Positions 1 to 64,000 of a stretch of 64,000 nt of DNA are shown here, in pieces. The notes under the pieces were generated by a model, which was given only the letters and a program-made list of their open reading frames with translations, was not told the DNA's origin and did no database searches. Position numbers and translations under genes: made by a program. Source of the DNA: Bacteroidia bacterium (GTDB taxonomy: Bacteria > Bacteroidota > Bacteroidia > NS11-12g > UBA9320); contig JAGYJG010000001.1 of NCBI GenBank assembly GCA_018402155.1, positions 2,066,501 to 2,130,500 on the forward strand, given 5' to 3'. Positions within the stretch are counted from its first letter, which is position 1; each line of letters starts with the position of its first letter.

Positions 1-265
1 CAAACCGAGTGTAGTACCAGTAGCCGTTTTTGCGATAAGGCACAGATGCATCGTCTTTTTTGATACGACCCACCATCTCATCATACAAAGTGCTTTGAAG
101 ATTTTCTGTTGGTTTTAGCACCGAGTTGGTATATTCATTTTCAGCGTTCAGATAGTCTATCACTTCTTTGTCTTCGCGCTGATTTAGCCAGAAGTAATTG
201 TCTATACGTGTATCTCCATGTATTTTAAGTTCTTTGGAAATTTTTTTGGCTTTAGGTGCTTGCAT
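1..265 (-). CDS. S9 family peptidase (oligopeptidase B-like), N-terminal part, cut by window edge
   Basis: The minus-strand frame opens with ATG at 265 and runs off the left edge, so only the first 88 codons are visible. The translation shows the start of the beta-propeller domain of prolyl-oligopeptidase-family enzymes: an HGD-R-DNYFWL segment, then D-E-M-GRIK-DD-SVPY and NGYWYYTRF. These are the family's usual N-terminal landmarks. By family knowledge such enzymes cleave short peptides after basic residues. The catalytic Ser-Asp-His triad would lie outside the window, so activity cannot be judged here. Confidence 0.8.
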   Translation of the reverse strand, partial: MQAPKAKKISKELKIHGDTRIDNYFWLNQREDKEVIDYLNAENEYTNSVLKPTENLQSTLYDEMVGRIKKDDASVPYRKNGYWYYTRF

Positions 266-324
266 GGTGCAATGATAAAACAATTAGCTTGCAGGAGAAT
301 GCCCCTTATAAATGATTAATAAAG

Positions 325-332
325 TATATTTG
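325..332 (+). promoter_or_regulatory. -7 promoter element (TATATTTG)
   Basis: An exact match to the Bacteroidota TAnnTTTG -7 motif lies 28 nt before the TTG start of the alpha/beta hydrolase. No convincing -33 TTTG is seen at the usual distance. Confidence 0.45.
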
Positions 333-360
333 TTACCTATTTTTAAAAATAATAGGGTCT

Positions 361-1137
361 TTGTTACACTTTCAAACACATCTACACAGCAAAACCGCAG
401 AATGGGTAACATTCGTGCACGGTGCTGGTGGCAGTAGTAGTATATGGTATAAACAAGTGCGGGCTTTTCAGCAGCACTATAATGTGCTATTGGTAGACCT
501 ACGTGGCCATGGAAAGTCGAAAAAACCAATTTATGAAAAACTAAAGCGCTATCGTTTTGACACTATAGGAGATGAAGTGATAGAAGTGCTGGACCACCTC
601 AGTATAAAAAAAACACACTGGGTGGGTATATCTCTAGGCACCATTATTATTCGTGAAATAACAGCGCGCTTCACAGAGCGCACTAGTAGTATGATAATGG
701 GAGGTGCCATAATGAAAATGAATCTACGGGGCCAAGTACTCATGCGTGTAGGTGTATTGCTTAAATCTGTTGTGCCATACTTGCTACTTTACCGTCTTTT
801 TGCACACATTATAATGCCAAAAAAAAGCCATAAAGAGAGTCGAAATCTTTTTATAAATGAAGCAAAAAAATTATACCAAAAGGAATTTAAACGATGGTTT
901 ACATTAGTGGCAGATATCAATCCGCTATTAAAACATTTTAGATTTAATGAGGCTGCAGTGCCTACCTTGTACATCATGGGCAAAGAAGACCATATGTTTT
1001 TACCTAGTATTACCAAGATAGTGCAACATCACCAGAGTGCTACGCTATATGTCATTCCTGCTTGTGGCCATGTAGTAAATATAGAACAACCACATATTTT
1101 CAATGAGGTTTCTGTAAGTTTTTTAAAGGGAATATAA
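361..1137 (+). CDS. alpha/beta-fold hydrolase
   Basis: This 258-residue protein has the alpha/beta hydrolase layout: an HGAGGS oxyanion segment near residue 20, a VDLRGHG strand-turn near 45-51, the nucleophile elbow GISLG with Ser91, a candidate acid Asp210 (GKED) and the catalytic His237 (CGHVVNIEQP). The substrate cannot be told from sequence. The frame has no ATG before the HGAGG motif, and a TGA at 313-315 closes it upstream, so the TTG at 361 is the only sensible start. A -7 promoter motif just upstream supports it. There is no signal peptide, so the enzyme should be cytoplasmic. The gene converges on the oxygenase gene on the other strand. Confidence 0.85.
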   Translation: MLHFQTHLHSKTAEWVTFVHGAGGSSSIWYKQVRAFQQHYNVLLVDLRGHGKSKKPIYEKLKRYRFDTIGDEVIEVLDHLSIKKTHWVGISLGTIIIREITARFTERTSSMIMGGAIMKMNLRGQVLMRVGVLLKSVVPYLLLYRLFAHIIMPKKSHKESRNLFINEAKKLYQKEFKRWFTLVADINPLLKHFRFNEAAVPTLYIMGKEDHMFLPSITKIVQHHQSATLYVIPACGHVVNIEQPHIFNEVSVSFLKGI

Positions 1138-1148
1138 AATACACTTTA

Positions 1149-1772
1149 TCACAAAAAAGTTAATCCTATAGGGACATCTGTTATCCACCCTGTAAGGCTG
1201 TATCTTCTTACCTGAGTTGGTAGCACTTCGTGTTCCGTTTCAGATAAAAAAATAAGGAAGGTGCCAGCTTTAGGTTTTATTTCTATACTCCCGTTCTCCG
1301 TATACAGCACAAGCTCACCCCCATCACCAGGTTGCCAATCTGTAAGGTAAAGCACCACAGTGAAAAAACGGTGCTGATGGCTCTCAAATCTATCACGATG
1401 CCTTTTATAAAAACTCCCTTTTTCATATATAGCATACATGAGTTCTATATCTTTTAACGGTAAAAAAAAATGTCGATTAAGCTGTGGAATAAGCTCCTGT
1501 AGAAATGAGGAATAAGCTGCTACTGCTTTATGTTGAGGTTGTTTTTCTACCCAGCGTATAGAGTCATTGCGTATAGATTCGTCTATCACTAACGAAGCAC
1601 CTTTACCCACGCCTGCCCTTTTAAATTGATTCATCTCATATAGCGCGTTCAGGTGCGTTCTCATACTTGCAGCTATAGAGGTAGACACGGTCTTAGTGCT
1701 AGCGTAAAAACCCTCACGCTCTATGGCCAATAGCATTTCTGAAACGCCAACTGACAATCCTATACTGCTCAA
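1149..1772 (-). CDS. 2OG-Fe(II) oxygenase (prolyl 4-hydroxylase-like)
   Basis: The C-terminal half carries the iron and 2-oxoglutarate site of the 2OG-Fe(II) dioxygenase superfamily: His125-R-Asp127, distal His181 and the oxoglutarate-binding Arg190 in RRYSLTGW. The GDGGELVLY strand between them is typical of the prolyl/PKHD-type branch. Such enzymes hydroxylate protein or small-molecule substrates, and the target here is unknown. The reading frame begins with TTG at 1772. An in-frame ATG at 1736 (residue 13) is an equally possible start. The gene is monocistronic and convergent with the hydrolase. Confidence 0.8.
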   Translation of the reverse strand: MSSIGLSVGVSEMLLAIEREGFYASTKTVSTSIAASMRTHLNALYEMNQFKRAGVGKGASLVIDESIRNDSIRWVEKQPQHKAVAAYSSFLQELIPQLNRHFFLPLKDIELMYAIYEKGSFYKRHRDRFESHQHRFFTVVLYLTDWQPGDGGELVLYTENGSIEIKPKAGTFLIFLSETEHEVLPTQVRRYSLTGWITDVPIGLTFL

Positions 1773-2277
1773 TTAGTATTAAAAATATTTGGTGTAAAAA
1801 TAAACGAAAACAATACGCTAACAACTGCTTAGTTTCACGCTACCCTACACTGCTTCAACTAACCTATATCTAGCTCGGTATCTTTAATGTTTATCGCTGC
1901 CATTATTTTAAAAAACAACTAAATCATAAAAATTACATATTCGATTTGCGTTTTATAATCACATGTTATAACATATGTCATTCTTTTTTTAAAAATTATA
2001 TTGATGAACAAGGACAATGCTAGTCTTTATAATGGTCAAGTATATTGTATGTCATTTGATCTCGATGTTTATCCTATTACAAGACACCTTGTATCACTAT
2101 TTATCAATGGTGTACCATTTTTCACACTTGCTTATAATCAGTAAACCGATTATGTATATTTGTTTTAATGTTAAATGATTTATATCTTGAGGTTATGGCA
2201 TGTGGGTAAGAGCTAAGTATCGTTTGAAAAAGATATAGGCCCGAAACTGTTTCTATAACTTAAACTATTATTGCACT
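1773..2277. other. intergenic region, about 500 bp
   Basis: No open frame with coding character was found on either strand. The region is AT-rich. It contains a 12-bp palindrome ATGTTATAACAT at 1963-1974 and a TATATTTG -7-like element at 2155-2162 with a TTG 24 bp upstream (2128-2130). That element could drive the RsmI-like gene from a leader of about 110 nt. Confidence 0.4.
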
Positions 2278-2976
2278 GTGAACAATGCACTGTACCTTAT
2301 CCCTAATTTTATTGGTGAGTTTGACAAAGAATATTTGCCCAAGCGAACTCTAATACATACCTATAACATATCCCATTTTATAGTAGAAAAAGAAAAAACT
2401 GCTCGTGCTTTTCTCAAGGCCATAGAACACCCTACTCATCAAAATGATTTCAAATTTGTAGAGATGGATAAACACAATAATTACGAGGGTTTTAAACGAT
2501 TCTTTAACCTACATATAGATAACCACAGCATAGGGGTGCTCTCTGAAGCTGGCCTGCCAGCTATAGCAGACCCAGGAAGCGAAGTGGTAAAATATGCACA
2601 CACCAAAGGGGTGCGTATAGAGCCATTAGCTGGCAGTTCTTCCCTATTTCTTGCTCTAATGGCCAGTGGTTTTAATGGTCAAAATTTTAAATTCAATGGC
2701 TACCTGCCCATCGATGCACGCGACAGAATGGCGGCACTCAAAGAAATGGAGTTACGCGCTCGAAATTCTTCTCAAATATTTATGGAAGCACCCTACCGTA
2801 ACAATCCCTTTTTGGAGTTTTTGATAAAAAACCTACAAAATGACACCAAACTTTGCGTAGCTGTGGATCTAGAAAAAGACGGAAAACAAACCATCATTTC
2901 TAAACCGATAAAAGACTGGAAACCAAGAGAAATAGAATTGCACAAAAAACCTGTCATATACATTATAGAGGCTTAA
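2278..2976 (+). CDS. SAM-dependent methyltransferase, RsmI-like (tetrapyrrole methylase fold)
   Basis: The 232-residue product matches the tetrapyrrole-methylase fold used by RsmI, which methylates the 2'-OH of C1402 in 16S rRNA. It has the GVLSEAGLPAIADPGSEVV signature at about residues 87-105 and the P-L-AGSSSL-LALMASGF segment after it. The N-terminus (ALYLIPNFIGE) replaces the usual LYVVATPIGN start, as in the shorter RsmI paralogue common in Bacteroidota, so rRNA methylation is an inference. The start is GTG at 2278, and no in-frame ATG precedes the conserved region. The CrtA-like gene follows 50 bp downstream on the same strand and may be co-transcribed. Confidence 0.8.
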   Translation: MNNALYLIPNFIGEFDKEYLPKRTLIHTYNISHFIVEKEKTARAFLKAIEHPTHQNDFKFVEMDKHNNYEGFKRFFNLHIDNHSIGVLSEAGLPAIADPGSEVVKYAHTKGVRIEPLAGSSSLFLALMASGFNGQNFKFNGYLPIDARDRMAALKEMELRARNSSQIFMEAPYRNNPFLEFLIKNLQNDTKLCVAVDLEKDGKQTIISKPIKDWKPREIELHKKPVIYIIEA

Positions 2977-3026
2977 AAATAAAGGAGGGCTGTTATAAAA
3001 AATAGTCAAAACAATAGCGCAATACC

Positions 3027-3677
3027 ATGACCACACTTACTTTTTTTCACTTTACAGAAAACAAATATTGGGCATTTAAAATGATGGGCTTGGGGCACCG
3101 TATACTTAAAAATACCCCTGGATTAACGTTTTATAAACTGCTAGGAACAGGCAGAAAAGGATTTAGCATAGTACCAGACTGGAGCGAGTACGCGTTTTTA
3201 GCTACGTGGAATTCTACACAAGAAGCTCGGGATTTTTTTTCGGAAAGTGAATTTATACAAGCCTACAAGAACCATAGTTTTTCACAGAAAACCTACAAAT
3301 TATCTTGCATAAAAGCACACGGCACGTGGGATGGCAAGCAACCTTTTTCTATTGCTAAAGATATACAAATAAGTCCCAATGACACTATAGGTGTGATTAC
3401 GCGCGCATCAGTAAAATGGCACAAACTAATTCGTTTTTGGCGCTATGTTCCTACATCCCATAAAGCCCTGTGGTCCAATTCCGGACTTATTTTTACCAAA
3501 GGAATCGGAGACATTCCCCTCTTAGAAATGGCAACTTTCAGTCTATGGAAAAACCAAGAAAGTTTGATGGAATTTGCCTACCAAAATGAGCATCATAAAA
3601 AAGCCATTGCACTCACAAAAAAATACAATTGGTACTCAGAGGAGCTTTTTTCACGGTTTGTAGTTACAAGTTTTTAG
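3027..3677 (+). CDS. CrtA-like (spheroidene monooxygenase family) protein
   Basis: The 216-residue protein resembles spheroidene monooxygenase CrtA, best in the C-terminal half: SGLIFTKGIGDIPLLEMATFSLW, then FAY--EHHKKAI-T-KYNWYSEELFSRF. In phototrophs CrtA is a heme-dependent enzyme that adds a keto group to acyclic carotenoids. In non-phototrophic Bacteroidota the role of this homologue is not clear, and no carotenoid synthesis genes adjoin it here. There is no signal peptide. The gene lies between the RsmI-like gene and the J-domain gene, all on the same strand. Confidence 0.7.
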   Translation: MTTLTFFHFTENKYWAFKMMGLGHRILKNTPGLTFYKLLGTGRKGFSIVPDWSEYAFLATWNSTQEARDFFSESEFIQAYKNHSFSQKTYKLSCIKAHGTWDGKQPFSIAKDIQISPNDTIGVITRASVKWHKLIRFWRYVPTSHKALWSNSGLIFTKGIGDIPLLEMATFSLWKNQESLMEFAYQNEHHKKAIALTKKYNWYSEELFSRFVVTSF

Positions 3678-3711
3678 AATCTTAAATACAAGATGAACCT
3701 CTGGTTTAGAC

Positions 3712-3719
3712 TACCTTTG
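3712..3719 (+). promoter_or_regulatory. -7 promoter element (TACCTTTG)
   Basis: An exact TAnnTTTG match lies 28 nt before the ATG of the J-domain/KTSC gene. The leader of about 23 nt contains an A-rich stretch ending in GGG before the start. Confidence 0.45.
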
Positions 3720-3747
3720 CACCCGAAATTTAAAAAAGGGTAAATCA

Positions 3748-4197
3748 ATGAAGCGAATCAACCAATACAAAAAATTATTTGGGATAGAAGGAGAAATAGA
3801 TTTAGCAGAGCTAAAAAAATCTTACCGCAACCTGGTAAAAGAATGGCATCCTGACAAACATACCGCAGACGATACCCTGAAAGAAGAAGCAGAAGAAATG
3901 AGTAGACAAATAACTGATGGATACGCATTTCTGCAAAGTATAGCCCCAGAAACAATAGCTAAAGGGCTAGCAGAATACAACAATACCATAGACAATGCTT
4001 TTATAGATGACCTACAACACAAAAGTATGCTTCTGGAAATCACTTTTACAGATGGTGCTACCTACGAATATTTTGGTGTAAATAAAAACCTGTTTTCTAA
4101 ACTAGTAAATGCAGACAAAATGCAGCGTTTTGCCCGTAGAAATATCTATAACTCATTCTTATACCGAAAGTCGAAACGGACAGTAGAGCATCCGTAG
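3748..4197 (+). CDS. J-domain/KTSC fusion protein
   Basis: This 149-residue protein joins two small domains. Residues 1-65 look like a J-domain: helix, then the invariant HPD tripeptide at 34-36 (EWHPDKH), then an acidic helix. J-domains stimulate the ATPase of DnaK-type Hsp70s. Residues about 88-149 look like a KTSC domain (LEITF-DGA-YEYFGV... L-NADK--RFARRNIYN-FLYRK), a fold of uncertain, possibly RNA-binding, role. The Gly/Phe region and zinc fingers of true DnaJ are absent. The gene ends 2 bp before the stop codon of the convergent acs gene. Confidence 0.75.
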   Translation: MKRINQYKKLFGIEGEIDLAELKKSYRNLVKEWHPDKHTADDTLKEEAEEMSRQITDGYAFLQSIAPETIAKGLAEYNNTIDNAFIDDLQHKSMLLEITFTDGATYEYFGVNKNLFSKLVNADKMQRFARRNIYNSFLYRKSKRTVEHP

Positions 4198-4199
4198 CA

Positions 4200-6107
4200 T
4201 CACAGCCTACCCTCTATTATATGCTTTACGCACTCCGGATTGAGCAGTGTACTAGTATCTCCTAAATTGTCAAGTTCGTTACATGCGACTTTTCTCAGTA
4301 TTCTTCGCATTATTTTACCACTTCTTGTCTTGGGCAATCCGTTAGTAAACTGCACTTTATCTAGCTTGGCAATAGGCCCAATTCTGTCGGCTATTAGTTG
4401 ATTTATCTCTTTTCTAAGATTGTCTTGTAAGAGGCTTTCTCCTTTTTCTTTAAGAGTAATATAGCCATAAAGAGCATTTCCTTTTATGTCGTGCGGAAAA
4501 CCTACAATAGCCGATTCTGCTACTGCAGGATGTTCATTAACGGCATCTTCTATGGGGGCTGTACCTAGATTGTGCCCAGACACTATGATGACATCATCTA
4601 TACGGCCAGTAATTCGGTAATTCCCTACGGCATCTCTCGTAGCACCGTCTCCTGTGAAATACATACCGCTGTAGGCTGCAAAATAGGTTTCTCTATACCT
4701 GTCATGGTTGCCCCAAATAGTACGCGCTATAGAGGGCCATGGAAATTTGATACACAAACTTCCTTCTACTTGGTTTTCGTACAGTTCATCACCGTTTGCA
4801 CCCATAAGCACTGGCTGTATGCCCGGTAGTGGGAGAGTAGCGTACGTAGGTATAGTGGGTGTAGATCCTGGTATGGGTGAAATCATAATACCGCCGGTTT
4901 CTGTTTGCCACCACGTGTCTACTATAGGGCATTGTCTTTTTCCTACATTCTCGTTATACCAGTGCCACGCTTCTTCATTTATAGGTTCTCCTACGCTACC
5001 AAGTACTTTTAAAGAGTTGAGATCGTAGTTGTTTACAAAATCTATATTTTCTTTGGCCAATGCACGTATAGCTGTAGGTGCAGTATAAAACTGGTTTATC
5101 TTATGCTTTTCTACTATCTGCCAAAATCTGCCAAAATCTGGGTAAGAGGGTACCCCCTCAAACATAACAGTAGTAGCACCATTGGCCAATGGACCATAAA
5201 CAATGTAGCTGTGACCTGTGATCCATCCAATGTCGGCAGTGCACCAGTAAATATCTCCCGTCTTGTATTGGAACACATTTTTGAAGGTATAAGCCGTGTA
5301 GACCATATACCCTGCAGTAGTATGCACCATCCCTTTGGGCTTTCCAGTAGAGCCCGAGGTATACAATATGAACAATGGGTCTTCTGCATCCATAATTTCA
5401 GGATCGCACTTTGCAGACGCTTGATCTAGCAAAGGTTGCATCCAATGGTCTCTTCCGTCTATCATAGGTATTTTAGAATGTACCCTTTTGGCTACAAGCA
5501 CACTAAGCACAGACGCACACGATCTCAAAGCGTCATCCACTATTCCCTTCAAGTCTATAGTTTTATTACCCCTATAAGACCCATCAGAAGTTATGACCAT
5601 TTTGCAATCGCTATCATTTATTCTAGTAGCCAGTGCCGTAGCCGAAAACCCTGCAAACACCACCGAATGAATAGCACCTATGCGCGCACAAGCCAAAACA
5701 GAAACTGCTAATTCTGGTATCATAGGTAGGTAAATACACACCCTATCTCCTTTTCTGATTCCTTGACTTTTAAGTACGTTTGCCATTTTATTAACCCTAT
5801 TAGAAAGTTCTTGATAGCTGATGTGCAAGGCTACTTCATCGGGATTGTTTGGTTCAAATATGATAGCGGTTTCATTGCCCTTTGTGAGTAGGTGTCTGTC
5901 GATACAATTTTCTGTAATATTGAGTTTTGCACCTTCAAACCATTTGAAATCTGGTTTCGAAAAATCGTAGCTAAGCACCTTCTCCCAGTGTTTGCGCCAC
6001 ACAAAATGTTCTTCAGCTACTTCGTCCCAAAATGCTTCAGGGTTTCGTACTGATTTACGATAAACTTGATAATACTCTTCGAGATGTTTTATGTGATAAT
6101 TGCTCAT
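4200..6107 (-). CDS. acs: acetyl-CoA synthetase
   Basis: The 635-residue length and motifs are those of AMP-forming acetyl-CoA synthetase. This enzyme activates acetate to acetyl-AMP and then acetyl-CoA in the cytoplasm. Visible are the P-loop-like YTSGSTGKPKG, the WWQTETGG adenylate-binding segment, the TGDGATRD hinge region, and the C-terminal PKTRSGKIMRRILRK with the conserved lysine that is acetylated in this family. The start ATG (MSNYHIKHLEEYY) agrees with family N-termini. The gene appears to be a single transcription unit that converges on the J-domain gene. Confidence 0.95.
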   Translation of the reverse strand: MSNYHIKHLEEYYQVYRKSVRNPEAFWDEVAEEHFVWRKHWEKVLSYDFSKPDFKWFEGAKLNITENCIDRHLLTKGNETAIIFEPNNPDEVALHISYQELSNRVNKMANVLKSQGIRKGDRVCIYLPMIPELAVSVLACARIGAIHSVVFAGFSATALATRINDSDCKMVITSDGSYRGNKTIDLKGIVDDALRSCASVLSVLVAKRVHSKIPMIDGRDHWMQPLLDQASAKCDPEIMDAEDPLFILYTSGSTGKPKGMVHTTAGYMVYTAYTFKNVFQYKTGDIYWCTADIGWITGHSYIVYGPLANGATTVMFEGVPSYPDFGRFWQIVEKHKINQFYTAPTAIRALAKENIDFVNNYDLNSLKVLGSVGEPINEEAWHWYNENVGKRQCPIVDTWWQTETGGIMISPIPGSTPTIPTYATLPLPGIQPVLMGANGDELYENQVEGSLCIKFPWPSIARTIWGNHDRYRETYFAAYSGMYFTGDGATRDAVGNYRITGRIDDVIIVSGHNLGTAPIEDAVNEHPAVAESAIVGFPHDIKGNALYGYITLKEKGESLLQDNLRKEINQLIADRIGPIAKLDKVQFTNGLPKTRSGKIMRRILRKVACNELDNLGDTSTLLNPECVKHIIEGRL

Positions 6108-6208
6108 ATTCTAGTTTTTTTTGTTATTAATTCCAATTTTATTGGATTTACGTACTTGTTTAATTTCTGCTAAAATCACCGGTTTATTTACAGTTGAGAT
6201 ACATTAGT

Positions 6209-6370
6209 TTATGGTAAGCCTAGGATGTATTTTGGTAGTTTTCTCAGAGTTTTACCGCTGTATTTTTTGGTGAAAAACAGTATAATAAACAAATATTCTA
6301 ATGATGTTGCTATAACAATTGCTGCACTCACGCCGGCAAGGTAAGACAATCTATACAAATTATTAGTACC
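6209..6370 (-). pseudogene. possible C-terminal relic of a membrane protein
   Basis: A 53-residue minus-strand frame without an ATG encodes a hydrophobic span (AGVSAAIVIATSLEYLFIIL) and a basic tail (TKKYSGKTLRKLPKY) ending at a stop. It reads like the end of a multi-pass transporter or flippase whose upstream part has been lost, but it could be chance. Nothing else in 6108-6464 looks coding. Confidence 0.25.
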
Positions 6371-6464
6371 TCAAAATTGATTATTACAAAGGCAAAAATT
6401 GGCAAACGCTAAACTGAAACTTATTAGATTTTTAGGTGTTATTATTTTAAAGTATAAACTATAC

Positions 6465-7625
6465 ATGTTAAATTTTGAACTGCAGAATCCAGTAAAAATT
6501 ATTTTTGGAAAAGATACTATAACCAAACTCAGCCAACAAATACCCAAAAATGCTACAGTAATGCTGTTGTACGGTGGCGGAAGTATAAAGAAAAACGGGG
6601 TATATGAAGCAGTGACCAACGCTCTCAAAGACTTTGACTACATAGAGTTTGGGGGTATTCCTGCTAATCCAGAGTATGACATTTTAATGGATGCGTTGAC
6701 CATTATCAAAGCGGAAAAAATTGATTTTTTACTTGCTGTAGGTGGCGGATCTGTTATAGATGGTGTTAAATTTCTATCAGCAGCAGCGCTATATGAAGGT
6801 GAAGAGCCTTGGGACATTTTGGCAAAAGCGATTAGAACTGAAATAGGAATGCCTTTTGGCACGGTATTAACACTTCCTGCTACTGGTACCGAAATGAATA
6901 GTGGTTCGGTTATTTCGCGCAGAGAGATTGGACAAAAACTTGGCATGGGCGGACCAGGACTTTTTCCTAAATTTAGTATTTTAGATCCTACTGTAGTCGC
7001 TTCTATACCAAAGAATCAAATTGCCAACGGAATAACAGATGCTTTTACTCATGTAATGGAGCAATATATGACTTATCCAGTAGGTGCAGACTTACAAGAT
7101 CGTTTTGCAGAAGGCATTATGAATAGTCTGATAGCCACCGCTCCAAAAGTAATGGACAACCCTGCTGATTACACATTGGCTGCTAACTTTATGTGGTGCT
7201 GCACTATGGCACTCAATGGCCTCATACAAAAAGGAGTGCCCACAGACTGGGCAATACATGCTATAGGTCACGAACTCACAGCTCTATATGGTATAGACCA
7301 TGCGCGGACATTAGCCATCATAGCGCCTAGGCATTATCAACATTTCTTAGAAAGCAAAAAAGAAAAGTTAGCACAATACGGAGAACGTGTTTGGAACATA
7401 ACTGAAGGTACTGTGGAGGAACGCGCAGAAGCAGCTATCGAAAAGACAGAACAATTTTTTAAAACGTTGAATATTCCTACACGCCTATCCGACTATATAG
7501 ACCAATGCCAAGGAACCGCAGAAAAAGTGAGCGAAACACTTAAAAAGCGTGGCTGGATAGCGCTAGGTGAACACAAATCAGTAACTCCAGAGGCAGTGAA
7601 AGTTATAGTAGAGAAGAGTTATTAG
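6465..7625 (+). CDS. yqhD: NADPH-dependent iron-containing alcohol/aldehyde reductase, YqhD type
   Basis: The product is 386 residues from the ATG at 6465, against 387 for E. coli YqhD, and aligns with it from residue 1 (MLNFELQNP--I-FGK). A longer in-frame extension from 6399 does not match the family and is rejected. YqhD reduces short and medium aldehydes with NADPH as a defence against reactive aldehydes. Visible are the nucleotide-binding YGGGSIKKNGV and LAVGGGSVIDG segments, ATGTEMNSGSVIS, and the metal-site region with D-F-H (TDAFTHVMEQ) and H-H (AIHAIGHELTALYGIDHARTLAI). It appears to be a single gene. Confidence 0.92.
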   Translation: MLNFELQNPVKIIFGKDTITKLSQQIPKNATVMLLYGGGSIKKNGVYEAVTNALKDFDYIEFGGIPANPEYDILMDALTIIKAEKIDFLLAVGGGSVIDGVKFLSAAALYEGEEPWDILAKAIRTEIGMPFGTVLTLPATGTEMNSGSVISRREIGQKLGMGGPGLFPKFSILDPTVVASIPKNQIANGITDAFTHVMEQYMTYPVGADLQDRFAEGIMNSLIATAPKVMDNPADYTLAANFMWCCTMALNGLIQKGVPTDWAIHAIGHELTALYGIDHARTLAIIAPRHYQHFLESKKEKLAQYGERVWNITEGTVEERAEAAIEKTEQFFKTLNIPTRLSDYIDQCQGTAEKVSETLKKRGWIALGEHKSVTPEAVKVIVEKSY

Positions 7626-7679
7626 GGGTTTAAAAGGCAAAAATCGAGTTAAAATACAAATTTCAAACCTTAAACTATA

Positions 7680-7709
7680 TTTGAGTTTAAACTTGACAGA
7701 TTAACTTTG
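7680..7709 (+). promoter_or_regulatory. menB promoter (TTTG - 18 bp - TAACTTTG)
   Basis: A -33 TTTG (7680-7683) and a -7 TAACTTTG (7702-7709) lie 18 bp apart, which fits the Bacteroidota sigma factor consensus. The -7 element ends only 4 nt before the menB ATG, so the transcript should be leaderless or nearly so. Confidence 0.7.
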
Positions 7710-7713
7710 CCCT

Positions 7714-8550
7714 ATGAGCCAAAATTGGACTACAGCAAAAAAGTACGAAGACATTACCTACAAAAAATGCAATGGTGTAGCGCGAATAGCGTTTAACAGG
7801 CCAGATGTACGTAACGCGTTTCGCCCAAAAACTACAAGTGAACTCCTCGATGCATTTCATGATGCGCAAGAAGATTTAAGCATTGGAGTAATTTTACTAA
7901 GTGCTGAAGGACCAAGTAGTAAAGATGGGGTATACTCATTTTGTAGCGGTGGCGACCAAAAATCACGTGGTCACCAAGGCTATGTGGGCGAAGATAATTA
8001 CCATAGATTAAATATTTTGGATGTGCAACGGCTCATTCGGTTTATGCCAAAGGTAGTGATAGCCGTAGTGCCAGGATGGGCTGTAGGTGGAGGTCACAGC
8101 CTGCACGTTGTATGTGATTTGACGTTGGCAAGCCAGGAGCACGCTATTTTCAAACAGACTGATGCAGATGTTACCAGTTTTGATGGAGGCTACGGTTCCG
8201 CCTATTTAGCAAAAATGGTTGGTCAAAAAAAAGCCCGCGAAATATTCTTCTTAGGCAGAAACTATTCGGCTCAAGAGGCTTTTGACATGGGTATGGTAAA
8301 TGCAGTGATACCACATGCTGAGTTGGAAAACACGGCATATCAGTGGGCACAAGAGATATTAGAAAAATCACCAACTAGTATCAAAATGTTGAAGTTCGCA
8401 ATGAATCTTACAGACGATGGCATGGTAGGACAACAAGTATTTGCTGGTGAAGCTACACGATTAGCCTATATGACCGATGAGGCAAAAGAGGGACGAGACG
8501 CTTTTTTAGAGAAACGTAAACCTGACTTTAAAAAAGAATACCTGCCTTAG
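7714..8550 (+). CDS. menB: 1,4-dihydroxy-2-naphthoyl-CoA synthase
   Basis: The 278-residue protein is a crotonase-fold enzyme of MenB type. MenB closes the second ring of the naphthoquinone head group by Dieckmann condensation of o-succinylbenzoyl-CoA in menaquinone synthesis. Characteristic features are the RNAFRPKT substrate segment, the FCSGGDQK oxyanion strand, VPGWAVGGGHSLHVVCDLTLAS, the TDADVTSFDGGYGSAYLAKMVGQKKAREIFFLGR block, and the C-terminal EA-EGRDAFLEKRKPDF. No other men gene lies in the window, so it stands alone here. Confidence 0.95.
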   Translation: MSQNWTTAKKYEDITYKKCNGVARIAFNRPDVRNAFRPKTTSELLDAFHDAQEDLSIGVILLSAEGPSSKDGVYSFCSGGDQKSRGHQGYVGEDNYHRLNILDVQRLIRFMPKVVIAVVPGWAVGGGHSLHVVCDLTLASQEHAIFKQTDADVTSFDGGYGSAYLAKMVGQKKAREIFFLGRNYSAQEAFDMGMVNAVIPHAELENTAYQWAQEILEKSPTSIKMLKFAMNLTDDGMVGQQVFAGEATRLAYMTDEAKEGRDAFLEKRKPDFKKEYLP

Positions 8551-8790
8551 AAAGAAAAATTTAAGCTAGAGTTTTTGGTGCTTATTTTTTGTTGAAAATA
8601 TACAGATCATTAGCTAGTAGGCAATACTTTAATAATTAAGTGCCACTTGTATATAATCATCTCTCAGTAAAACCAGTCATTTTAAGCTAGCAGTTATTTT
8701 GTAAAACGCATCCGCACAAAATATACTGATTGATATAAATACAAGGCAGGCTGTTGTGAATAACTGTGAACACGGTATTAAGATACCACG

Positions 8791-8798
8791 TATATTTG
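8791..8798 (+). promoter_or_regulatory. -7 promoter element (TATATTTG) of the yicC operon
   Basis: An exact TAnnTTTG lies 12 nt before the yicC ATG at 8811. This rules out the longer frame beginning at 8766, whose start would lie upstream of transcription. Confidence 0.6.
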
Positions 8799-8810
8799 CC
8801 TCGTATAACT

Positions 8811-9683
8811 ATGCTAAAAAGTATGACGGGCTACGGTATGGCCGAAAAACACACCGAACACTATAGTGTAAAAGTAGAAATTCGTAGCCTAAATGGAAAA
8901 TTTCTAGACCTTAATTTGAGAATTCCCCGCTATCTTATACCAAAGGAAATAGAGTTGCGAACGATATACGGAAAAAAAATAGAGCGAGGCACCGCAACAT
9001 TATCTATATCAATAGTAAAGCATCAAGTCAATGAAAATGACATTAAGATAAATGAAGCCTTAGCAGCCCAATATTATAACAAACTAAAGAATCTAAGTAA
9101 CAAATTAGGTGCATCAGACCACGATATTTTTCGAATCACTACGTCTATGCAAGACGTCATATATCAAGATGACGAGCAGCTAGATTCAAATCTGTATACA
9201 TTAGTAAAAGAAACAGCTGAAGAAGCCTTTTGTGCTTATGACGATTACAGGAAAAAAGAAGGGCAAACGCTTTTTACCGTACTGACCGAGTACGTTAATA
9301 CTATAGCTACAGGCATACCTCACATAGAAATGCTTGAACCCCTCCGTTTAGAAAGTACAAAATCAAGACTTCAAAAAAATCTAAAACAGCTAGCAGATGA
9401 CGAAAGCTTTGAACAAAACCGATTTGAACAAGAGCTAATATACTACCTAGAAAAATATGATATAAACGAAGAGAAAATACGACTAAAAGCTCACTGCGAT
9501 CACTTTACAGAATCGTTATCTGAAAACCCTAAAGGTAAAACGCTTAATTTTATAGCACAGGAAATGGGTAGAGAAATAAACACACTAGGAAGTAAAGCCA
9601 ACCATGCTGGTATACAAAAAGAGGTAGTAGCTATGAAAGAAGAATTGGAGAAAATAAAAGAGCAAGTACTTAACTTACTATGA
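8811..9683 (+). CDS. yicC: YicC family protein (endoribonuclease)
   Basis: The 290-residue protein starts with the family hallmark MLKSMTGYGMAE, continues with VEIRSLNGKFLDLNLRIPR, and ends with GKTLNFIAQEMGREINTLGSKANHAGIQKEVVAMKEELEKIKEQV-N. YicC/YloC proteins are endoribonucleases linked to sRNA turnover and stationary-phase survival. The start at 8811 is fixed by the conserved N-terminus and the promoter 12 nt upstream. The stop codon overlaps the gmk start (ATGA), so translation of the pair is probably coupled. Confidence 0.93.
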   Translation: MLKSMTGYGMAEKHTEHYSVKVEIRSLNGKFLDLNLRIPRYLIPKEIELRTIYGKKIERGTATLSISIVKHQVNENDIKINEALAAQYYNKLKNLSNKLGASDHDIFRITTSMQDVIYQDDEQLDSNLYTLVKETAEEAFCAYDDYRKKEGQTLFTVLTEYVNTIATGIPHIEMLEPLRLESTKSRLQKNLKQLADDESFEQNRFEQELIYYLEKYDINEEKIRLKAHCDHFTESLSENPKGKTLNFIAQEMGREINTLGSKANHAGIQKEVVAMKEELEKIKEQVLNLL

Positions 9684-10321
9684 TCCCAAATCAAGCCAAT
9701 ATGATTGAAAACCAGCAAAATGGGTCAACAAAGGAGCCTCATGAAAACAACAACCATAAGCTTATTATATTTTCTGCACCTAGTGGCAGTGGTAAAACTA
9801 CTGTAGTAAAGCATCTGCTACAGGTTATTCCAAACCTGTCATTTAGCGTTAGTGCTACCACACGCCCTATACGTGCAGGAGAAAAACATGGTGTAGATTA
9901 TTACTTCTTAACAATGCAAGAGTTCCAAACTGCCATACAAAATAACGAGTTTTTAGAGCACGAACAGGTTTACGACGGAGTATTTTACGGAACACTAAAA
10001 TCTGAAGTGCAAAGACTTTGGAATGCCGGTAAAACTGTCATTTTTGATCTAGATGTAGAAGGCGGAATCACCATCAAAAAACACTTTGGGGTGAAGGCAA
10101 TGGCCTTATTTTTAAGACCTCCGTCAGTAGATATTCTTATAAATCGGCTACGCAGTAGAAACACCGAAACAGAAGAGCAGCTCGCTATGCGTATTGCCAA
10201 AGTACACACCGAACTAAAATTTGAACAACGTTTTGATAAAGTAATTGTTAACGACGTGTTAAGTGATACCTTTGTAATCTCGGAAAAGATAATAAATAAT
10301 TTTTTAAAATCACAAGATTAG
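9680..10321 (+). CDS. gmk: guanylate kinase
   Basis: Guanylate kinase converts GMP and ATP to GDP. The P-loop SAPSGSGKTT lies at about residues 32-41, followed by SATTRPIRAGEKHGVDYYFL (GMP-binding), EHEQVYDGVFYGT and the lid region R-RSRNTETEEQL-MR. The protein has 213 residues, with a polar extension of about 27 residues before the core. Internal ATGs exist at 9701 and others, but the start at 9680 overlaps the yicC stop by 4 nt, as expected for a coupled operon. nadD follows after 1 nt. Confidence 0.93.
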   Translation: MIPNQANMIENQQNGSTKEPHENNNHKLIIFSAPSGSGKTTVVKHLLQVIPNLSFSVSATTRPIRAGEKHGVDYYFLTMQEFQTAIQNNEFLEHEQVYDGVFYGTLKSEVQRLWNAGKTVIFDLDVEGGITIKKHFGVKAMALFLRPPSVDILINRLRSRNTETEEQLAMRIAKVHTELKFEQRFDKVIVNDVLSDTFVISEKIINNFLKSQD

Positions 10322-10322
10322 A

Positions 10323-10889
10323 ATGAAGGTAGGATTATTTTTTGGGTCTTTCAACCCCATACATCACGGTCACTTGATCATAGGTCAGTATATGCTAGAC
10401 CAAGCCAAACTCGATGAAGTTTGGTTCGTAGTCTCACCTCAAAACCCATTAAAAAAGGGAAAAGACATCATGGATGCCGAACATCGATTAAATATGGTAA
10501 AACTTGCCATTAAGGGTAACGAAAAATTTAAAGTAGAAAATATTGAATTTTCTATGCCAACACCATCGTATACTGCATACACATTGCGTAAGCTAAAAGA
10601 AAAACACAGCAAGATTGAGTTTTTGTTAATTATGGGTACTGACAACTTGCAACACTTGGAAAAATGGAAGGACCACGAAGAAATATTGATGGAATATGAA
10701 ATATTATCCTATTTCAGGGAGGGTTTTCCAGGCGGAGAATTTTCAAAAAATCAAAAAGTTCGCGTGATGAAAGGTCCAATGCTAAACATATCTGCTAGCT
10801 ATGTACGTGGTCTAGTGCGCATGGATAGAAGCATTCAGTACTTAGTGCCTGAGGAAGTCGCATCGTATATGACCTCAAAAATGAAATAA
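10323..10889 (+). CDS. nadD: nicotinate-nucleotide adenylyltransferase
   Basis: NadD adenylates nicotinate mononucleotide in NAD synthesis. The 188-residue protein has the nucleotidyltransferase signature GSFNPIHHGHL near the N-terminus, SPQNPLKKG, LLIMGTDNLQHLEKWK, and the C-terminal ISASYVRGLVR (an ISSTxIR variant). It is the last gene of yicC-gmk-nadD, a gene order common in Bacteroidota. The terminator at 11036 closes the operon. Confidence 0.93.
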   Translation: MKVGLFFGSFNPIHHGHLIIGQYMLDQAKLDEVWFVVSPQNPLKKGKDIMDAEHRLNMVKLAIKGNEKFKVENIEFSMPTPSYTAYTLRKLKEKHSKIEFLLIMGTDNLQHLEKWKDHEEILMEYEILSYFREGFPGGEFSKNQKVRVMKGPMLNISASYVRGLVRMDRSIQYLVPEEVASYMTSKMK

Positions 10890-11035
10890 CATTATCTTGA
10901 ATGACCATTAGATTACGCAATATTTTCCCATGCTTGTTAGTCTTGGTCCACCGATACAAAGGGCGCATATATTTCTAAACTAGCTGGGTATAATAACTAC
11001 CCTAACAAAAAATAAAAATAGTACTTACTTCAACA

Positions 11036-11067
11036 AAAAGGGGCTCGCTGTACAGCGAGCCCCTTTT
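11036..11067. terminator. bidirectional terminator between nadD and ftsH
   Basis: Perfect 15-bp arms AAAAGGGGCTCGCTG and CAGCGAGCCCCTTTT flank a 2-nt loop. The A tract and T tract on either side let it work for both convergent genes. Confidence 0.9.
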
Positions 11068-11089
11068 AATTTGATATCTTAATTATAAC

Positions 11090-13132
11090 TTATTCTGCCT
11101 CTTTATTAGCCTCCTCTGTTACCTCGGAAATCTCCGTAGGTGTAGGCAATGGCTCAGGATTTGCTTTTATTGTCGCAATATCTCCAGCACTTTTGCCAAA
11201 AATTTTCTCTAAATCATCCTTAAAAATCACTTCTTTTTCTAACAGTTTGTCTGCGAGCATTAGCAACTTATCTTTATTTTCATCCAATAATTTAATTGCT
11301 CTTTGGTATTGCTCATCGGTTAGTTTTTTAATTTCATCATCAATGAGTGCGGCTTGCTTTTCACTAAATGGTTTGCTAAAGCCTTGGTCCATATTATAGT
11401 ATGAAACATTACCAATTTTCTCATTCAGCCCGTAGATACTTACCATGGCCATTGCTTGTTTGGTTACTTTTTCTAAGTCACTAAGAGCTCCAGTAGATAT
11501 TTTTCCAAAAATTACTTTTTCTGCAGCTCTACCACCTAGCGTAGCACACATTTCATCTAGCATTTGTTCTGTGCGTGTTATTTGTCGCTCATCTGGCAGG
11601 TACCAAGCCGCGCCCAAGCTTCTCCCTCTTGGCACTATTGTCACTTTCACCAGCGGATTGGCGTGTTCGCATAGCCAACTTACCGTAGCATGACCAGCTT
11701 CGTGTACGGCTACAGCTCTTTTTTCTTCGGGTGTTATTATTTTATTTTTCTTTTCTAATCCGCCAACTATTCTGTCTACAGCATCTAGGAAATCTTGTTT
11801 CTCTACTTGTTTCTTATCATACCGTGCTGCTATTAAGGCAGCTTCGTTACACATATTTGCTATATCAGCTCCACTAAATCCGGGTGTTTGACGAGCCAAA
11901 AAATCAATATCTAAATCTTTGGCTACTTTGATGGGTTTCAAGTGTACGTCAAATATCTGACGACGCTCGTTGAGGTCTGGCATATCTGCATATATCTGAC
12001 GGTCAAAACGTCCTGCTCTTAGTAGTGCCGAATCTAAAATATCTACACGGTTTGTAGCTGCAAGCATTATAACACCTGTATCAGTGCCAAAACCATCCAT
12101 CTCTGTAAGCAACTGATTTAAAGTATTTTCTCTCTCGTCGTTACCTCCTTGCATAGCGTTTTTACCACGAGCTCTTCCTATTGCGTCTATCTCATCTATA
12201 AAAATGATGCATGGTGCTTTCTCTTTGGCTTGTTTGAAAAGGTCTCGCACTCTGCTAGCACCTACACCAACAAACATTTCTACAAAGTCTGATCCTGACA
12301 ATGAGAAAAATGGCACTTCAGCTTCTCCAGCTACTGCTTTGGCTAATAGAGTTTTACCCGTTCCTGGAGGGCCTACAAGTAGAGCGCCTTTTGGTATTTT
12401 TCCGCCTAAGTCAGTATACTTCTTCGGATTCTTTAGAAAATCTACTATTTCCATAACCTCCTCTTTGGCTCCTTCTAGTCCAGCTACATCCTTGAATGTT
12501 ACATTTACTTTGGTGTCTTTGTCAAATAATTGGGCTTTAGATTTGCCAATGCTAAAGATTTGGCCTCCTCCTCCAGGGCCTGATCCGCCTCCCATTCTTT
12601 TAATAATAAACATCCAAATCAATCCAAAAATAGCAATATATAGTACGAGGTTTACCAATGGGTTGTCCCATATATTCTCTTGTACTTCTGGATTTATAGT
12701 TACCTTTTTCCCTTCGCCTAAGGATTTTTGAGCGTCTATAACTTGATTGCTAAAAAACTCGTAATCTCCTATATCAGAAAGGTAGTAAACAAAGGCTTTG
12801 GGATTTACAAAAGAACCATCTGGCACATCTTTTTTGTACTGATCATCTTTTTTGGCCGCTTCAGTTATATAGATTTCAGCCTTACTTCTATTGATAACAT
12901 TAATTTTTTCTACAGCTCCTTCTTCTACCATTGTCAGAAGTCTATCCACAGTTATCTGCTTCCCATTTTTGGGGCCCATAAAAGTGATGCCGATAAATAC
13001 CATTATTAAAATGGCATAAATCCACACAGGATTGAATTTAGGTGCTCCTCCTTTTGGCTTTTTTCTTTCAAAAGGGTTTGTAGTATTGTTTTGCTCTTTG
13101 GCAGATTTGCCTTTATTTTTATCTTCTGACAT
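11090..13132 (-). CDS. ftsH: ATP-dependent zinc metalloprotease FtsH
   Basis: FtsH is the membrane-anchored AAA+ protease that degrades unassembled membrane proteins and regulatory factors. From the ATG at 13132 the protein has 680 residues. Transmembrane segments lie at about 36-52 and 159-177, with the periplasmic domain between them. Then come Walker A GPPGTGKT (254-261), Walker B IIFIDE (309-314), the second region of homology ([20 protein letters not shown]) and the zinc site HEAGH (477-481). A longer frame from a GTG at 13180 adds 16 residues that do not fit the family. A glycine-rich linker follows the second membrane segment. Confidence 0.96.
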
Positions 13133-13330
13133 GCGTCTGTTTAGTCTTTTGCAATAATAGTGATACAACCTTTGTGCCACCCAAAAAGTTCTTTCATTTC
13201 GGTCTATTCGTCCTTATTTTGTGATTTTCTAAAATAAAGTATGCTTTTGTGTCAGTTTATTCCAAAAAAAATCACCACAATTTGATCCTGTTCTAGTAAT
13301 GTTAAGCAACAATCATTTAACACTTATGAT

Positions 13331-13338
13331 TAAATTTG
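13331..13338 (+). promoter_or_regulatory. -7 promoter element (TAAATTTG) of kbl
   Basis: An exact TAnnTTTG lies 6 nt before the kbl ATG at 13345. A TTG start at 13336 would fall inside the promoter element and is therefore unlikely. The mRNA is probably leaderless. Confidence 0.55.
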
Positions 13339-13344
13339 CACCAC

Positions 13345-14532
13345 ATGTACAATTCATTACAAACCAAACTCCAAACAGAACTTGACGAAATCAAAGAGGC
13401 CGGCTTATACAAACAAGAGCGTATAATTATAACCCCACAAGGTGCCGACATAAAAACACAACTAGGTGGGGAAGTGATCAATTTTTGTGCAAACAATTAC
13501 CTGGGTCTCAGTTCACACCCAAAAGTACTGAAAGCTGCCAAAGAAGCTATTGATTCTCACGGGTATGGCATGTCTTCCGTTAGATTTATCTGTGGAACAC
13601 AAGACATACACAAAGAGCTTGAGCACAAAATATCTGAATACCTAGGCACAGAAGACACCATTTTGTACGCTGCAGCTTTTGATGCCAACGGTGGTCTTTT
13701 TGAACCACTTTTTGATGCAGAAGATGCTATTATTTCTGACGCACTCAACCATGCTAGTATAATAGATGGTATACGCCTTTGCAAGGCAGAGCGCTACCGA
13801 TATGCACATAATGACATGGCAGACCTAGAAAAGCAATTAATAGCTGCTCAGGCTCAGCGTAATCGTATAATTGTTACAGATGGCACATTCTCTATGGACG
13901 GTACTATCGCTCAGCTAGACAAAATAGTAGCTTTGGCAGAAAAATACAACGCAAGTGTAATGATAGACGAATGCCATAGCTCCGGTTTTTTAGGGAAAAC
14001 AGGTCGGGGTACCCACGAGCACTGCGATGTAATGGGCAAAATAGAAATAATAACAGGTACGCTAGGCAAAGCTCTGGGTGGTGCTAGTGGCGGTTTTACC
14101 TCTGGAAAAAAAGAAATTATTGAAATGCTTCGCCAAAAGAGCCGTCCATATTTGTTTTCTAACACCCTAGCACCTAGCATAGTGGGGGCAAGTATTGCCG
14201 TACTAGATATGCTGAGCGAAACCACCGAGCTGCGAGACAAACTAGAATATAACACTACGTATTTTAGACTAAAAATGACCGAGGCTGGTTTTGATATCAC
14301 TCCTGGTGTACACCCTATTGTTCCTATTATGCTGTACGACGCTAATGTAGCCCAAGATATGGCTGCTAAAATGCTCGACGAAGGTATTTATGTGGTAGGT
14401 TTCTATTTTCCAGTAGTACCCAAAGGAAAAGCTAGAATACGAGTGCAACTGTCTGCTGCCCACGAGCAACAACACCTAGACAAAGCCATCGCTGCATTTG
14501 TGAAGGTAGGTAAGCAAATGGGTGTTATATAA
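13345..14532 (+). CDS. kbl: glycine C-acetyltransferase (2-amino-3-ketobutyrate CoA ligase)
   Basis: Kbl is a PLP enzyme that condenses glycine and acetyl-CoA or runs in the threonine-degrading direction. The 395-residue protein follows E. coli Kbl almost end to end: [78 protein letters not shown], then the PLP lysine in [15 protein letters not shown] and the C-terminal [18 protein letters not shown]. The usual partner, threonine dehydrogenase, is not in the window. Confidence 0.95.
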   Translation: [395 protein letters not shown]

Positions 14533-14602
14533 TACCCACACATCTAGTATGCCCATACTAATTTTAAAGGTCTGCATTAAGGGGGCATAATACTACTATA
14601 CT

Positions 14603-14803
14603 TTATTTTGGTGCGCCCTTTCTTATTTTGCGCCAATGCAGCCAATCTGGTATGAGAAGGCAACCCAAAGCACTTATAAAGCTTCCCAATAACGATTTAC
14701 CATTAAAATTGGTAAATCCACTTTCATAAATCAAATAAAAAAGGGCTGTAAAAAACAGCACGTAGAGGATAGCTCCAATTTTACGAGAAGTAGTAGTATA
14801 CAT
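14603..14803 (-). CDS. small membrane protein, unknown
   Basis: A 66-residue frame contains two hydrophobic stretches (GAILYVLFFTALFYLIY and LLGSFISALGCLLI) and a basic tail (LHWRKIRKG). It looks like a two-helix inner-membrane protein. I do not recognise a family. The ATG at 14803 sits 5 nt downstream of a TAATTTTG element on the minus strand (14816-14809). This supports expression and rules out the GTG at 14809, which overlaps the element. Confidence 0.55.
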   Translation of the reverse strand: MYTTTSRKIGAILYVLFFTALFYLIYESGFTNFNGKSLLGSFISALGCLLIPDWLHWRKIRKGAPK

Positions 14804-14808
14804 TTTCA

Positions 14809-14816
14809 CAAAATTA
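14809..14816 (-). promoter_or_regulatory. -7 promoter element (TAATTTTG)
   Basis: An exact TAnnTTTG on the minus strand ends 5 nt before the ATG of the small membrane protein. Confidence 0.5.
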
Positions 14817-14867
14817 AACTATTCTATTAAAACCAGCTCTGCCCATATAACCAAACTAAGGTGGGCA

Positions 14868-15581
14868 TCACAATTTTTTTAATATGTCCTCCAAAAAAGA
14901 ACTGACCCAATCACTATACTGCAAGGCTGATGGATGCAACTTATCGTTGGCGGTATACTCAGAATTTGTTTCGGCAGCTAGCGATAAACTCGTCACATCA
15001 TAATAGTCTATATCTAGCTCTTCACAAATAGATTTAGAGCGGGCGTTAAAAACTGCGAGCTCTTTGGTAATCTGTGCTTTGTTTTCTGCGCCAAATGGCG
15101 TATATCCATAATTGGGTATAGACACTACAAAAATTCGTTCTTTTTGTCCTGCAGCATATTTCAGTGTGGTATCTATTAAGCTTCTAAAATCCTTGTCAAA
15201 ATCTTCTAGAGGTAAGTTCTGGTACTGATTATTGACACCTATGAGCAATGAAACCAAATCATACTGAGAATCCAAGTCAGCCCTTTTTATACCTCGCTGT
15301 AAGTCATCTGTGCGCCATCCGTTTTGCGCAACAATTTTTACTTCCATTTGGCCACCCGTTTTGCCTTCTATTCTGTCTGCCAATTGACTAGGAAAATTTT
15401 GAGAAAAAGCAACAGCCGTTCCTATAGTATAGCTATCGCCCAGAGCTAAGTAGGTTATGGTTTTCTTATTCATGCTTCTTTTTTGTTGGGATTTTGTGTT
15501 TGGTTTGTTGGTACACGCCAAGATACCCAATGCTACAAACAGTATCAAAAATGGTCTACACACGGTTTCAAAACAACGCAT
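14868..15581 (-). CDS. SGNH/GDSL-family hydrolase, lipoprotein
   Basis: The 237-residue protein begins with a lipoprotein signal ending in LGILAC (lipobox cysteine at about residue 23), so it should be anchored in the outer or inner membrane. The SGNH blocks follow: LGDSYTIG with the catalytic Ser, LLIGVNNQYQN with the oxyanion Gly/Asn, and a C-terminal NDKLHPSALQY with the Asp-x-x-His pair. SGNH hydrolases are esterases or lipases acting on varied esters, and the substrate is not predictable here. The gene diverges from fhs. Confidence 0.85.
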   Translation of the reverse strand: MRCFETVCRPFLILFVALGILACTNKPNTKSQQKRSMNKKTITYLALGDSYTIGTAVAFSQNFPSQLADRIEGKTGGQMEVKIVAQNGWRTDDLQRGIKRADLDSQYDLVSLLIGVNNQYQNLPLEDFDKDFRSLIDTTLKYAAGQKERIFVVSIPNYGYTPFGAENKAQITKELAVFNARSKSICEELDIDYYDVTSLSLAAETNSEYTANDKLHPSALQYSDWVSSFLEDILKKL

Positions 15582-15681
15582 TTATTTTCAAACTACAAAC
15601 ATCAGCGATCAAGTGATTTGTAAAAAGTGCGCAAAGACCAAAACCAACATGTATATTCGTCTTACAAAAAATATCACTAGT

Positions 15682-17349
15682 ATGACCGATTTAGACATAG
15701 CCCAAAAAGTAACTATGCAGCACATCAATGACATTGCTGAAAAACTAGCCATAGATCCCAATGATCTGGAGCACTATGGTAAATACAAAGCAAAGCTACC
15801 GCTGCGCCTAATCAATGAAAACCATATAGCAAAAAGTAATCTTATCCTTGTAACTGCACTCACGCCCACACCAGCAGGGGAGGGAAAAACAACTGTTTCT
15901 ATTGGACTAAATGAAGGGCTAAATAAGATAGGAAAAAAATCAATAGTAGTACTTCGTGAGCCATCGCTAGGTCCTGTGTTTGGTATAAAAGGTGGGGCAG
16001 CAGGTGGCGGATATTCTCAGGTAGTACCAATGGAAGACATTAACCTACATTTTACAGGTGATTTTGCTGCAATAGAAAAAGCTAATAATCTGCTCAGTGC
16101 ACTGATAGACAACAACATACAAAGCAAAACACGCAGCCTCAGTATAGACCCACGCACCATCACTTGGAAACGAGTAATAGACATGAACGACAGAGCACTG
16201 CGCGATATCACAATAGGTCTAGGCGGCACTGCAAACGGTATACCACGCCAAGACGGTTTTAACATTACCGCAGCCTCTGAAGTAATGGCAATAATTTGCA
16301 TGGCCAAAGATATAGATGATTTAAAGAAGAAACTAGGCAATATCTTTGTGGGATACTCCTTTGATAGAAAACCTGTCTATGCCAGAGATCTAAACGCCCA
16401 AAATGCTATGGCACTCTTGTTAAAAGATGCCATAAAACCCAATTTAGTGCAAACTTTGGAACACAATCCGGCTATTATTCACGGAGGACCTTTTGCAAAT
16501 ATAGCTCAAGGTACCAACACTATTATAGCTACCAAAATGGGTATGAGTTTAGCTGAATATACCGTTACCGAAGCTGGATTTGGTGCGGATTTAGGAGCTG
16601 AAAAATTCTTGGACATCAAATGTGGATATGCTGAATTAAAACCCAAAGTAGTAGTTATAGTAGCCACAATACGGGCGTTACGTCACCACGGTGGCTCACC
16701 ACAAGAAGAATACAATAAACCAAGCTTACCAAGGGTTAAGGCAGGTTTTTCTAATCTTGAAAAACATTTGGAAAACATGGCTAAATTTGGTTTACAGCGT
16801 GTGGTGGCTATCAACAATTTTTATTCTGATACCGAAGAAGAAATAAATTGGGTAATAAAGCAGTGCGCTAGCCTAGGCGTAAAAGCAGTGCTAAGCACAG
16901 GATGGGCAGACGGAGGAAATGGTACCACAGACCTAGCCATGGCCGTAGTGCAAGAAGTAGAAAGCGACAAAAGTAACTTTAGCCCGCTGTACAACTGGCA
17001 TCTGCCAGTAAAAGAAAAAATAGCAACCATAGCCATGGAAATATACGGAGCTGATGGAGTAGACTACACCGCCGATGCTGAAATAGGCTTAAGAAATATA
17101 GCCAAACTAGGCCTAGAATACCTGCCTATTTGCATGGCCAAAACACAAAAATCTTTCTCAGATAATGAGAAACTAATAGGCACTCCTAAGGGGTTTAGAA
17201 TAACCGTACGCGAATTTGAAATAGCCGCAGGAGCTGGCTTTTTAATACCCATACTGGGCACTATGATGCGTATGCCCGGCTTGCCTACCATACCTGCTAG
17301 TGAAGGCATGGATATAGATAACGAAGGATTAATATCAGGGCTTAGTTGA
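15682..17349 (+). CDS. fhs: formate--tetrahydrofolate ligase
   Basis: Fhs makes 10-formyl-THF from formate, THF and ATP. From the ATG at 15682 (MTDLDIAQKV) the protein has 555 residues, the usual bacterial length. The P-loop TPTPAGEGKTT (61-71) is followed by LREPSLGPVFGIKGGAAGGGYSQVVPMEDINLHFTGDFAAI. Later come EAGFGADLGAEKF and the C-terminal IPILGTMMRMPGLPTIPASEGMDID. An in-frame ATG at 15649 lies upstream but does not match the family. The gene appears to stand alone and could link to glycine metabolism with kbl, by inference only. Confidence 0.95.
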   Translation: MTDLDIAQKVTMQHINDIAEKLAIDPNDLEHYGKYKAKLPLRLINENHIAKSNLILVTALTPTPAGEGKTTVSIGLNEGLNKIGKKSIVVLREPSLGPVFGIKGGAAGGGYSQVVPMEDINLHFTGDFAAIEKANNLLSALIDNNIQSKTRSLSIDPRTITWKRVIDMNDRALRDITIGLGGTANGIPRQDGFNITAASEVMAIICMAKDIDDLKKKLGNIFVGYSFDRKPVYARDLNAQNAMALLLKDAIKPNLVQTLEHNPAIIHGGPFANIAQGTNTIIATKMGMSLAEYTVTEAGFGADLGAEKFLDIKCGYAELKPKVVVIVATIRALRHHGGSPQEEYNKPSLPRVKAGFSNLEKHLENMAKFGLQRVVAINNFYSDTEEEINWVIKQCASLGVKAVLSTGWADGGNGTTDLAMAVVQEVESDKSNFSPLYNWHLPVKEKIATIAMEIYGADGVDYTADAEIGLRNIAKLGLEYLPICMAKTQKSFSDNEKLIGTPKGFRITVREFEIAAGAGFLIPILGTMMRMPGLPTIPASEGMDIDNEGLISGLS

Positions 17350-17640
17350 GTTTCTTTAGTGTTTAATTCTTGAAGTCGAATGGCGTATTCAAGTATTTGT
17401 AATTCGAAAACCCTTGTATATCATCCCCATTGTAACAGGACATTCTGTTTTAACTGATGCACCGTGAAAACTACTAAGGACACTTGTTAAAAAAGTAAAC
17501 TAAATTATTGAGCAGAGTAAGCTGCTACTTCTTGTTGAGTGATAGTTTGAAATTAGAAGAATCAAAACTCTTATGAACATTAAGTTTAGACCTTAATGTG
17601 GAGCAATAAAGAATAATGAATATTTGGTATACACCCTATT

Positions 17641-18072
17641 CTACCGTTTGTTTCCGAAAAAAGTTTTCATGAGCAAAGTACATTCCTCTTCCAAGACACC
17701 TTGTTGCAATTTTAAACTACCTGTACTATTCATAAAATTGGTAAAACCGTGTTTAGGTTCCATGCATCCAATTATCACGTTTTTTATTCGAGCATTTTTT
17801 ATTGCTCCATAGCACATCACGCACGGCTCTACGGTGACATATAGCACACAGTCATTCAAAAATTTAGAATCTAATGATGCGCTAGCGGCAGTAATAGCCA
17901 GCATTTCTGCATGGGCTGTTGGATCGCTTAATCGTTCCACTTGGTTGTATCCCTTGCCTATAATTTGGCTGTTAGCTACTACTACAGCTCCTATGGGGAC
18001 TTCGTCTTCTGCGTAAGCATTTTCTGCTTGCCGCAGCGCGTGTTTCATAAAATGCTCGTGTGTCAATTCCAT
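17641..18072 (-). CDS. tadA: tRNA adenosine(34) deaminase / nucleoside deaminase
   Basis: The 143-residue protein has the zinc deaminase site: His54-Ala-Glu56 (PTAHAEMLAI) and PCVMC with Cys84 and Cys87. The VPIGAVVV strand and the C-terminal GVLEEECTLLMKTFF helix fit TadA, which converts A34 to inosine in tRNA-Arg. A guanine deaminase cannot be fully excluded, but length and motifs favour TadA. Its ATG overlaps the 3' end of the upstream SGNH-like gene by 10 nt. Confidence 0.88.
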   Translation of the reverse strand: MELTHEHFMKHALRQAENAYAEDEVPIGAVVVANSQIIGKGYNQVERLSDPTAHAEMLAITAASASLDSKFLNDCVLYVTVEPCVMCYGAIKNARIKNVIIGCMEPKHGFTNFMNSTGSLKLQQGVLEEECTLLMKTFFGNKR

Positions 18073-19598
18073 TTTTCTTTGTTTACTTCGTTATATATGG
18101 CCCGGTAAAGCATCTCGCCTACATACTCTGCTCCTTTAGAAGTGAAATGGGTATAATCTTTTTGAGCTAATCCCTTTTCTACCCAGGCTACCATACTATT
18201 TTCTCCGCCCATGGCTTCGTAAAGATCCCAAAAACAACAGTCCGTTTGCATAGCTGCCGCTTGCATAGCATCGCGTATTAGGGGAACATTACTATACGAC
18301 ACCATTTGCCCTCCGACATTGCGACTCATGTCACTAGGGCCTATTACTATAATAGCTACTCCTGGATATGCCGCTTGTATACTCTTCAATTGTCTTACCA
18401 TAATAGCCGTGTAATAGCTATAATCCGAGCGCACATTAGGCACTACATTGATACCGTATTGCAGCATAATAGCGCACACATTCATTTGTTTCAGTTGGCT
18501 ACCATACAAGTTTCTATTCATTTTGCTAAACCCTACGGCAGAGCTTCCTCGCATAGCAAAATTATCTACTGCTACACCTCTAGCACCGTCAAGTGCTAGT
18601 CCATATATATGTGGAAATTTACCTTTCGTGAACGAGAGTTTGAGTATTTTCTTTGAGCGAATATTCCAAGTATAGCTTCCTTTATTGGCAGAGGCTGGCA
18701 GTACATACTCGTGACTACTGGTGTCGCTTTTTAAACGCACCATAAACGGTTCATCTGCCCCATAGAGCAGTGTCACTTTTTGGTGGCTACGAGACCGAGC
18801 ATAACCCGATGAGCCCACTCGCACTTGGATATGAGCAGGCGTTTGTACGTTTGAAGTAAATCTTGCTTGTCTTGAACCTAGAGTGTCTTGCGTAGCAAGC
18901 CACTCTACAAAACTACTGGTTGCGCCCTTTATGTTAAAAGATGCTCCTGCTATACCGTATTTGTTATCTTCTGGGTTTCCTGCTTTAGTATATATTGCCT
19001 TCTTTTCAACGTTATTTGTTTCAGATACAAAAGCACTCCTTCTAGACGAGGCAGCTGGCTCTTTGGGTAACACTATTCCTGGTCCTTCACCTCCGTAGGT
19101 TAACTGCATTTTATTTCTAAAATGGCTAGTTATGCGGTCTCCCTCTAGCTGAGAATCGCCATAGTGTATTATACGTACTACTTTTTTTTGACTTTCATAC
19201 TTCAGTGCGTAGCTGAGTGTCTTCAGTGCATTTGGATTACTAGGCGGCAGGCGTAATCTTATACTGCTTTGTGGCTCAGCTATGACCACTGTACTATCTG
19301 CTTTTATCTGTGCTATTTTCCCAGTAGATATAATCTGTAAGGTGTCAGTATATGTCCATGGATTTACTCCGGCCAAAACACGGTCTAAATTTACCACTTT
19401 GTCTGGACTATCGTCTTCTCCTGTAAGTTGGCCTATCGTGACAAATTTTAGCTTTTGGTCTTTTATAATGGGAATACCATCCTTGGGAAAAACCCAAACG
19501 ATAAACCCTAGCAATACATTTACAGCTACTAAAGATAGCAGCACAGTTTTAGGTTGCATGCTCCTGGTTTCTAAGTATCTGTTCCTATCTAGTTTCAT
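18063..19598 (-). CDS. membrane-anchored SGNH-hydrolase-like protein
   Basis: The 511-residue product has one N-terminal membrane anchor (VLLSLVAVNVLLGFIVWVF, about residues 19-37) and a large exported part. Block I (IIHYGDSQLEGDRI, about residues 138-151) and block V (YTHFTSKGAEYVGEML near the C-terminus) place it in the SGNH superfamily. QYGIN could be the Asn block. A middle segment (about 170-330) looks like the beta-rich carbohydrate-binding insert seen in peptidoglycan or polysaccharide O-acetyl-handling members. No MBOAT partner is adjacent, so the substrate is open. It overlaps tadA downstream. Confidence 0.7.
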   Translation of the reverse strand: MKLDRNRYLETRSMQPKTVLLSLVAVNVLLGFIVWVFPKDGIPIIKDQKLKFVTIGQLTGEDDSPDKVVNLDRVLAGVNPWTYTDTLQIISTGKIAQIKADSTVVIAEPQSSIRLRLPPSNPNALKTLSYALKYESQKKVVRIIHYGDSQLEGDRITSHFRNKMQLTYGGEGPGIVLPKEPAASSRRSAFVSETNNVEKKAIYTKAGNPEDNKYGIAGASFNIKGATSSFVEWLATQDTLGSRQARFTSNVQTPAHIQVRVGSSGYARSRSHQKVTLLYGADEPFMVRLKSDTSSHEYVLPASANKGSYTWNIRSKKILKLSFTKGKFPHIYGLALDGARGVAVDNFAMRGSSAVGFSKMNRNLYGSQLKQMNVCAIMLQYGINVVPNVRSDYSYYTAIMVRQLKSIQAAYPGVAIIVIGPSDMSRNVGGQMVSYSNVPLIRDAMQAAAMQTDCCFWDLYEAMGGENSMVAWVEKGLAQKDYTHFTSKGAEYVGEMLYRAIYNEVNKEKWN

Positions 19599-19703
19599 TT
19601 ATGTCACTTGCCTATTTTTTGATCTCTTAGGCTATTACAACATCTTATTTTTTGCTAATGCTGCCTTTCTTGCTCTTTTGCCACAGATGGGCTATCCGTT
19701 ATA

Positions 19704-21137
19704 CTACGGAGCCCTATAGTAACTGCTTACTATATTGCCAATGTTAAAAAGTGCTGATTCTTCGAAAGCTCTTCCCATAAAATGCATACCAATGCTCAAT
19801 CCGTTGGACTCGGCGGTAGGTATTGATAAAGCGGGCAATCCCGCCAAAGGTGCTTGCACAGTAAAAATATCTGCCAAGTACATTTTTATAGGGTCTTTAC
19901 TCATATCGCCACCTATTTCGAATGCAGTAGTAGGCGCCGTAGGACAAAGAAAAAAATCGTACTCTTCTAGCAGTTTATTGCTAGCATCTTGTATTACTCG
20001 CCGCACTTTTTGTGCTTTAGAATAATACGCATCATACTCGTCTGCACTCAGTACAAAAGTACCTGTCATTATGCGTCGTTTCACCTCTGGGCCAAAACCC
20101 TCACTACGCGATTTTTTGAAAGTAGATTCTATATCAGTAGCTAACTCGCTGCGCTGCCCATATAGCATACCGCTATAGCGAGAAAGATTGCTGCTAGCCT
20201 CTGCGGTGGTAAGCACATAGTAGCACGGAACCATGTAATCTAGGTAGGGAAAACTTTTCTCTTCTACAATATGGCCCTCTTCTCGAAGTTTGGCTATAAG
20301 CGCTACGTATGCTTCTTTTACGTCAATTGCCAGGCCTTCGCTTTCCATAGCTTCCTTACTGTAGGCTATTGTATACTTCTGGGCTAGATTTGGAGTATAG
20401 GTCTCCACGTTTTGGGCAGAGCTAGTAGCATCATTTTGGTCTACTCCTGCCATTATCTCTACCAGCAATGCTGCATCATCTACACTACTAGTTATCGGTC
20501 CTATTTGGTCAAAGCTTGAGGCGTATGCCATAAGCCCATACCTCGAAATACGGCCATAAGTAGGTTTTATACCCACAGTACCTGTAAACGAAGCTGGCTG
20601 ACGTATAGACCCACCTGTATCCGATCCTAAGGCGGCCAAACAAAAATCTGCCTGTACAGCCACGGCGCTTCCCCCAGAGCTTCCGCCGGGAACTTTGGTA
20701 GTGTCTGCGGCATTTCGCACCACGCCATAAGCAGAGTTTTCATTACTTGCTCCCATGGCAAACTCATCGCAGTTGCACCTGCCTATTACAATAGCATCCT
20801 GATCCAAAAGGCGCTGCAATGCAGTAGCCGTATAAACTGCTTTGTAGTTGCTCAGTATTTTGGAAGACCCCGAAGCTATATGACCCGTATAGCAGATATT
20901 ATCTTTGATAGCCAAAAACATACCTGCTAGCTTGCCTGCATTACCATTTTTTAATTTTGCATCTACAGACTTTGCTTTTTCCCGTGCCTCTTCTGCATAT
21001 ACCTCTAGCATTGCATTAAGATGTTGGTTTTTTTCGATTCGTCCAAGGTAATAATCAGCCAATGACGCGCAAGAGGTTTTCCCCTCAAGCAGGTCTGCCT
21101 GTAGGTGGTGCAAAGACGTGTACTTTTTGGGGCTCAT
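19704..21137 (-). CDS. gatA: Asp-tRNA(Asn)/Glu-tRNA(Gln) amidotransferase subunit A
   Basis: GatA is the glutaminase subunit of GatCAB, which converts misacylated Glu-tRNA-Gln or Asp-tRNA-Asn to the correct amide. The 477-residue protein shows the amidase-signature triad Lys78 (AIKDNI), Ser153 (GGSSGGSA) and nucleophile Ser177 (GSDTGGSIRQPA), then GIKPTYGRISRYGLMAYASSFDQIGP. gatB and gatC are not nearby. The tatA gene lies 6 bp upstream on the same strand, so the two are probably co-transcribed. Confidence 0.95.
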   Translation of the reverse strand: MSPKKYTSLHHLQADLLEGKTSCASLADYYLGRIEKNQHLNAMLEVYAEEAREKAKSVDAKLKNGNAGKLAGMFLAIKDNICYTGHIASGSSKILSNYKAVYTATALQRLLDQDAIVIGRCNCDEFAMGASNENSAYGVVRNAADTTKVPGGSSGGSAVAVQADFCLAALGSDTGGSIRQPASFTGTVGIKPTYGRISRYGLMAYASSFDQIGPITSSVDDAALLVEIMAGVDQNDATSSAQNVETYTPNLAQKYTIAYSKEAMESEGLAIDVKEAYVALIAKLREEGHIVEEKSFPYLDYMVPCYYVLTTAEASSNLSRYSGMLYGQRSELATDIESTFKKSRSEGFGPEVKRRIMTGTFVLSADEYDAYYSKAQKVRRVIQDASNKLLEEYDFFLCPTAPTTAFEIGGDMSKDPIKMYLADIFTVQAPLAGLPALSIPTAESNGLSIGMHFMGRAFEESALFNIGNIVSSYYRAP

Positions 21138-21143
21138 TGACCT

Positions 21144-21353
21144 TTATTTGTCGTCTTTCTTTTTATCTTCTGGGGTTTCGTTCATTCCTTCTCGCAAGCT
21201 TTCACTTACGTCGTTTTTGGCTTTGTTAAACTCTTTTATGCCAGAGCCTACACCTTTCATCAATTCCGGAATTTTTTTACCCCCAAAAAGTATTACTATG
21301 GCAAGTATAATGAGTATCCATTCCATGCCGCCCATATTTAAAAACAATAACAT
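21144..21353 (-). CDS. tatA: twin-arginine translocase subunit TatA/E
   Basis: The 69-residue protein has the TatA plan: a short N-terminal membrane helix (MEWILIILAIVILFGG), the hinge KKIPELMKG, an amphipathic helix (VGSGIKEFNKAKNDV) and a charged tail rich in Lys and Asp. TatA forms the translocation pore of the Tat system in the inner membrane. The ATG at 21353 lies about 27 nt downstream of a minus-strand -7 element (TACGTTTG, 21388-21381). ATGs at 21335 and 21326 are also possible. An upstream TTG start is unlikely. It leads into gatA. Confidence 0.88.
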   Translation of the reverse strand: MLLFLNMGGMEWILIILAIVILFGGKKIPELMKGVGSGIKEFNKAKNDVSESLREGMNETPEDKKKDDK

Positions 21354-21380
21354 AGCTTTTATATTTAACAATTTTATATG

Positions 21381-21388
21381 CAAACGTA
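21381..21388 (-). promoter_or_regulatory. -7 promoter element (TACGTTTG) of tatA-gatA
   Basis: An exact TAnnTTTG on the minus strand lies upstream of tatA. Its position implies a start of transcription near 21375. Confidence 0.5.
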
Positions 21389-21458
21389 CTATAAAAACTT
21401 GGGATATACAGAAGTAGTATAGAATGATTATCTTCGTCCTTTAACATTTGAAAAAACA

Positions 21459-21986
21459 ATGGCAGTAAGAAGACCTTTTAACCTACAAGCGTGGATAAAC
21501 GAGCACCGAAATGAACTAAAACCACCAGTAGGAAACCGCAACTTGTACAAAGATGCTGGAGACTACATAGTGATGATAGTAGCTGGACCAAATGCCAGAA
21601 AAGACTATCACTACAATGAAACCGAAGAACTTTTTTACCAGCTAGAAGGCGATATAAACGTGAGAATACAAGAAGATGGAAAGGCTGTAGATATACCCAT
21701 AAAAGAAGGAGAAATGTTTCTGCTGCCTGCCAATATACCGCACTCTCCCTCGCGTAGCGAAGGCAGCATAGGCCTAGTTATAGAATGTAAACGTACAAAA
21801 AACGAGCATGACGGCTTGATGTGGTTTTGCGATAACTGCAACAACAAACTGCACGAGTACATCTTTCCGCTCACTAATATTGAAAAAGATTTTTTGCCCC
21901 GCTTTAAAGAGTTTTATGCTAGCGAAAAACTGCGTACCTGCAACAAGTGCGGGACTTTGATGGACACAGACCCTAGATTTGTGTAG
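21459..21986 (+). CDS. nbaC: 3-hydroxyanthranilate 3,4-dioxygenase
   Basis: This cupin enzyme opens the ring of 3-hydroxyanthranilate in the kynurenine route from tryptophan to NAD. The 175-residue protein keeps the iron ligands His51, Glu57 and His95 at the positions found in bacterial homologues. It also has the second, rubredoxin-like metal site with Cys124/Cys127 (CDNC) and Cys161/Cys164 (CNKC). N- and C-termini match the family. No other kynurenine gene is in the window. A promoter-like AACATTTG ends 8 nt before the ATG. Confidence 0.95.
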   Translation: MAVRRPFNLQAWINEHRNELKPPVGNRNLYKDAGDYIVMIVAGPNARKDYHYNETEELFYQLEGDINVRIQEDGKAVDIPIKEGEMFLLPANIPHSPSRSEGSIGLVIECKRTKNEHDGLMWFCDNCNNKLHEYIFPLTNIEKDFLPRFKEFYASEKLRTCNKCGTLMDTDPRFV

Positions 21987-22730
21987 CGCGCCTTGCTACC
22001 TATCGGCATACACCATAAACAACAATAGGCTAGGTAAAACCGCACTAAATCTTTTGCCTCCTTTTAGCCAAAAACCAGCACAGAGTATTTGCTCTTTGCC
22101 GCAGCAAAATAACTTGCTAAATATAATGAAAACTCACCTTACTGCTTACAATACAACAGTTTTTTTTGTTTTTATATAGTGCATTTTCACAAAAACTATG
22201 GATACAATTCTGTGCAGTAGCAAAACATTAAGCCTATGCACTTTGCCTAGTTTTAGTTTGGACACCCCCATCGCCAGTAGTTTCCTGCAAACAAAAAATT
22301 AACGACTAATATTAAATGCGGCACCTAAGATAGATTTTGACCGGGATCATTTTCATTTATCCACTCATCAATATGTGAGGAAAGATTTTACTGCGAACAA
22401 AAAACCAAGAAGATAAAGGTTTTATAAAAAGTGGTGACTCAAAATATTATCCTTTTCGAGGGGGTGTTTTTTGAAAAAGAATAACTAGAAGTGCGTCTGG
22501 CTTAAAGATACAAACTAGTGACCACAAACTTTCATTTATTAGATTTTACTATAGCACATCTTATCCTTTTCCAAAATCAAGAATAAAAAACACTTTATTA
22601 TTTTAATGAAATGCCAAATTAAAATGCATTTACTAATTGCTTAGAAAACAATATTGTATTTATCCTTTGATTATGAAATTACACCGTATAAAACACCAAA
22701 CTGTTTTTACATTTCATTAGTTTTGACCCT
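21987..22730. other. intergenic region, about 740 bp
   Basis: No frame with coding character was found on either strand, and I see no hairpin terminator. A short frame at 21979-22179 lacks any family resemblance and a credible start. The only clear signal is the -7 element at the right end that serves the PIG-L gene. Confidence 0.4.
22718..22725 (+). promoter_or_regulatory. -7 promoter element (TAGTTTTG) of the PIG-L operon
   Basis: An exact TAnnTTTG ends 5 nt before the ATG at 22731, which implies a leaderless mRNA. No -33 TTTG stands at the standard distance. Confidence 0.55.
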
Positions 22731-25178
22731 ATGCGAAAATACTTTTTCTCACTACTTGCTTTATCATCTGCAATTGCGTTTGCCCAGCAACCAAAGCAAC
22801 TAAACAGTGCAGAAATATACCACCAACTAAAAAAACTACAAGTAGTAGGCAATGTGCTCTATCTGGCCGCCCATCCAGATGATGAAAATACCCGTTTTAT
22901 CAGTTACTGTGCCAATGAGAAATTATACAAAACGGCTTACCTCTCACTGACGCGTGGAGACGGGGGACAAAACTTGATAGGCACAGAAATCAGCGAAGAA
23001 CTGGGAATAGTACGAACACAAGAGCTACTTGCTGCTCGCCGCATAGATGGCGGAACACAATATTTTACCCGAGCCATAGATTTTGGCTACTCTAAAACAC
23101 CTGAAGAAACCTTGGAAATATGGGACAAAGACAAAATACTTGCCGATGTTGTTTGGGTGATACGCAAGTTTAGGCCGGACGTCATCGTATGTCGTTTCCC
23201 TACAGACGGTGGCGGAGGACATGGTCATCACACGGCTTCCGCTATACTAGCTAAAGAAGCATTTGGCCTAGCTGGGGATAGCGCACACTACCCCGAGCAG
23301 CTAGCCTATGTTGATGTGTGGCAACCTACAAGAGTGGTTATAAACACTGGCCGCTGGTGGAACGATAGTATCTCTGTAAAAGACCCTGGCGTAGTAGCCA
23401 TAGACATCGGAAAGTATAATCCTGTGCTAGGCACGAGCTATAATGAACTAGCGGCCTATAGCCGGTCCCAGCACAAGAGTCAAGGTTTTGGCTCTACAGG
23501 TACGCGTGGTGAGCAAATAGAGTACTTTGAGCACCTAGCCGGCACACCCGCCAACAAAGACCTATTTGACGGATACGCAAGTAATTGGAGTAGAATAGAG
23601 GGAAGTAAAAATGTAGAGAAAACAATCGACAACCTTTTAAAATACTTTGTTATTGAAAATCCTGCAGCCATATATGCTGAATTGGTAAGATTACGTAATC
23701 AACTACTCGTGCTAAATGCTAATAAAAATCCATTTGTGACACAAAAAATAAAAGATGTAGAGCAACTAATGCTACAAACATGCGGAATATATATAGAAGC
23801 TGTAGCCAACGTGCACTCAGCTGCTGATAATGATTCTGTTGACGTAACTTTTGAGTTTGTAGACCGCAGCGGCATGTCCTCTGCCTTACTATCCATAGAA
23901 AGTAAAACTCTAGGCTATTCCAAAACTTTTGAGCTCGCAGAGAATACATTCTTTGAGCAGAAAATTTCCATGAAAAACCTTCCTATTTCTCAGCCCTATT
24001 GGCTAGCCAAAGAAGGGCTGCTTGGTACGTATACCGTGACAGACCAAAAGCTAATTGGTTTACCTGAGAATAATCCTGCGGTAATTTTTACTGCTACATA
24101 CGGTTGGAAAAATACAGAACAAATAAAAGTGCCACTCGTGTATAAATGGAATGATCCCGTGAAGGGAGAGCAGTACAGACCGTTTATTATCACTCCTGCA
24201 GTAACAGCTACTATAAGTCAGCACATAAACCTATTTGCTAACGAAAAATCTAAAAAGGTAGAGATAATCTTAAAAGCACATGCAGATAAGCAAGAAGGAA
24301 CGCTCACTGCAGTGACGCCAAAAGGCTGGACTATAGACTATGACAGAAATTTTTCTTTAGCCAAAAAGGGCGATGAACAAAAAGTAATAATCACCATAAC
24401 GCCAAATGAAAAGGCTGAAAATGGCTTTTTGGAGATGATGATAAACGGCAACAAAGCCCGAGCAATAAGAACCATAAGCTACGACCATATCCCTACACAA
24501 GTATGGTTTCCGGAGAGTAAAACCAAATTAGTATACGTACCAGTGAAGACCAAAAGCAAAAAAATAGGCTACCTGGTGGGCGCAGGAGATCTTGTGCAAC
24601 AGGCGCTACAAAATATAGGGTACGAAGTGACGCTACTCACCGAAGCAGACTTGGAACCTGAAAACTTGGTGCAATATGATGCTATATTTACCGGCATACG
24701 CTTTTTTAATGTAGAGGAGCGATCAGCCTATATGGCTCCCAAACTGCTAGAATATGTGAAACAAGGAGGAAATCTGATTGTACAATACAATACTCGCCAC
24801 CAAATGAAGACACAAAATTTTGGTCCATATCCTATCACGCTATCTCGCCATAGAGTAACGGAAGAAAAATCTGCAGTTAATTTTCTGCAACCCGACCATA
24901 AAGCACTCAATAACCCCAATAAAATTGGACTATCTGATTTTGAAAACTGGGTGCAAGAACGCGGTTTGTATTTTGCAAGTGCGTGGGATGATCGCTACAC
25001 CCCGCTGCTGAGCTGGCACGATAAAGGAGAACCTGCTAGAGAAGGAGCTCTGCTAGTGACTAAATATGGGCAAGGAAACTATATTTACACGGGAATTTCT
25101 TTCTTCCGAGAATTACCTGCCGGTGTTCCAGGAGCATACAAATTATTGATTAACCTGATAGAATTAGGAAATGAGTAA
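22731..25178 (+). CDS. secreted PIG-L/LmbE-family deacetylase
   Basis: The 815-residue protein begins with a signal peptide (KYFFSLLALSSAIAFAQQ). The LmbE/PIG-L zinc deacetylase domain spans about residues 35-270: the AAHPDDEN metal motif at about 46-53, LTRGDGGQN, and GGGGHGHHTAS supplying the histidine ligand. The family removes acetyl groups from N-acetyl sugars and related compounds. A long beta-rich middle follows, and then a C-terminal region (about 625-815) that resembles a class I glutamine-amidotransferase-like fold (YDAIFTGIRFFN, LLEYVKQGGNLIVQYNT). The gene overlaps a 39-codon membrane peptide gene by 8 nt and is co-transcribed with a symporter, which suggests uptake and processing of a sugar conjugate. 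Confidence 0.85.
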   Translation: MRKYFFSLLALSSAIAFAQQPKQLNSAEIYHQLKKLQVVGNVLYLAAHPDDENTRFISYCANEKLYKTAYLSLTRGDGGQNLIGTEISEELGIVRTQELLAARRIDGGTQYFTRAIDFGYSKTPEETLEIWDKDKILADVVWVIRKFRPDVIVCRFPTDGGGGHGHHTASAILAKEAFGLAGDSAHYPEQLAYVDVWQPTRVVINTGRWWNDSISVKDPGVVAIDIGKYNPVLGTSYNELAAYSRSQHKSQGFGSTGTRGEQIEYFEHLAGTPANKDLFDGYASNWSRIEGSKNVEKTIDNLLKYFVIENPAAIYAELVRLRNQLLVLNANKNPFVTQKIKDVEQLMLQTCGIYIEAVANVHSAADNDSVDVTFEFVDRSGMSSALLSIESKTLGYSKTFELAENTFFEQKISMKNLPISQPYWLAKEGLLGTYTVTDQKLIGLPENNPAVIFTATYGWKNTEQIKVPLVYKWNDPVKGEQYRPFIITPAVTATISQHINLFANEKSKKVEIILKAHADKQEGTLTAVTPKGWTIDYDRNFSLAKKGDEQKVIITITPNEKAENGFLEMMINGNKARAIRTISYDHIPTQVWFPESKTKLVYVPVKTKSKKIGYLVGAGDLVQQALQNIGYEVTLLTEADLEPENLVQYDAIFTGIRFFNVEERSAYMAPKLLEYVKQGGNLIVQYNTRHQMKTQNFGPYPITLSRHRVTEEKSAVNFLQPDHKALNNPNKIGLSDFENWVQERGLYFASAWDDRYTPLLSWHDKGEPAREGALLVTKYGQGNYIYTGISFFRELPAGVPGAYKLLINLIELGNE

Positions 25179-25290
25179 TTCTGAAAAGCCTCCCTTATTT
25201 AAAACCTGGAAAGGATGGTACCTTCTTTTAGTAGTCATCCTTAGTATACTTATTGTATTGTTTTATCTATTTACAAAGCATTTCTCGTGA
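25171..25290 (+). CDS. 39-residue single-pass membrane peptide
   Basis: The ATG at 25171 lies inside the end of the PIG-L gene (ATGAGTAA overlap), and the stop TGA at 25288-25290 overlaps the GTG start of the symporter (GTGA). The peptide has a polar N-terminus with a W-K-G-W-Y segment, one hydrophobic helix (LLLVVILSILIVLFYLF) and a short TKHFS tail. Overlaps at both ends imply translational coupling. A role as a small accessory subunit of the symporter is an inference from position. It is too short for most automatic gene callers. Confidence 0.7.
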   Translation: MSNSEKPPLFKTWKGWYLLLVVILSILIVLFYLFTKHFS

Positions 25291-27005
25291 GTATTATAGA
25301 TTGGATCATACTCATAGGAACGCTACTATTTATAGTAATATATGGCGTCTGGAAAACACGAGGCAGCAAAGATTTAAAAGGCTACCTTAAAGGAAATAAT
25401 GATGCCAAATGGTGGGGCATTGGTATCAGCATAATGGCTACGCAAGCAAGTGCTATTACATTTCTCTCTACGCCCGGACAGGCCTATACAGACGGCATGC
25501 GTTTTATCCAATTTTATTTTGGATTGCCTCTGGCTATGATCATATTGTCGGTCACTTTTATCCCCATATACTATAAACTAAAAGTATACACAGCTTATCA
25601 ATTTTTAGAAGAACGTTTTGACCTCAAAACACGTACACTTGCTGCGCTATTATTTTTGGTTCAGAGAGGTTTGGCAGCGGGCATCACCATCTATGCTCCT
25701 GCTATTATACTCTCTACGCTACTAGGCTGGAACCTCACATTTACCAATATATTCATTGGTTTATTGGTCATCGTTTACACGGTATCTGGCGGCACTAAAG
25801 CCGTAACTCAAACCCAAAAACAGCAAATGGCGGTAATGATGGGGGGAATGGTACTTGCAGGTATTATGGTTATTATGATGTTGCCAGACCACATTGGTTT
25901 TACCAATGCGCTGCACGTGGCCGGAAAAATGGGAAAGCTCAATGTAGTCAACTTTGATTTTGACCTCAACGACCGATATAACTTTTGGTCGGGAATAACT
26001 GCGGCCCTGTTTTTATTTATGTCGTACTTTGGCACAGACCAAAGCCAAGTGCAGCGCTATCTCACGGGCAAATCCCTCACTGAAAGTAGATTGGGACTTA
26101 TTATGAACGGGCTTTTGAAAATACCTATGCAATTTATAATTCTTTTCATAGGTGTTATGGTATTTGTCTTTTACCAATTCAATCAACCACCTGTTTTTTT
26201 TAACCAAGTAGCCAAAGCACAAGTAGAACAATCTGACTATGCACCGGAGCTAGCGAAACTAGAGGCAGAGCACACCTCCATTTTTGAGGCAAAAAAGAAA
26301 ATACTAAGCACCCTAGCTGTGCACGCTGAAAATAAAGATGAGAAAGCAGTACGTAGATCTCAAAAAATTGCAATTGAATTAGAAAATAAAGCCAACCAAG
26401 TACGGCAAAAAGTAAAAAATCTGGTAACGCAAGTAAACCCAAAAGCAGAGACCAATGACAAGGATTATATTTTTATGCGCTTTGTAATGGATAATCTACC
26501 CATAGGTATGATAGGGCTACTTTTTGCCGTGATGTTTTCTGCTGCTATGAGTAGTACCGCATCTGAGCTCAATGCCCTAGCAAGTACTACAACCATAGAT
26601 CTATACCAACGTAGTGTGTACAAAAACGGAAGCGATAAGCACTACGTAAAATCTAGCCGTTGGTTTACTCTAGCGTGGGGCTTACTCGCCATTACGTTTG
26701 CCACATATGCGTCGCTTTTCGAAAACTTGATACAGGCGGTAAATCTATTGGGATCTTTATTTTACGGCACTATATTGGGTATATTTTTAGTAGCCTTCTA
26801 TTTCAAACTAATACAAGGTCACGCAGTTTTTGTAGCCGCTATAATTGCAGAGTCTATAGTGATTATATTACATTACCTCAATGCGAACGACATGGCTATT
26901 GGTCTACTCAAAATGGGGTATCTGTGGTACAATATAGTAGGGTGTATGTTGGTTATCGCCCTAGGATTTATATTTCAGCTAGTATTACCTAATCAGAAAA
27001 ATTAA
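25287..27005 (+). CDS. sodium:solute symporter (SSS family)
   Basis: The 572-residue multi-pass protein has SSS-family landmarks: ATQASAITFLSTPGQAYTDGMRF, YTVSGGTKAVTQTQKQQ, FGTDQSQVQRYLTGKSL and MFSAAMSSTASELNALASTTTIDLYQ. It should import a solute with Na+, probably one tied to the PIG-L deacetylase upstream. A charged insertion of about 90 residues, predicted helical and rich in Glu, Lys and Ala, lies between membrane helices at about residues 300-395. The GTG start at 25287 overlaps the stop of the 39-residue peptide. A strong terminator follows. Confidence 0.9.
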   Translation: MSIIDWIILIGTLLFIVIYGVWKTRGSKDLKGYLKGNNDAKWWGIGISIMATQASAITFLSTPGQAYTDGMRFIQFYFGLPLAMIILSVTFIPIYYKLKVYTAYQFLEERFDLKTRTLAALLFLVQRGLAAGITIYAPAIILSTLLGWNLTFTNIFIGLLVIVYTVSGGTKAVTQTQKQQMAVMMGGMVLAGIMVIMMLPDHIGFTNALHVAGKMGKLNVVNFDFDLNDRYNFWSGITAALFLFMSYFGTDQSQVQRYLTGKSLTESRLGLIMNGLLKIPMQFIILFIGVMVFVFYQFNQPPVFFNQVAKAQVEQSDYAPELAKLEAEHTSIFEAKKKILSTLAVHAENKDEKAVRRSQKIAIELENKANQVRQKVKNLVTQVNPKAETNDKDYIFMRFVMDNLPIGMIGLLFAVMFSAAMSSTASELNALASTTTIDLYQRSVYKNGSDKHYVKSSRWFTLAWGLLAITFATYASLFENLIQAVNLLGSLFYGTILGIFLVAFYFKLIQGHAVFVAAIIAESIVIILHYLNANDMAIGLLKMGYLWYNIVGCMLVIALGFIFQLVLPNQKN

Positions 27006-27024
27006 ACAAAGGTGACCTACTTAA

Positions 27025-27064
27025 GCAAAAAACGCCACTTCTTCAGAGAAGTGGCGTTTTTTGC
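27025..27064. terminator. bidirectional terminator
   Basis: Perfect 18-bp arms flank the loop TCAG, with core AACGCCACTTCT and AGAAGTGGCGTT, and A and T tracts at the two sides. It serves the symporter operon and the convergent DUF2911 gene. Confidence 0.92.
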
Positions 27065-27088
27065 TTCGTCTTCGCAATATATTAGTTA

Positions 27089-27949
27089 TTATTTTTTTAG
27101 TTCTTTTATCAGTTTTTCGTTATTAGCTATATAGCCAAAGTCACCGTCTTTGTTCTCTTTAGCCATTTGCATAGACTTTTCTGCAGCAGCCATAGCATCA
27201 TTAACTTTTCCCATTTTTTGCAAAATTTTGGCTCGTTGATGCACATACCAAAACGCATCTGTACGCTTTTCTATGGCTGCATCTATCCACGCTAGTGCTT
27301 GGGTCATATCTTTATCGTTTTCCAAATAGAAACGTGCTGCGCTCGAATAAGTGCCAGCACTTGGTCCATCTAGCAGCATCTCTTTTATTTGTTTTTCTAC
27401 TGCACTGTTTGCGGGTGTTTTTATGGGCACCGTAACATTGATATTTTCCCATCTCACATTCAAGAAGCCTTGGTCTCCTTCTAGGTGGCTAAAGTCTAGG
27501 GTCAATGTCTCCACCTTGTCTTGAATTACCGTTGGTTTGATAGTAATACGCGCTACATCTTTTGCTTCTTCGTATCCGCCTGCACCCCATAGCTCTGTGT
27601 TGCTATTTAGTATCACTATCCACTCATCTTTGCCGGGTATAGTAAAAAGAGAGTACGTACCCGCCTTCACATCTGTACCGCCAAAAGTAACTTCAGTGCT
27701 AAAAGTTATTGCTGTAGCCTTGTTTGCTCCTGTTCTCCAAATTTTTCCATAGGGTACTACTTCGCCAAAAACAACTCTTTCTTTTGCTCCTGGCCGACTA
27801 TAGGTGACACTTACATCAGTAAGGCCGACTTTCTGGATAATAGTAGCTGTTGGGCTAGGCTGAGGCGTAGTGAGCTGTGCTTGGGCTGCGGCAGATGCTA
27901 GCAAGAATGCTGCTACAACGAGATTTTTAAGTTGATTGCTGTTTTTCAT
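27089..27949 (-). CDS. DUF2911 domain protein, exported
   Basis: From the ATG at 27949 the protein has 286 residues and a typical signal peptide (KNLVVAAFLLASAAAQAQ). The DUF2911 domain follows: VSVTYSRPGAKERVVFGEVVPYGKIWRTGANKAT at about residues 45-80, then VKAGTYSLFTIPGKDEW. The C-terminal 100 residues look like two helical TPR-type repeats (ALAWIDAAIEKR, YVHQRAKILQKMGKVNDAM). The function of the family is unknown, and it is common in Bacteroidota. A longer frame to 28021 is rejected because a -7 element lies inside it. Confidence 0.88.
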   Translation of the reverse strand: MKNSNQLKNLVVAAFLLASAAAQAQLTTPQPSPTATIIQKVGLTDVSVTYSRPGAKERVVFGEVVPYGKIWRTGANKATAITFSTEVTFGGTDVKAGTYSLFTIPGKDEWIVILNSNTELWGAGGYEEAKDVARITIKPTVIQDKVETLTLDFSHLEGDQGFLNVRWENINVTVPIKTPANSAVEKQIKEMLLDGPSAGTYSSAARFYLENDKDMTQALAWIDAAIEKRTDAFWYVHQRAKILQKMGKVNDAMAAAEKSMQMAKENKDGDFGYIANNEKLIKELKK

Positions 27950-27988
27950 GATATTATATTTTTGAGAATTGATTTTCTGATAATTGGA

Positions 27989-27996
27989 CAAAAATA
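27989..27996 (-). promoter_or_regulatory. -7 promoter element (TATTTTTG)
   Basis: An exact TAnnTTTG on the minus strand lies 39 nt before the DUF2911 ATG. A TTG lies 15 bp further upstream, slightly closer than usual. Confidence 0.45.
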
Positions 27997-28100
27997 AGAC
28001 AGAATGGTTCACAAGCTTCATTTATAGGAATTGTTATTAGTTGTATCTCTTCTTTTTCTCCGTCTTTTGTTTTAAAATGTATCTACGAAAGGTTTATAAT

Positions 28101-28108
28101 TACTTTTG
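28101..28108 (+). promoter_or_regulatory. -7 promoter element (TACTTTTG)
   Basis: An exact TAnnTTTG lies 31 nt before the GTG at 28140. It implies that longer frames reaching back to 28041 are not translated in full. Confidence 0.4.
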
Positions 28109-28139
28109 TTGGACACCAAACCACCAAAAGACCAAAAAA

Positions 28140-28451
28140 GTGGAAACCACAACTAAACTAATAGGCTACATAGAGCATCCCGAAACTACTGAAAAAGCAA
28201 GAGAAGAAGCGCTCACTGAACTCAATCTTTTGGGCTTACCAGCTGCGCACATAGAAGATGCAGCATATGCTTATTGGCAAAAATATTTCGCTGACAACAT
28301 GCAAACAATACTAAGGAACCGTATCGTCATCATCAGTCATTTGCTGCCAGACGATTTGCTCAACCAGTGTTTTCAAGACATTTTTCAAGAATACCAAGAC
28401 CGCAAAAAACAATTGGGTATAGATGATGTGCGTAAGTTTTGGGCACCATAA
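28140..28451 (+). CDS. hypothetical protein, about 103 residues
   Basis: I do not recognise this protein. It is acidic and mostly helical, with a motif EHPETTEKAREEALTEL near the start, an aromatic AYAYWQKYFADN segment and a C-terminal RKKQLGIDDVRKFW. There is no signal peptide or membrane helix, so it should be cytoplasmic. The frame extends upstream to 28041, but the promoter-like element at 28101 and the amino-acid composition favour the GTG at 28140. A terminator follows at 28640. Confidence 0.55.
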   Translation: METTTKLIGYIEHPETTEKAREEALTELNLLGLPAAHIEDAAYAYWQKYFADNMQTILRNRIVIISHLLPDDLLNQCFQDIFQEYQDRKKQLGIDDVRKFWAP

Positions 28452-28639
28452 TAATATCTGAAAAAACAAATGTTAAGTCGCAAAATCAGGTTTAACTGGT
28501 ATTTCTCATTCAAAATACGTGTATCCATCAAAGGTTATACATTCAACTAGAATCTGAATCTCGAAAAAAGATTAAAACTTCAGCTATTTTTAATCTATTG
28601 ACGTGCATCCATAAATTGAGTGTTCTATAGCTTCACAAA

Positions 28640-28672
28640 AAAAGGGGAAAGTGCAAAGCACTTTCCCCTTTT
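28640..28672. terminator. bidirectional terminator
   Basis: Perfect 15-bp arms AAAAGGGGAAAGTGC and GCACTTTCCCCTTTT flank the loop AAA. It lies between the hypothetical gene and the convergent lamin-tail gene. Confidence 0.9.
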
Positions 28673-28692
28673 AAAAGATTGTAAATACTTAT

Positions 28693-31191
28693 TTATCTGT
28701 TAACCATAAAACGAGCTACACCTACTTTATCTCCAGCGTAAAGCTTGATAATATAAGTGCCGTTTTGCAAGTTTGTTACAGAAAGGTTGTTGTTATTCAA
28801 TGTTCCTGTAGATATCTCGCTACCTACTAGTGTGTATACCTTGAAGGTATTCCACTTGGTAGATCCTATCACTGTAAGATTGTTACTGGTTGGATTTGGA
28901 TACACCATAGTTTCTATTGCTATTTCTTTTACAGAAGTTTTGTCTACGTACTCAGCAATATCAGAAAGTCTTCTTGGGAAAATTTGGTAACCCTCGTCAT
29001 ACGGAGCAGAGTTATCAAACTGACCTCCTAAACCTGTTATGGTCATAGTATCAAATAATACCGGCGTACCTACTACATCCAAAACGTTTCTATCTATACG
29101 TATTTGGAAGGTATCGTTATTTTCGTTGGTAAGCTCTACATTTCTATGGTTTGGCCATACTGTAGTGGTATCATTAGTTATCCATACTTTTTCTAATTGA
29201 ATAAAGTCAGATTCCGTTTCTTCTGATGGTGCCGCTACTAGAGTTGGCGCCTTCAGTGGGTTTCCTTGGCTATTTACTGCAATACTATCTACAAAAAGCT
29301 GTAGCAAACCTCTGAAAAAATCCATTTTACCCCTTACAGTAAGCTCGTCTCCTTCTGTTACTACATAATCGTTTACATCAGAAAAATTAAAAATATTAAT
29401 TCCTGCAGTTTCATCTATTAGGGTAAAAGACAAACCATTGCCTCCTCTGTAATCTATTCCATAAACAATACCTGTAAACTCATATAGCGTGTCTTCATTA
29501 GTAGGAGCCAAGTCACTATCTAACTGTATAGCATCTGCTATATTTACTTTGTTGTAAACTATGGTAGGCTCTTTCCAAAATATAACATTATCTACGAAAA
29601 TTGTTGGGTTGCTTCCCACAGGTCTGGCAGAAAGAATAAGCTGAGACATATTTGCTCTAGAGGTAAGGCCTGTAAAGTCAGATAATTTTAGTTGAACATT
29701 TACCCATTGTCCATTAGCCACGTTAGTGGTGGCTATTTCAAACTCCGAATCATCTCCTCCACCAAAGGCATTGTCAGCTCCCCAATCTACTAATTTTACC
29801 TGTATAGTTTCTATATCTGGAGACCAAACGTCAAAATAAATGTACTCCATAGCGCTCACATCTAGTGAGTTGGCTCCCGTAAACTCTATGCCTACAAAGT
29901 CAAGATTTGTATATCTTTTTACGTTGTTCCCATCGGCGGTAGTGTCTGTCAACACTGTTGCACCTGGCGTCCAATCCGTTCTCCACGTAGATACAGCTAC
30001 ATCGTCATACACATCACTAAATAAAGAGATAACATCTTTTGCTGCAGGAGTAGGATCTGCGGCAGCCACTTCTGGTGCTGTCGCTATAGCTGCTGCTGGA
30101 TGACAGTCTGAAACGTGCGTTCCTATATTGCTCCAATCATTGTTTGGCAAAACATCCCAACCCTGCACAGAGGTGCTTGCCCAAGCAGTATCTGGATTTT
30201 GTACTGTGCTTTTTCGAACTAGTGTGTGGTCTTTGGTAGAACCCGTACCAACTATCCATTCAGTCCCTGGATCATTCCATCGCTCTCCTACCTGATCAAT
30301 AGTATCTGTACCTTTTAATAAAAGTATACAGTCATCACCATTGAAATGTACTACACTAGGAAATGCTAAAGCAGTGTCTGCTACTGCTAGTATGCTCGCA
30401 TTTGCTTGATTAGCTGCAAATATGTAAACAGAATTTGGCGCTAAACTACCAGATAACTGAAGCTCACTGGTATTCGAACCTCCATTTACTATTGTGAAAA
30501 CCTTGTACGCTGACAAATCAACCGCAGACTGTGTCGGATTGTAAATTTCCATGTACTTGTTGTTGCTAGAACCCTCTGCATACTCACTAAAAAATAGTTC
30601 TGTACATTGGGCAGCAGCTGCAGAATGGCAGTCTGAAACGTGCGTTCCTATATTACTCCAATCATTGTTTGGCAAAACATCCCAACCCTGCACAGAGGTG
30701 CTTGCCCAAGCAGTATCTGGATTTTGTACTGTGCTTTTTCGAACTAGTGTGTGGTCTTTGGTAGAACCCGTACCAACTATCCATTCAGTCCCTGGATCAT
30801 TCCATCGCTCTCCTACCTGATCAATAGTATCTGTACCTTTTAATAAAAGTATACAGTCATCACCATTGAAATGTACTACACTAGGAAATGCTAAAGCAGT
30901 GTCTGCTACTGCTAGTATGCTCGCATTTGCTTGATTAGCTGCAAATATGTAAACAGAATTTGGCGCTAAACTACCAGATAACTGAAGCTCACTGGTATTC
31001 GAACCTCCATTTACTATTGTGAAAACCTTGTACGCTGACAAATCAACCGCAGACTGTGTCGGATTGTAAATTTCCATGTACTTGTTGTTGCTAGAACCCT
31101 CTGCATACTCACTAAAAAATAGTTCTGTACATTGGGCATTGGATAAAAAGCCGAATGCCATAAATGACATTAAAGTGTAAAGTTTTTTCAT
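28693..31191 (-). CDS. secreted lamin-tail-domain protein with T9SS type A sorting tail
   Basis: The 832-residue protein has a signal peptide (YTLMSFMAFGFLSNAQ). It then carries two lamin-tail domains at about 20-190 and 195-365 (ELFFSEYAEGSSNNKYMEIYNPT, LSAYKVFTIVNG) that are identical in sequence. Next come a beta-rich galactose-binding-like domain (about 380-535), a DUF5689/OB-like region (about 545-680, DETAGINIFNFSDVNDYV) and the C-terminal sorting domain (VYPNPTSNNLTV ... GTYIIKLYAGDKVGVARFMV). The tail marks it for export by the type IX system to the cell surface. Such architectures occur in surface nucleases and adhesins, but no nuclease core is visible here. Confidence 0.85.
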   Translation of the reverse strand: MKKLYTLMSFMAFGFLSNAQCTELFFSEYAEGSSNNKYMEIYNPTQSAVDLSAYKVFTIVNGGSNTSELQLSGSLAPNSVYIFAANQANASILAVADTALAFPSVVHFNGDDCILLLKGTDTIDQVGERWNDPGTEWIVGTGSTKDHTLVRKSTVQNPDTAWASTSVQGWDVLPNNDWSNIGTHVSDCHSAAAAQCTELFFSEYAEGSSNNKYMEIYNPTQSAVDLSAYKVFTIVNGGSNTSELQLSGSLAPNSVYIFAANQANASILAVADTALAFPSVVHFNGDDCILLLKGTDTIDQVGERWNDPGTEWIVGTGSTKDHTLVRKSTVQNPDTAWASTSVQGWDVLPNNDWSNIGTHVSDCHPAAAIATAPEVAAADPTPAAKDVISLFSDVYDDVAVSTWRTDWTPGATVLTDTTADGNNVKRYTNLDFVGIEFTGANSLDVSAMEYIYFDVWSPDIETIQVKLVDWGADNAFGGGDDSEFEIATTNVANGQWVNVQLKLSDFTGLTSRANMSQLILSARPVGSNPTIFVDNVIFWKEPTIVYNKVNIADAIQLDSDLAPTNEDTLYEFTGIVYGIDYRGGNGLSFTLIDETAGINIFNFSDVNDYVVTEGDELTVRGKMDFFRGLLQLFVDSIAVNSQGNPLKAPTLVAAPSEETESDFIQLEKVWITNDTTTVWPNHRNVELTNENNDTFQIRIDRNVLDVVGTPVLFDTMTITGLGGQFDNSAPYDEGYQIFPRRLSDIAEYVDKTSVKEIAIETMVYPNPTSNNLTVIGSTKWNTFKVYTLVGSEISTGTLNNNNLSVTNLQNGTYIIKLYAGDKVGVARFMVNR
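30104..30613 (-). repeat. 510-bp direct repeat, copy encoding the second lamin-tail domain
   Basis: By eye it matches 30629-31138 at all but one position (G at 30130 against A at 30655). The offset is 525 bp, or 175 codons, so the reading frame is kept. Confidence 0.95.
30629..31138 (-). repeat. 510-bp direct repeat, copy encoding the first lamin-tail domain
   Basis: This is the partner of 30104-30613, separated from it by a 15-bp linker that encodes an alanine-rich joint. Confidence 0.95.
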
Positions 31192-31292
31192 TTTACGATT
31201 TTTTTAAATTAATTACTGCAAATGTATACACCTAGTGCAAACTTTTTAGATACTTCTGTTAAGTTTAGGTTAATTAAGTAAAATTTGCACCA

Positions 31293-32576
31293 ATGATGAC
31301 AAAGTTTGTTTTTATACTATCTGTTCTCGCAGTTGTTATCTGTACGACTTTTGTTTTTCACCTTGCCAAGCCTGCACCCCAGCTTTCTGATGCTAAAGAG
31401 TATTACCTGGCATCCCACAATCTGCTGAAAAACAATACTCTATACGCGGGAGATTTGCTAACCACTAAAGACTTTAGACTCTACAGCAAACGTACTTTAG
31501 GTTATCCTGTATTTCTTGCTTTCCAGTGGCAAAACAAGCGCCTTGTGCTGTTGGCTTCTTTATTGTTTTTTATTTTATTATTTTTTGTAGGTCTTCAGTT
31601 TTTAAGACAACATGACACCCGTAGCTCTTCATTTTTGAGCTATGTGCTACTATTTGCGCTTCACGTAGCACTGCTGGTCCACACCACTTTTCAAATTGCC
31701 GACCTAGCGATAACAGTCATAGTTACAGGTATAGTAGCTATACACGCCAATTATCGCATTACCAAACCAGAAAAATACCGCGCTATGTCCATACTTTGGG
31801 CTTTAGGATTATTGCTAAAACCGGTTTTTTTGCCTAGTCTCCTTTTAATTCCGCTAGCTCTTATTTATGTCAAACTACAAACTGCACGTTGGCGATGGAT
31901 CATCTGTTTACCTTTACTAGTGTGGTTTGTTGGTAGTTTTATAAATTTCAAAAATACAGGGCTATACGAATACAGTTCTATTTCTACCATCAATTTCGGA
32001 CAGTATAACGCCAAACTAATGTTAGCCAATGATCAAGGAGTTGAAGCCGCTAATCATTTTACCAGCTCCAAGGCTTTTGAGGTGCCTCGCACCTCAGCCT
32101 CTTATAGGCAATACAAAAAATCCGTGAGACAGGCGGCCTTGGCTGCTATGCAAGACCATCCTCTAGCGTATGCAAAAGTACACCTAATTGGAATGGCCAA
32201 AATGCTACTAGACCCTGGCCGTTTTGAGCTTTATACCTTTTTCGGCATCAATGACTACCGGGTGAGCCTTACAGAGCTAGCATATGGCGGGAAGTGGGAA
32301 GACGTGAAAGCTGTTCTACAACAGAACAGTGGTGTTTTCATCACTTTTTTGCTTCTGACATTTCTTGCTTTAATAAAGCTGTTTACATTTATGTTTTCGT
32401 TACATAGATTTACCAAACTAATTTTCCCTCTAACTGTAATATTATACTTTTTGGTCATAACAGGCCCCGTAGGAGCAGCGCGATTTATGTTGCCCGTTAG
32501 CATAGTGTATCTAGTGATAGTAGTTATAAGTGGCGGTTGGTTGACCACTTTTTTATTCAAGAATAAGAGAAAATAG
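31293..32576 (+). CDS. multi-pass membrane protein, GT39-like
   Basis: The 427-residue protein has about ten hydrophobic helices. It has an early extracytoplasmic loop (PQLSDAKEYYLASHNLLKNNTLY) that resembles the DxxxYhxxA region of GT39/PMT-type glycosyltransferases, where an acidic residue takes part in transfer from a polyprenyl-phosphate sugar. A long periplasmic loop lies at about residues 225-320. Assignment to the superfamily is tentative, and the donor and acceptor are unknown. The ATG lies 5 nt after a 9-mer TAAAATTTG that resembles the -7 element with one extra base. Confidence 0.6.
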   Translation: MMTKFVFILSVLAVVICTTFVFHLAKPAPQLSDAKEYYLASHNLLKNNTLYAGDLLTTKDFRLYSKRTLGYPVFLAFQWQNKRLVLLASLLFFILLFFVGLQFLRQHDTRSSSFLSYVLLFALHVALLVHTTFQIADLAITVIVTGIVAIHANYRITKPEKYRAMSILWALGLLLKPVFLPSLLLIPLALIYVKLQTARWRWIICLPLLVWFVGSFINFKNTGLYEYSSISTINFGQYNAKLMLANDQGVEAANHFTSSKAFEVPRTSASYRQYKKSVRQAALAAMQDHPLAYAKVHLIGMAKMLLDPGRFELYTFFGINDYRVSLTELAYGGKWEDVKAVLQQNSGVFITFLLLTFLALIKLFTFMFSLHRFTKLIFPLTVILYFLVITGPVGAARFMLPVSIVYLVIVVISGGWLTTFLFKNKRK

Positions 32577-32674
32577 TATTAAACCTTACTTTTTGCAGCA
32601 CTTAAAGTCTCTTCACGGCACCTAACATACCTTTTTTAAAGGCCATTTTTCTTGCGTTTTATCAAAAAAACTGC

Positions 32675-32980
32675 TTAACATTTTTCTAAAAAAGTTCTAA
32701 ACGCTAATACGTTTTCACCAAATTTTTTTTGAGTTTTTTCCTTCAGCTTTGCGGCATGCTCTAATGTGTATGTTTCGTAATGAGCCCAAGATTCTAGCCT
32801 ATACTGCACCGCATAGGAATTGTGCTTGCGGGTGTCTGGATCTTCTATAACTTTGAAAATACTATAGTCTAAAAACAAGCCCGTTTCCAGCACTTCGGGA
32901 ATATGCTCTTCCTTTAGCCATTGCATTACTTCGGTTTCTATTATTGGGTTTATACTAAGGGTAATGTTATATATTATCAT
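32675..32980 (-). CDS. DUF4286 family protein
   Basis: The 101-residue protein has the pattern of the DUF4286 family, a small ferredoxin-like alpha/beta protein found in Bacteroidota: MIIYNITLSI, WL-EEHIPEVL-TGLF, SYAVQYRLESWAHYE-Y and the C-terminal FGENVLAFRTFLEK. No function is known. Its ATG overlaps the xerD stop by 3 nt, so it is the last gene of the rluB-omp28-xerD unit. Confidence 0.85.
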   Translation of the reverse strand: MIIYNITLSINPIIETEVMQWLKEEHIPEVLETGLFLDYSIFKVIEDPDTRKHNSYAVQYRLESWAHYETYTLEHAAKLKEKTQKKFGENVLAFRTFLEKC

Positions 32981-33888
32981 GCTCTAGGGTGAAATTGTTC
33001 TATGACTGTTTTTAGGTAGGCGTTATCCAAATGTGTATAAATCTCCGTGCTAGTTATACTTTCGTGGCCAAGCATCTGCTGCACCGCTCGCAAATCTGCT
33101 CCAGCCTCTACCAGTACCGTAGCAAAAGAGTGCCGCAAAGTGTGTGGGCTTACAGATTTTTTGATACCCGCCTGCTGAGCCAGTTTTTGTATCATTTTAA
33201 AAATATAGATGCGACTAATGCTGCGACCTCGTAAATTTAAAATAAGTGTGTTTTTAGATTCAGCTATTGCAACAACTTGGCGGTAGTACTGCAAGTATAC
33301 TTGCACTTGTCGTATGGTTTTTCCACCTATAGGCACCAATCTTTCTTTGCTTCCTTTGCCCATCACACGTATATAACCCTCATCAAAATAAAGGTTGTTT
33401 ATTTGAAGATTTGTAAGTTCAGAAACACGCAGACCACAGCCATACATTAGCATCATCACGGTTTTATCTCGTTCTCCTGCTTTGCTTGCGAGGTCTATGG
33501 ATTCTATCATGGCAGCAATATCATTATGAGACAAAACATCTGGAAGGTTTTTTGGAAGTTTAGGAGTGCGCACAAACTGCATAGGATTATGCTCAAGCTC
33601 GCCTTGCAAAACAAGATGCTTATAAAAAGATTTTAAACCAGAAATAATTCGAGCTATACTCCTTGCGCTGAGATGTACATCGTACAATTGCTGAATAAAA
33701 ACAGAGATTTGCTCAGCGGATATGTCCTTTATATTTTTACCGTTGCAAAAAGTAATCAACTTGCAAATGTCAGCTCCATATGCATATACAGTGTTTTTGC
33801 TCAATGATCTATCTACCGAGAGATTGGTTTCAAACTCCTCTAGCAAAGCACGATTTGCGGAGCTTATTTTAAACTCTCCTCCGTACAC
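32977..33888 (-). CDS. xerD: site-specific tyrosine recombinase XerD/XerC
   Basis: The 303-residue protein is a Xer-type tyrosine recombinase that resolves chromosome dimers at dif with FtsK. The SAM-like N-terminal domain covers about 10-100. The catalytic residues are Arg154 (GCGLRVSEL), Lys178 (GKGSKERLVP), His249 and Arg252 (HTLRHSFAT), His275 (LGHESITS) and the nucleophile Tyr284. It has no phage- or integron-type extra domain, so housekeeping Xer is more likely than a mobile integrase. The GTG start at 33888 lies 25 nt inside the upstream Omp28-like gene. A somewhat later start cannot be excluded. Confidence 0.9.
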   Translation of the reverse strand: MYGGEFKISSANRALLEEFETNLSVDRSLSKNTVYAYGADICKLITFCNGKNIKDISAEQISVFIQQLYDVHLSARSIARIISGLKSFYKHLVLQGELEHNPMQFVRTPKLPKNLPDVLSHNDIAAMIESIDLASKAGERDKTVMMLMYGCGLRVSELTNLQINNLYFDEGYIRVMGKGSKERLVPIGGKTIRQVQVYLQYYRQVVAIAESKNTLILNLRGRSISRIYIFKMIQKLAQQAGIKKSVSPHTLRHSFATVLVEAGADLRAVQQMLGHESITSTEIYTHLDNAYLKTVIEQFHPRA

Positions 33889-34736
33889 TGAAAAACCTCT
33901 CTATTTTCATTGTCATTGTAGTTTAGAAATACCGCTATGCTTGCCTCATTTATGTCTACCCCATCCGGTATCACTATTTTCCACCCTCTCAGCACTTTTA
34001 ATCCCACACGCATTGTGGTATTTTGATCTTTAATCAGCGGAATACCATTATATGGAGTATATGCTTTGCGAACCACATGCTGGTGACTGTAGTCTGGAAT
34101 TGTGTTGGGTATAAAATCTTGAGGATGTATTATGTTGTTTTCTAAAAGAAAAACGGAAACAAACGGTTCAGCATCGGGCATTTTTGTAAAGACGATATCG
34201 GTATTCACAATAAATGTGTCGCTGTCTACTTGGTCTATTTTCACATTTAAGTTTGCTACTGATTTTTCACCATTAAAAGAATTTGCTCTACTAGCCCAAG
34301 TAGAAAAAGGAATGTTGCGCTTAGTTTCTCCATCAAATATTTTTCTATTTACACCTCCAGCAGGCAAGCTAGTAAACTGGTAAATGTTATCCCCTATACT
34401 TTGAGAAACTTCAGTACGTAAATCTTCAAAATCTTTAAATGGCTCAGTTAACGCCCTTAACCCAGTGGGGTACAAACCAAATACAACCACTGGATTAGTT
34501 GTTGCATTTTTCTTTATTTGAGACGCAACTTCAGCTGCATTAGGACATGCCACACAACGAACACCTGTTACATCCTCTACCAAAATTCCCCTATATTCTG
34601 CTTCTGGAATTTCTGACTGTGACAATACAAACGCAGTATCTTGAAGTTCCAACGTGTTGAATAATATGACTGGGGTACTTTCTTCGCATCCCATCCACAA
34701 AACAGCTAGCGCTAAAATTATCCCATTTTTTTTCAT
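33864..34736 (-). CDS. Omp28-like outer-membrane lipoprotein
   Basis: The 290-residue protein has a short lipoprotein signal ending in LWMGC. The Omp28 hallmark follows at about residues 53-66: LVEDVTGVRCVACPNA, a CxxC thioredoxin-like site. The C-terminal half is beta-rich. Members of this Porphyromonas-type family are surface lipoproteins or adhesins with possible redox activity. It lies 10 bp after rluB and overlaps xerD. Confidence 0.82.
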   Translation of the reverse strand: MKKNGIILALAVLWMGCEESTPVILFNTLELQDTAFVLSQSEIPEAEYRGILVEDVTGVRCVACPNAAEVASQIKKNATTNPVVVFGLYPTGLRALTEPFKDFEDLRTEVSQSIGDNIYQFTSLPAGGVNRKIFDGETKRNIPFSTWASRANSFNGEKSVANLNVKIDQVDSDTFIVNTDIVFTKMPDAEPFVSVFLLENNIIHPQDFIPNTIPDYSHQHVVRKAYTPYNGIPLIKDQNTTMRVGLKVLRGWKIVIPDGVDINEASIAVFLNYNDNENREVFQCTEESLK

Positions 34737-34746
34737 TAGGTCAAAA

Positions 34747-35514
34747 TTATCGTTTTGTTCTTAAATAAACGTCTAAATTTTTGAGCTCCTTCTTAGTAAC
34801 TTCTCTCCAAGCGCCCATAGGAATACCTTTTTTAGAAAATGTGTGAAATACAACTCTATCTAATTTAAGAACCTCATTTCCAATAGATTCAAACATTCGT
34901 CTAATCACCCTATTTTTACCAGAGTGTATCTCTATACCATACCTAAATGCTTCGTCTTCCTTCAATTCCACAATTTTGTCAAATTTTGAAACTCCATCTT
35001 CGAGTGTTACCCCGTCTACCATTTTATTTAGTTCTAATTGTGTTAACTGTTTTGCCACCTTAGCTTTGTAAACTTTGTTTATCTTTTTAGTAGGATGAAG
35101 AAGATTTTGCGTCAATGTACCGTCATTTGTTAGTAACAACACGCCTGTTGTATTTCTATCTAACCGCCCTACGGGGTATAAATGATGGAATTTTTCAGGC
35201 AGCAGATCCAATATTGACTTTCTACCTTTTTCATCGTTTCGAGTACAGATTACATTGCGAGGCTTGTTTATTAAGACGTATAATTTTTCGCCAGTTGATA
35301 TCAATTCGTTATCTACCTTCACTTTATCATGAAGTGTTACCTTTGTTCCAAGATTTGTAACCACCTTGCCATTCACTCGCACCTTTCCATCTTCTATTAA
35401 CTTATCTGCCGCCCTTCGGCTGCACACACCAGCGTTACTAATGTACTTATTCAGGCGCATCGGTTGGTTGTTTTCAAAACTTTCTTCGGAGTTTATACGT
35501 CTATCCTCTTTCAT
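34747..35514 (-). CDS. rluB: 23S rRNA/tRNA pseudouridine synthase, RluB family
   Basis: The 255-residue protein has an N-terminal S4 RNA-binding domain (MRLNKYISNAGVCSRRAADKLIEDGKVRVNGK, about residues 19-50). The RsuA/RluB-type catalytic domain follows, with GRLDRNTTGVLLLTNDG holding the catalytic Asp, and IEIHSGKNRVIRRMFESIG and KLDRVVFHTF. It converts a uridine of 23S rRNA to pseudouridine. It is the first gene of the minus-strand unit and diverges from the T9SS type B gene across 44 bp. Confidence 0.92.
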   Translation of the reverse strand: MKEDRRINSEESFENNQPMRLNKYISNAGVCSRRAADKLIEDGKVRVNGKVVTNLGTKVTLHDKVKVDNELISTGEKLYVLINKPRNVICTRNDEKGRKSILDLLPEKFHHLYPVGRLDRNTTGVLLLTNDGTLTQNLLHPTKKINKVYKAKVAKQLTQLELNKMVDGVTLEDGVSKFDKIVELKEDEAFRYGIEIHSGKNRVIRRMFESIGNEVLKLDRVVFHTFSKKGIPMGAWREVTKKELKNLDVYLRTKR

Positions 35515-35558
35515 ACGTAATACTTTATCGTAATTTTTGCAAAATAATGCCGTTATAG

Positions 35559-37283
35559 TTGATAAGCACTAATAATTTGAGACATATCTTTTTTATATCG
35601 CTCATGTTCTCCGGTTTTTTTTCGGTAGCAATTAACAACACGCCAAAGATTTTACGCGCTTGTTTGAACTTTACAGACTCTACCGTAACCATTTCCTGGA
35701 AAGCCCCGATGGATAATTGTGGCTCATTCACCAAATACTCCCTGTACGGTAAAACAGATGCATCTATATTCCAGAAGCTTGACGACATACCTCAGCTATC
35801 AATTACAGAATATCCGCATAAAATTACAAATTTAAGTGAGCGCTGGGAATATTTCTTAACTATAGACTTTCTGTGTGATGGGACAACTACTAGCTATTCA
35901 GATACTATAAGCATAGATCTAACCTATCCTGCTACTATTGAACTTGATTCCACAAGCTACGATTTTACTACACAAAAAATCATAGCTGGATGGCCAATAA
36001 ATCCAAGTAGTGACACTCGCAATTATGAAATATATGACTATACTTCGGGAGACGGCGATTCTATTGGCTCCACCACTAATACCTATTTTACCGTGTCCGA
36101 CGCACGCACCGGTAGATTTCCCGTTGTTATTAGCACTATTGATAGCTGCAGCTTATCTTCTCTTCTGTCTACACCGCACACACCAGCATACTTAAACGCC
36201 ACTATAGATACTTGCTTAAAAGAAATTACATTGTCGTGGTCTAAATACGCTGGCTGGAATAACATTGATAGCCAATCACTATACATCTCCTTCGATGGAA
36301 ATTCATACTTCAAAGACACAACTTTTTCTGGATCGTTAACAAATTTCGTGTTTTCAAATTTTCAACTTGGCGACACGCTTTCATTTTTTGTGCGGTCTTA
36401 CACACGCAATGGACAAGTTACATCAAGCTCAAATGTTACGACAATAGAAACACGTCAATTCGTTGTCCCACAACTTCTTTACCTCAGTTTAGCCACAGTA
36501 TTAGACGACTTCAGTGGCGACCGTGCCATTCCAAAAATACAATGGCATACCGACAACACAAAAGATGTAAAAGCATATTCACTAGAGGAAGGATTGACAA
36601 TCCCCAATCTCATAGAAATATCCACCATACCTGCTCAGAACACAACTCTGGACTACTATTCTATGAGCCCAAATAGAGACGGCAGAGTAGCACCATACTA
36701 CTACCGCGTGAGCGCACTAGATAAATGCAACGATACCCTGTTAACTTCTAACATCGGAAGAACAATTCACTTTGATATATCAACGGAAAACATTCATAAT
36801 GAGTACGTTAATTGGGAAAAAGGAGTTGAACAATACTACCTAGAAAAGCATGACGGTTCCACGTGGAACACAATTAGCTCACAACCAAAGCCATTCCAAA
36901 TACAACAGTTTTCTGACAGCTCTGGCTGTTACCGCATATCTGCATCAGAAGACACAAATAGTTACGGATTTTCGTCAAAGTCGCACTCCAACATTATTTG
37001 TTTAGAAAAGCCGCTGTCTTTTGAAATAACAACAGGCTTAAATCCCGATTCTAACAACAATAGGTTTAGAGTTATCGGAGTAGGCATCGATCACACACTT
37101 TCTTCGTACGTGATATATAATCGCTGGGGACAAAAAATTGCAGAAAATAACACCGGCACACCCTGGTATGCAGACTACCAAGGTACACCTGTGAGTCCGG
37201 GTGTATACATCTATATAGTGAACGTAGTTGGATTAAAAGGCGAAAAAAAATCAACTAAAGGCATAATTAATGTACTTAAATAA
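35559..37283 (+). CDS. exported protein with gliding-type (T9SS type B) C-terminal domain
   Basis: The 574-residue protein starts with a signal-like segment (RHIFFISLMFSGFFSVA). Several fibronectin-III-like beta units follow (SWKAPMDNCGS--KYSLYG, WSKYAGWNNI). The end matches the CHU_C/gliding-motility-associated C-terminal domain: YVIYNRWGQKIAEN and SPGVYIYIVNV. This domain targets proteins to the type IX system and often to the cell surface. The frame uses a TTG at 35559. The ATG at 35604 would cut away the basic start of the signal. Its end overlaps the ybeY start by 14 nt. Confidence 0.8.
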   Translation: MISTNNLRHIFFISLMFSGFFSVAINNTPKILRACLNFTDSTVTISWKAPMDNCGSFTKYSLYGKTDASIFQKLDDIPQLSITEYPHKITNLSERWEYFLTIDFLCDGTTTSYSDTISIDLTYPATIELDSTSYDFTTQKIIAGWPINPSSDTRNYEIYDYTSGDGDSIGSTTNTYFTVSDARTGRFPVVISTIDSCSLSSLLSTPHTPAYLNATIDTCLKEITLSWSKYAGWNNIDSQSLYISFDGNSYFKDTTFSGSLTNFVFSNFQLGDTLSFFVRSYTRNGQVTSSSNVTTIETRQFVVPQLLYLSLATVLDDFSGDRAIPKIQWHTDNTKDVKAYSLEEGLTIPNLIEISTIPAQNTTLDYYSMSPNRDGRVAPYYYRVSALDKCNDTLLTSNIGRTIHFDISTENIHNEYVNWEKGVEQYYLEKHDGSTWNTISSQPKPFQIQQFSDSSGCYRISASEDTNSYGFSSKSHSNIICLEKPLSFEITTGLNPDSNNNRFRVIGVGIDHTLSSYVIYNRWGQKIAENNTGTPWYADYQGTPVSPGVYIYIVNVVGLKGEKKSTKGIINVLK

Positions 37284-37692
37284 CATAGAAATACAGAGTC
37301 CGTTTTCCGAAGTGCTTGAGTTGATCCGCATGGAACACCTTCTGTCAGCCCACAAAACACTAGGGATAAAAAAGCCTGTCATTTTTTATTTTGTTTTGGA
37401 CGAAGAGCTGTTAGAGCTCAACCGACAAACATTACAGCACGACTATTATACAGATATTATTACCTTTGACTACGAAAACGATAAGGACATCGAAGAAAAT
37501 GAAGTGGTGATAAGTTGGGACAGAGTACGAGAAAATTCAGAAACATTCAAAGTCCACCTAAAACAAGAGCTATACCGTGTTTGCTTTCACGGATTGCTCC
37601 ATTTAGCTGGGTTTATGGACAAAACGGAACAAGAAGAAAAAGAAATGAGGGAGCAAGAAAATATACTGTTAGACTTGTACTGTTCCACGTGA
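37270..37692 (+). CDS. ybeY: rRNA maturation endoribonuclease YbeY
   Basis: YbeY is a zinc-dependent RNase for 16S rRNA 3'-end processing and ribosome quality control. The 140-residue protein has DYYTDIITFDYEN in the middle and the metal site HGLLHLAGFMDKTEQEEKEM at about 108-127. The third ligand is replaced by the Bacteroidota-type Asp-Lys-Thr variant instead of the usual GYDH. The start lies inside the upstream gene (14-nt overlap). The last codons and stop are part of a parS-like site. Confidence 0.9.
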   Translation: MYLNNIEIQSPFSEVLELIRMEHLLSAHKTLGIKKPVIFYFVLDEELLELNRQTLQHDYYTDIITFDYENDKDIEENEVVISWDRVRENSETFKVHLKQELYRVCFHGLLHLAGFMDKTEQEEKEMREQENILLDLYCST

Positions 37693-37696
37693 AACA
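37681..37696. promoter_or_regulatory. parS centromere-like site (TGTTCCACGTGAAACA)
   Basis: The 16-mer matches the bacterial parS consensus TGTTNCACGTGAAACA at all 15 fixed positions. ParB binds such sites near oriC for chromosome segregation. It overlaps the last three codons and the stop of ybeY, 13 bp before the mnmG start. Confidence 0.8.
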
Positions 37697-37708
37697 ATAT
37701 GTAAACAT

Positions 37709-39562
37709 ATGATATACGATTTGATAGTAGTGGGCGCTGGACACGCCGGATGTGAAGCAGCGAATATAGCTGCAAAACTTGGTTCTAAAGTTCTGCTAGT
37801 GACCATGAATATGGAAACTATAGCAAAAATGTCTTGCAATCCAGCAATCGGTGGCGTAGCTAAAGGTCAGATTGTAAGAGAAATCGACGCCCTAGGCGGG
37901 TTAACAGGCATAGTGTCAGACCACAGTATGATGCAATTTAGAATGTTGAACACATCTAAAGGACCTGCAATGTGGAGCCCGAGATCACAGAATGACAGAA
38001 CACTGTTTTCGCTCCGCTGGAGGGAGCTATTAGAACAAAACTTGAACATTGATTTTGTTCAAGATTCTGTAAGTCAGCTTATTATAGAAAAAAACACCGT
38101 AACAGGCGTAGAAACTACTGGCGGAACAACCCATTCCGCAAAAACGGTAATTTTAACAAGTGGCACGTTTATGAACGGTGTTATTCATATAGGTAAAAAA
38201 CAAATGACCGGCGGCAGAATGGGTGACAATGCATCCTACGGAATTACAGAACAACTAGTGTCTCTTGGTTTTGAAGCTGGCCGAATGAAAACAGGCACGC
38301 CGCCACGAGTAGACGGCAGAACAATAAACTACAGCAAACTAGAAGAGCAAAAAGGAGATGATAATCCAAAGTGTTTCTCCTTTAGAAAACCAACAAAAAT
38401 TACCCGGCAGCACTCTTGCCATATAACATACACCAACGAGGAAGTGCACGAAACACTAAGAAGTGCTTTTGCAGACAGTCCGTTGTTTAACGGCTCAATA
38501 CAGGGGGTTGGGCCAAGATACTGCCCTTCCGTAGAAGACAAAGTAAATCGATTTGCCGAAAGAACAAGACACCAAATATTCGTAGAACCAGAAGGGTGGA
38601 ACACATACGAAACATACATTAATGGCTTTAGCACCTCCCTACCTCAAGAAATACAATACAAAGCGCTACGACAAATTAAAGGATTTGAACAAGCTAAAAT
38701 TTTTAGACCCGGATATGCTATTGAATACGACTTCTTTTTTCCCACCCAGCTAAATTTAAACCTAGAAACAAAAGCAATCAAAAACCTTTTCTTCGCAGGA
38801 CAAATTAATGGGACAACAGGCTACGAAGAGGCAGCTTGCCAAGGATTAATGGCAGGAATTAACGCACACCAAACTATCGTCAACAAAGAACCCTTTATAC
38901 TTAAAAGAAGCGAAGCTTACATTGGCGTACTTATTGATGACCTAGTAAATAAAGGTACAAATGAGCCATATAGAATGTTTACCAGTAGAGCAGAATATAG
39001 AATTTTACTACGCCAAGATAATGCGGACTTAAGGCTAATGCCGTTAGCAAAAAAACTTGGTACTATAACCTCAAAGGAGTTCGATATATTGAACCAAAAA
39101 CAATCTAACGTAGAAACAATAACCAAAATTATACATAAAAAAACAGTTACTCCAAAACTAGCAAACCCGGTCCTTGCGAAGTATAACACAGCATTGATAC
39201 CCCAAAATTATATCATAGAAAAAATACTCGCCCGCCCGCAAATAAACTACAAACAACTACTTGAAATACCTACAGTACACCAACTGCTATCAAAGTACGA
39301 TGACGATGAACTGGAACAAGCAGAAATTCAACTTAAATACAAAGGCTATATACAAAACGAACAAGAAAATGTAGACAAACTCACACGCCTAGAGAACTTA
39401 ACTATAAAACATGATTTTGACTATCAAACTATAACCTCATTATCTCTAGAAGCAAGAGACAAACTCAACAAAATAAAACCTATGAGTATAGGTCAAGCAT
39501 CACGAATAAGTGGTGTGAGTCCTGCAGACATTTCAGTATTACTCGTACACTTTGGCCGATAA
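37709..39562 (+). CDS. mnmG: tRNA uridine-5-carboxymethylaminomethyl synthesis protein MnmG (GidA)
   Basis: MnmG with MnmE modifies U34 of several tRNAs and uses FAD and NADH. The 617-residue protein shows the FAD-binding VVGAGHAGCEAA near the N-terminus, MSCNPAIGGVAKGQIVREIDALGG, GRMKTGTPPRVD, INGTTGYEEAACQGLMAGINA and the C-terminal ARDKLNKIKPMSIGQASRISGVSPADISVLLV. mnmG is often found near oriC, which agrees with the parS site directly upstream. The next gene starts right after its stop. Confidence 0.96.
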   Translation: MIYDLIVVGAGHAGCEAANIAAKLGSKVLLVTMNMETIAKMSCNPAIGGVAKGQIVREIDALGGLTGIVSDHSMMQFRMLNTSKGPAMWSPRSQNDRTLFSLRWRELLEQNLNIDFVQDSVSQLIIEKNTVTGVETTGGTTHSAKTVILTSGTFMNGVIHIGKKQMTGGRMGDNASYGITEQLVSLGFEAGRMKTGTPPRVDGRTINYSKLEEQKGDDNPKCFSFRKPTKITRQHSCHITYTNEEVHETLRSAFADSPLFNGSIQGVGPRYCPSVEDKVNRFAERTRHQIFVEPEGWNTYETYINGFSTSLPQEIQYKALRQIKGFEQAKIFRPGYAIEYDFFFPTQLNLNLETKAIKNLFFAGQINGTTGYEEAACQGLMAGINAHQTIVNKEPFILKRSEAYIGVLIDDLVNKGTNEPYRMFTSRAEYRILLRQDNADLRLMPLAKKLGTITSKEFDILNQKQSNVETITKIIHKKTVTPKLANPVLAKYNTALIPQNYIIEKILARPQINYKQLLEIPTVHQLLSKYDDDELEQAEIQLKYKGYIQNEQENVDKLTRLENLTIKHDFDYQTITSLSLEARDKLNKIKPMSIGQASRISGVSPADISVLLVHFGR

Positions 39563-41083
39563 ATGAGACATATATTAATCTACTTCTTTCTGCTGTTTGG
39601 ATGTGCATCTGTTCAGCAGCCAACCGGGGGTCAGAAAGATGAAACACCACCCAAAGTAATCTCTTCGTCTACAGATAGTGCTGCCACAAATGTTACCTCA
39701 ACTCTGTTTTCCTTTACATTTGATGAGTACATACAGCTAAAACAAGCGGTGGAAAAATTAATCATATCTCCAACACAAAATAAACCACCAAATATATCTG
39801 TAAAAAAGAAAAAAGTTACTATCGAACTGAATGATTCCCTGCTACCAAAAACAACTTACACATTTCAATTTAACGGAGCTATAGTAGATATAAACGAAGG
39901 TAATCCATTAGATAATTATTCCTTTATTTATTCGTCTGGATCATACATAGACTCATCTACTTACAACGGTACAGTAATAAACTATAATACAAAAGAAGTG
40001 TGTAGCGATTGTAATATTTTCCTTTATTCTAACTATACAGATAGTACAATTTTGTACACTAAGCCCGAATATCTCGCCCGTACAGATAAACTCGGAAATT
40101 TTATTTTCAATAATCTACCAAGTAAATATTTTACAGCCATAGTATTACAAGATAAAAATAAAAATTTATTTTTTAATAAAGATGAAATGGTATCATTACC
40201 TAAAATAATACATGCCGATACAAATACACTAGATACATTCTACATATTTACTAACGAAAATACTGACAACTACGCCTACAGTCTTATCAAAACTTCTTTA
40301 CCTGGAACATACAAACTAAGTGCAAATCGTCCTTTTGATACTGATAGCTTGCGGTTAATATTTCAAGAAGACACCATTTCTTATACATTATCCTTTACAA
40401 AAGACACATTAACAGCATACTATACACAACAAAGTGACACTTTGAATATCACGCTGTTACACAAACAAGACACTGCAGTTTTTAAAAATATCATTAAACG
40501 ACATGAATTAAAGTACAACCTACAAAGCAAAGCATTTAGCTCTGCTTCATCGCTAAATATCTCATTTAAAATACCTATACAATTTATAGATCAAACAAAG
40601 ATTACCCTCCTACTTGATTCTATACCAGCCACATTTAATATATATAGAAAAGATACTTGTAATTTCCATATTCCTATAAATAAATTATATAGTGAAGCCA
40701 ATATAATTCTTCAACCTTTAGCTTTTACCGATATTTATAATACAACTACAAAAGCAGACACTCTAATATTTACAAATAAAACAGAAGAATCAACAACGCT
40801 CACACTTGATATAAAAGGAAATAAAAATGATTCATATATTCTTTATATAAAGAAGCAAGAAAAGATCATTAAAGAAATATATTATATTAACCATGAAAAA
40901 TTAGTATTCAAGGATTTAAAACCTGGTAAATATAAAGTGTATATTCTCACAGATAGTAATAAAAATGGTATTTGGGAAACAGGCAATATTTTTAAACTTA
41001 AAAAACCAGAACCAATTACTGTGTCCGAAGATTTTGAATTACGCCAAAATTGGGATAAAGAATTATTAATCAATGTATTATAG
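39563..41083 (+). CDS. lipoprotein with bacterial Ig-like domain
   Basis: The 506-residue protein starts with a lipoprotein signal (LIYFFLLFGCASVQQPTGG). An Ig-like domain of the Big_5 type follows (DETPPKVISSSTDSAATNV, FSFTFDEYIQLKQ, LLPKTTYTFQFNGAIVDINEGN). The rest is a series of beta-rich modules, including a carboxypeptidase-regulatory-like unit near the C-terminus (FKDLKPGKYKVYILTDSNKNG). It is probably anchored at the cell surface. The start ATG directly abuts the mnmG stop, so the two are likely co-transcribed. Codons are more AT-rich than in the flanking genes. Confidence 0.78.
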   Translation: MRHILIYFFLLFGCASVQQPTGGQKDETPPKVISSSTDSAATNVTSTLFSFTFDEYIQLKQAVEKLIISPTQNKPPNISVKKKKVTIELNDSLLPKTTYTFQFNGAIVDINEGNPLDNYSFIYSSGSYIDSSTYNGTVINYNTKEVCSDCNIFLYSNYTDSTILYTKPEYLARTDKLGNFIFNNLPSKYFTAIVLQDKNKNLFFNKDEMVSLPKIIHADTNTLDTFYIFTNENTDNYAYSLIKTSLPGTYKLSANRPFDTDSLRLIFQEDTISYTLSFTKDTLTAYYTQQSDTLNITLLHKQDTAVFKNIIKRHELKYNLQSKAFSSASSLNISFKIPIQFIDQTKITLLLDSIPATFNIYRKDTCNFHIPINKLYSEANIILQPLAFTDIYNTTTKADTLIFTNKTEESTTLTLDIKGNKNDSYILYIKKQEKIIKEIYYINHEKLVFKDLKPGKYKVYILTDSNKNGIWETGNIFKLKKPEPITVSEDFELRQNWDKELLINVL

Positions 41084-41498
41084 TATTATTAACACACTTA
41101 CCAACAAACACTGGGATAAACTGCTTATAACTGATAATTACTATATAATATAAAAAATATTCACTATGAGTGTTAAATAATAAACCACGAGTCCACAATA
41201 ATTATAGACTCTATGCACATTATTGTTGTCAACAATCACGCGTGAAATACAACTTTAACTATTTTTTAAAATTGTTAAGTTGTTAATTATCAATAGTAAA
41301 TATTAAATTAATATGTTAATTAATTGTTATTAACGTTAAAATAAAACAAACTTACCACGTAATTCACATACACTTATATATCTACTATAATTATTTATAT
41401 AATCTTTTTAAAAATTAAATAAGAATGTGAATAGAATCAATTTGCCTTGTAAAAGTAATATCTAAATGACAAGATTGGTTTTCTTTGCATCAGCGAAA
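41084..41498. other. very AT-rich intergenic region, origin candidate
   Basis: About 400 bp contain no coding frame. The region is rich in TTAAT/TAATT runs and short inverted repeats: ATTGTTG-T-CAACAAT at 41222-41236 and TTAACGTTAA at 41330-41339. I find no perfect TTATCCACA DnaA box, only weak relatives such as TTGGGATAA near 41051, so an origin function is a guess based on the AT content and the nearby parS and mnmG. Confidence 0.3.
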
Positions 41499-42506
41499 AT
41501 GAAAAGAGAAATAGAAGACCTGTTGAAGGTTGCCAAAGAATATGAGATAGAAACTTCAAGTGACTTAGAAAATTTTAGAATTAAATTTTTAGTTAAAAAA
41601 GGTTTAATAAATCAACTGCTTCAAGTTTTTAAAAATTTAAATGGTGATGAAAAAAAGCGTTGGGGTAAAGAATTTAATGAAACTAAAATAAGTATAGAAC
41701 AGTTATATATTGATGCTGAAGTAAAACTAAGAAAGAAAGAGATATCTGAGGTAATACATGATGATTTGCCAGGATATTTTAATGAAATGGGAAGTAGGCA
41801 TCCAATAAGTGCTGCATTGGAAGAAATGACTGCCATTTTTGAACGTTTAGGTTTTTCCGTAGCAGAAGGGCCAGAAATTGAAGATGATTGGCATAATTTT
41901 TCTGCTTTAAATTTTCCCGATAATCATCCAGCACGTGATATGCAAGATACATTTTTTGTTGAAGATGAAATTGCTTTAAGAACGCACACTTCTTCGGTAC
42001 AAGTCAGACTTATGGAAACTGGACAAAAGCCCATAAGAAGTATAATGCCAGGACGTGTTTATAGAAATGAGGCAATTTCAGCTCGTTCAAACTGTTTTTT
42101 TCACCAAATTGAGGGATTATATATAGATAAAGGAGTTTCTTTCTCAGATCTAAAGCAAACACTATATAATTTTGTGCAAGAATTTTTTGGTCCTAATACA
42201 AAAGTGAGATTTAGAGCTTCTTATTTCCCTTTTACTGAACCAAGTGCAGAAATGGATATCTTTTTAGGGACAGAAACAGAGTCTGATTATAGATTAACTA
42301 AAGGAACTGGTTGGCTCGAAATTTTAGGATGTGGAATGGTAGATTCAAATGTTCTTGAAAATTGTAATATAAATAGTAAAGAGTATAGCGGTTTTGCTTT
42401 TGGTTTAGGTGTAGACCGTATAGCTATGTTAAAATATGGTGTTAAAGACTTACGTACGTTTTTTAATGGGGATAAACGTTTCTTGGATCAGTTTATAAGC
42501 TTATAA
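41499..42506 (+). CDS. pheS: phenylalanyl-tRNA synthetase alpha subunit
   Basis: PheS forms the catalytic half of the (alpha-beta)2 enzyme that charges tRNA-Phe. From the ATG at 41499 (MKREIEDLLK) the protein has 335 residues, and this start matches the family. An in-frame ATG at 41466 would add 11 unlike residues. Visible are the coiled-coil region (about 1-75), HPARDMQDTFF, LRTHTSSVQVRLM, motif 2 GRVYRNEAISARSNCFFHQIEGL, FRASYFPFTEPSAEMDIF and motif 3 GFAFGLGVDRIAMLKYG. pheT is not adjacent, and its tRNA-Phe partner is elsewhere in this window. Confidence 0.95.
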   Translation: MKREIEDLLKVAKEYEIETSSDLENFRIKFLVKKGLINQLLQVFKNLNGDEKKRWGKEFNETKISIEQLYIDAEVKLRKKEISEVIHDDLPGYFNEMGSRHPISAALEEMTAIFERLGFSVAEGPEIEDDWHNFSALNFPDNHPARDMQDTFFVEDEIALRTHTSSVQVRLMETGQKPIRSIMPGRVYRNEAISARSNCFFHQIEGLYIDKGVSFSDLKQTLYNFVQEFFGPNTKVRFRASYFPFTEPSAEMDIFLGTETESDYRLTKGTGWLEILGCGMVDSNVLENCNINSKEYSGFAFGLGVDRIAMLKYGVKDLRTFFNGDKRFLDQFISL

Positions 42507-42581
42507 ACTATTTTATTAGCAGTACTTTTTTAATAGTCATTTAGTAAAATAGTTGCTTAGTAATAAAGTAATAGTGTACTA

Positions 42582-42597
42582 TACGTTTTAAAACGTA
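42582..42597. repeat. 16-bp perfect palindrome
   Basis: TACGTTTTAAAACGTA lies downstream of pheS in a gene-free gap. It could be a weak terminator stem or an operator. Nothing else in 42507-42701 looks functional. Confidence 0.4.
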
Positions 42598-42701
42598 AAA
42601 ATTTTTGATACATTAACTTTATTCTCGAGAATATTTTATTGTTTTTTATATTATAAATAAGGTAAAGCAGTACTAATGTCGTTTTTGTAATTATGGCGGG
42701 T

Positions 42702-42878
42702 CTATTTTAATAATTCACGTTGCATAGAGTCTAAACGCTTTTTATCACGTACTAACATAGAATCTACACTTTCCATTTCATTAGATATTTGCTCATTATT
42801 AGATTGCGCGCTATCTTTTGTATTACAAGCAGCTATAAAAGCACAGGTAAATAGGGCTAAAAAGTAATTACTCCTCAT
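42702..42878 (-). CDS. small lipoprotein, 58 residues
   Basis: A minus-strand frame from the ATG at 42878 gives a typical lipoprotein signal ending in the lipobox IAAC (Cys at residue 18). A polar, coiled-coil-like tail follows with repeated Asp-Ser-Met and Arg/Lys (SVDSMLVRDKKRLDSMQRELL). It would be a tiny envelope lipoprotein, by analogy only comparable to Lpp-like tethers. No family is recognised. The codon pattern and clean signal make it credible despite its small size. Confidence 0.6.
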   Translation of the reverse strand: MRSNYFLALFTCAFIAACNTKDSAQSNNEQISNEMESVDSMLVRDKKRLDSMQRELLK

Positions 42879-43077
42879 TTTTATAAAAATTATTTATTAT
42901 ACAAATTAAAGGAATTTGGTGTGTTTTATTGTGGTAAAGCATAGTTTTTTGATTTATTTCATTAGAAATAATAAAAAAAAGCCGTTATTTGGTAAAACTT
43001 TAAATATTTAACAGCTCATATACAAAGACCTACAATTTAAAAGCGGGAGATTTGTATTGAATTTAATTTATAAGACT

Positions 43078-46000
43078 ATGAGAAAATTCGGATTTTTTAC
43101 GTTTAATTTATTGCTATTTTTAGCTTCACAAGGGCAAGTGTTTATTAACAGCACAAATACTTTTGTTATAACGTCGTTTGATAGTTGGAATGGTAATATG
43201 CCAATTGGGTTTGTCAATAATACGAGCTACATAAGCAGCAATGCAAGTACTACAGGTGGCACATATGCCATATTAAACGAAGGACTGGGTTGGCAGCCTT
43301 CAAGTTCTGTCTCTAGTCTTTCGATAGTAGGAACATTTAAAAACACTACAGGAAGTACACAAACATCTGTGACTATAGAATATGATGCTTTTGAAAGTGT
43401 GAATAGAGTTTCTAGAGAACCGGGATGGTCAGTATCTAGTAGTCTTGGTTCAGTGGCTTCACTAAACTGGTCTTATAATAGTGTAGCTACACCATCTTTA
43501 CCAGAGACTAAAAATTTAACTATTAACAGTCTTTCGATTCTCAATAATGCAACGTTTACTATAACGTGGACATCAGATCGCGGATTAGGCACAGGGTATT
43601 CTCCTTTAATTGGTTTAAGAAATATAAAAGTAAAACTTGAAGGAGCTACAAGTTGCGGTGGGCCGTCTAATCAAGCAACATCTGGTTTAACCTCTTCGAT
43701 AGATAATACAACAGCTACCCTGTCTTGGACAAAAGGTGCAAGTAGCGATGGAAGTGTAGTAGTGCTAAATGAAGGAACAGCTATTACAAATGTACCCACC
43801 AACGGAATGGCTCATGCTGCCGATGTCGCTTATGGAAGTGGTGCATCCCTTGGGTCAAGTGCAGATTATGTGGTGTTTAGAAACACTTCCGGAACAAGTG
43901 TAAACCTTACAGGACTTTCGGCAGCTACTAATTATCACTATACAATTTATGATTATATGTCCACGGGGAATTGTTATAATCTCACCAGCCCAGCTACAGG
44001 AAGTTTTACCACCACTTGTTCTACTCCAGGAGACGTTGCGGGTGAGAACGCAAGTAATGGAGACTCAGAAAGTGAAGTATCATGGACACTACCAGCGTGC
44101 TACGACGAAATAGTGTTGTTTGTGGATGTTACCAGTAGTATAGGTACAAGTCCTACTGGTGACGGAACAGCTTATTCTGCAAATTCAGCATACACTTCAG
44201 TTGGTCAGTGCGTCTATAAAGGAACAGGAACAAACGTAATAGTAACGGGTTTAACCAATGGGACTACTTACAACTTCGAAATATTCACTAGAAAAGGGAC
44301 TACTTGGAGTAGTGGTGTGGAAGTAAACGCTACACCAGTTTTACCCGGATTTATTATATCAGCTATAGGAACAACCTATACCATAGATTTTGACAATACT
44401 GTTTCTGGAGTAAATAACGGTGCTTTTACAGGTTCAGGTTTTGCACCAAATCCTACTAGTGGCCAACTGAACTCTGGAGCTTGGAGCCTAACGGGTATGA
44501 GTGATGGTGCTCTAGCTTTTAATGGAACTGGAACATCAGGAGACTATGCAAGAGGGACATCCAATGGAGGGGTAACAATAGGTGGAGTATATGCAAAAAC
44601 CCTTGGTACTGGGGATATAGCATTAGGAATTCAGCCAGGAAGTAGTGATTTTACACCCGGAACCATCACGCTAAAAACAGCAAACACAACGGGATCTAGC
44701 ATTACTCACATAGAAATAGCTTATGATGTGTATGTTTATAATGATGAAGATCGATCGAATGATTTTAATTTTTCTTATTCCACTGATGACGTTACTTATA
44801 CAGATATATCTGCTTTGGATGTAGTCTCTGAGGAAATAGCTTTAATCACTCCAAGTTGGGAGAGAAACGGTAGATTTGCGTTAATAACACTTCCGAGTAG
44901 CTTGGCTAATAATTCAAATTTTTATCTTAGGTGGTCTGGAGACGAAGTTTCGGGATCAGGCTCTGCAGATGAATTTGCTTTAGACAATATAGCAGTAACC
45001 TTTCATACATCTGCACCTAGCTCCTTATTGAATAATATTATCACCTCTGAGCTAAGTACACTTGTGGTATCCGAGATTAATGCAACGCTTGGTGCAAACG
45101 TTACTGTAAACAAATTAACACTGGAAAATGCGGTATTATCCTTAGGCAACCATAGATTAACAGTAGATGAAATTGAAGGTGGAAATTCTAGTGCCTTCAT
45201 CAACACCAATGGCACAGGCGCGGTGAGAAGGAATTTCACAGGAACAGGTGATTTCTCTTATCCTATAGGAACAAGTTCAGATTACACGCCGATATCTTTT
45301 GACTTCACAACGGGCACTTTTTTGTCTGCCTATGTAGATGTTCGCGCGATAGCTAGCATACACGCAAGTAACATGTCTAGCACGGACTATTTAGATAGGT
45401 ACTGGGAAATAAATGAAAGCGGGATAACCTCTTTTACATGTGATGTAGTCGCTAATTACGTGGCTGCAGACGTGCAAGGGACTGAAGCAAATATATATGG
45501 GGGCCTATACAGTAGTGGAGCATGGAGCATTGGTAGCGTTTCAAACACCTCAAACAATACAATAGGGGTTAATGGAACAACGCATTTTTCAGAATTAACG
45601 GGGGGTGAGTTAACACTACTTCCGGTTGACCTAATTTCTTTTGCTGCCACAAAAAAAACAGATTGCGTAGAACTTAACTGGAAAACAGCTTCTGAATTAA
45701 ACAATAGCCATTTTGATGTATTATATAGTATAGACGGCAAAAAATATGAACAAATAGGAAGGGTGTTAGGCAATGGAAATTCCAATACTATATTAAATTA
45801 CAACCACACACATACAGAGCCACAAAAAATCAACTATTATCAACTGCGTCAGGTAGATTTTAATGGCACAACAGAATTATCACAACAATTAGCAGTGAGA
45901 TTTGATATAGATTTTAAACCGTTTGTAATAAAAAACTTCACGAATAAGTTTGAAATCATGTTTACCATTGATGACCAGCGTTTTAGATATCAATTGTTAG

Positions 46001-46137
46001 ATAATATAGGAAGAACATTAGACGAAGGTTATGCAAAGGGTACGTTAACATTAGACAAAACAACACTGGCAAAAGGGCAGTATTTCTTGTATTTTAGCAA
46101 TGAGCGCACATTTGAAGTGGTGAAGCTATTCAAGTAA
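43078..46137 (+). CDS. large secreted protein with FN3-like modules and T9SS-type tail
   Basis: From the ATG at 43078 the product has 1019 residues with a signal peptide (FGFFTFNLLLFLASQGQ). The first 200 residues are a beta-rich domain. Two fibronectin-III-like modules follow (ATLSWTKGASSDGSVVVLNEG, SEVSWTLPACYDEIVLFV). After another beta domain comes the common Bacteroidota segment LPVDLISFAATKKTDCVELNWKTASELNNSHFDV and a short C-terminal sorting-like domain (LAKGQYFLYFSNERTFEVVKLFK) that lacks the PNP motif. It is rich in Ser, Thr, Gly and Asn, as expected for a surface protein. It is probably a T9SS cargo of unknown role. Confidence 0.78.
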   Translation: MRKFGFFTFNLLLFLASQGQVFINSTNTFVITSFDSWNGNMPIGFVNNTSYISSNASTTGGTYAILNEGLGWQPSSSVSSLSIVGTFKNTTGSTQTSVTIEYDAFESVNRVSREPGWSVSSSLGSVASLNWSYNSVATPSLPETKNLTINSLSILNNATFTITWTSDRGLGTGYSPLIGLRNIKVKLEGATSCGGPSNQATSGLTSSIDNTTATLSWTKGASSDGSVVVLNEGTAITNVPTNGMAHAADVAYGSGASLGSSADYVVFRNTSGTSVNLTGLSAATNYHYTIYDYMSTGNCYNLTSPATGSFTTTCSTPGDVAGENASNGDSESEVSWTLPACYDEIVLFVDVTSSIGTSPTGDGTAYSANSAYTSVGQCVYKGTGTNVIVTGLTNGTTYNFEIFTRKGTTWSSGVEVNATPVLPGFIISAIGTTYTIDFDNTVSGVNNGAFTGSGFAPNPTSGQLNSGAWSLTGMSDGALAFNGTGTSGDYARGTSNGGVTIGGVYAKTLGTGDIALGIQPGSSDFTPGTITLKTANTTGSSITHIEIAYDVYVYNDEDRSNDFNFSYSTDDVTYTDISALDVVSEEIALITPSWERNGRFALITLPSSLANNSNFYLRWSGDEVSGSGSADEFALDNIAVTFHTSAPSSLLNNIITSELSTLVVSEINATLGANVTVNKLTLENAVLSLGNHRLTVDEIEGGNSSAFINTNGTGAVRRNFTGTGDFSYPIGTSSDYTPISFDFTTGTFLSAYVDVRAIASIHASNMSSTDYLDRYWEINESGITSFTCDVVANYVAADVQGTEANIYGGLYSSGAWSIGSVSNTSNNTIGVNGTTHFSELTGGELTLLPVDLISFAATKKTDCVELNWKTASELNNSHFDVLYSIDGKKYEQIGRVLGNGNSNTILNYNHTHTEPQKINYYQLRQVDFNGTTELSQQLAVRFDIDFKPFVIKNFTNKFEIMFTIDDQRFRYQLLDNIGRTLDEGYAKGTLTLDKTTLAKGQYFLYFSNERTFEVVKLFK

Positions 46138-46186
46138 TTTCAACACTTTTAGCATTATCCATACTGTAACGCCTGTTTTATTACCA

Positions 46187-49100
46187 CTAGTGTAAAGTCT
46201 TTTTGGTGGATGAATTAAACCAGTCAACTCCGTTTTTAAAGATATCCATAAACGCCATTTCAGGAATGTTTTTCATTAAACCTTTGCGGTATCGCTCAGG
46301 ATGACCCATACGGCCATAAATTTGACCAGAGGCATCGGTTATACCTTCTATTCCGTGTACAGATCCGTTGGGGTTGTACGGCATATTTAGAGAAACATTG
46401 CCTTTAAAATCAACATATTGGGTAGCAATTTGTCCATTTTTGGCAAGCTCTTTCACCATATCATCAGATGCATAAAAACGTCCTTCGCCGTGAGAAAAGG
46501 GAACGATATATGTTTGGTTTTTCATACCACTGAGCCACGGACTTTTGTCTGAGGTCACTTGTATATGAGCTGTTTGGCTGATATGTCTGCCAATGTTATT
46601 GAAAGTCATAGTTGCAGACGATTCATCTAAATCTCTAATTTCGCCGTATGGGAGTAGTCCAGATTTTACTAATGCTTGAAAACCATTGCAAATCCCAAGT
46701 ATAAGACCACCTCTTTTGAGAAGTGCATGAACGGCATTTTTTACTTTTTGATTTTTGAGTACAGACACAATATACTTTGCAGAACCATCGGGTTCATCTC
46801 CAGCCGAAAAACCGCCAGGGATCATAAGTATTTGAGCATTGTTTATTTCGCGTTCGAAAGCACCTATAGATTCTTCAATAGCGTTATCGGTATAATTTCT
46901 AAACAGAGCTGTAGAAACTTCGGCACCCGCATCCAAGAAAACATGCTCTGTCTCGTATTCGCAGTTTGTACCTGGAAAAATGGGTATAAATACTCGTGGT
47001 TTTTGCACCGTCGATTTGTGGATAGGGTGCATAGTTGGTGTCGTGAAGGTATTGTAGTTGACTAAGGTTTCCTGATGAACGGGTGTTGCCTTAGAAGGAA
47101 AAATTGTTTCTTGTGTTTCTTCCCAAGCAGTTAAAAGCTCTTCAGTTTCAAAGGTTACACCATTAATAGTTAGCTGATTTCCCTCAGTTTTGCCGAGTAA
47201 CGTGTAACCGTTAAGCTTAGAATTTGATTCTAAAATTAAACTGCCAATTTTCGGTGAAAAATAGTCTAAGTCGGTTTCAATAGTTGCACCTATTTGATTT
47301 CCTACCACCATTTTAAATAGAGCACAGGCAAGTCCACCGTCTTTTATAATTTGTGCAGAAACTATATCTCCTGTAGCAACCTTTTGGTGAATGTCGCTAT
47401 ACATCGCGTTCAGTAGTTTGTAGTTTGGTGTTTCGTCTTCGTTTGGTTTGTGATTAGCTAGGTATAGAAAGTTCCCGACCGACTTTATTTCAGGTGAGAT
47501 AATAGTATTTATTTTACCTACAGCGCAAGCAAAGGAAATGAGGGTTGGTGGTACTTTAATGCTGTTAAATGTTCCACTCATAGAATCTTTTCCTCCTATT
47601 GCTGGGGTTTCAAATTCCAGTTGAGCCTCCAACGCTCCCAAAAGAGCTTGTAAAGGATTTCCCCATTTCTCGGCGTCAGAGCCTAAGCGCTCAAAATATT
47701 CTTGAAAACTAAGGCGAGCTTTTTTATGATTTCCTCCGCTTGCTACTAGCTTTGCTAAGGATTCTACTACGGCATAGGCTCCCATTAAAAAAGGGTTTTT
47801 ATTGGCCAAGTGGGTAGAAAATCCCCAGGTAGAGATAGATACGGTGTCAGTAGATTTGTTCAATACCGGTATAGTATTTACGCTTGCCAAAGCCGGTGTT
47901 TTTAGTAGTTTTCCTCCTAGTGGCATAAGTACAGTGGTTCGCCCTACGTGGGAGTCAAAGTTTTCAATAAGTCCTTTTTGTGATGCTACGTTGAGTTGTG
48001 ATAGTTGCTCCTTAAATTGCTCTACGGTTGCGGACTTTGCGCGAGGAGTCTCAGAAATATCTATAGCAGAATTACTTATTACAGTTGCACCCATACTTTT
48101 TTTTGTACCTGCTGTGTCAAGGAAAGTTCGGTCCAAGTTTACTATCATCTCGCCGCGCCAGAAAATTTGCATTCTGCCACTGTCTGTCACCTCTGCTACC
48201 TCTACTGCTAGTAGGTTTTCTTGCGACGCGTGGGCTATAAATGCAGCCACATCCTTTGCCTCTACCACTACGGCCATTCGCTCTTGCGATTCGGAAATAG
48301 CTAGTTCTGTGCCATTTAGACCGGCATATTTTGTAGGTAGTTTGTCAAGGTTAATAAGAAGGCTGTCGGCTATTTCACCTATTGCAACAGACACTCCACC
48401 AGCACCAAAATCGTTACATTTTTTAATAAGTCGGGTGACTTCTGGTTTTCGAAACAATCGTTGTATTTTCCGTTCTTCTACAGCGTCTCCTTTTTGTACC
48501 TCAGCACTTAGTGTTTGTATGGATTTTTCGTCTTGTATCTTACTACTGCCAGACGCACCACCTACGCCATCTCTTCCAGTAGCGCCTCCTACCATTATCA
48601 CACGATCTCCAACTATGGGTGCTTCTCGGCGAACCCATTTTTTTGGCACGGCACCTGCTACATAGCCTACCTCCATCCGTTTGGCCTTATACCCTGGGTC
48701 ATACAGCTCACTGATTTGTGTGGTTGCAAGTCCTATTTGATTGCCGTACGAGGAGTATCCTTTGGCAGCTGTTTTTGTTATTTTTTTTTGTGGAAGTTTT
48801 CCTTCTAACGTATTTTCTATGCGTTCTCTTGGATCTGCACTTCCACTTACACGCATAGCTTGATATACATAAGCTCTTCCGCTCAAAGGATCTCGTATGG
48901 CGCCACCTATACAAGTAGACGCTCCCCCAAAAGGCTCAATTTCTGTTGGATGATTGTGGGTTTCATTTTTGAAAAGAAGATACCAATCTTGCTCCTCTCC
49001 TTCAACATTTACTTTTATCTCTATTGTGCACGCGTTTATTTCGTCTGTTAAGACTAGGTCATCTAACTTTCCGCGCATTCTCAGATATTTGGCGGCTATA

Positions 49101-49894
49101 GTGCCTATGTCCATTAGTGAAATTGGCTTGTGTTCTCGCCCTAACTCTGAGCGAAGCATCAAGTATTTTTCAAAAACCTGTTCTATTTTTTCAGCTAATT
49201 CTCCATGAAATTGAATGTCTCTTAATTCTGTAAAAAAAGTTGTGTGCCTGCAATGGTCACTCCAGTAGGTATCTAGGACTTTAAGTTCAGTTTCTGTTGG
49301 GTTTCTGTTTTCTTTTTTGAAATAATCTTGTATAAAAGTTAAATCAGCTAAGTCGAATGAAAAGCTCCAGTCGACATGAAATTTACTTAATGTTTCTTGA
49401 TTTAAAAGAATAAAATCTTTTACAATAGGTACTTTTCTGGGTTTAGGAACACATGGCTCATCTAGTTTTTCAAGATTTTTTTCTTGCGAGTCAACAGAAT
49501 TTATGAGGTAGTCTTTTACCTTAGCCAAGGTATTATCGTCACATTTATCAAAAGCAAAAAGCCTACCGGTACGTATGATTGGATTGCTACTTGTTACCAG
49601 TTGTATAGCTTGCTTGGCAGAGTCAGCGCGCTGGTCGTATTGGCCGGGCAAATACTCCATTGCAAAATATGACAACGAACTATTGACAGGATTTTCATAG
49701 TGTACTTTGTCGGCAACAGCATCTAGTATTACGGTCAACAGTTTATTCCAGTTTTCTTTTGTTTCATTGAAAACATCATAAATAACGTAGTGTTTCAAGT
49801 GAGTGAGGGGGGCAAACTCTTGAAGCTCTACAAGTATTTTTTTTGACTCAACATCAAATTCAGGTTTCTTTTCTACGAAAATTCTTTGGTTCAT
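46187..49894 (-). CDS. purL: phosphoribosylformylglycinamidine synthase, long form
   Basis: This single-chain FGAM synthase makes formylglycinamidine ribonucleotide from FGAR, ATP and glutamine in purine synthesis. The 1235-residue protein has the N-terminal PurS-like region, the linker, two AIR-synthase-like halves (THNHPTEIEPFGGASTCIGGAIRD; GGKDSMSGTF) and a C-terminal class I glutaminase with the catalytic Cys in LGICNGFQAL and SHGEGRF and GHPERYRKG. Loss of any half is not seen. A minus-strand -7 element (TACCTTTG, 49924-49917) lies 22 nt before the ATG. It appears to be monocistronic. Confidence 0.96.
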   Translation of the reverse strand: MNQRIFVEKKPEFDVESKKILVELQEFAPLTHLKHYVIYDVFNETKENWNKLLTVILDAVADKVHYENPVNSSLSYFAMEYLPGQYDQRADSAKQAIQLVTSSNPIIRTGRLFAFDKCDDNTLAKVKDYLINSVDSQEKNLEKLDEPCVPKPRKVPIVKDFILLNQETLSKFHVDWSFSFDLADLTFIQDYFKKENRNPTETELKVLDTYWSDHCRHTTFFTELRDIQFHGELAEKIEQVFEKYLMLRSELGREHKPISLMDIGTIAAKYLRMRGKLDDLVLTDEINACTIEIKVNVEGEEQDWYLLFKNETHNHPTEIEPFGGASTCIGGAIRDPLSGRAYVYQAMRVSGSADPRERIENTLEGKLPQKKITKTAAKGYSSYGNQIGLATTQISELYDPGYKAKRMEVGYVAGAVPKKWVRREAPIVGDRVIMVGGATGRDGVGGASGSSKIQDEKSIQTLSAEVQKGDAVEERKIQRLFRKPEVTRLIKKCNDFGAGGVSVAIGEIADSLLINLDKLPTKYAGLNGTELAISESQERMAVVVEAKDVAAFIAHASQENLLAVEVAEVTDSGRMQIFWRGEMIVNLDRTFLDTAGTKKSMGATVISNSAIDISETPRAKSATVEQFKEQLSQLNVASQKGLIENFDSHVGRTTVLMPLGGKLLKTPALASVNTIPVLNKSTDTVSISTWGFSTHLANKNPFLMGAYAVVESLAKLVASGGNHKKARLSFQEYFERLGSDAEKWGNPLQALLGALEAQLEFETPAIGGKDSMSGTFNSIKVPPTLISFACAVGKINTIISPEIKSVGNFLYLANHKPNEDETPNYKLLNAMYSDIHQKVATGDIVSAQIIKDGGLACALFKMVVGNQIGATIETDLDYFSPKIGSLILESNSKLNGYTLLGKTEGNQLTINGVTFETEELLTAWEETQETIFPSKATPVHQETLVNYNTFTTPTMHPIHKSTVQKPRVFIPIFPGTNCEYETEHVFLDAGAEVSTALFRNYTDNAIEESIGAFEREINNAQILMIPGGFSAGDEPDGSAKYIVSVLKNQKVKNAVHALLKRGGLILGICNGFQALVKSGLLPYGEIRDLDESSATMTFNNIGRHISQTAHIQVTSDKSPWLSGMKNQTYIVPFSHGEGRFYASDDMVKELAKNGQIATQYVDFKGNVSLNMPYNPNGSVHGIEGITDASGQIYGRMGHPERYRKGLMKNIPEMAFMDIFKNGVDWFNSSTKKTLH

Positions 49895-49916
49895 TATCTA
49901 CATATAAAATGAATAA

Positions 49917-49924
49917 CAAAGGTA
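49917..49924 (-). promoter_or_regulatory. -7 promoter element (TACCTTTG) of purL
   Basis: An exact TAnnTTTG on the minus strand ends 22 nt before the purL ATG. Confidence 0.5.
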
Positions 49925-50026
49925 AACGCTATAGCGAAGTGAGTACTCAAAAATGGTGGAATGTTGAGAAAAACAGAAAAAATTCGACAAAATAAAAACA
50001 AGTACTAATAGGTAAACAAGCATCTG

Positions 50027-50034
50027 TATATTTG
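50027..50034 (+). promoter_or_regulatory. -7 promoter element (TATATTTG) of the VIT1-like gene
   Basis: An exact TAnnTTTG ends 5 nt before the ATG at 50040, which implies a leaderless transcript. Confidence 0.6.
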
Positions 50035-50039
50035 AACCG

Positions 50040-50735
50040 ATGGGTCCAAATTCTGAAAATCATTATGTAAACAGGAGTAATTGGCTGCGCGCAGCAGTGC
50101 TAGGAGCAAACGATGGCATACTTTCTACAGCAAGTATAGTGATAGGTGTAGCAGCTGCTACCACCTCGCGAGATCCAGTTGTATTGGCTGGTGTGGCAGG
50201 TCTTGTTGCAGGAGCTTTGTCTATGGCAGCAGGTGAGTATGTCTCAGTGAGTTCTCAAAGTGATTTGGAGCGAGCAGACCTGAAACGTGAAGAACAAGAA
50301 CTAATTGAATTTCCCGAGCAAGAGGAAAAAGAACTGGCAAAAATATATGTCAACAGGGGATTAACACAAAATTTAGCAGACCAAGTTGCACGACAACTAA
50401 CTGAGCGAAATGCATTGGAAGCACATGCGCGGGATGAGCTAGGTATTAATGAAATAACCCAAGCTAATCCTTTTCAAGCTGCTCTAGCCTCGGGTGCAGC
50501 TTTTATATTTGGTGGTGCTTTGCCAGTGCTTGTTGCGCTTTTTGGTAATCTTAGCGCTATGATTTATCTACAATATGGTTTTGCTATGATTTTTTTGATA
50601 CTCTTGGGATCGGTGGCAGCCAAGACTGGGGGGTCTAGTGTAGCTCGTGCAGTGATACGTATCACTTTTTGGGGCACTACGGCAATGGGACTTACAGCAT
50701 TTATTGGGTATCTTTTCGGAGTTAATCCGGCATAA
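50040..50735 (+). CDS. VIT1/CCC1-family Fe2+/Mn2+ transporter
   Basis: The 231-residue protein has about five membrane helices and the family core RAAVLGANDGILSTASIVIGVA near the N-terminus, then GLVAGALSMAAGEYVSVSSQSDLE. A cytoplasmic acidic helical segment (about residues 80-135) matches the metal-binding region between helices 2 and 3 of plant VIT1. Helices at about 150-225 follow. Family members move ferrous iron or manganese out of the cytoplasm, so detoxification is the likely role. Confidence 0.9.
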   Translation: MGPNSENHYVNRSNWLRAAVLGANDGILSTASIVIGVAAATTSRDPVVLAGVAGLVAGALSMAAGEYVSVSSQSDLERADLKREEQELIEFPEQEEKELAKIYVNRGLTQNLADQVARQLTERNALEAHARDELGINEITQANPFQAALASGAAFIFGGALPVLVALFGNLSAMIYLQYGFAMIFLILLGSVAAKTGGSSVARAVIRITFWGTTAMGLTAFIGYLFGVNPA

Positions 50736-50809
50736 ATAAAAGGTTTAAACCCACAATCCTAATGTAAAAAAATTGGTCAGATTTACAGTCTTTTTTTTAT
50801 GACCTGAGA

Positions 50810-52603
50810 GTGCATCTTTGCAGTCTGAAATTATTGGAATTCATAAATGACCCTACTGATCTAAAAAAGTTGGACAAAAATCAACTGCCAGAGTTGTGCG
50901 CAGAAATACGCTCTTTTTTTATTGATAAAATACTTAAAAATGGAGGTCACTTTAGTGCGAATTTAGGAGTAGTAGAGCTTACAGTTGCGCTGCATTATGT
51001 CTACGATTTTTTCGCCGATGAATATGCTAAAACATTGGGAGACAAACTGGTATGGGATGTAGGACACCAGGCATATATTCATAAGCTGTTAACTGGAAGA
51101 TTAAAATATTTTGAAACGATTAGAAAATTTGGTGGTTTAAGTGGCTTTCCAAAACTAGAAGAAAGCAGGTACGACCATTTTGGTACGGGACACTCTAGTA
51201 CCTCAATTTCTGCAGTTTTGGGTATGGCAGAGGCGGCACTTTTAAACCAGATAGATGCTAAACACATTGCAGTAATTGGTGATGGTTCGCTTACAGGTGG
51301 TATGGCCTTTGAAGCATTGAATAATTTAGGTGTGAGCAATGCTAATGTACTAGTCATAGTCAATGATAATCAAATGGGAATAGATCCAAATTTGGGAGCT
51401 ATTAATACGCACCTATCTGAAATAGATGGAATAAAACCGAATCTTTTTGAAAATTTGGGATTAAACTATGATGGACCTCTAGACGGCCACGATGTGATTG
51501 GACTTATAGACTATTTAGAAAAACAAAAGACAACAATTGGCCCTCAAGTGCTACATATAAATACGATAAAAGGCAAGGGTTACTCACCTGCAGAAACAGC
51601 CCAGACAGACTGGCATAGTGTGAGTTACGTAAAAATAGATCCGTATAATGCAGAAGTTCCGTTAGCCAAACCACTTAAGTTTCAAGAAGTATTTGGTTAT
51701 ACACTTTTAGAAATAGCAAAAATAGATGAGAGAGTAGTAGGAATAACTCCCGCTATGCCGAGTGGGAGCTCTATGAAAATAATGATGAAAGAAATGCCAC
51801 ATCGTGTTTTCGACGTAGGTATAGCTGAACAGCACGCAGTAACATTTGCAGCAGGTTTAGCTTTGGGGGGCAAACGCCCATTTTGTAATATTTATTCATC
51901 TTTTGCACAGCGCGCCTTTGATCAAATTATTCATGATGTTGCCTTACAAAATATTCCAGTTATTTTTTGTCTAGATAGAGCAGGACTTGTGGGAGCTGAC
52001 GGTCCCACGCACCATGGGGCGTTTGACTTGGCATTTTTAAATACTATTCCAAACGTTGTTATTTTATCTCCAATGGATGAGCATGAACTTCGTACTATGA
52101 TGTACTGGGCGGTGGACTATACTGATGGTCCAGTTGTGATTCGATATCCACGAGGTAAGGGAAGTCATCTCAACTATAAAAATGATATAAAGCCGATGCT
52201 CTTAGGTGTTTCTCGTACCCTGACAGATGGAAAAAACATAGCAATAATCTCAATAGGGCAGATAGGTGTAGAAGTGCAAAAAGCAATTATCCAAAATAAC
52301 GTAAAAAAAGAGGTAACCCACATAGATGCTCGCAACTCTAAACCATTGGACACAAAAAGAATAGTCGAATTGTTTTGTTCTTTTGACACGCTTATCACCG
52401 TTGAAGAATCTTGCTTGCTAGGAGGCTTTGGTCAGCAGATAAAAGCACTAGCACAAGATTATAATTATACAGGAACTGTGACTTCATTGGGATTGCCAGA
52501 TGTTTTTGTGGAGCATGGTGAGGTAGCTGAACTGAGAGCTAAGTATGGGCTAGATGCTGAAGGCATAGGAAAGGTTATTTCTCAATTGTTGCAATTACCC
52601 TAA
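50810..52603 (+). CDS. dxs: 1-deoxy-D-xylulose-5-phosphate synthase
   Basis: DXS condenses pyruvate and glyceraldehyde 3-phosphate to DXP, the first step of the MEP isoprenoid route. It uses thiamine diphosphate. Up to 597 residues are seen, with GGHFSANLGVVELTVALHYV, VWDVGHQAYIHKLLTGR, the TPP motif GDGSLTGGMAFEALNNLG, and the transketolase-like second half with EQHAVTFAAGLALGG and DRAGLVGADGPTHHGAFD. The GTG at 50810 opens the frame, but a promoter-like CATCTTTG at 50813-50820 overlaps it. The TTG at 50834 (then EFINDPTDLKKL) is therefore the more likely start. Confidence 0.94.
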   Translation: MHLCSLKLLEFINDPTDLKKLDKNQLPELCAEIRSFFIDKILKNGGHFSANLGVVELTVALHYVYDFFADEYAKTLGDKLVWDVGHQAYIHKLLTGRLKYFETIRKFGGLSGFPKLEESRYDHFGTGHSSTSISAVLGMAEAALLNQIDAKHIAVIGDGSLTGGMAFEALNNLGVSNANVLVIVNDNQMGIDPNLGAINTHLSEIDGIKPNLFENLGLNYDGPLDGHDVIGLIDYLEKQKTTIGPQVLHINTIKGKGYSPAETAQTDWHSVSYVKIDPYNAEVPLAKPLKFQEVFGYTLLEIAKIDERVVGITPAMPSGSSMKIMMKEMPHRVFDVGIAEQHAVTFAAGLALGGKRPFCNIYSSFAQRAFDQIIHDVALQNIPVIFCLDRAGLVGADGPTHHGAFDLAFLNTIPNVVILSPMDEHELRTMMYWAVDYTDGPVVIRYPRGKGSHLNYKNDIKPMLLGVSRTLTDGKNIAIISIGQIGVEVQKAIIQNNVKKEVTHIDARNSKPLDTKRIVELFCSFDTLITVEESCLLGGFGQQIKALAQDYNYTGTVTSLGLPDVFVEHGEVAELRAKYGLDAEGIGKVISQLLQLP

Positions 52604-53477
52604 ATCCAATTGTACTCTTAGGTATAGTAGCCGGTTGCTCACTTTCTATTCGGACATCATAGCCAGTATCATTCCACGATCCACCCATAGCTACTTTGTC
52701 ATCAGACACTAGTTCCGCTATGTTTCCAGACATGTTGTAGATTCCAAATTGGTTTGGGTAGTAGGATTTGGCGGATGCTATAGTGGTTAAATTAGTTGAT
52801 AAATTTCCAAATTTACTGACTACTCCATGCTCCTTTTTTTGAGCATTAAAATGGATATCATGCTCTTTTAGGTTTTTAAAATTTGCCAAATTATTACCTT
52901 TTGAGTTTCGTAAATATTGACCATTCCAAGGATAGTGTGTTTCCCAATCTCCCCTTGCTGCCCGTATCCACTGTTTCTTTGTAGGCACAGAGAAGGTAAT
53001 CTTGACTCTCGACTTTTTTACTTTGTCATTCATAGCCCATATCTGCGTAAGCCATTCAGCATAGGCCTTTGCTTGTTTGAGGGTTACACCAACGACTGGA
53101 TAGTCTGCATATGCATTGTGCTGAAAGTAATATTTAACATACGGTTCGCCATACGGTATCTCATGCCTCCAAACAGCGGTGTCGAGTAGATTCTCGCTGT
53201 ACTCTTCTATTCTACCTTCTTGTTTTAGGTACATTAAGAACTCTTTCCAATTATTATTAGTAATTTCTGTACTAGAGATGAAAAATTCGGAAAGAGTGTC
53301 TTTGATAGAATTCAGATTTTTAGTTTCGATAAATCCATCTACTACCTTAGTATAGACTACCCCAGCGGGCACTTTTACATAGTGCTTTGTAAGGTACTTA
53401 GAATGTTGAGGTCTTTTGTTTTTGCCGAAGGCAAATAGTAACGGCAGAAGTAGTAAGAAATATCCTAGTTTTTTCAT
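52575..53477 (-). CDS. formylglycine-generating-enzyme-like (SUMF1-fold) exported protein
   Basis: The 300-residue protein has a signal peptide (KKLGYFLLLLPLLFAFG) and the FGE-sulfatase/SUMF1 fold: FFISSTEITNNNWKEFL, ADYPVVGVTLKQAKAYAEWL, SVPTKKQWIRAARGDWETHYPWNGQ, NQFGIYNMSGNIAELVSD, MGGSWND and IGFRVIA. Close relatives in Bacteroidota include the gliding and T9SS ring proteins GldK and GldJ, but this one is shorter, lacks a clear lipobox and has no other gld gene nearby. True FGE activity is not implied. It overlaps the 3' end of dxs by 29 nt on the opposite strand. Confidence 0.75.
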   Translation of the reverse strand: MKKLGYFLLLLPLLFAFGKNKRPQHSKYLTKHYVKVPAGVVYTKVVDGFIETKNLNSIKDTLSEFFISSTEITNNNWKEFLMYLKQEGRIEEYSENLLDTAVWRHEIPYGEPYVKYYFQHNAYADYPVVGVTLKQAKAYAEWLTQIWAMNDKVKKSRVKITFSVPTKKQWIRAARGDWETHYPWNGQYLRNSKGNNLANFKNLKEHDIHFNAQKKEHGVVSKFGNLSTNLTTIASAKSYYPNQFGIYNMSGNIAELVSDDKVAMGGSWNDTGYDVRIESEQPATIPKSTIGFRVIATIEK

Positions 53478-53573
53478 GATTAGAAAAACGCAGATAACCG
53501 GAATATATTATATAAACACATAATTCCAACTATTAAAAGTTTAAACTGAAAGTATGCCACCACAAATAGATGC

Positions 53574-53603
53574 TTGAATTGATACAACCTGTGTATACCT
53601 TTG
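53574..53603 (+). promoter_or_regulatory. rlmG promoter (TTG - 19 bp - TACCTTTG)
   Basis: A -33 TTG (53574-53576) and a -7 TACCTTTG (53596-53603) lie 19 bp apart. The -7 element ends 5 nt before the ATG at 53609. This sets the start codon and implies a leaderless mRNA. Confidence 0.65.
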
Positions 53604-53608
53604 TTGGC

Positions 53609-54703
53609 ATGCAATTCAATACAAAAACAATTAATCTGCAACGTTATCCTAAGACAAACAATCGTTCGCTTAGACCTTGGAGCGCAGCAGATGAATTGCT
53701 ACTTAGTAAGGCGCTAGAACTAGGGCTTGAAAAAAAGAAAATAGTGTTAATTAACGATAGTTTTGGTGCATTGGCTACTGCGTTAAATCCTTTTGATACG
53801 CACACCGTAGCCAATAACCAATCGCAAGTTAAGGCAACGAAACTAAATTTAGAATCTGCGGGTGTAAATATCAAAGAGTGGGATTATAGTAGTCCTTTAA
53901 AATTACAAATTGAATTGATTGACATTGCACTTTTGAAAGTTCCCAAGTCCGCTGAGTTATTCAGGTTGTATTTGCAGCAAGTGTATACAAAGAGCACCTC
54001 GAGCACAGTTGTATTGTGTGGTTTTATGACGCGCAATTACACACCACAATGGCTAGAAATAGCTGAGCATTACTTTGCAGAAGTGACACAAAGTTTAGCG
54101 GTAAAAAAAGCAAGGGTATTGGTTTTGAAAAAGCCTAAAAAAAACGCGAATCTTTATCCGTTATTTCACACCATTAAAAATGAGTTGGATCTAAATTTGA
54201 AACATTATTCTGGTGTGTTTTCTGGTGCAAAAGTAGATGTCGCTACCCAGCTACTCTTAGAGCATCTTCCCAAAATAAAAAATACAGATGCTGTTTTAGA
54301 TTTGGCTTGTGGAAACGGAGTTGTTGGAGCCTTTGTGAGAAAAATTGCTCCGAGTTGTACCTTATCCTTAATTGATGATAGTTTTTTGGCTATAAGTTCG
54401 GCGAAATTAAATGTACCCAAAGATAAAGTAAGCTTTCATTGGAGCGATAGTGTTAGAGCAGTAAAAGAACACAAATTTGATTTTGTGTTGTGCAACCCCC
54501 CTTTTCATTTTGAGTATGAAAATACCATAGAAATAGCGCTAAATCTTTTTGAAGAAGTTGCCAGTGTATTAAAATCCGACGGGTCGTTTTTTGTAGTGGC
54601 TAATGCACATTTAAATTATCGATCACAGCTTATTAAACTATTTAGTCACGTATCTTTAGTGATACAAAATGGTAAGTATGAAGTGATAGTGTGTAAAAAT
54701 TAA
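53609..54703 (+). CDS. rlmG: 23S rRNA (guanine-N2) methyltransferase, RlmG-like
   Basis: The 364-residue protein from the ATG at 53609 begins FNTKTINLQRYPKT-N-SLRPWSAADELLL, like the N-terminus of RlmG. RlmG adds a methyl group at G1835 of 23S rRNA. It has the RlmG/RsmC two-domain plan: a degenerate N-terminal methylase-like domain and a C-terminal domain with the SAM motif DAVLDLACGNGVVGAF and the catalytic NPPFHF. An upstream frame to 53570 is excluded by the promoter. It converges on the Fe-S gene with a 4-nt overlap. Confidence 0.87.
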   Translation: MQFNTKTINLQRYPKTNNRSLRPWSAADELLLSKALELGLEKKKIVLINDSFGALATALNPFDTHTVANNQSQVKATKLNLESAGVNIKEWDYSSPLKLQIELIDIALLKVPKSAELFRLYLQQVYTKSTSSTVVLCGFMTRNYTPQWLEIAEHYFAEVTQSLAVKKARVLVLKKPKKNANLYPLFHTIKNELDLNLKHYSGVFSGAKVDVATQLLLEHLPKIKNTDAVLDLACGNGVVGAFVRKIAPSCTLSLIDDSFLAISSAKLNVPKDKVSFHWSDSVRAVKEHKFDFVLCNPPFHFEYENTIEIALNLFEEVASVLKSDGSFFVVANAHLNYRSQLIKLFSHVSLVIQNGKYEVIVCKN

Positions 54704-55491
54704 AGGTCTTTAGCTCTAGCCACTAGCTCAGCCAAATCTAATACTTCTACAGCGCCTTCTTTGTTGGCGTGCTTTATCCCGTCTCCTATCATAGTGGTAC
54801 AAAACGGGCAGTTAGCAGAAATAATGGAGGCACCTGTTTCTATCGCCTCTTCGGTGCGCTCTATGTTGATTTCTTTATTTCCCTTTTCGGCATCCTTAAA
54901 CATCTGTGCACCTCCAGCACCGCAGCAAAGACCGTTTTTACGGCAACGTTTCATTTCTACTAGCTCTGCATCCATTGCTTCTAATATGCGGCGAGGTGCA
55001 TCGTATATGCCGTTGGCTCTTCCTAGGTAACAACTATCATGATAGGTTATTTTTTTTCCCTTGAAAGGGTCTGCCCCAAACGTGAGTTTGCCCTCATCTA
55101 TCAGTTCTTGTAGCAGTTGCGTATGATGTATTACCTCATATTTTCCGCCAAGGCTTGGGTATTCATTTTTTATAGTATTAAAACAATGCGGGCAAGTAGT
55201 CACTATTTTAGTTATTTCATAGGCGTTGAGGGTAGCAATGTTGGCCATTGCCTGCATTTGAAAGAGGAACTCATTACCAGCCCGTTTTGCAGGGTCTCCT
55301 GTGCAACTTTCTTCAGTACCAAGTATAGCGTAGTTTAAACCTACGTTGTGTAGTATTTTTACAAAAGCTTTGGTAATTTTTTGCGCTCGCTCGTCAAAAC
55401 TGCCGGCGCACCCTACCCAAAATAAAATGTCTGCTTTCTCTCCTTTAGCTAATAATTCTGCTGCTGTGGGTACGTGTATTCTTTCGTTCAT
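54700..55491 (-). CDS. CCG-domain (Fe-S)-binding oxidoreductase subunit
   Basis: The 263-residue protein has two cysteine-rich CCG domains, as in heterodisulfide reductase subunit B and LutA/GlpC-type subunits: an ESCTGDPAKR...CPHCFNTIKNEYP block and a second with YHDSCYLGR and CCGAGGAQMF, ending SANCPFCTTMIGDG. Such domains bind an unusual [4Fe-4S] cluster. The usual partner in Bacteroidota is the membrane 4Fe-4S protein found here at 58408-59712. A barrel gene now lies between them. The physiological acceptor is unknown. Confidence 0.85.
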   Translation of the reverse strand: MNERIHVPTAAELLAKGEKADILFWVGCAGSFDERAQKITKAFVKILHNVGLNYAILGTEESCTGDPAKRAGNEFLFQMQAMANIATLNAYEITKIVTTCPHCFNTIKNEYPSLGGKYEVIHHTQLLQELIDEGKLTFGADPFKGKKITYHDSCYLGRANGIYDAPRRILEAMDAELVEMKRCRKNGLCCGAGGAQMFKDAEKGNKEINIERTEEAIETGASIISANCPFCTTMIGDGIKHANKEGAVEVLDLAELVARAKDL

Positions 55492-55539
55492 TGTTAAATT
55501 CTACTTTTAGTGTTTTAATCGTTTATAATTTCTTTGACC

Positions 55540-58242
55540 TTATTTTGGTTTATTTATTTTGTACGTTAAAGTTGCCATTACGTAGCGCTGTATAGCATTG
55601 CTTTGACTTTGGGTAAAACTGTTGCTACTCCACCATCTCCATAGGTTTTGGTTTTTGTTAAAAATATCATAAGCTCTTACCCCCAGACTCCATTGCTGGT
55701 TTCTATCTATAAAGTAAGAGAGCTCAGAGCTAAGAATAGGGATAGTTTGAGCACCTACAGCATTGTTTGCGCCAAAAATTTCAAGATACAGTGAGGTAGA
55801 CCATTCTATTCTATCTATAGGTGTAAAAACAAGTTCAGCATCTATCTCGTGCGAGAAAAAAGCGTTATTAGCTGCAGTGCCTATGCGTCCGTTTTGATAT
55901 TGCAATGCGTACTCAGCGTCAAAACTCCACATATCAAACTCGTTGAATTGAAGCGTAGGACCAAAGCCGATAGTATGGTTTTGGCTTATAAGCTCTTGTT
56001 CATTCTGTAGCAAGTAGGATTGGCCAAAATTGTAATTTATATCTGCCCCTATAGTTGCCTTTATGGCTTTTATAGGCCAAGTGAATCCGAGGGTGGAACT
56101 GGAGTATATTCTGTTTTTGAAGTTTATAACCGTAGAAGTGGCTATGTTTTCTTTAGATACAGTGTTTTTGTTTATGACTGGGCGGTAACTAAAAGAATTG
56201 TAGCCATTTAAAAACAATGTTTTACCTAAGCCAAACATCCTTTGGTACCGCCAGTTGTTATTATAATTCACAAAATTTTGTACAGTAATATTTCCCTCGT
56301 TGGTATTGAAAGGATTTGTGCTATCAGTGACTGGAAGCATTTGATTTATTTCTGGTCTGTTAATGTTAGCACGTATATTGAAGAAAAAATCATATTTGTG
56401 TGCTTTATTGCTGCGTAAAAACATATAAGGAATAAAAAAGTGTTGATTAAACCCATAGCTTGAGTCTACATCTGTTGTAAAATTTCTGCTCTCTATACTT
56501 TGATTAATTTCTGGTACAAAATAAAGTGTAGTAAAGGAGTCTAGCTTGTAGCTTATATGAATATAATATTCTAGGTTTTGTGCCATAACACTTCCTTTTG
56601 GGCTGTTGCTTAGTAGCTTTTCTTTACCTGTAGGTAGCCATTCAAAATCATGTTGATAATCACTTAACATCCAATTGATTCCGGGGCGAATCATCCATTT
56701 TTTAGAAAGTTGTATTTGATAAGCAGCGGTGATGGCTATAGTATTTTCATTGGTAGTTAGATTTTGAATTAGATTGGGTTTTTCATTGGTGGGAAAATTA
56801 AGCAAACTGTTAGCCCTATCAAAGTAATTTTGTCGGCTATTATTTGTTTTTGACGTGCCTAGGTACAAAGACCCCATAAAACGATTTTCGCTTTTATTTT
56901 GTGATTTTCGAGTCCAATGTAGTTTGGAGATAAACTTTTGATTGCCATCGCTTCGCTCGTTTAGCAGTGCACCACTATTTATTATTGTATCTGGGTTTAT
57001 AAAGTTAGTAGTTAAACTTTTAGAGATGTTTATTCCAAGCTCTTTATCAAATTGAGTTCTTAAAACCAGTCTATTGAGTGTATCTGGTTCGTAAACTATT
57101 TTAGAGTTTATTTGGTGATTGTTTTTATCTCCGCCACTTTCGCTTCGCTCATCAGAAAACAAGGTGTTTTCTGTCAAGTAAACCTCTCTATTCCTATCAT
57201 TTAAACGTATGTTGTGTTCTGATGTTACTACATAAGATATATCTGCTGCCATTCCTTTTACGGGTTCTAAGTGCACATTTGCTCCTATGCCCTCGTGTGA
57301 GCTGACTCCCCCATTCCAATTCCAATTATTACTGCTGTTGTTAAATGGCTGTATTTCAAAAGTATTAAGAGCACCCATCTCTTCCCATCCATATATTTTA
57401 TTGTTAATGTTATTAAATCCGCCAATCAAAGATAGTTGTGTAGCATCTTTAAAAAAGTTAATATTTCCTTTAACATCATAGTAGTCTTTGTTTCCGTATC
57501 CAGCCCTTACAGTCCCAAAGTAGCCCTGCGCTTTGTTTTCTTTTAATACAAGATTAATAACTTTTTCCCGTTGATTACCCTCTTCACCCGTAAACTCGTC
57601 TTCGTCTGTTTTTTTGTCAATTACCTCTACCTTATCCACCAATGAAGCGTCTAGATTTTTGGTGGCAGCCTCTACGTTTCCACCGAAAAATTCTTTGCCG
57701 TTTATTAGAACCCTAGTTATTTGTTGCCCTTCTGAAAAGACCTTACCATCCTTATCTACTTGTATTCCAGGCATTTTTTTAATAAGATCCTCTATGTTAG
57801 CATTACTTTGAGTTTTAAAACTGCTACTATTGTATACTACCGTATCTCCATTTATAATCACGGGTATTTTTCGGGCTTGCACCATTACTTCTCTCATGCT
57901 TATGGCAGACGGGTTTAGCGTGAGCGCTAAAGAGATATCACTGCTTTCTACTATTACCGATTTATAGAGTATTTCGTAACCAATGCAAGCTACAACAATA
58001 AGATATTCGCCTGGACTAATATTTTTGAGACGAAAAGACCCGTCTTCTTTAGATATAGAAAATTGTATAGTAGAAGTATCCGCATTGTTACTCAATGCAA
58101 CACTAGCAAAAGGAACAGTTATTTTGTCAAGGTTTTGAATGGTTCCATCCAATGCAAACATTTGTGCCAATGTAGAAAAAGATAAAAAACATAGAACCGT
58201 TGTTGCAAAAAGATTTTTGAGCAAGATGTTTTTATCCAACAT
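55540..58242 (-). CDS. outer-membrane beta-barrel protein, TonB-receptor type (OMP_b-brl_3)
   Basis: The 900-residue protein has a signal peptide (LLKNLFATTVLCFLSFSTLAQ). A carboxypeptidase-regulatory-like domain follows at about 32-115 (LKNISPGEYLIVVACIGYE), then a plug domain (NIEDLIKKMPGIQVDKDGKVFSEGQQITRVLINGKEFFGG) and a long barrel rich in alternating aromatic strands. Barrels of this group are TonB-dependent-like transporters or outer-membrane assembly proteins, and the ligand is not predictable. There is no SusD partner. It sits between two Fe-S genes that normally neighbour each other, all on the same strand. Confidence 0.87.
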   Translation of the reverse strand: MLDKNILLKNLFATTVLCFLSFSTLAQMFALDGTIQNLDKITVPFASVALSNNADTSTIQFSISKEDGSFRLKNISPGEYLIVVACIGYEILYKSVIVESSDISLALTLNPSAISMREVMVQARKIPVIINGDTVVYNSSSFKTQSNANIEDLIKKMPGIQVDKDGKVFSEGQQITRVLINGKEFFGGNVEAATKNLDASLVDKVEVIDKKTDEDEFTGEEGNQREKVINLVLKENKAQGYFGTVRAGYGNKDYYDVKGNINFFKDATQLSLIGGFNNINNKIYGWEEMGALNTFEIQPFNNSSNNWNWNGGVSSHEGIGANVHLEPVKGMAADISYVVTSEHNIRLNDRNREVYLTENTLFSDERSESGGDKNNHQINSKIVYEPDTLNRLVLRTQFDKELGINISKSLTTNFINPDTIINSGALLNERSDGNQKFISKLHWTRKSQNKSENRFMGSLYLGTSKTNNSRQNYFDRANSLLNFPTNEKPNLIQNLTTNENTIAITAAYQIQLSKKWMIRPGINWMLSDYQHDFEWLPTGKEKLLSNSPKGSVMAQNLEYYIHISYKLDSFTTLYFVPEINQSIESRNFTTDVDSSYGFNQHFFIPYMFLRSNKAHKYDFFFNIRANINRPEINQMLPVTDSTNPFNTNEGNITVQNFVNYNNNWRYQRMFGLGKTLFLNGYNSFSYRPVINKNTVSKENIATSTVINFKNRIYSSSTLGFTWPIKAIKATIGADINYNFGQSYLLQNEQELISQNHTIGFGPTLQFNEFDMWSFDAEYALQYQNGRIGTAANNAFFSHEIDAELVFTPIDRIEWSTSLYLEIFGANNAVGAQTIPILSSELSYFIDRNQQWSLGVRAYDIFNKNQNLWRWWSSNSFTQSQSNAIQRYVMATLTYKINKPK

Positions 58243-58407
58243 TATTTTGTTTTTCTAAAATGCGTTGTTCGCTAATGCTTTTGTCATCTGATAGCAATAT
58301 CATTTATTCGAAAATTATGAGTTTTGACATATAAAAACCATTTAAAATTAGGTATGAAGTTAATGACATACAGTAAATGTAACAAGGGTTTCAAAAGTTG
58401 CAATATG

Positions 58408-59712
58408 TTAAATTTCTTTTGTCCAGTTTGCCCTGTCAGATGGAGAAAATTGCCACGGTGCCTGATTGTTTTCTATATTACTATTCATCAAAGCCCATTC
58501 ATTAGGCATTGCAGATTTTTCTAGTGTTTGGTATTGTCTCATCTGGTAAATAATTTCTAGAGGATTTATGTTAATGGGACACGCCTCTACACAAGCATTA
58601 CAAGTGGTACAAGCTAGTAACTCCTCTTGTGAAATGTAGTCATGAAGAGATTTTCCGTCATGAAATTCTTTTCCATTTTTGTCTTTTGCTTTACCAAGCT
58701 CTTCTGCACGGTCTCGTGTGTCCATCATTATTTTTCTAGGACTCAGTTTTTTTCCGGTAATGTTTGCAGGGCAAGAGCTCGTGCAACGGCCACATTCAGT
58801 GCAGCTGTATGCACCTAGAATACTTGTCCAGTTTAAATCAGTAACATCATTTACCCCAAATTTTTCTGGAGGAGGCATTGTGGGGTCGGCCTTACTAGGG
58901 TCTAACATGAGGTTTACCTCGTTGGTTATCTCTGGCATATTATCAAACTCACCAGCAGGTTTTAGTCTTGCGTACCAAGTATTGGGAAATGCTAAGAAAA
59001 TGTGAAGGTGCTTACTATACGGTACATAATTAAGAAAAAACAAGATACCTAAGATATGAAACCACCAAAATACACGCTCGAAGATTACTAAAATAGATGT
59101 GTCAAAGCCAGTAAATAAAACTGTAAGATATTGAGATATTGGAAAACTACCTGCAACAACATAGTGGTCAGCACTTCTGCTTTGTAACAGTTGATCAACT
59201 GCATTCATTTTTAGCAATGCTGCCATTAATATCATTTCTATAATCAATATGTATGTGGCATCTGCTGTAGCCCAACCCTTCATTTCTGCCGAGTGAAATC
59301 GAGGAATTCGTGTAATAAATCTTCGTGTGAGAAAAATAATGCAGGCAAGGAATACCAAGGCAGCGAGTATTTCAAAAAAACCTATAGCTAAATTATAAAT
59401 AGGACCTAAAAACGATAATACTCTGTGTGTACCAAACACTCCATCTATAAGTATTTCTAAAACTTCTATGTTAATAAGCACAAAACCTACATATATAACA
59501 ATATGAAAAAAGCCGGCTACAGGACGCACAACCATTTTACTTTGTCCAAGAGCAACACGCAACATGTTTTTCCAACGTTGAGTTTTGTTGTCAAATAATT
59601 CTTGGTCCCTTCCAAAAAAGATGTTTCTACGTATGGTTTTTATTTTATTTATAAAAAAGTAGATAGCGACGACTAGTACTATCACGAATATTAGTTGACT
59701 TAAATATTGCAT
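58408..59712 (-). CDS. membrane-bound 4Fe-4S electron-transfer protein (HdrE/C-like fusion)
   Basis: The 434-residue protein combines an N-terminal membrane domain with about five helices (about residues 1-250, of the cytochrome b/NarI-like kind seen in HdrE) and a C-terminal ferredoxin domain. The latter has two 4Fe-4S motifs, CTECGRCTSSCP and CTTCNACVEACP. It is likely to pass electrons between the quinone pool and the CCG subunit encoded downstream. A -7 element TACCTTTG (59734-59727, minus) lies 14 nt before the ATG. Confidence 0.87.
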   Translation of the reverse strand: MQYLSQLIFVIVLVVAIYFFINKIKTIRRNIFFGRDQELFDNKTQRWKNMLRVALGQSKMVVRPVAGFFHIVIYVGFVLINIEVLEILIDGVFGTHRVLSFLGPIYNLAIGFFEILAALVFLACIIFLTRRFITRIPRFHSAEMKGWATADATYILIIEMILMAALLKMNAVDQLLQSRSADHYVVAGSFPISQYLTVLFTGFDTSILVIFERVFWWFHILGILFFLNYVPYSKHLHIFLAFPNTWYARLKPAGEFDNMPEITNEVNLMLDPSKADPTMPPPEKFGVNDVTDLNWTSILGAYSCTECGRCTSSCPANITGKKLSPRKIMMDTRDRAEELGKAKDKNGKEFHDGKSLHDYISQEELLACTTCNACVEACPININPLEIIYQMRQYQTLEKSAMPNEWALMNSNIENNQAPWQFSPSDRANWTKEI

Positions 59713-59726
59713 AGTTTTATATTCTT

Positions 59727-59734
59727 CAAAGGTA
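59727..59734 (-). promoter_or_regulatory. -7 promoter element (TACCTTTG)
   Basis: An exact TAnnTTTG on the minus strand lies 14 nt upstream of the membrane Fe-S gene. Confidence 0.5.
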
Positions 59735-59778
59735 TAACAAATGATTTCTTAGAATTATTTTAGATACGAATAATATTT

Positions 59779-59812
59779 TTGCTTTCATTTTAACGTAATC
59801 ATTGTATTTTTG
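59779..59812 (+). promoter_or_regulatory. tRNA-Phe promoter (TTG - 23 bp - TATTTTTG)
   Basis: A TTG at 59779-59781 and a TATTTTTG at 59805-59812 fit the Bacteroidota promoter pattern, at the long end of the spacing. It is the only promoter-like signal before tRNA-Phe. Confidence 0.5.
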
Positions 59813-59821
59813 CACCCGATT

Positions 59822-59854
59822 AAGAGAAATAGAAAAAATTTTTCTACTTCTCTT
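59822..59854 (+). repeat. 16-bp hairpin in the tRNA-Phe leader
   Basis: Arms AAGAGAAATAGAAAAA and TTTTTCTACTTCTCTT pair with one A/C mismatch across a 1-nt centre. The hairpin lies between the promoter and the tRNA. It could guide 5' processing or attenuate transcription. Confidence 0.5.
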
Positions 59855-59877
59855 TCGTTAGAGTGAAATTAGTGCCT

Positions 59878-59889
59878 CCGCCACGGCGG
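59878..59889. repeat. GC-rich palindrome P1 (CCGCCACGGCGG)
   Basis: A GC-only stem CCGCC/GGCGG in otherwise AT-rich DNA, 20 bp before tRNA-Phe. It resembles the two palindromes between the GIY-YIG copies. Confidence 0.6.
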
Positions 59890-59909
59890 TAGAACATTGA
59901 TAACTAAAT

Positions 59910-59982
59910 GGTGCGGTAGCTCAGTTGGTAGAGCAAAGGACTGAAAATCCTTGTGTCGGCGGTTCGATCCCGCCCCACACCA
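59910..59982 (+). tRNA. tRNA-Phe (GAA)
   Basis: The full cloverleaf can be drawn: D-arm GCTC/GAGC, anticodon arm AAGGA-CTGAAAA-TCCTT with anticodon GAA, variable loop GTGTC, and T-arm GGCGG-TTCGATC-CCGCC, with discriminator A and no encoded CCA. The acceptor stem GGTGCGG/CCACACC has a C-A mismatch at the fifth pair (59914 with 59977). A terminator follows 7 nt later. Confidence 0.93.
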
Positions 59983-60224
59983 CAGACTAAGCCTTGCGGT
60001 TAGCGAGGCTTTTTTTATTATGGACTACCGAGTTTACATACTATACTCATTGACAGCAGAGAAAAGCTACGTGGGGTACACCAATGATATAGGTCGAAGG
60101 ATAAGGGAGCACAACCAAGACCTACAACGATCGTTTACATCAAGATTTAGACCTTGGGCTGTTATACATACTGAGGAGTATGCTACCAAGCATGAAGCAA
60201 TGATACGAGAGAAGTGGTATAAAA
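59971..60224 (+). repeat. 254-bp direct repeat, copy 1 (tRNA-Phe 3' end to GIY-YIG)
   Basis: It matches 60350-60603 at an offset of 379 bp with a single difference seen (T for G in codon 48). It starts within the T-stem of tRNA-Phe and ends at GIY-YIG codon 68. Confidence 0.95.
59990..60016 (+). terminator. tRNA-Phe terminator
   Basis: The stem AGCCTTGC/GCGAGGCT (one G-T pair), loop GGTTA, and seven T residues form an intrinsic terminator. The GIY-YIG ATG follows 3 nt after the T tract. Confidence 0.85.
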
Positions 60225-60286
60225 CAGGAGTGGGGCGAGAGGCAAAAGCAGTGATTATAACAAAATATTTGGGAGAAAAAGAGTAA
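60020..60286 (+). CDS. GIY-YIG endonuclease-family protein, copy 1
   Basis: The 88-residue protein is a stand-alone GIY-YIG domain: VYI at 5-7, YVG at 17-19, GRRIREHN (25-32) with the catalytic arginine, and KHEAMIREKWYK (58-68) with the metal-binding Glu59. The family end is present (GREAKAVI). There is no DNA-binding partner domain, as in the UvrC-like small GIY-YIG (YhbQ/UPF0213) group. A longer frame reaching back to 59951 would run through the tRNA and is rejected. The gene has no promoter of its own after the tRNA terminator, so expression would need read-through. Confidence 0.88.
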   Translation: MDYRVYILYSLTAEKSYVGYTNDIGRRIREHNQDLQRSFTSRFRPWAVIHTEEYATKHEAMIREKWYKTGVGREAKAVIITKYLGEKE

Positions 60287-60297
60287 AAAGAGCGGTA

Positions 60298-60311
60298 TTC
60301 GCCGCGGCGAA
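60298..60311. repeat. GC-rich palindrome P2 (TTCGCCGCGGCGAA)
   Basis: A perfect 14-bp palindrome 11 bp after GIY-YIG copy 1 and directly before a duplicated tRNA-Phe anticodon arm. It shares the core CGCCGCGGCG with P3. Confidence 0.8.
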
Positions 60312-60334
60312 AAAGGACTGAAAATCCTTGTGTC
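60312..60334 (+). pseudogene. tRNA-Phe fragment (anticodon arm and variable loop)
   Basis: It matches tRNA-Phe 59935-59957 exactly, that is, the anticodon stem-loop with GAA plus GTGTC. The D-arm and 5' acceptor strand are absent, and the T-arm is replaced by palindrome P3, so this is not a working tRNA. Confidence 0.85.
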
Positions 60335-60348
60335 CCCGCCGCGGCGGG
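60335..60348. repeat. GC-rich palindrome P3 (CCCGCCGCGGCGGG)
   Basis: A perfect 14-bp palindrome that takes the place of the first 13 nt of the T-arm in the duplicated tRNA fragment. The repeat of the tRNA 3' end resumes immediately after it. Confidence 0.8.
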
Positions 60349-60349
60349 C

Positions 60350-60603
60350 CGCCCCACACCACAGACTAAGCCTTGCGGTTAGCGAGGCTTTTTTTATTAT
60401 GGACTACCGAGTTTACATACTATACTCATTGACAGCAGAGAAAAGCTACGTGGGGTACACCAATGATATAGGTCGAAGGATAAGGGAGCACAACCAAGAC
60501 CTACAACGATCGTTTACATCAAGATTTAGACCTTGGGCTGTGATACATACTGAGGAGTATGCTACCAAGCATGAAGCAATGATACGAGAGAAGTGGTATA
60601 AAA
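60350..60603 (+). repeat. 254-bp direct repeat, copy 2
   Basis: This is the second copy of 59971-60224. It contains the tRNA-Phe acceptor 3' strand, the terminator and the first 68 codons of GIY-YIG. Confidence 0.95.
60369..60395 (+). terminator. duplicated tRNA-type terminator
   Basis: This is an exact copy of the terminator at 59990-60016, inside repeat copy 2 and just before the second GIY-YIG start. Confidence 0.8.
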
Positions 60604-60689
60604 TAAGTTATTCTAAAATACTATTGCCCGTTAGAGAAGTTCATTCAGTCAATCAGTCTTTGCTACCAAAGAAACTCTTACCATTATAG
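60399..60689 (+). CDS. GIY-YIG endonuclease-family protein, copy 2, altered C-terminus
   Basis: Residues 1-68 are identical to copy 1 at the protein level (the one base difference is in a valine codon, GTT to GTG). From residue 69 the frame runs into unrelated DNA and ends with ISYSKILLPVREVHSVNQ... at 96 residues. The last helix and strand of the GIY-YIG fold are therefore lost, although Arg and Glu59 remain. It is probably a decaying or truncated copy, and may be inactive. Confidence 0.7.
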   Translation: MDYRVYILYSLTAEKSYVGYTNDIGRRIREHNQDLQRSFTSRFRPWAVIHTEEYATKHEAMIREKWYKISYSKILLPVREVHSVNQSLLPKKLLPL

Positions 60690-60910
60690 CTAAACCTATG
60701 AGATTGGTTGTGGTATTTATGGAATGTTATAAATTACTTTTAATTTCATGCCTTAAAGCTATAAATTCAAATTTTTAGGATGATATAATAAAACAGATTT
60801 TTCTCTTTTAATGAAACCGAATTATGCGCTTATTTGCACTAGAAAAAAGCAGAATGTATTCTCAACTATAGATTTATTGTTGAGCTTAATTTGTTTTTTT
60901 GTAGTGCGAA

Positions 60911-60985
60911 CGGGATGTAGCTTAGTCCGGTTAAAGTGCTGGTCTGGGGGACCAGAGAGCGTGGGTTCGAATCCCGCCATCCCGA
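60911..60985 (+). tRNA. tRNA-Pro (GGG)
   Basis: The cloverleaf is complete: acceptor CGGGATG/CATCCCG, anticodon arm CTGGT-CTGGGGG-ACCAG with anticodon GGG, T-arm GTGGG-TTCGAAT-CCCGC, discriminator A, no encoded CCA. The terminator follows 9 nt later. Confidence 0.96.
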
Positions 60986-60994
60986 CATTCAAGT

Positions 60995-61027
60995 AAAAGC
61001 CCAAATCTTGACAAGATTTGGGCTTTT
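60995..61027. terminator. bidirectional terminator after tRNA-Pro
   Basis: 15-bp arms AAAAGCCCAAATCTT and AAGATTTGGGCTTTT flank the loop GAC. It lies between tRNA-Pro and the convergent pdhC gene. Confidence 0.9.
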
Positions 61028-61049
61028 TTGTATTTTATGCGGTACTGTA

Positions 61050-62279
61050 CTATACTAAAAGTCTTACTGGCTCTTCTAATAATTCGGCGAAAGTTTTGAG
61101 GAAATTGGCACCTGTCACTCCGTCTACTGCTCTATGATCACAGCTTAATGTAACTTTCATAACGTGACCAGGTTTCATTTCACCGTTTTCTACGATTATC
61201 GTTTCTTTGGAACTACCTACAGCAAGGATGCAAGCATCTGGCGGATTTACAATAGCGGTAAACTCATCTATACCAAACGCTCCTAAATTAGATATGGTGA
61301 AGGTATTACCCTCCCAATCTTGAGGTTTTAGCTCCTTGTTTTTGGCTTTGGTAGCCAATTCCTTTACTTCAGCACCAATTTGCGAAAGCGACTTGTTATC
61401 GGCAAAGCGGACTACGGGGACTAGCAGACCGTCATCTATGGCAACAGCCACACCAATATGAACATGGTGATTTTTACGAATTTTATCACCTAACCAAGAA
61501 GAATTCACATTGGGATGACTTTTAAGCGCAACAGCAGCAGCTTTTATAATGATGTCATTTATAGATATTCTGTTTTCAGTGTATTCATTCATGCGTTTCC
61601 GTGCAGCAAGTACGGCATCCATTTTTATTTCTTTGGTAAGATAAAAATGCGGTGCACTGAATTTACTTTCAGATAGTCTTTTGGCTATTGTTTTTCGCAT
61701 TTGAGACACTGGAACGTCGTCATAGCTTTCTACACCAATAGCAGTTTTGCTAGATGTAGCAGAGGGCACGTAGCTTTCTATGTCTTTTTTAGTTATTCTA
61801 CCATTATCTCCCGATCCAGAAACTAAAGAAAGATCAATTCCTTTCTCTGAGGCAATAGACTTAGCCAAAGGAGAAGCAAATATGCGACCACTAGTGTTAA
61901 TCGAAGAATTGGTTAATGTATCTACATTTGGTGTGGAAGGAGTATTTGTTATACTTTCCACTACAGGTGAAGTCTCGACAGTCGAACTTTCCGAAGGCTT
62001 TTCAGTTGCTGGTGAATCTTTCAGCAGGTGCTCAAAATCTTCACCTTTTTTGCCTATAACAGCAATTACGGTCTCAACTGGTACGGTTTCTCCTTCTTTA
62101 GCCAAATAGAGTACCTCTCCTTTTTCAAAATTTTCTAGTTCCATTGTGGCTTTATCAGTTTCCACATCAGCTATCATTTCGCTTGACTTTACGGTGTCTC
62201 CTATTTTCACAAACCAAGTTACGATGGTACCCTCTTCCATCGTGTCGCTCATTCTAGGTAATTTTATTGCTACTGCCAT
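61050..62279 (-). CDS. pdhC: pyruvate dehydrogenase E2 (dihydrolipoamide acetyltransferase)
   Basis: E2 moves the acetyl group from lipoamide to CoA in the pyruvate dehydrogenase complex. From the ATG at 62279 the protein has 409 residues: one lipoyl domain with the lipoylated Lys43 (DVETDKATMEL), a Pro/Ser/Thr-rich linker, the E1/E3-binding domain (FASPLAKSIASEKGIDLS, GDNGRITKKDI) and the catalytic domain with CDHRAVDG near the C-terminus. Many Bacteroidota E2 proteins carry two lipoyl domains, so this is a short form. A -7 element TAGTTTTG (62308-62301, minus) supports the start. Frames further upstream run into thyA. Confidence 0.93.
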   Translation of the reverse strand: MAVAIKLPRMSDTMEEGTIVTWFVKIGDTVKSSEMIADVETDKATMELENFEKGEVLYLAKEGETVPVETVIAVIGKKGEDFEHLLKDSPATEKPSESSTVETSPVVESITNTPSTPNVDTLTNSSINTSGRIFASPLAKSIASEKGIDLSLVSGSGDNGRITKKDIESYVPSATSSKTAIGVESYDDVPVSQMRKTIAKRLSESKFSAPHFYLTKEIKMDAVLAARKRMNEYTENRISINDIIIKAAAVALKSHPNVNSSWLGDKIRKNHHVHIGVAVAIDDGLLVPVVRFADNKSLSQIGAEVKELATKAKNKELKPQDWEGNTFTISNLGAFGIDEFTAIVNPPDACILAVGSSKETIIVENGEMKPGHVMKVTLSCDHRAVDGVTGANFLKTFAELLEEPVRLLV

Positions 62280-62300
62280 GTTTTTTATCTTTACGCCCCG

Positions 62301-62308
62301 CAAAACTA
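62301..62308 (-). promoter_or_regulatory. -7 promoter element (TAGTTTTG) of pdhC
   Basis: An exact TAnnTTTG on the minus strand lies 21 nt before the pdhC ATG. Confidence 0.5.
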
Positions 62309-62391
62309 AACATCCAAGTTTAAATATTGTTGAGAACGGTAATATAATACAGTATTTTATTTCCCATAAATAAACCTTGCTTTGTAACCCA

Positions 62392-63186
62392 ATGAGAGAG
62401 TACGAAGATTTTCTGAGACATGTGTATGAAAATGGAATCCAAAAAACGGATAGAACAGGCACAGGAACTACAAGTGTATTTGGCGGGCAACTTCGGTTTA
62501 ACCTAGCCCACTCCTTTCCTTTAATTACTTCCAAAAAAGTTCACTGGAAATCAGTCGTACACGAGCTTTTATGGTTTTTAAAAGGCGAAACTAACATTCA
62601 GTATCTCAAAGATCACAAGGTAAAAATTTGGGATGCTTGGGCAGATGAAAATGGTGAACTAGGCCCCGTATATGGAAAACAGTGGAGAGCTTGGGAAGCC
62701 ACCAATGGCGAAAAAATAGATCAAATACAATATGTGCTTGACACTCTAAAAACTAACCCAGATAGCAGAAGAATTGTAGTGAACGCCTGGAATGTAGGTG
62801 AACTCAATGACATGGCCCTTACTCCTTGCCATTGCTTATTCCAATTCTATGTGGCCAATGGCAAATTGAGCTGCCAACTCTACCAACGTAGTGCTGATTT
62901 GTTTTTGGGCGTTCCTTTCAACATAGCAAGCTATGCACTACTTACCCTTATGATAGCCCAGGAGGTTGGCTTGCAGCCAGGAGAATTTGTGCATAGCTTT
63001 GGCGATGCACATATTTATAGCAATCATTTTCAGCAAGTAGAGGAGCAATTGAGTAGAGAAGTACGCCCTTACCCTACAGTAAAATTAAACCCAAAGAAAC
63101 GCTCTGTTTTTGATTTTGTGTATGAAGATTTTGATGTGATAGGTTACAACCCACATCCCAGAATAAGTGCTCCTGTATCAGTTTGA
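62392..63186 (+). CDS. thyA: thymidylate synthase
   Basis: ThyA methylates dUMP to dTMP with methylene-THF. From the ATG at 62392 the protein has 264 residues, the same length as E. coli ThyA. It shows [18 protein letters not shown], the catalytic Cys146 in [32 protein letters not shown] and [15 protein letters not shown] start at 62377 would overlap a promoter-like TTGCTTTG (62377-62384) that ends 7 nt before the chosen ATG. The gene diverges from pdhC, and no folA lies within the window downstream. Confidence 0.96.
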
Positions 63187-63545
63187 GGTAAGTTGCGCAT
63201 AAGCATTATTTCTGTTTGCTTTTTTGCGTAGTGAATAACGATGGAGAGTAGCGGCTTGTTTGCTTATGGTTACTAAGAAAACCTTTCCTGATAAAATTAA
63301 TTCTGTACTATTAGTCTAAGTTACATTTATACTCTTGAAAAAGCTCCCACTTAAAATCGAAAGCAAACCGTGTGGTTGAAATACAATATCAGTATGCGTT
63401 TGAAACAAAAAGGGTTAAGAGATGTTTGTGTTGTAGAGTAGTTGATTTTTAATTACTCAATGTGAGCTCAAATAACTTAATACTAGATAATTATCAGCCA
63501 GCACGTAAAGCTAAAGTCACTAATACGCCTCTTTCCTTAAAAAAA
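63187..63545. other. intergenic region, about 360 bp
   Basis: No coding frame with family resemblance, no clear terminator hairpin and no exact TAnnTTTG element were seen here. Confidence 0.35.
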
Positions 63546-64000
63546 TATGTACAGTAGCCTAAGTATAAAAGATTTAGAAAATTTAAGTGGTATAAAAGCC
63601 CATACCATTCGTATGTGGGAGAAGAGGCATAATATTTTTGATCCAAATAGAACTGATACGAACATCCGCTTGTACAGCAACGACGATTTAAAAAAGTTAC
63701 TAAATATTGCCTCGGTACTAGAACACGGCATGAAAATTAGTAAGGTCATAGCACTAAGCACAACCGAACTAAACGAAGAAATAGAACAATTACAACGAGA
63801 AAATATAGATGCGGCTAAAAAAATAGTAATAAATGAATTGATTGTAGCCACACTGCAGTGCAACGTAGTTTCATTTGAAACAATCTTTAGAGAATATATC
63901 AAAGAAAATGACGTAGAGCAGACTATGGAGGAGATTATTTATCCTTTGCTTGTACGTATTGGCTTAATGTGGACAGTAAGTAAGTTAAATCCTGCTCAAG
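63546..64000 (+). CDS. MerR-family regulator with B12-binding-type C-terminus, cut by window edge
   Basis: The ATG at 63546 opens a plus-strand frame that runs off the right edge after 151 codons. Residues about 3-70 form a MerR winged-helix DNA-binding domain (SIKDLENLSGIKAHTIRMWEKRH, NIRLYSNDDLKKLLNI). From about residue 85 it looks like the helical cap of a cobalamin-binding domain (VEQTMEEIIYPLLVRIGLMWTVSKLNPAQ), as in CarH/LitR-type light-sensing repressors. In that group the regulator often controls carotenoid genes, which would lie outside the window. The cobalamin-binding His motif is not visible. Confidence 0.82.

Follow-up and report, generated by a model that had tools for sequence, protein, structure and literature searches.

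A tandem repeat at the tRNA-Phe gene of the window, the 64,000-nucleotide stretch of Bacteroidia bacterium DNA that we analyzed, belongs, judging from sequence comparisons, to a large Bacteroidota family and is not a private duplication. In this family, a small GIY-YIG nuclease gene sits beside a tRNA gene, and a broken copy of the same tRNA, often with a GC palindrome in place of an arm or half arm, lies beyond it. We think it moderately likely that the element is a minimal tRNA-resident unit whose nuclease acts on hairpins, drives recombination and tandem growth, and is probably selfish. It looks like an undescribed minimal selfish element; if this is true, it would be among the smallest self-spreading units known, with one protein of ~85 residues and a tRNA that serves as both shelter and landing site. 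The window locus contains the following features:

59878–59889, no strand: third GC palindrome, CCGCCACGGCGG, upstream of the intact tRNA-Phe
59910–59983, plus strand: intact tRNA-Phe (GAA), same sequence as the tRNA-Phe of empty-site congeners
59970–60224, plus strand: direct-repeat unit, copy 1 (tRNA-Phe 3' end, terminator, and GIY-YIG gene)
59990–60016, plus strand: intrinsic-terminator-like hairpin and T run in the tRNA-to-nuclease interval, identified by eye
60020–60286, plus strand: GIY-YIG nuclease gene, copy 1, complete, 88 aa, PF01541
60292–60362, plus strand: displaced tRNA-Phe copy, non-functional, with palindromes substituted at two places
60298–60311, no strand: palindrome TTCGCCGCGGCGAA in place of the entire D arm (tRNA positions 10–25)
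60335–60348, no strand: palindrome CCCGCCGCGGCGGG in place of tRNA positions 49–60 (T-arm 5' strand and loop)
60349–60603, plus strand: direct-repeat unit, copy 2
60399–60689, plus strand: second GIY-YIG ORF, 96 aa, diverged past 60603, with the native C-terminus lost

The direct repeat is 255 nt long, its copies are spaced 379 apart (59970–60224 and 60349–60603), and their sole mismatch is T60163 vs G60542. The initial annotation had given this unit as 254 bp with one base difference and the same spacing, which holds except for the length. It had also placed the start of the unit inside the T stem of tRNA-Phe and listed the tRNA 3' end, the terminator, and a GIY-YIG endonuclease gene as its contents; our coordinates and PF01541 matches agree. 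The two ORFs match PF01541 with E values of 3e-16 and 1.3e-15, the protein has the conserved catalytic residues Y6, Y17, R27, H31, and E64, and these two are the only small GIY-YIG genes in the 2.49 Mb genome.

What lies between the repeats had been described as a bare anticodon arm enclosed by two GC palindromes. Both palindromes are present around the arm (60312–60334, identical to 59935–59957), but the displaced tRNA copy is larger than claimed, beginning at about tRNA position 4 (GCGGTA, 60292–60297). The D-arm sequence GCTCAGTTGGTAGAGC has been exactly swapped for TTCGCCGCGGCGAA, and 12 nt of the T arm, GGCGGTTCGATC, have been swapped for CCCGCCGCGGCGGG; congener G002, whose tRNA-Phe locus is occupied, carries a palindrome similar to CCCGCCGCGGCGGG in the T arm there. 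Because the window copies differ at 1 of 255 nt yet the tRNA between them is remodeled, palindrome exchange was either rapid or part of the duplication, and arm exchange would appear to be fast relative to point mutation. The third palindrome, CCGCCACGGCGG, could tentatively be viewed as a decayed left-hand unit; at the equivalent position, locus L172 reads GGTGCGGTA, TCCGCCACTGGCGGA, and AAAGGA in succession.

Homologs were found in 27 of 58 relatives, and family-alignment matches in 263 of 392 sampled Bacteroidota genomes. We analyzed 137 distinct clusters of small GIY-YIG genes from Bacteroidota, and 91 of them have a tRNA within 300 bp on the same strand, compared to one on the opposite strand. 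In 71 clusters (class A) the gene lies downstream of the tRNA, usually with 34–75 nt between the tRNA 3' end and the domain, and most of these loci share the terminator-like hairpin between tRNA and gene. In the other 20 (class B) it lies just upstream, with the ORF stop codon mostly inside the 5' part of the tRNA. Linkage was seen at 34 of 66 loci with full flanks in a sample taken at the order level, for the most part by generic Pfam and BLAST queries (PF01541 and the window protein), and among 52 of 55 top hits across the phylum, a proportion inflated because the profile that retrieved this set was itself built from tRNA-linked proteins. A separate named sample (Flavobacterium, Chryseobacterium, Epilithonimonas, Aquimarina, and others), collected by a pattern scan with one Met-type protein, has a same-strand upstream tRNA-Met in 49 of 59 loci, most at 37–64 nt. 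The initial annotation had envisaged a small tRNA-targeting mobile element, with many small GIY-YIG genes directly after tRNA genes, flanking palindromes, and empty sites in close relatives; relatives bear out all three, as detailed below for the palindromes and empty sites.

A displaced part of the same tRNA, defined as an exact match of at least 11 nt on the far side of the gene, is present in 74 of the 91 tRNA-linked clusters. Strict palindromes (arm ≥6, loop ≤5; terminators and the intact tRNA left out) occur in 54 of these 74 copies, in 1 of 74 shuffled copies, and in 11 of 725 control windows (1.5%), which excludes a chance origin. Each exchanged segment corresponds to a cloverleaf arm or to half of one, and the junctions are isotype-specific: 37/38 and 48/49 for Met, 9 and 26 for Phe, 26/27 and 44/45 for Ala, 30 and 44–48 for Val, 23–25 and 34–36 as well as 50–52 and 61–64 for Asn, and 50/51 and 59/60 for Asp. 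Class B Arg and Glu loci show a pure insertion at 22. The Phe D-arm junction of the window, 9 and 26, recurs in L172, from another host family, where the swap reads GGTGCGGTA, TCCGCCGCAGGCGGA, and AAAGGACTG in succession. About 40 Flavobacteriia loci share the Met junction, in which CATA is followed by TCCGCCNNGGCGGA and cacaggttcgag; the order CATA, TCCGCC..GGCGGA, cacagg is near-invariant and the loop is variable. L172 also has a left-hand unit, matching its Phe swap, upstream of the intact tRNA, and L186 has one of this type for tRNA-Met. We observed that the left-hand units at L186 (811–960), L007, and L008 consist of a promoter, the tRNA 5' part, and a palindrome and immediately precede the intact tRNA's promoter, the palindrome in L186 being the same as its right-hand one.

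By sequence, the nearest solved structures to the nuclease are UPF0213 (1zg2, 1ywl) and SLX1. It has a PF01541 GIY-YIG domain with the catalytic Tyr, Tyr, Arg, and Glu, and 86–91 of the 91 tRNA-linked proteins retain the catalytic residues. It scored 21.8 bits against TIGR01453 (SegB and GIY-YIG homing endonucleases), below the family cutoff of 56.05. Nothing else is encoded in the unit, whose sole gene matches PF01541/PF10544: HUH tyrosine transposases and site-specific recombinases are absent from it. Rfam matches in 20 loci were to tRNAs only, with no group I intron, and the tRNA is uninterrupted. The nuclease is under purifying selection, with a median dN/dS of 0.115 among Met-type genes (347 non-independent pairs), a value that also fits a host function.

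On a tree of the 137 proteins, which has few columns and many unresolved forks, nuclease clades follow tRNA isotype, with 34 isotype changes compared to a shuffled mean of 66 and minimum of 58. Host family changes 44 times among the tRNA-linked proteins (61 when shuffled, minimum 55), and the Met clade spans ten host families. Palindrome type changes 7 times against a shuffled minimum of 17, a result confounded with isotype. The tRNA-linked proteins are mostly separate from 24 other small GIY-YIG proteins, nearly all of them non-tRNA. As a side observation, non-tRNA small GIY-YIG genes at L028 and L031 (and, by eye, L024, L027, L029, and L030) lie between direct repeats, TGTCATCCTGAGTGTTTT and CCCTTCGACTACGCTCAGGGTAC, forming another repeat–nuclease pairing.

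Two or more gene copies are found in 38 of the 137 clusters. Tandem arrays hold 3–8 units, about 365 bp apart in the 8-unit case, and the array units that we compared (L181–L184 and L186) are near-identical. At the tRNA-Phe locus most congeners are empty, with no gene in 15 of them; G002 keeps a broken-frame copy, placed between tRNA-Phe and the gene that in several congeners comes immediately after tRNA-Phe, and a decayed stub remains in G011. The tRNA-Met locus of G266 carries five element copies, and the orthologous locus is empty in 28 relatives (81–95% identity). At this locus G565 is also empty, yet an element-type terminator is present, which would fit excision. The intact tRNA is identical in occupied and empty-site genomes, while the flanks differ. 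We saw no excised, circular, or transferred form of the element. We rejected a phage or plasmid vehicle, since searches gave no match in phages and one weak match each in plasmids and viral contigs. We likewise rejected the idea that the palindrome is a recombination barrier, as long identical repeats (tRNA 3' part and terminator) persist beside it.

Palindromes also occur away from the elements. Across 101 genomes of one genus, inferred to be Flavobacterium, the pattern TCCGCCN{0,4}GGCGGA is found 0–22 times per genome, and the reversed pattern is almost absent. G535, G527, G536, and G504 have dispersed copies. Dispersed palindromes were located within RNase P RNA, two SAM riboswitches, and five Flavo-1 RNAs, and also next to 16S rRNA and at the tips of terminators. 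Pairing between the two flanks of a copy exceeds that of re-paired flanks (6.58 vs 5.11, maximum 5.86 of 200), and many dispersed palindromes therefore sit at hairpin tips. In G266, by contrast, all five exact copies are inside the element array. Our first palindrome–gene correlation (Flavobacterium, p 4e-9) was to some extent circular, every element having a palindrome of its own, and it weakened once the elements' own copies were removed: at least two extra palindromes are present in 8 of 16 genomes with the gene and 13 of 85 without it (Fisher 0.004; MWU 0.04; phylogeny ignored). The analogy to REP/RAYT pairs drawn by the initial annotation thus gains some support, in that the palindrome is dispersed, often at hairpin tips, in some element-bearing Flavobacterium genomes; the modest correlation and the confinement of every exact G266 copy to the element weaken it. 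Within the genus of the window, TCGCCGCGGCGA, allowing up to 2 mismatches, is not enriched over its reversed control, and we rejected the window palindrome as a genome-wide repeat of that genus.

Two further observations concern these palindromes and repeats. At loci L340, L345, L363, and L365 of G535 and G527, TCCGCC..GGCGGA palindromes fall within the matches to RNase P RNA and to the SAM riboswitch aptamer, and a short way ahead of 16S rRNA. A repeat of ~95 bp running from AAAACGCAATGCCGCT to GCACGTGCGTTTATT (G000:C1:405419, 955624, 957742, 959862, 1406675, and 1421833; L036, L037, and L040–L043), with TCCGCC..GGCGGA in each of three copies about 2.1 kb apart, resembles the integron attC sites of a cassette array. 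Near these attC-like repeats, a different GIY-YIG domain lies in a 733-aa open frame (G000:C1:960966-961151, L004).

How might such an element work? We propose a unit of about 300–450 bp, comprising part of a tRNA and the gene for a one-domain GIY-YIG nuclease. After insertion, the host tRNA would be left whole, and the displaced part past the gene would be a broken tRNA copy, with a GC palindrome where one arm or half of one had been. The layout could be produced by a single crossover between the intact tRNA and a circle made of the palindrome-broken tRNA part, the terminator, and the gene, and the reverse crossover would restore an empty site. Tandem arrays would grow by recombination between the long direct repeats (tRNA part and terminator). 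The element would stay at one tRNA isotype, and relatives would gain and lose it; its isotype fidelity may reflect homologous recombination through the tRNA part that it carries and not the specificity of the nuclease, so this crossover model would explain both fidelity and arrays with no special specificity of the enzyme. The UPF0213/SLX1-like nuclease most likely cuts hairpin or palindromic DNA, be it the element's palindrome or single-stranded tRNA arms, and would thereby initiate the recombination by which the element is copied. A structure-specific cut is favored by the enzyme's kinship with SLX1/UPF0213 and by the exchange of hairpin for hairpin, and because the tRNA of occupied genomes is unchanged, the palindrome or single-stranded hairpins seem likelier substrates than the double-stranded tRNA gene. 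A bolder version, to which we give a real but less than even chance, is that this is a minimal mobile element of a new class: its structure-specific GIY-YIG nuclease would cut hairpins in DNA, both tRNA arms and its palindrome, and in this way move whole hairpins, keep the tRNA copy alive, and seed palindromes genome-wide into the hairpin tips of functional RNAs (RNase P, SAM riboswitches, and terminators). Such a DNA process on hairpins, to our knowledge not described before, is suggested by the hairpin swaps in tRNA copies and by the palindromes within the RNAs of RNase P and SAM riboswitches.

Taken alone, the window shows what resembles a tandem duplication whose second copy is truncated, and one could read it as a plain local duplication of tRNA-Phe and its neighbor gene in which the second tRNA decayed by ordinary mutation. 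We consider this very improbable. The same layout is found at many tRNA isotypes and in many host families, what looks like decay is a set of exact palindrome exchanges whose positions are specific to the isotype, and copies diverged at just 1 of 255 nt already show it; the recurrence of the D-arm swap in L172, in another host family, largely refutes this explanation. The initial annotation had reserved it for the case of one gene in every relative and a palindrome absent elsewhere, which is not what the relatives show. A nuclease that serves the host and is merely parked at tRNA genes, for example to restrict incoming single-stranded DNA in transformation, would account for the strong purifying selection and for the small GIY-YIG relatives that sit between repeats away from tRNA loci. 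It fits poorly with the patchy occurrence among close relatives, the tandem arrays, the decayed stub in G011, and the broken frame in G002, and we regard it as quite unlikely.

Homing of the SegB type, in which the enzyme cuts intact double-stranded tRNA genes, repair from the occupied allele copies the gene, and the same breaks generate arrays, is also unlikely in our judgment, if a little less so. Empty alleles do exist, and phage SegB, a GIY-YIG enzyme, often adjoins tRNAs and drives tandem amplification of tRNA and segB (PMC13096335). Such an enzyme would cut its own host, however, because the tRNA of occupied genomes is identical to that of empty sites; for the same reason, homing of the classical kind, where the insertion abolishes the cleavage site, is not evident, and the TIGR01453 score falls short. 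The strongest competitor, though still on the improbable side, is that independent REP-like palindromes colonize hairpins, that displaced tRNAs are just dispensable hairpins, and that the GIY-YIG gene is uninvolved. This would explain the dispersed copies in RNase P RNA, SAM riboswitches, and Flavo-1 RNAs, near 16S rRNA, and at terminator tips, and the many palindromes in G536 (17) and G518 (13), which have no close full-length Met-type gene. Against it stand the restriction of all five exact G266 copies to the element array, the near-invariant Met junction, the tracking of protein clade by palindrome type (although confounded with isotype), and the excess of extra copies in genomes with the gene (with phylogeny ignored). 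We prefer the hairpin-acting, tRNA-resident element, which would also offer a new candidate enzyme for explaining the spread of REP-like palindromes.

Among known systems, the Bacteroidota proteins are about half the size of SegB, a larger enzyme of phage genomes, which also speaks against homing of the SegB type. SegB of phages T4 and T6 is a free-standing GIY-YIG homing endonuclease and resembles our element in lying beside tRNA genes, of many isotypes, and in the tandem amplification of the tRNA and nuclease segment; the sections of that report consulted (PMC13096335) describe no fixed position relative to the tRNA, no tRNA copy with a swapped-in palindrome, and no isotype-specific clades. 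A search of the open literature found no paper on GIY-YIG genes at bacterial tRNAs, and a 2006 survey of GIY-YIG enzymes does not mention them. Integrase-based tRNA elements likewise insert into a tRNA and restore the gene; here there is no integrase, the unit is a few hundred bp, and palindromes are exchanged in the displaced part. UPF0213 and SLX1 are the closest in sequence among solved structures, but SLX1 works in host repair, together with a partner. REP/RAYT systems likewise pair a small nuclease gene with short GC palindromes scattered over the genome, a scatter seen here in some genomes but not in G266; they use a tyrosine HUH transposase instead of a GIY-YIG enzyme, do not reside at tRNAs, and have far more dispersed copies than the 0–31 per genome here. 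Ssn of Neisseria is a one-domain GIY-YIG single-strand nuclease with a cognate palindromic repeat, NTS (TCCCGC..GCGGGA-like), and restricts incoming single-stranded DNA in transformation. We know of no tRNA linkage for Ssn. Ssn and NTS may be the closest relative of the palindrome–nuclease pairing described here.
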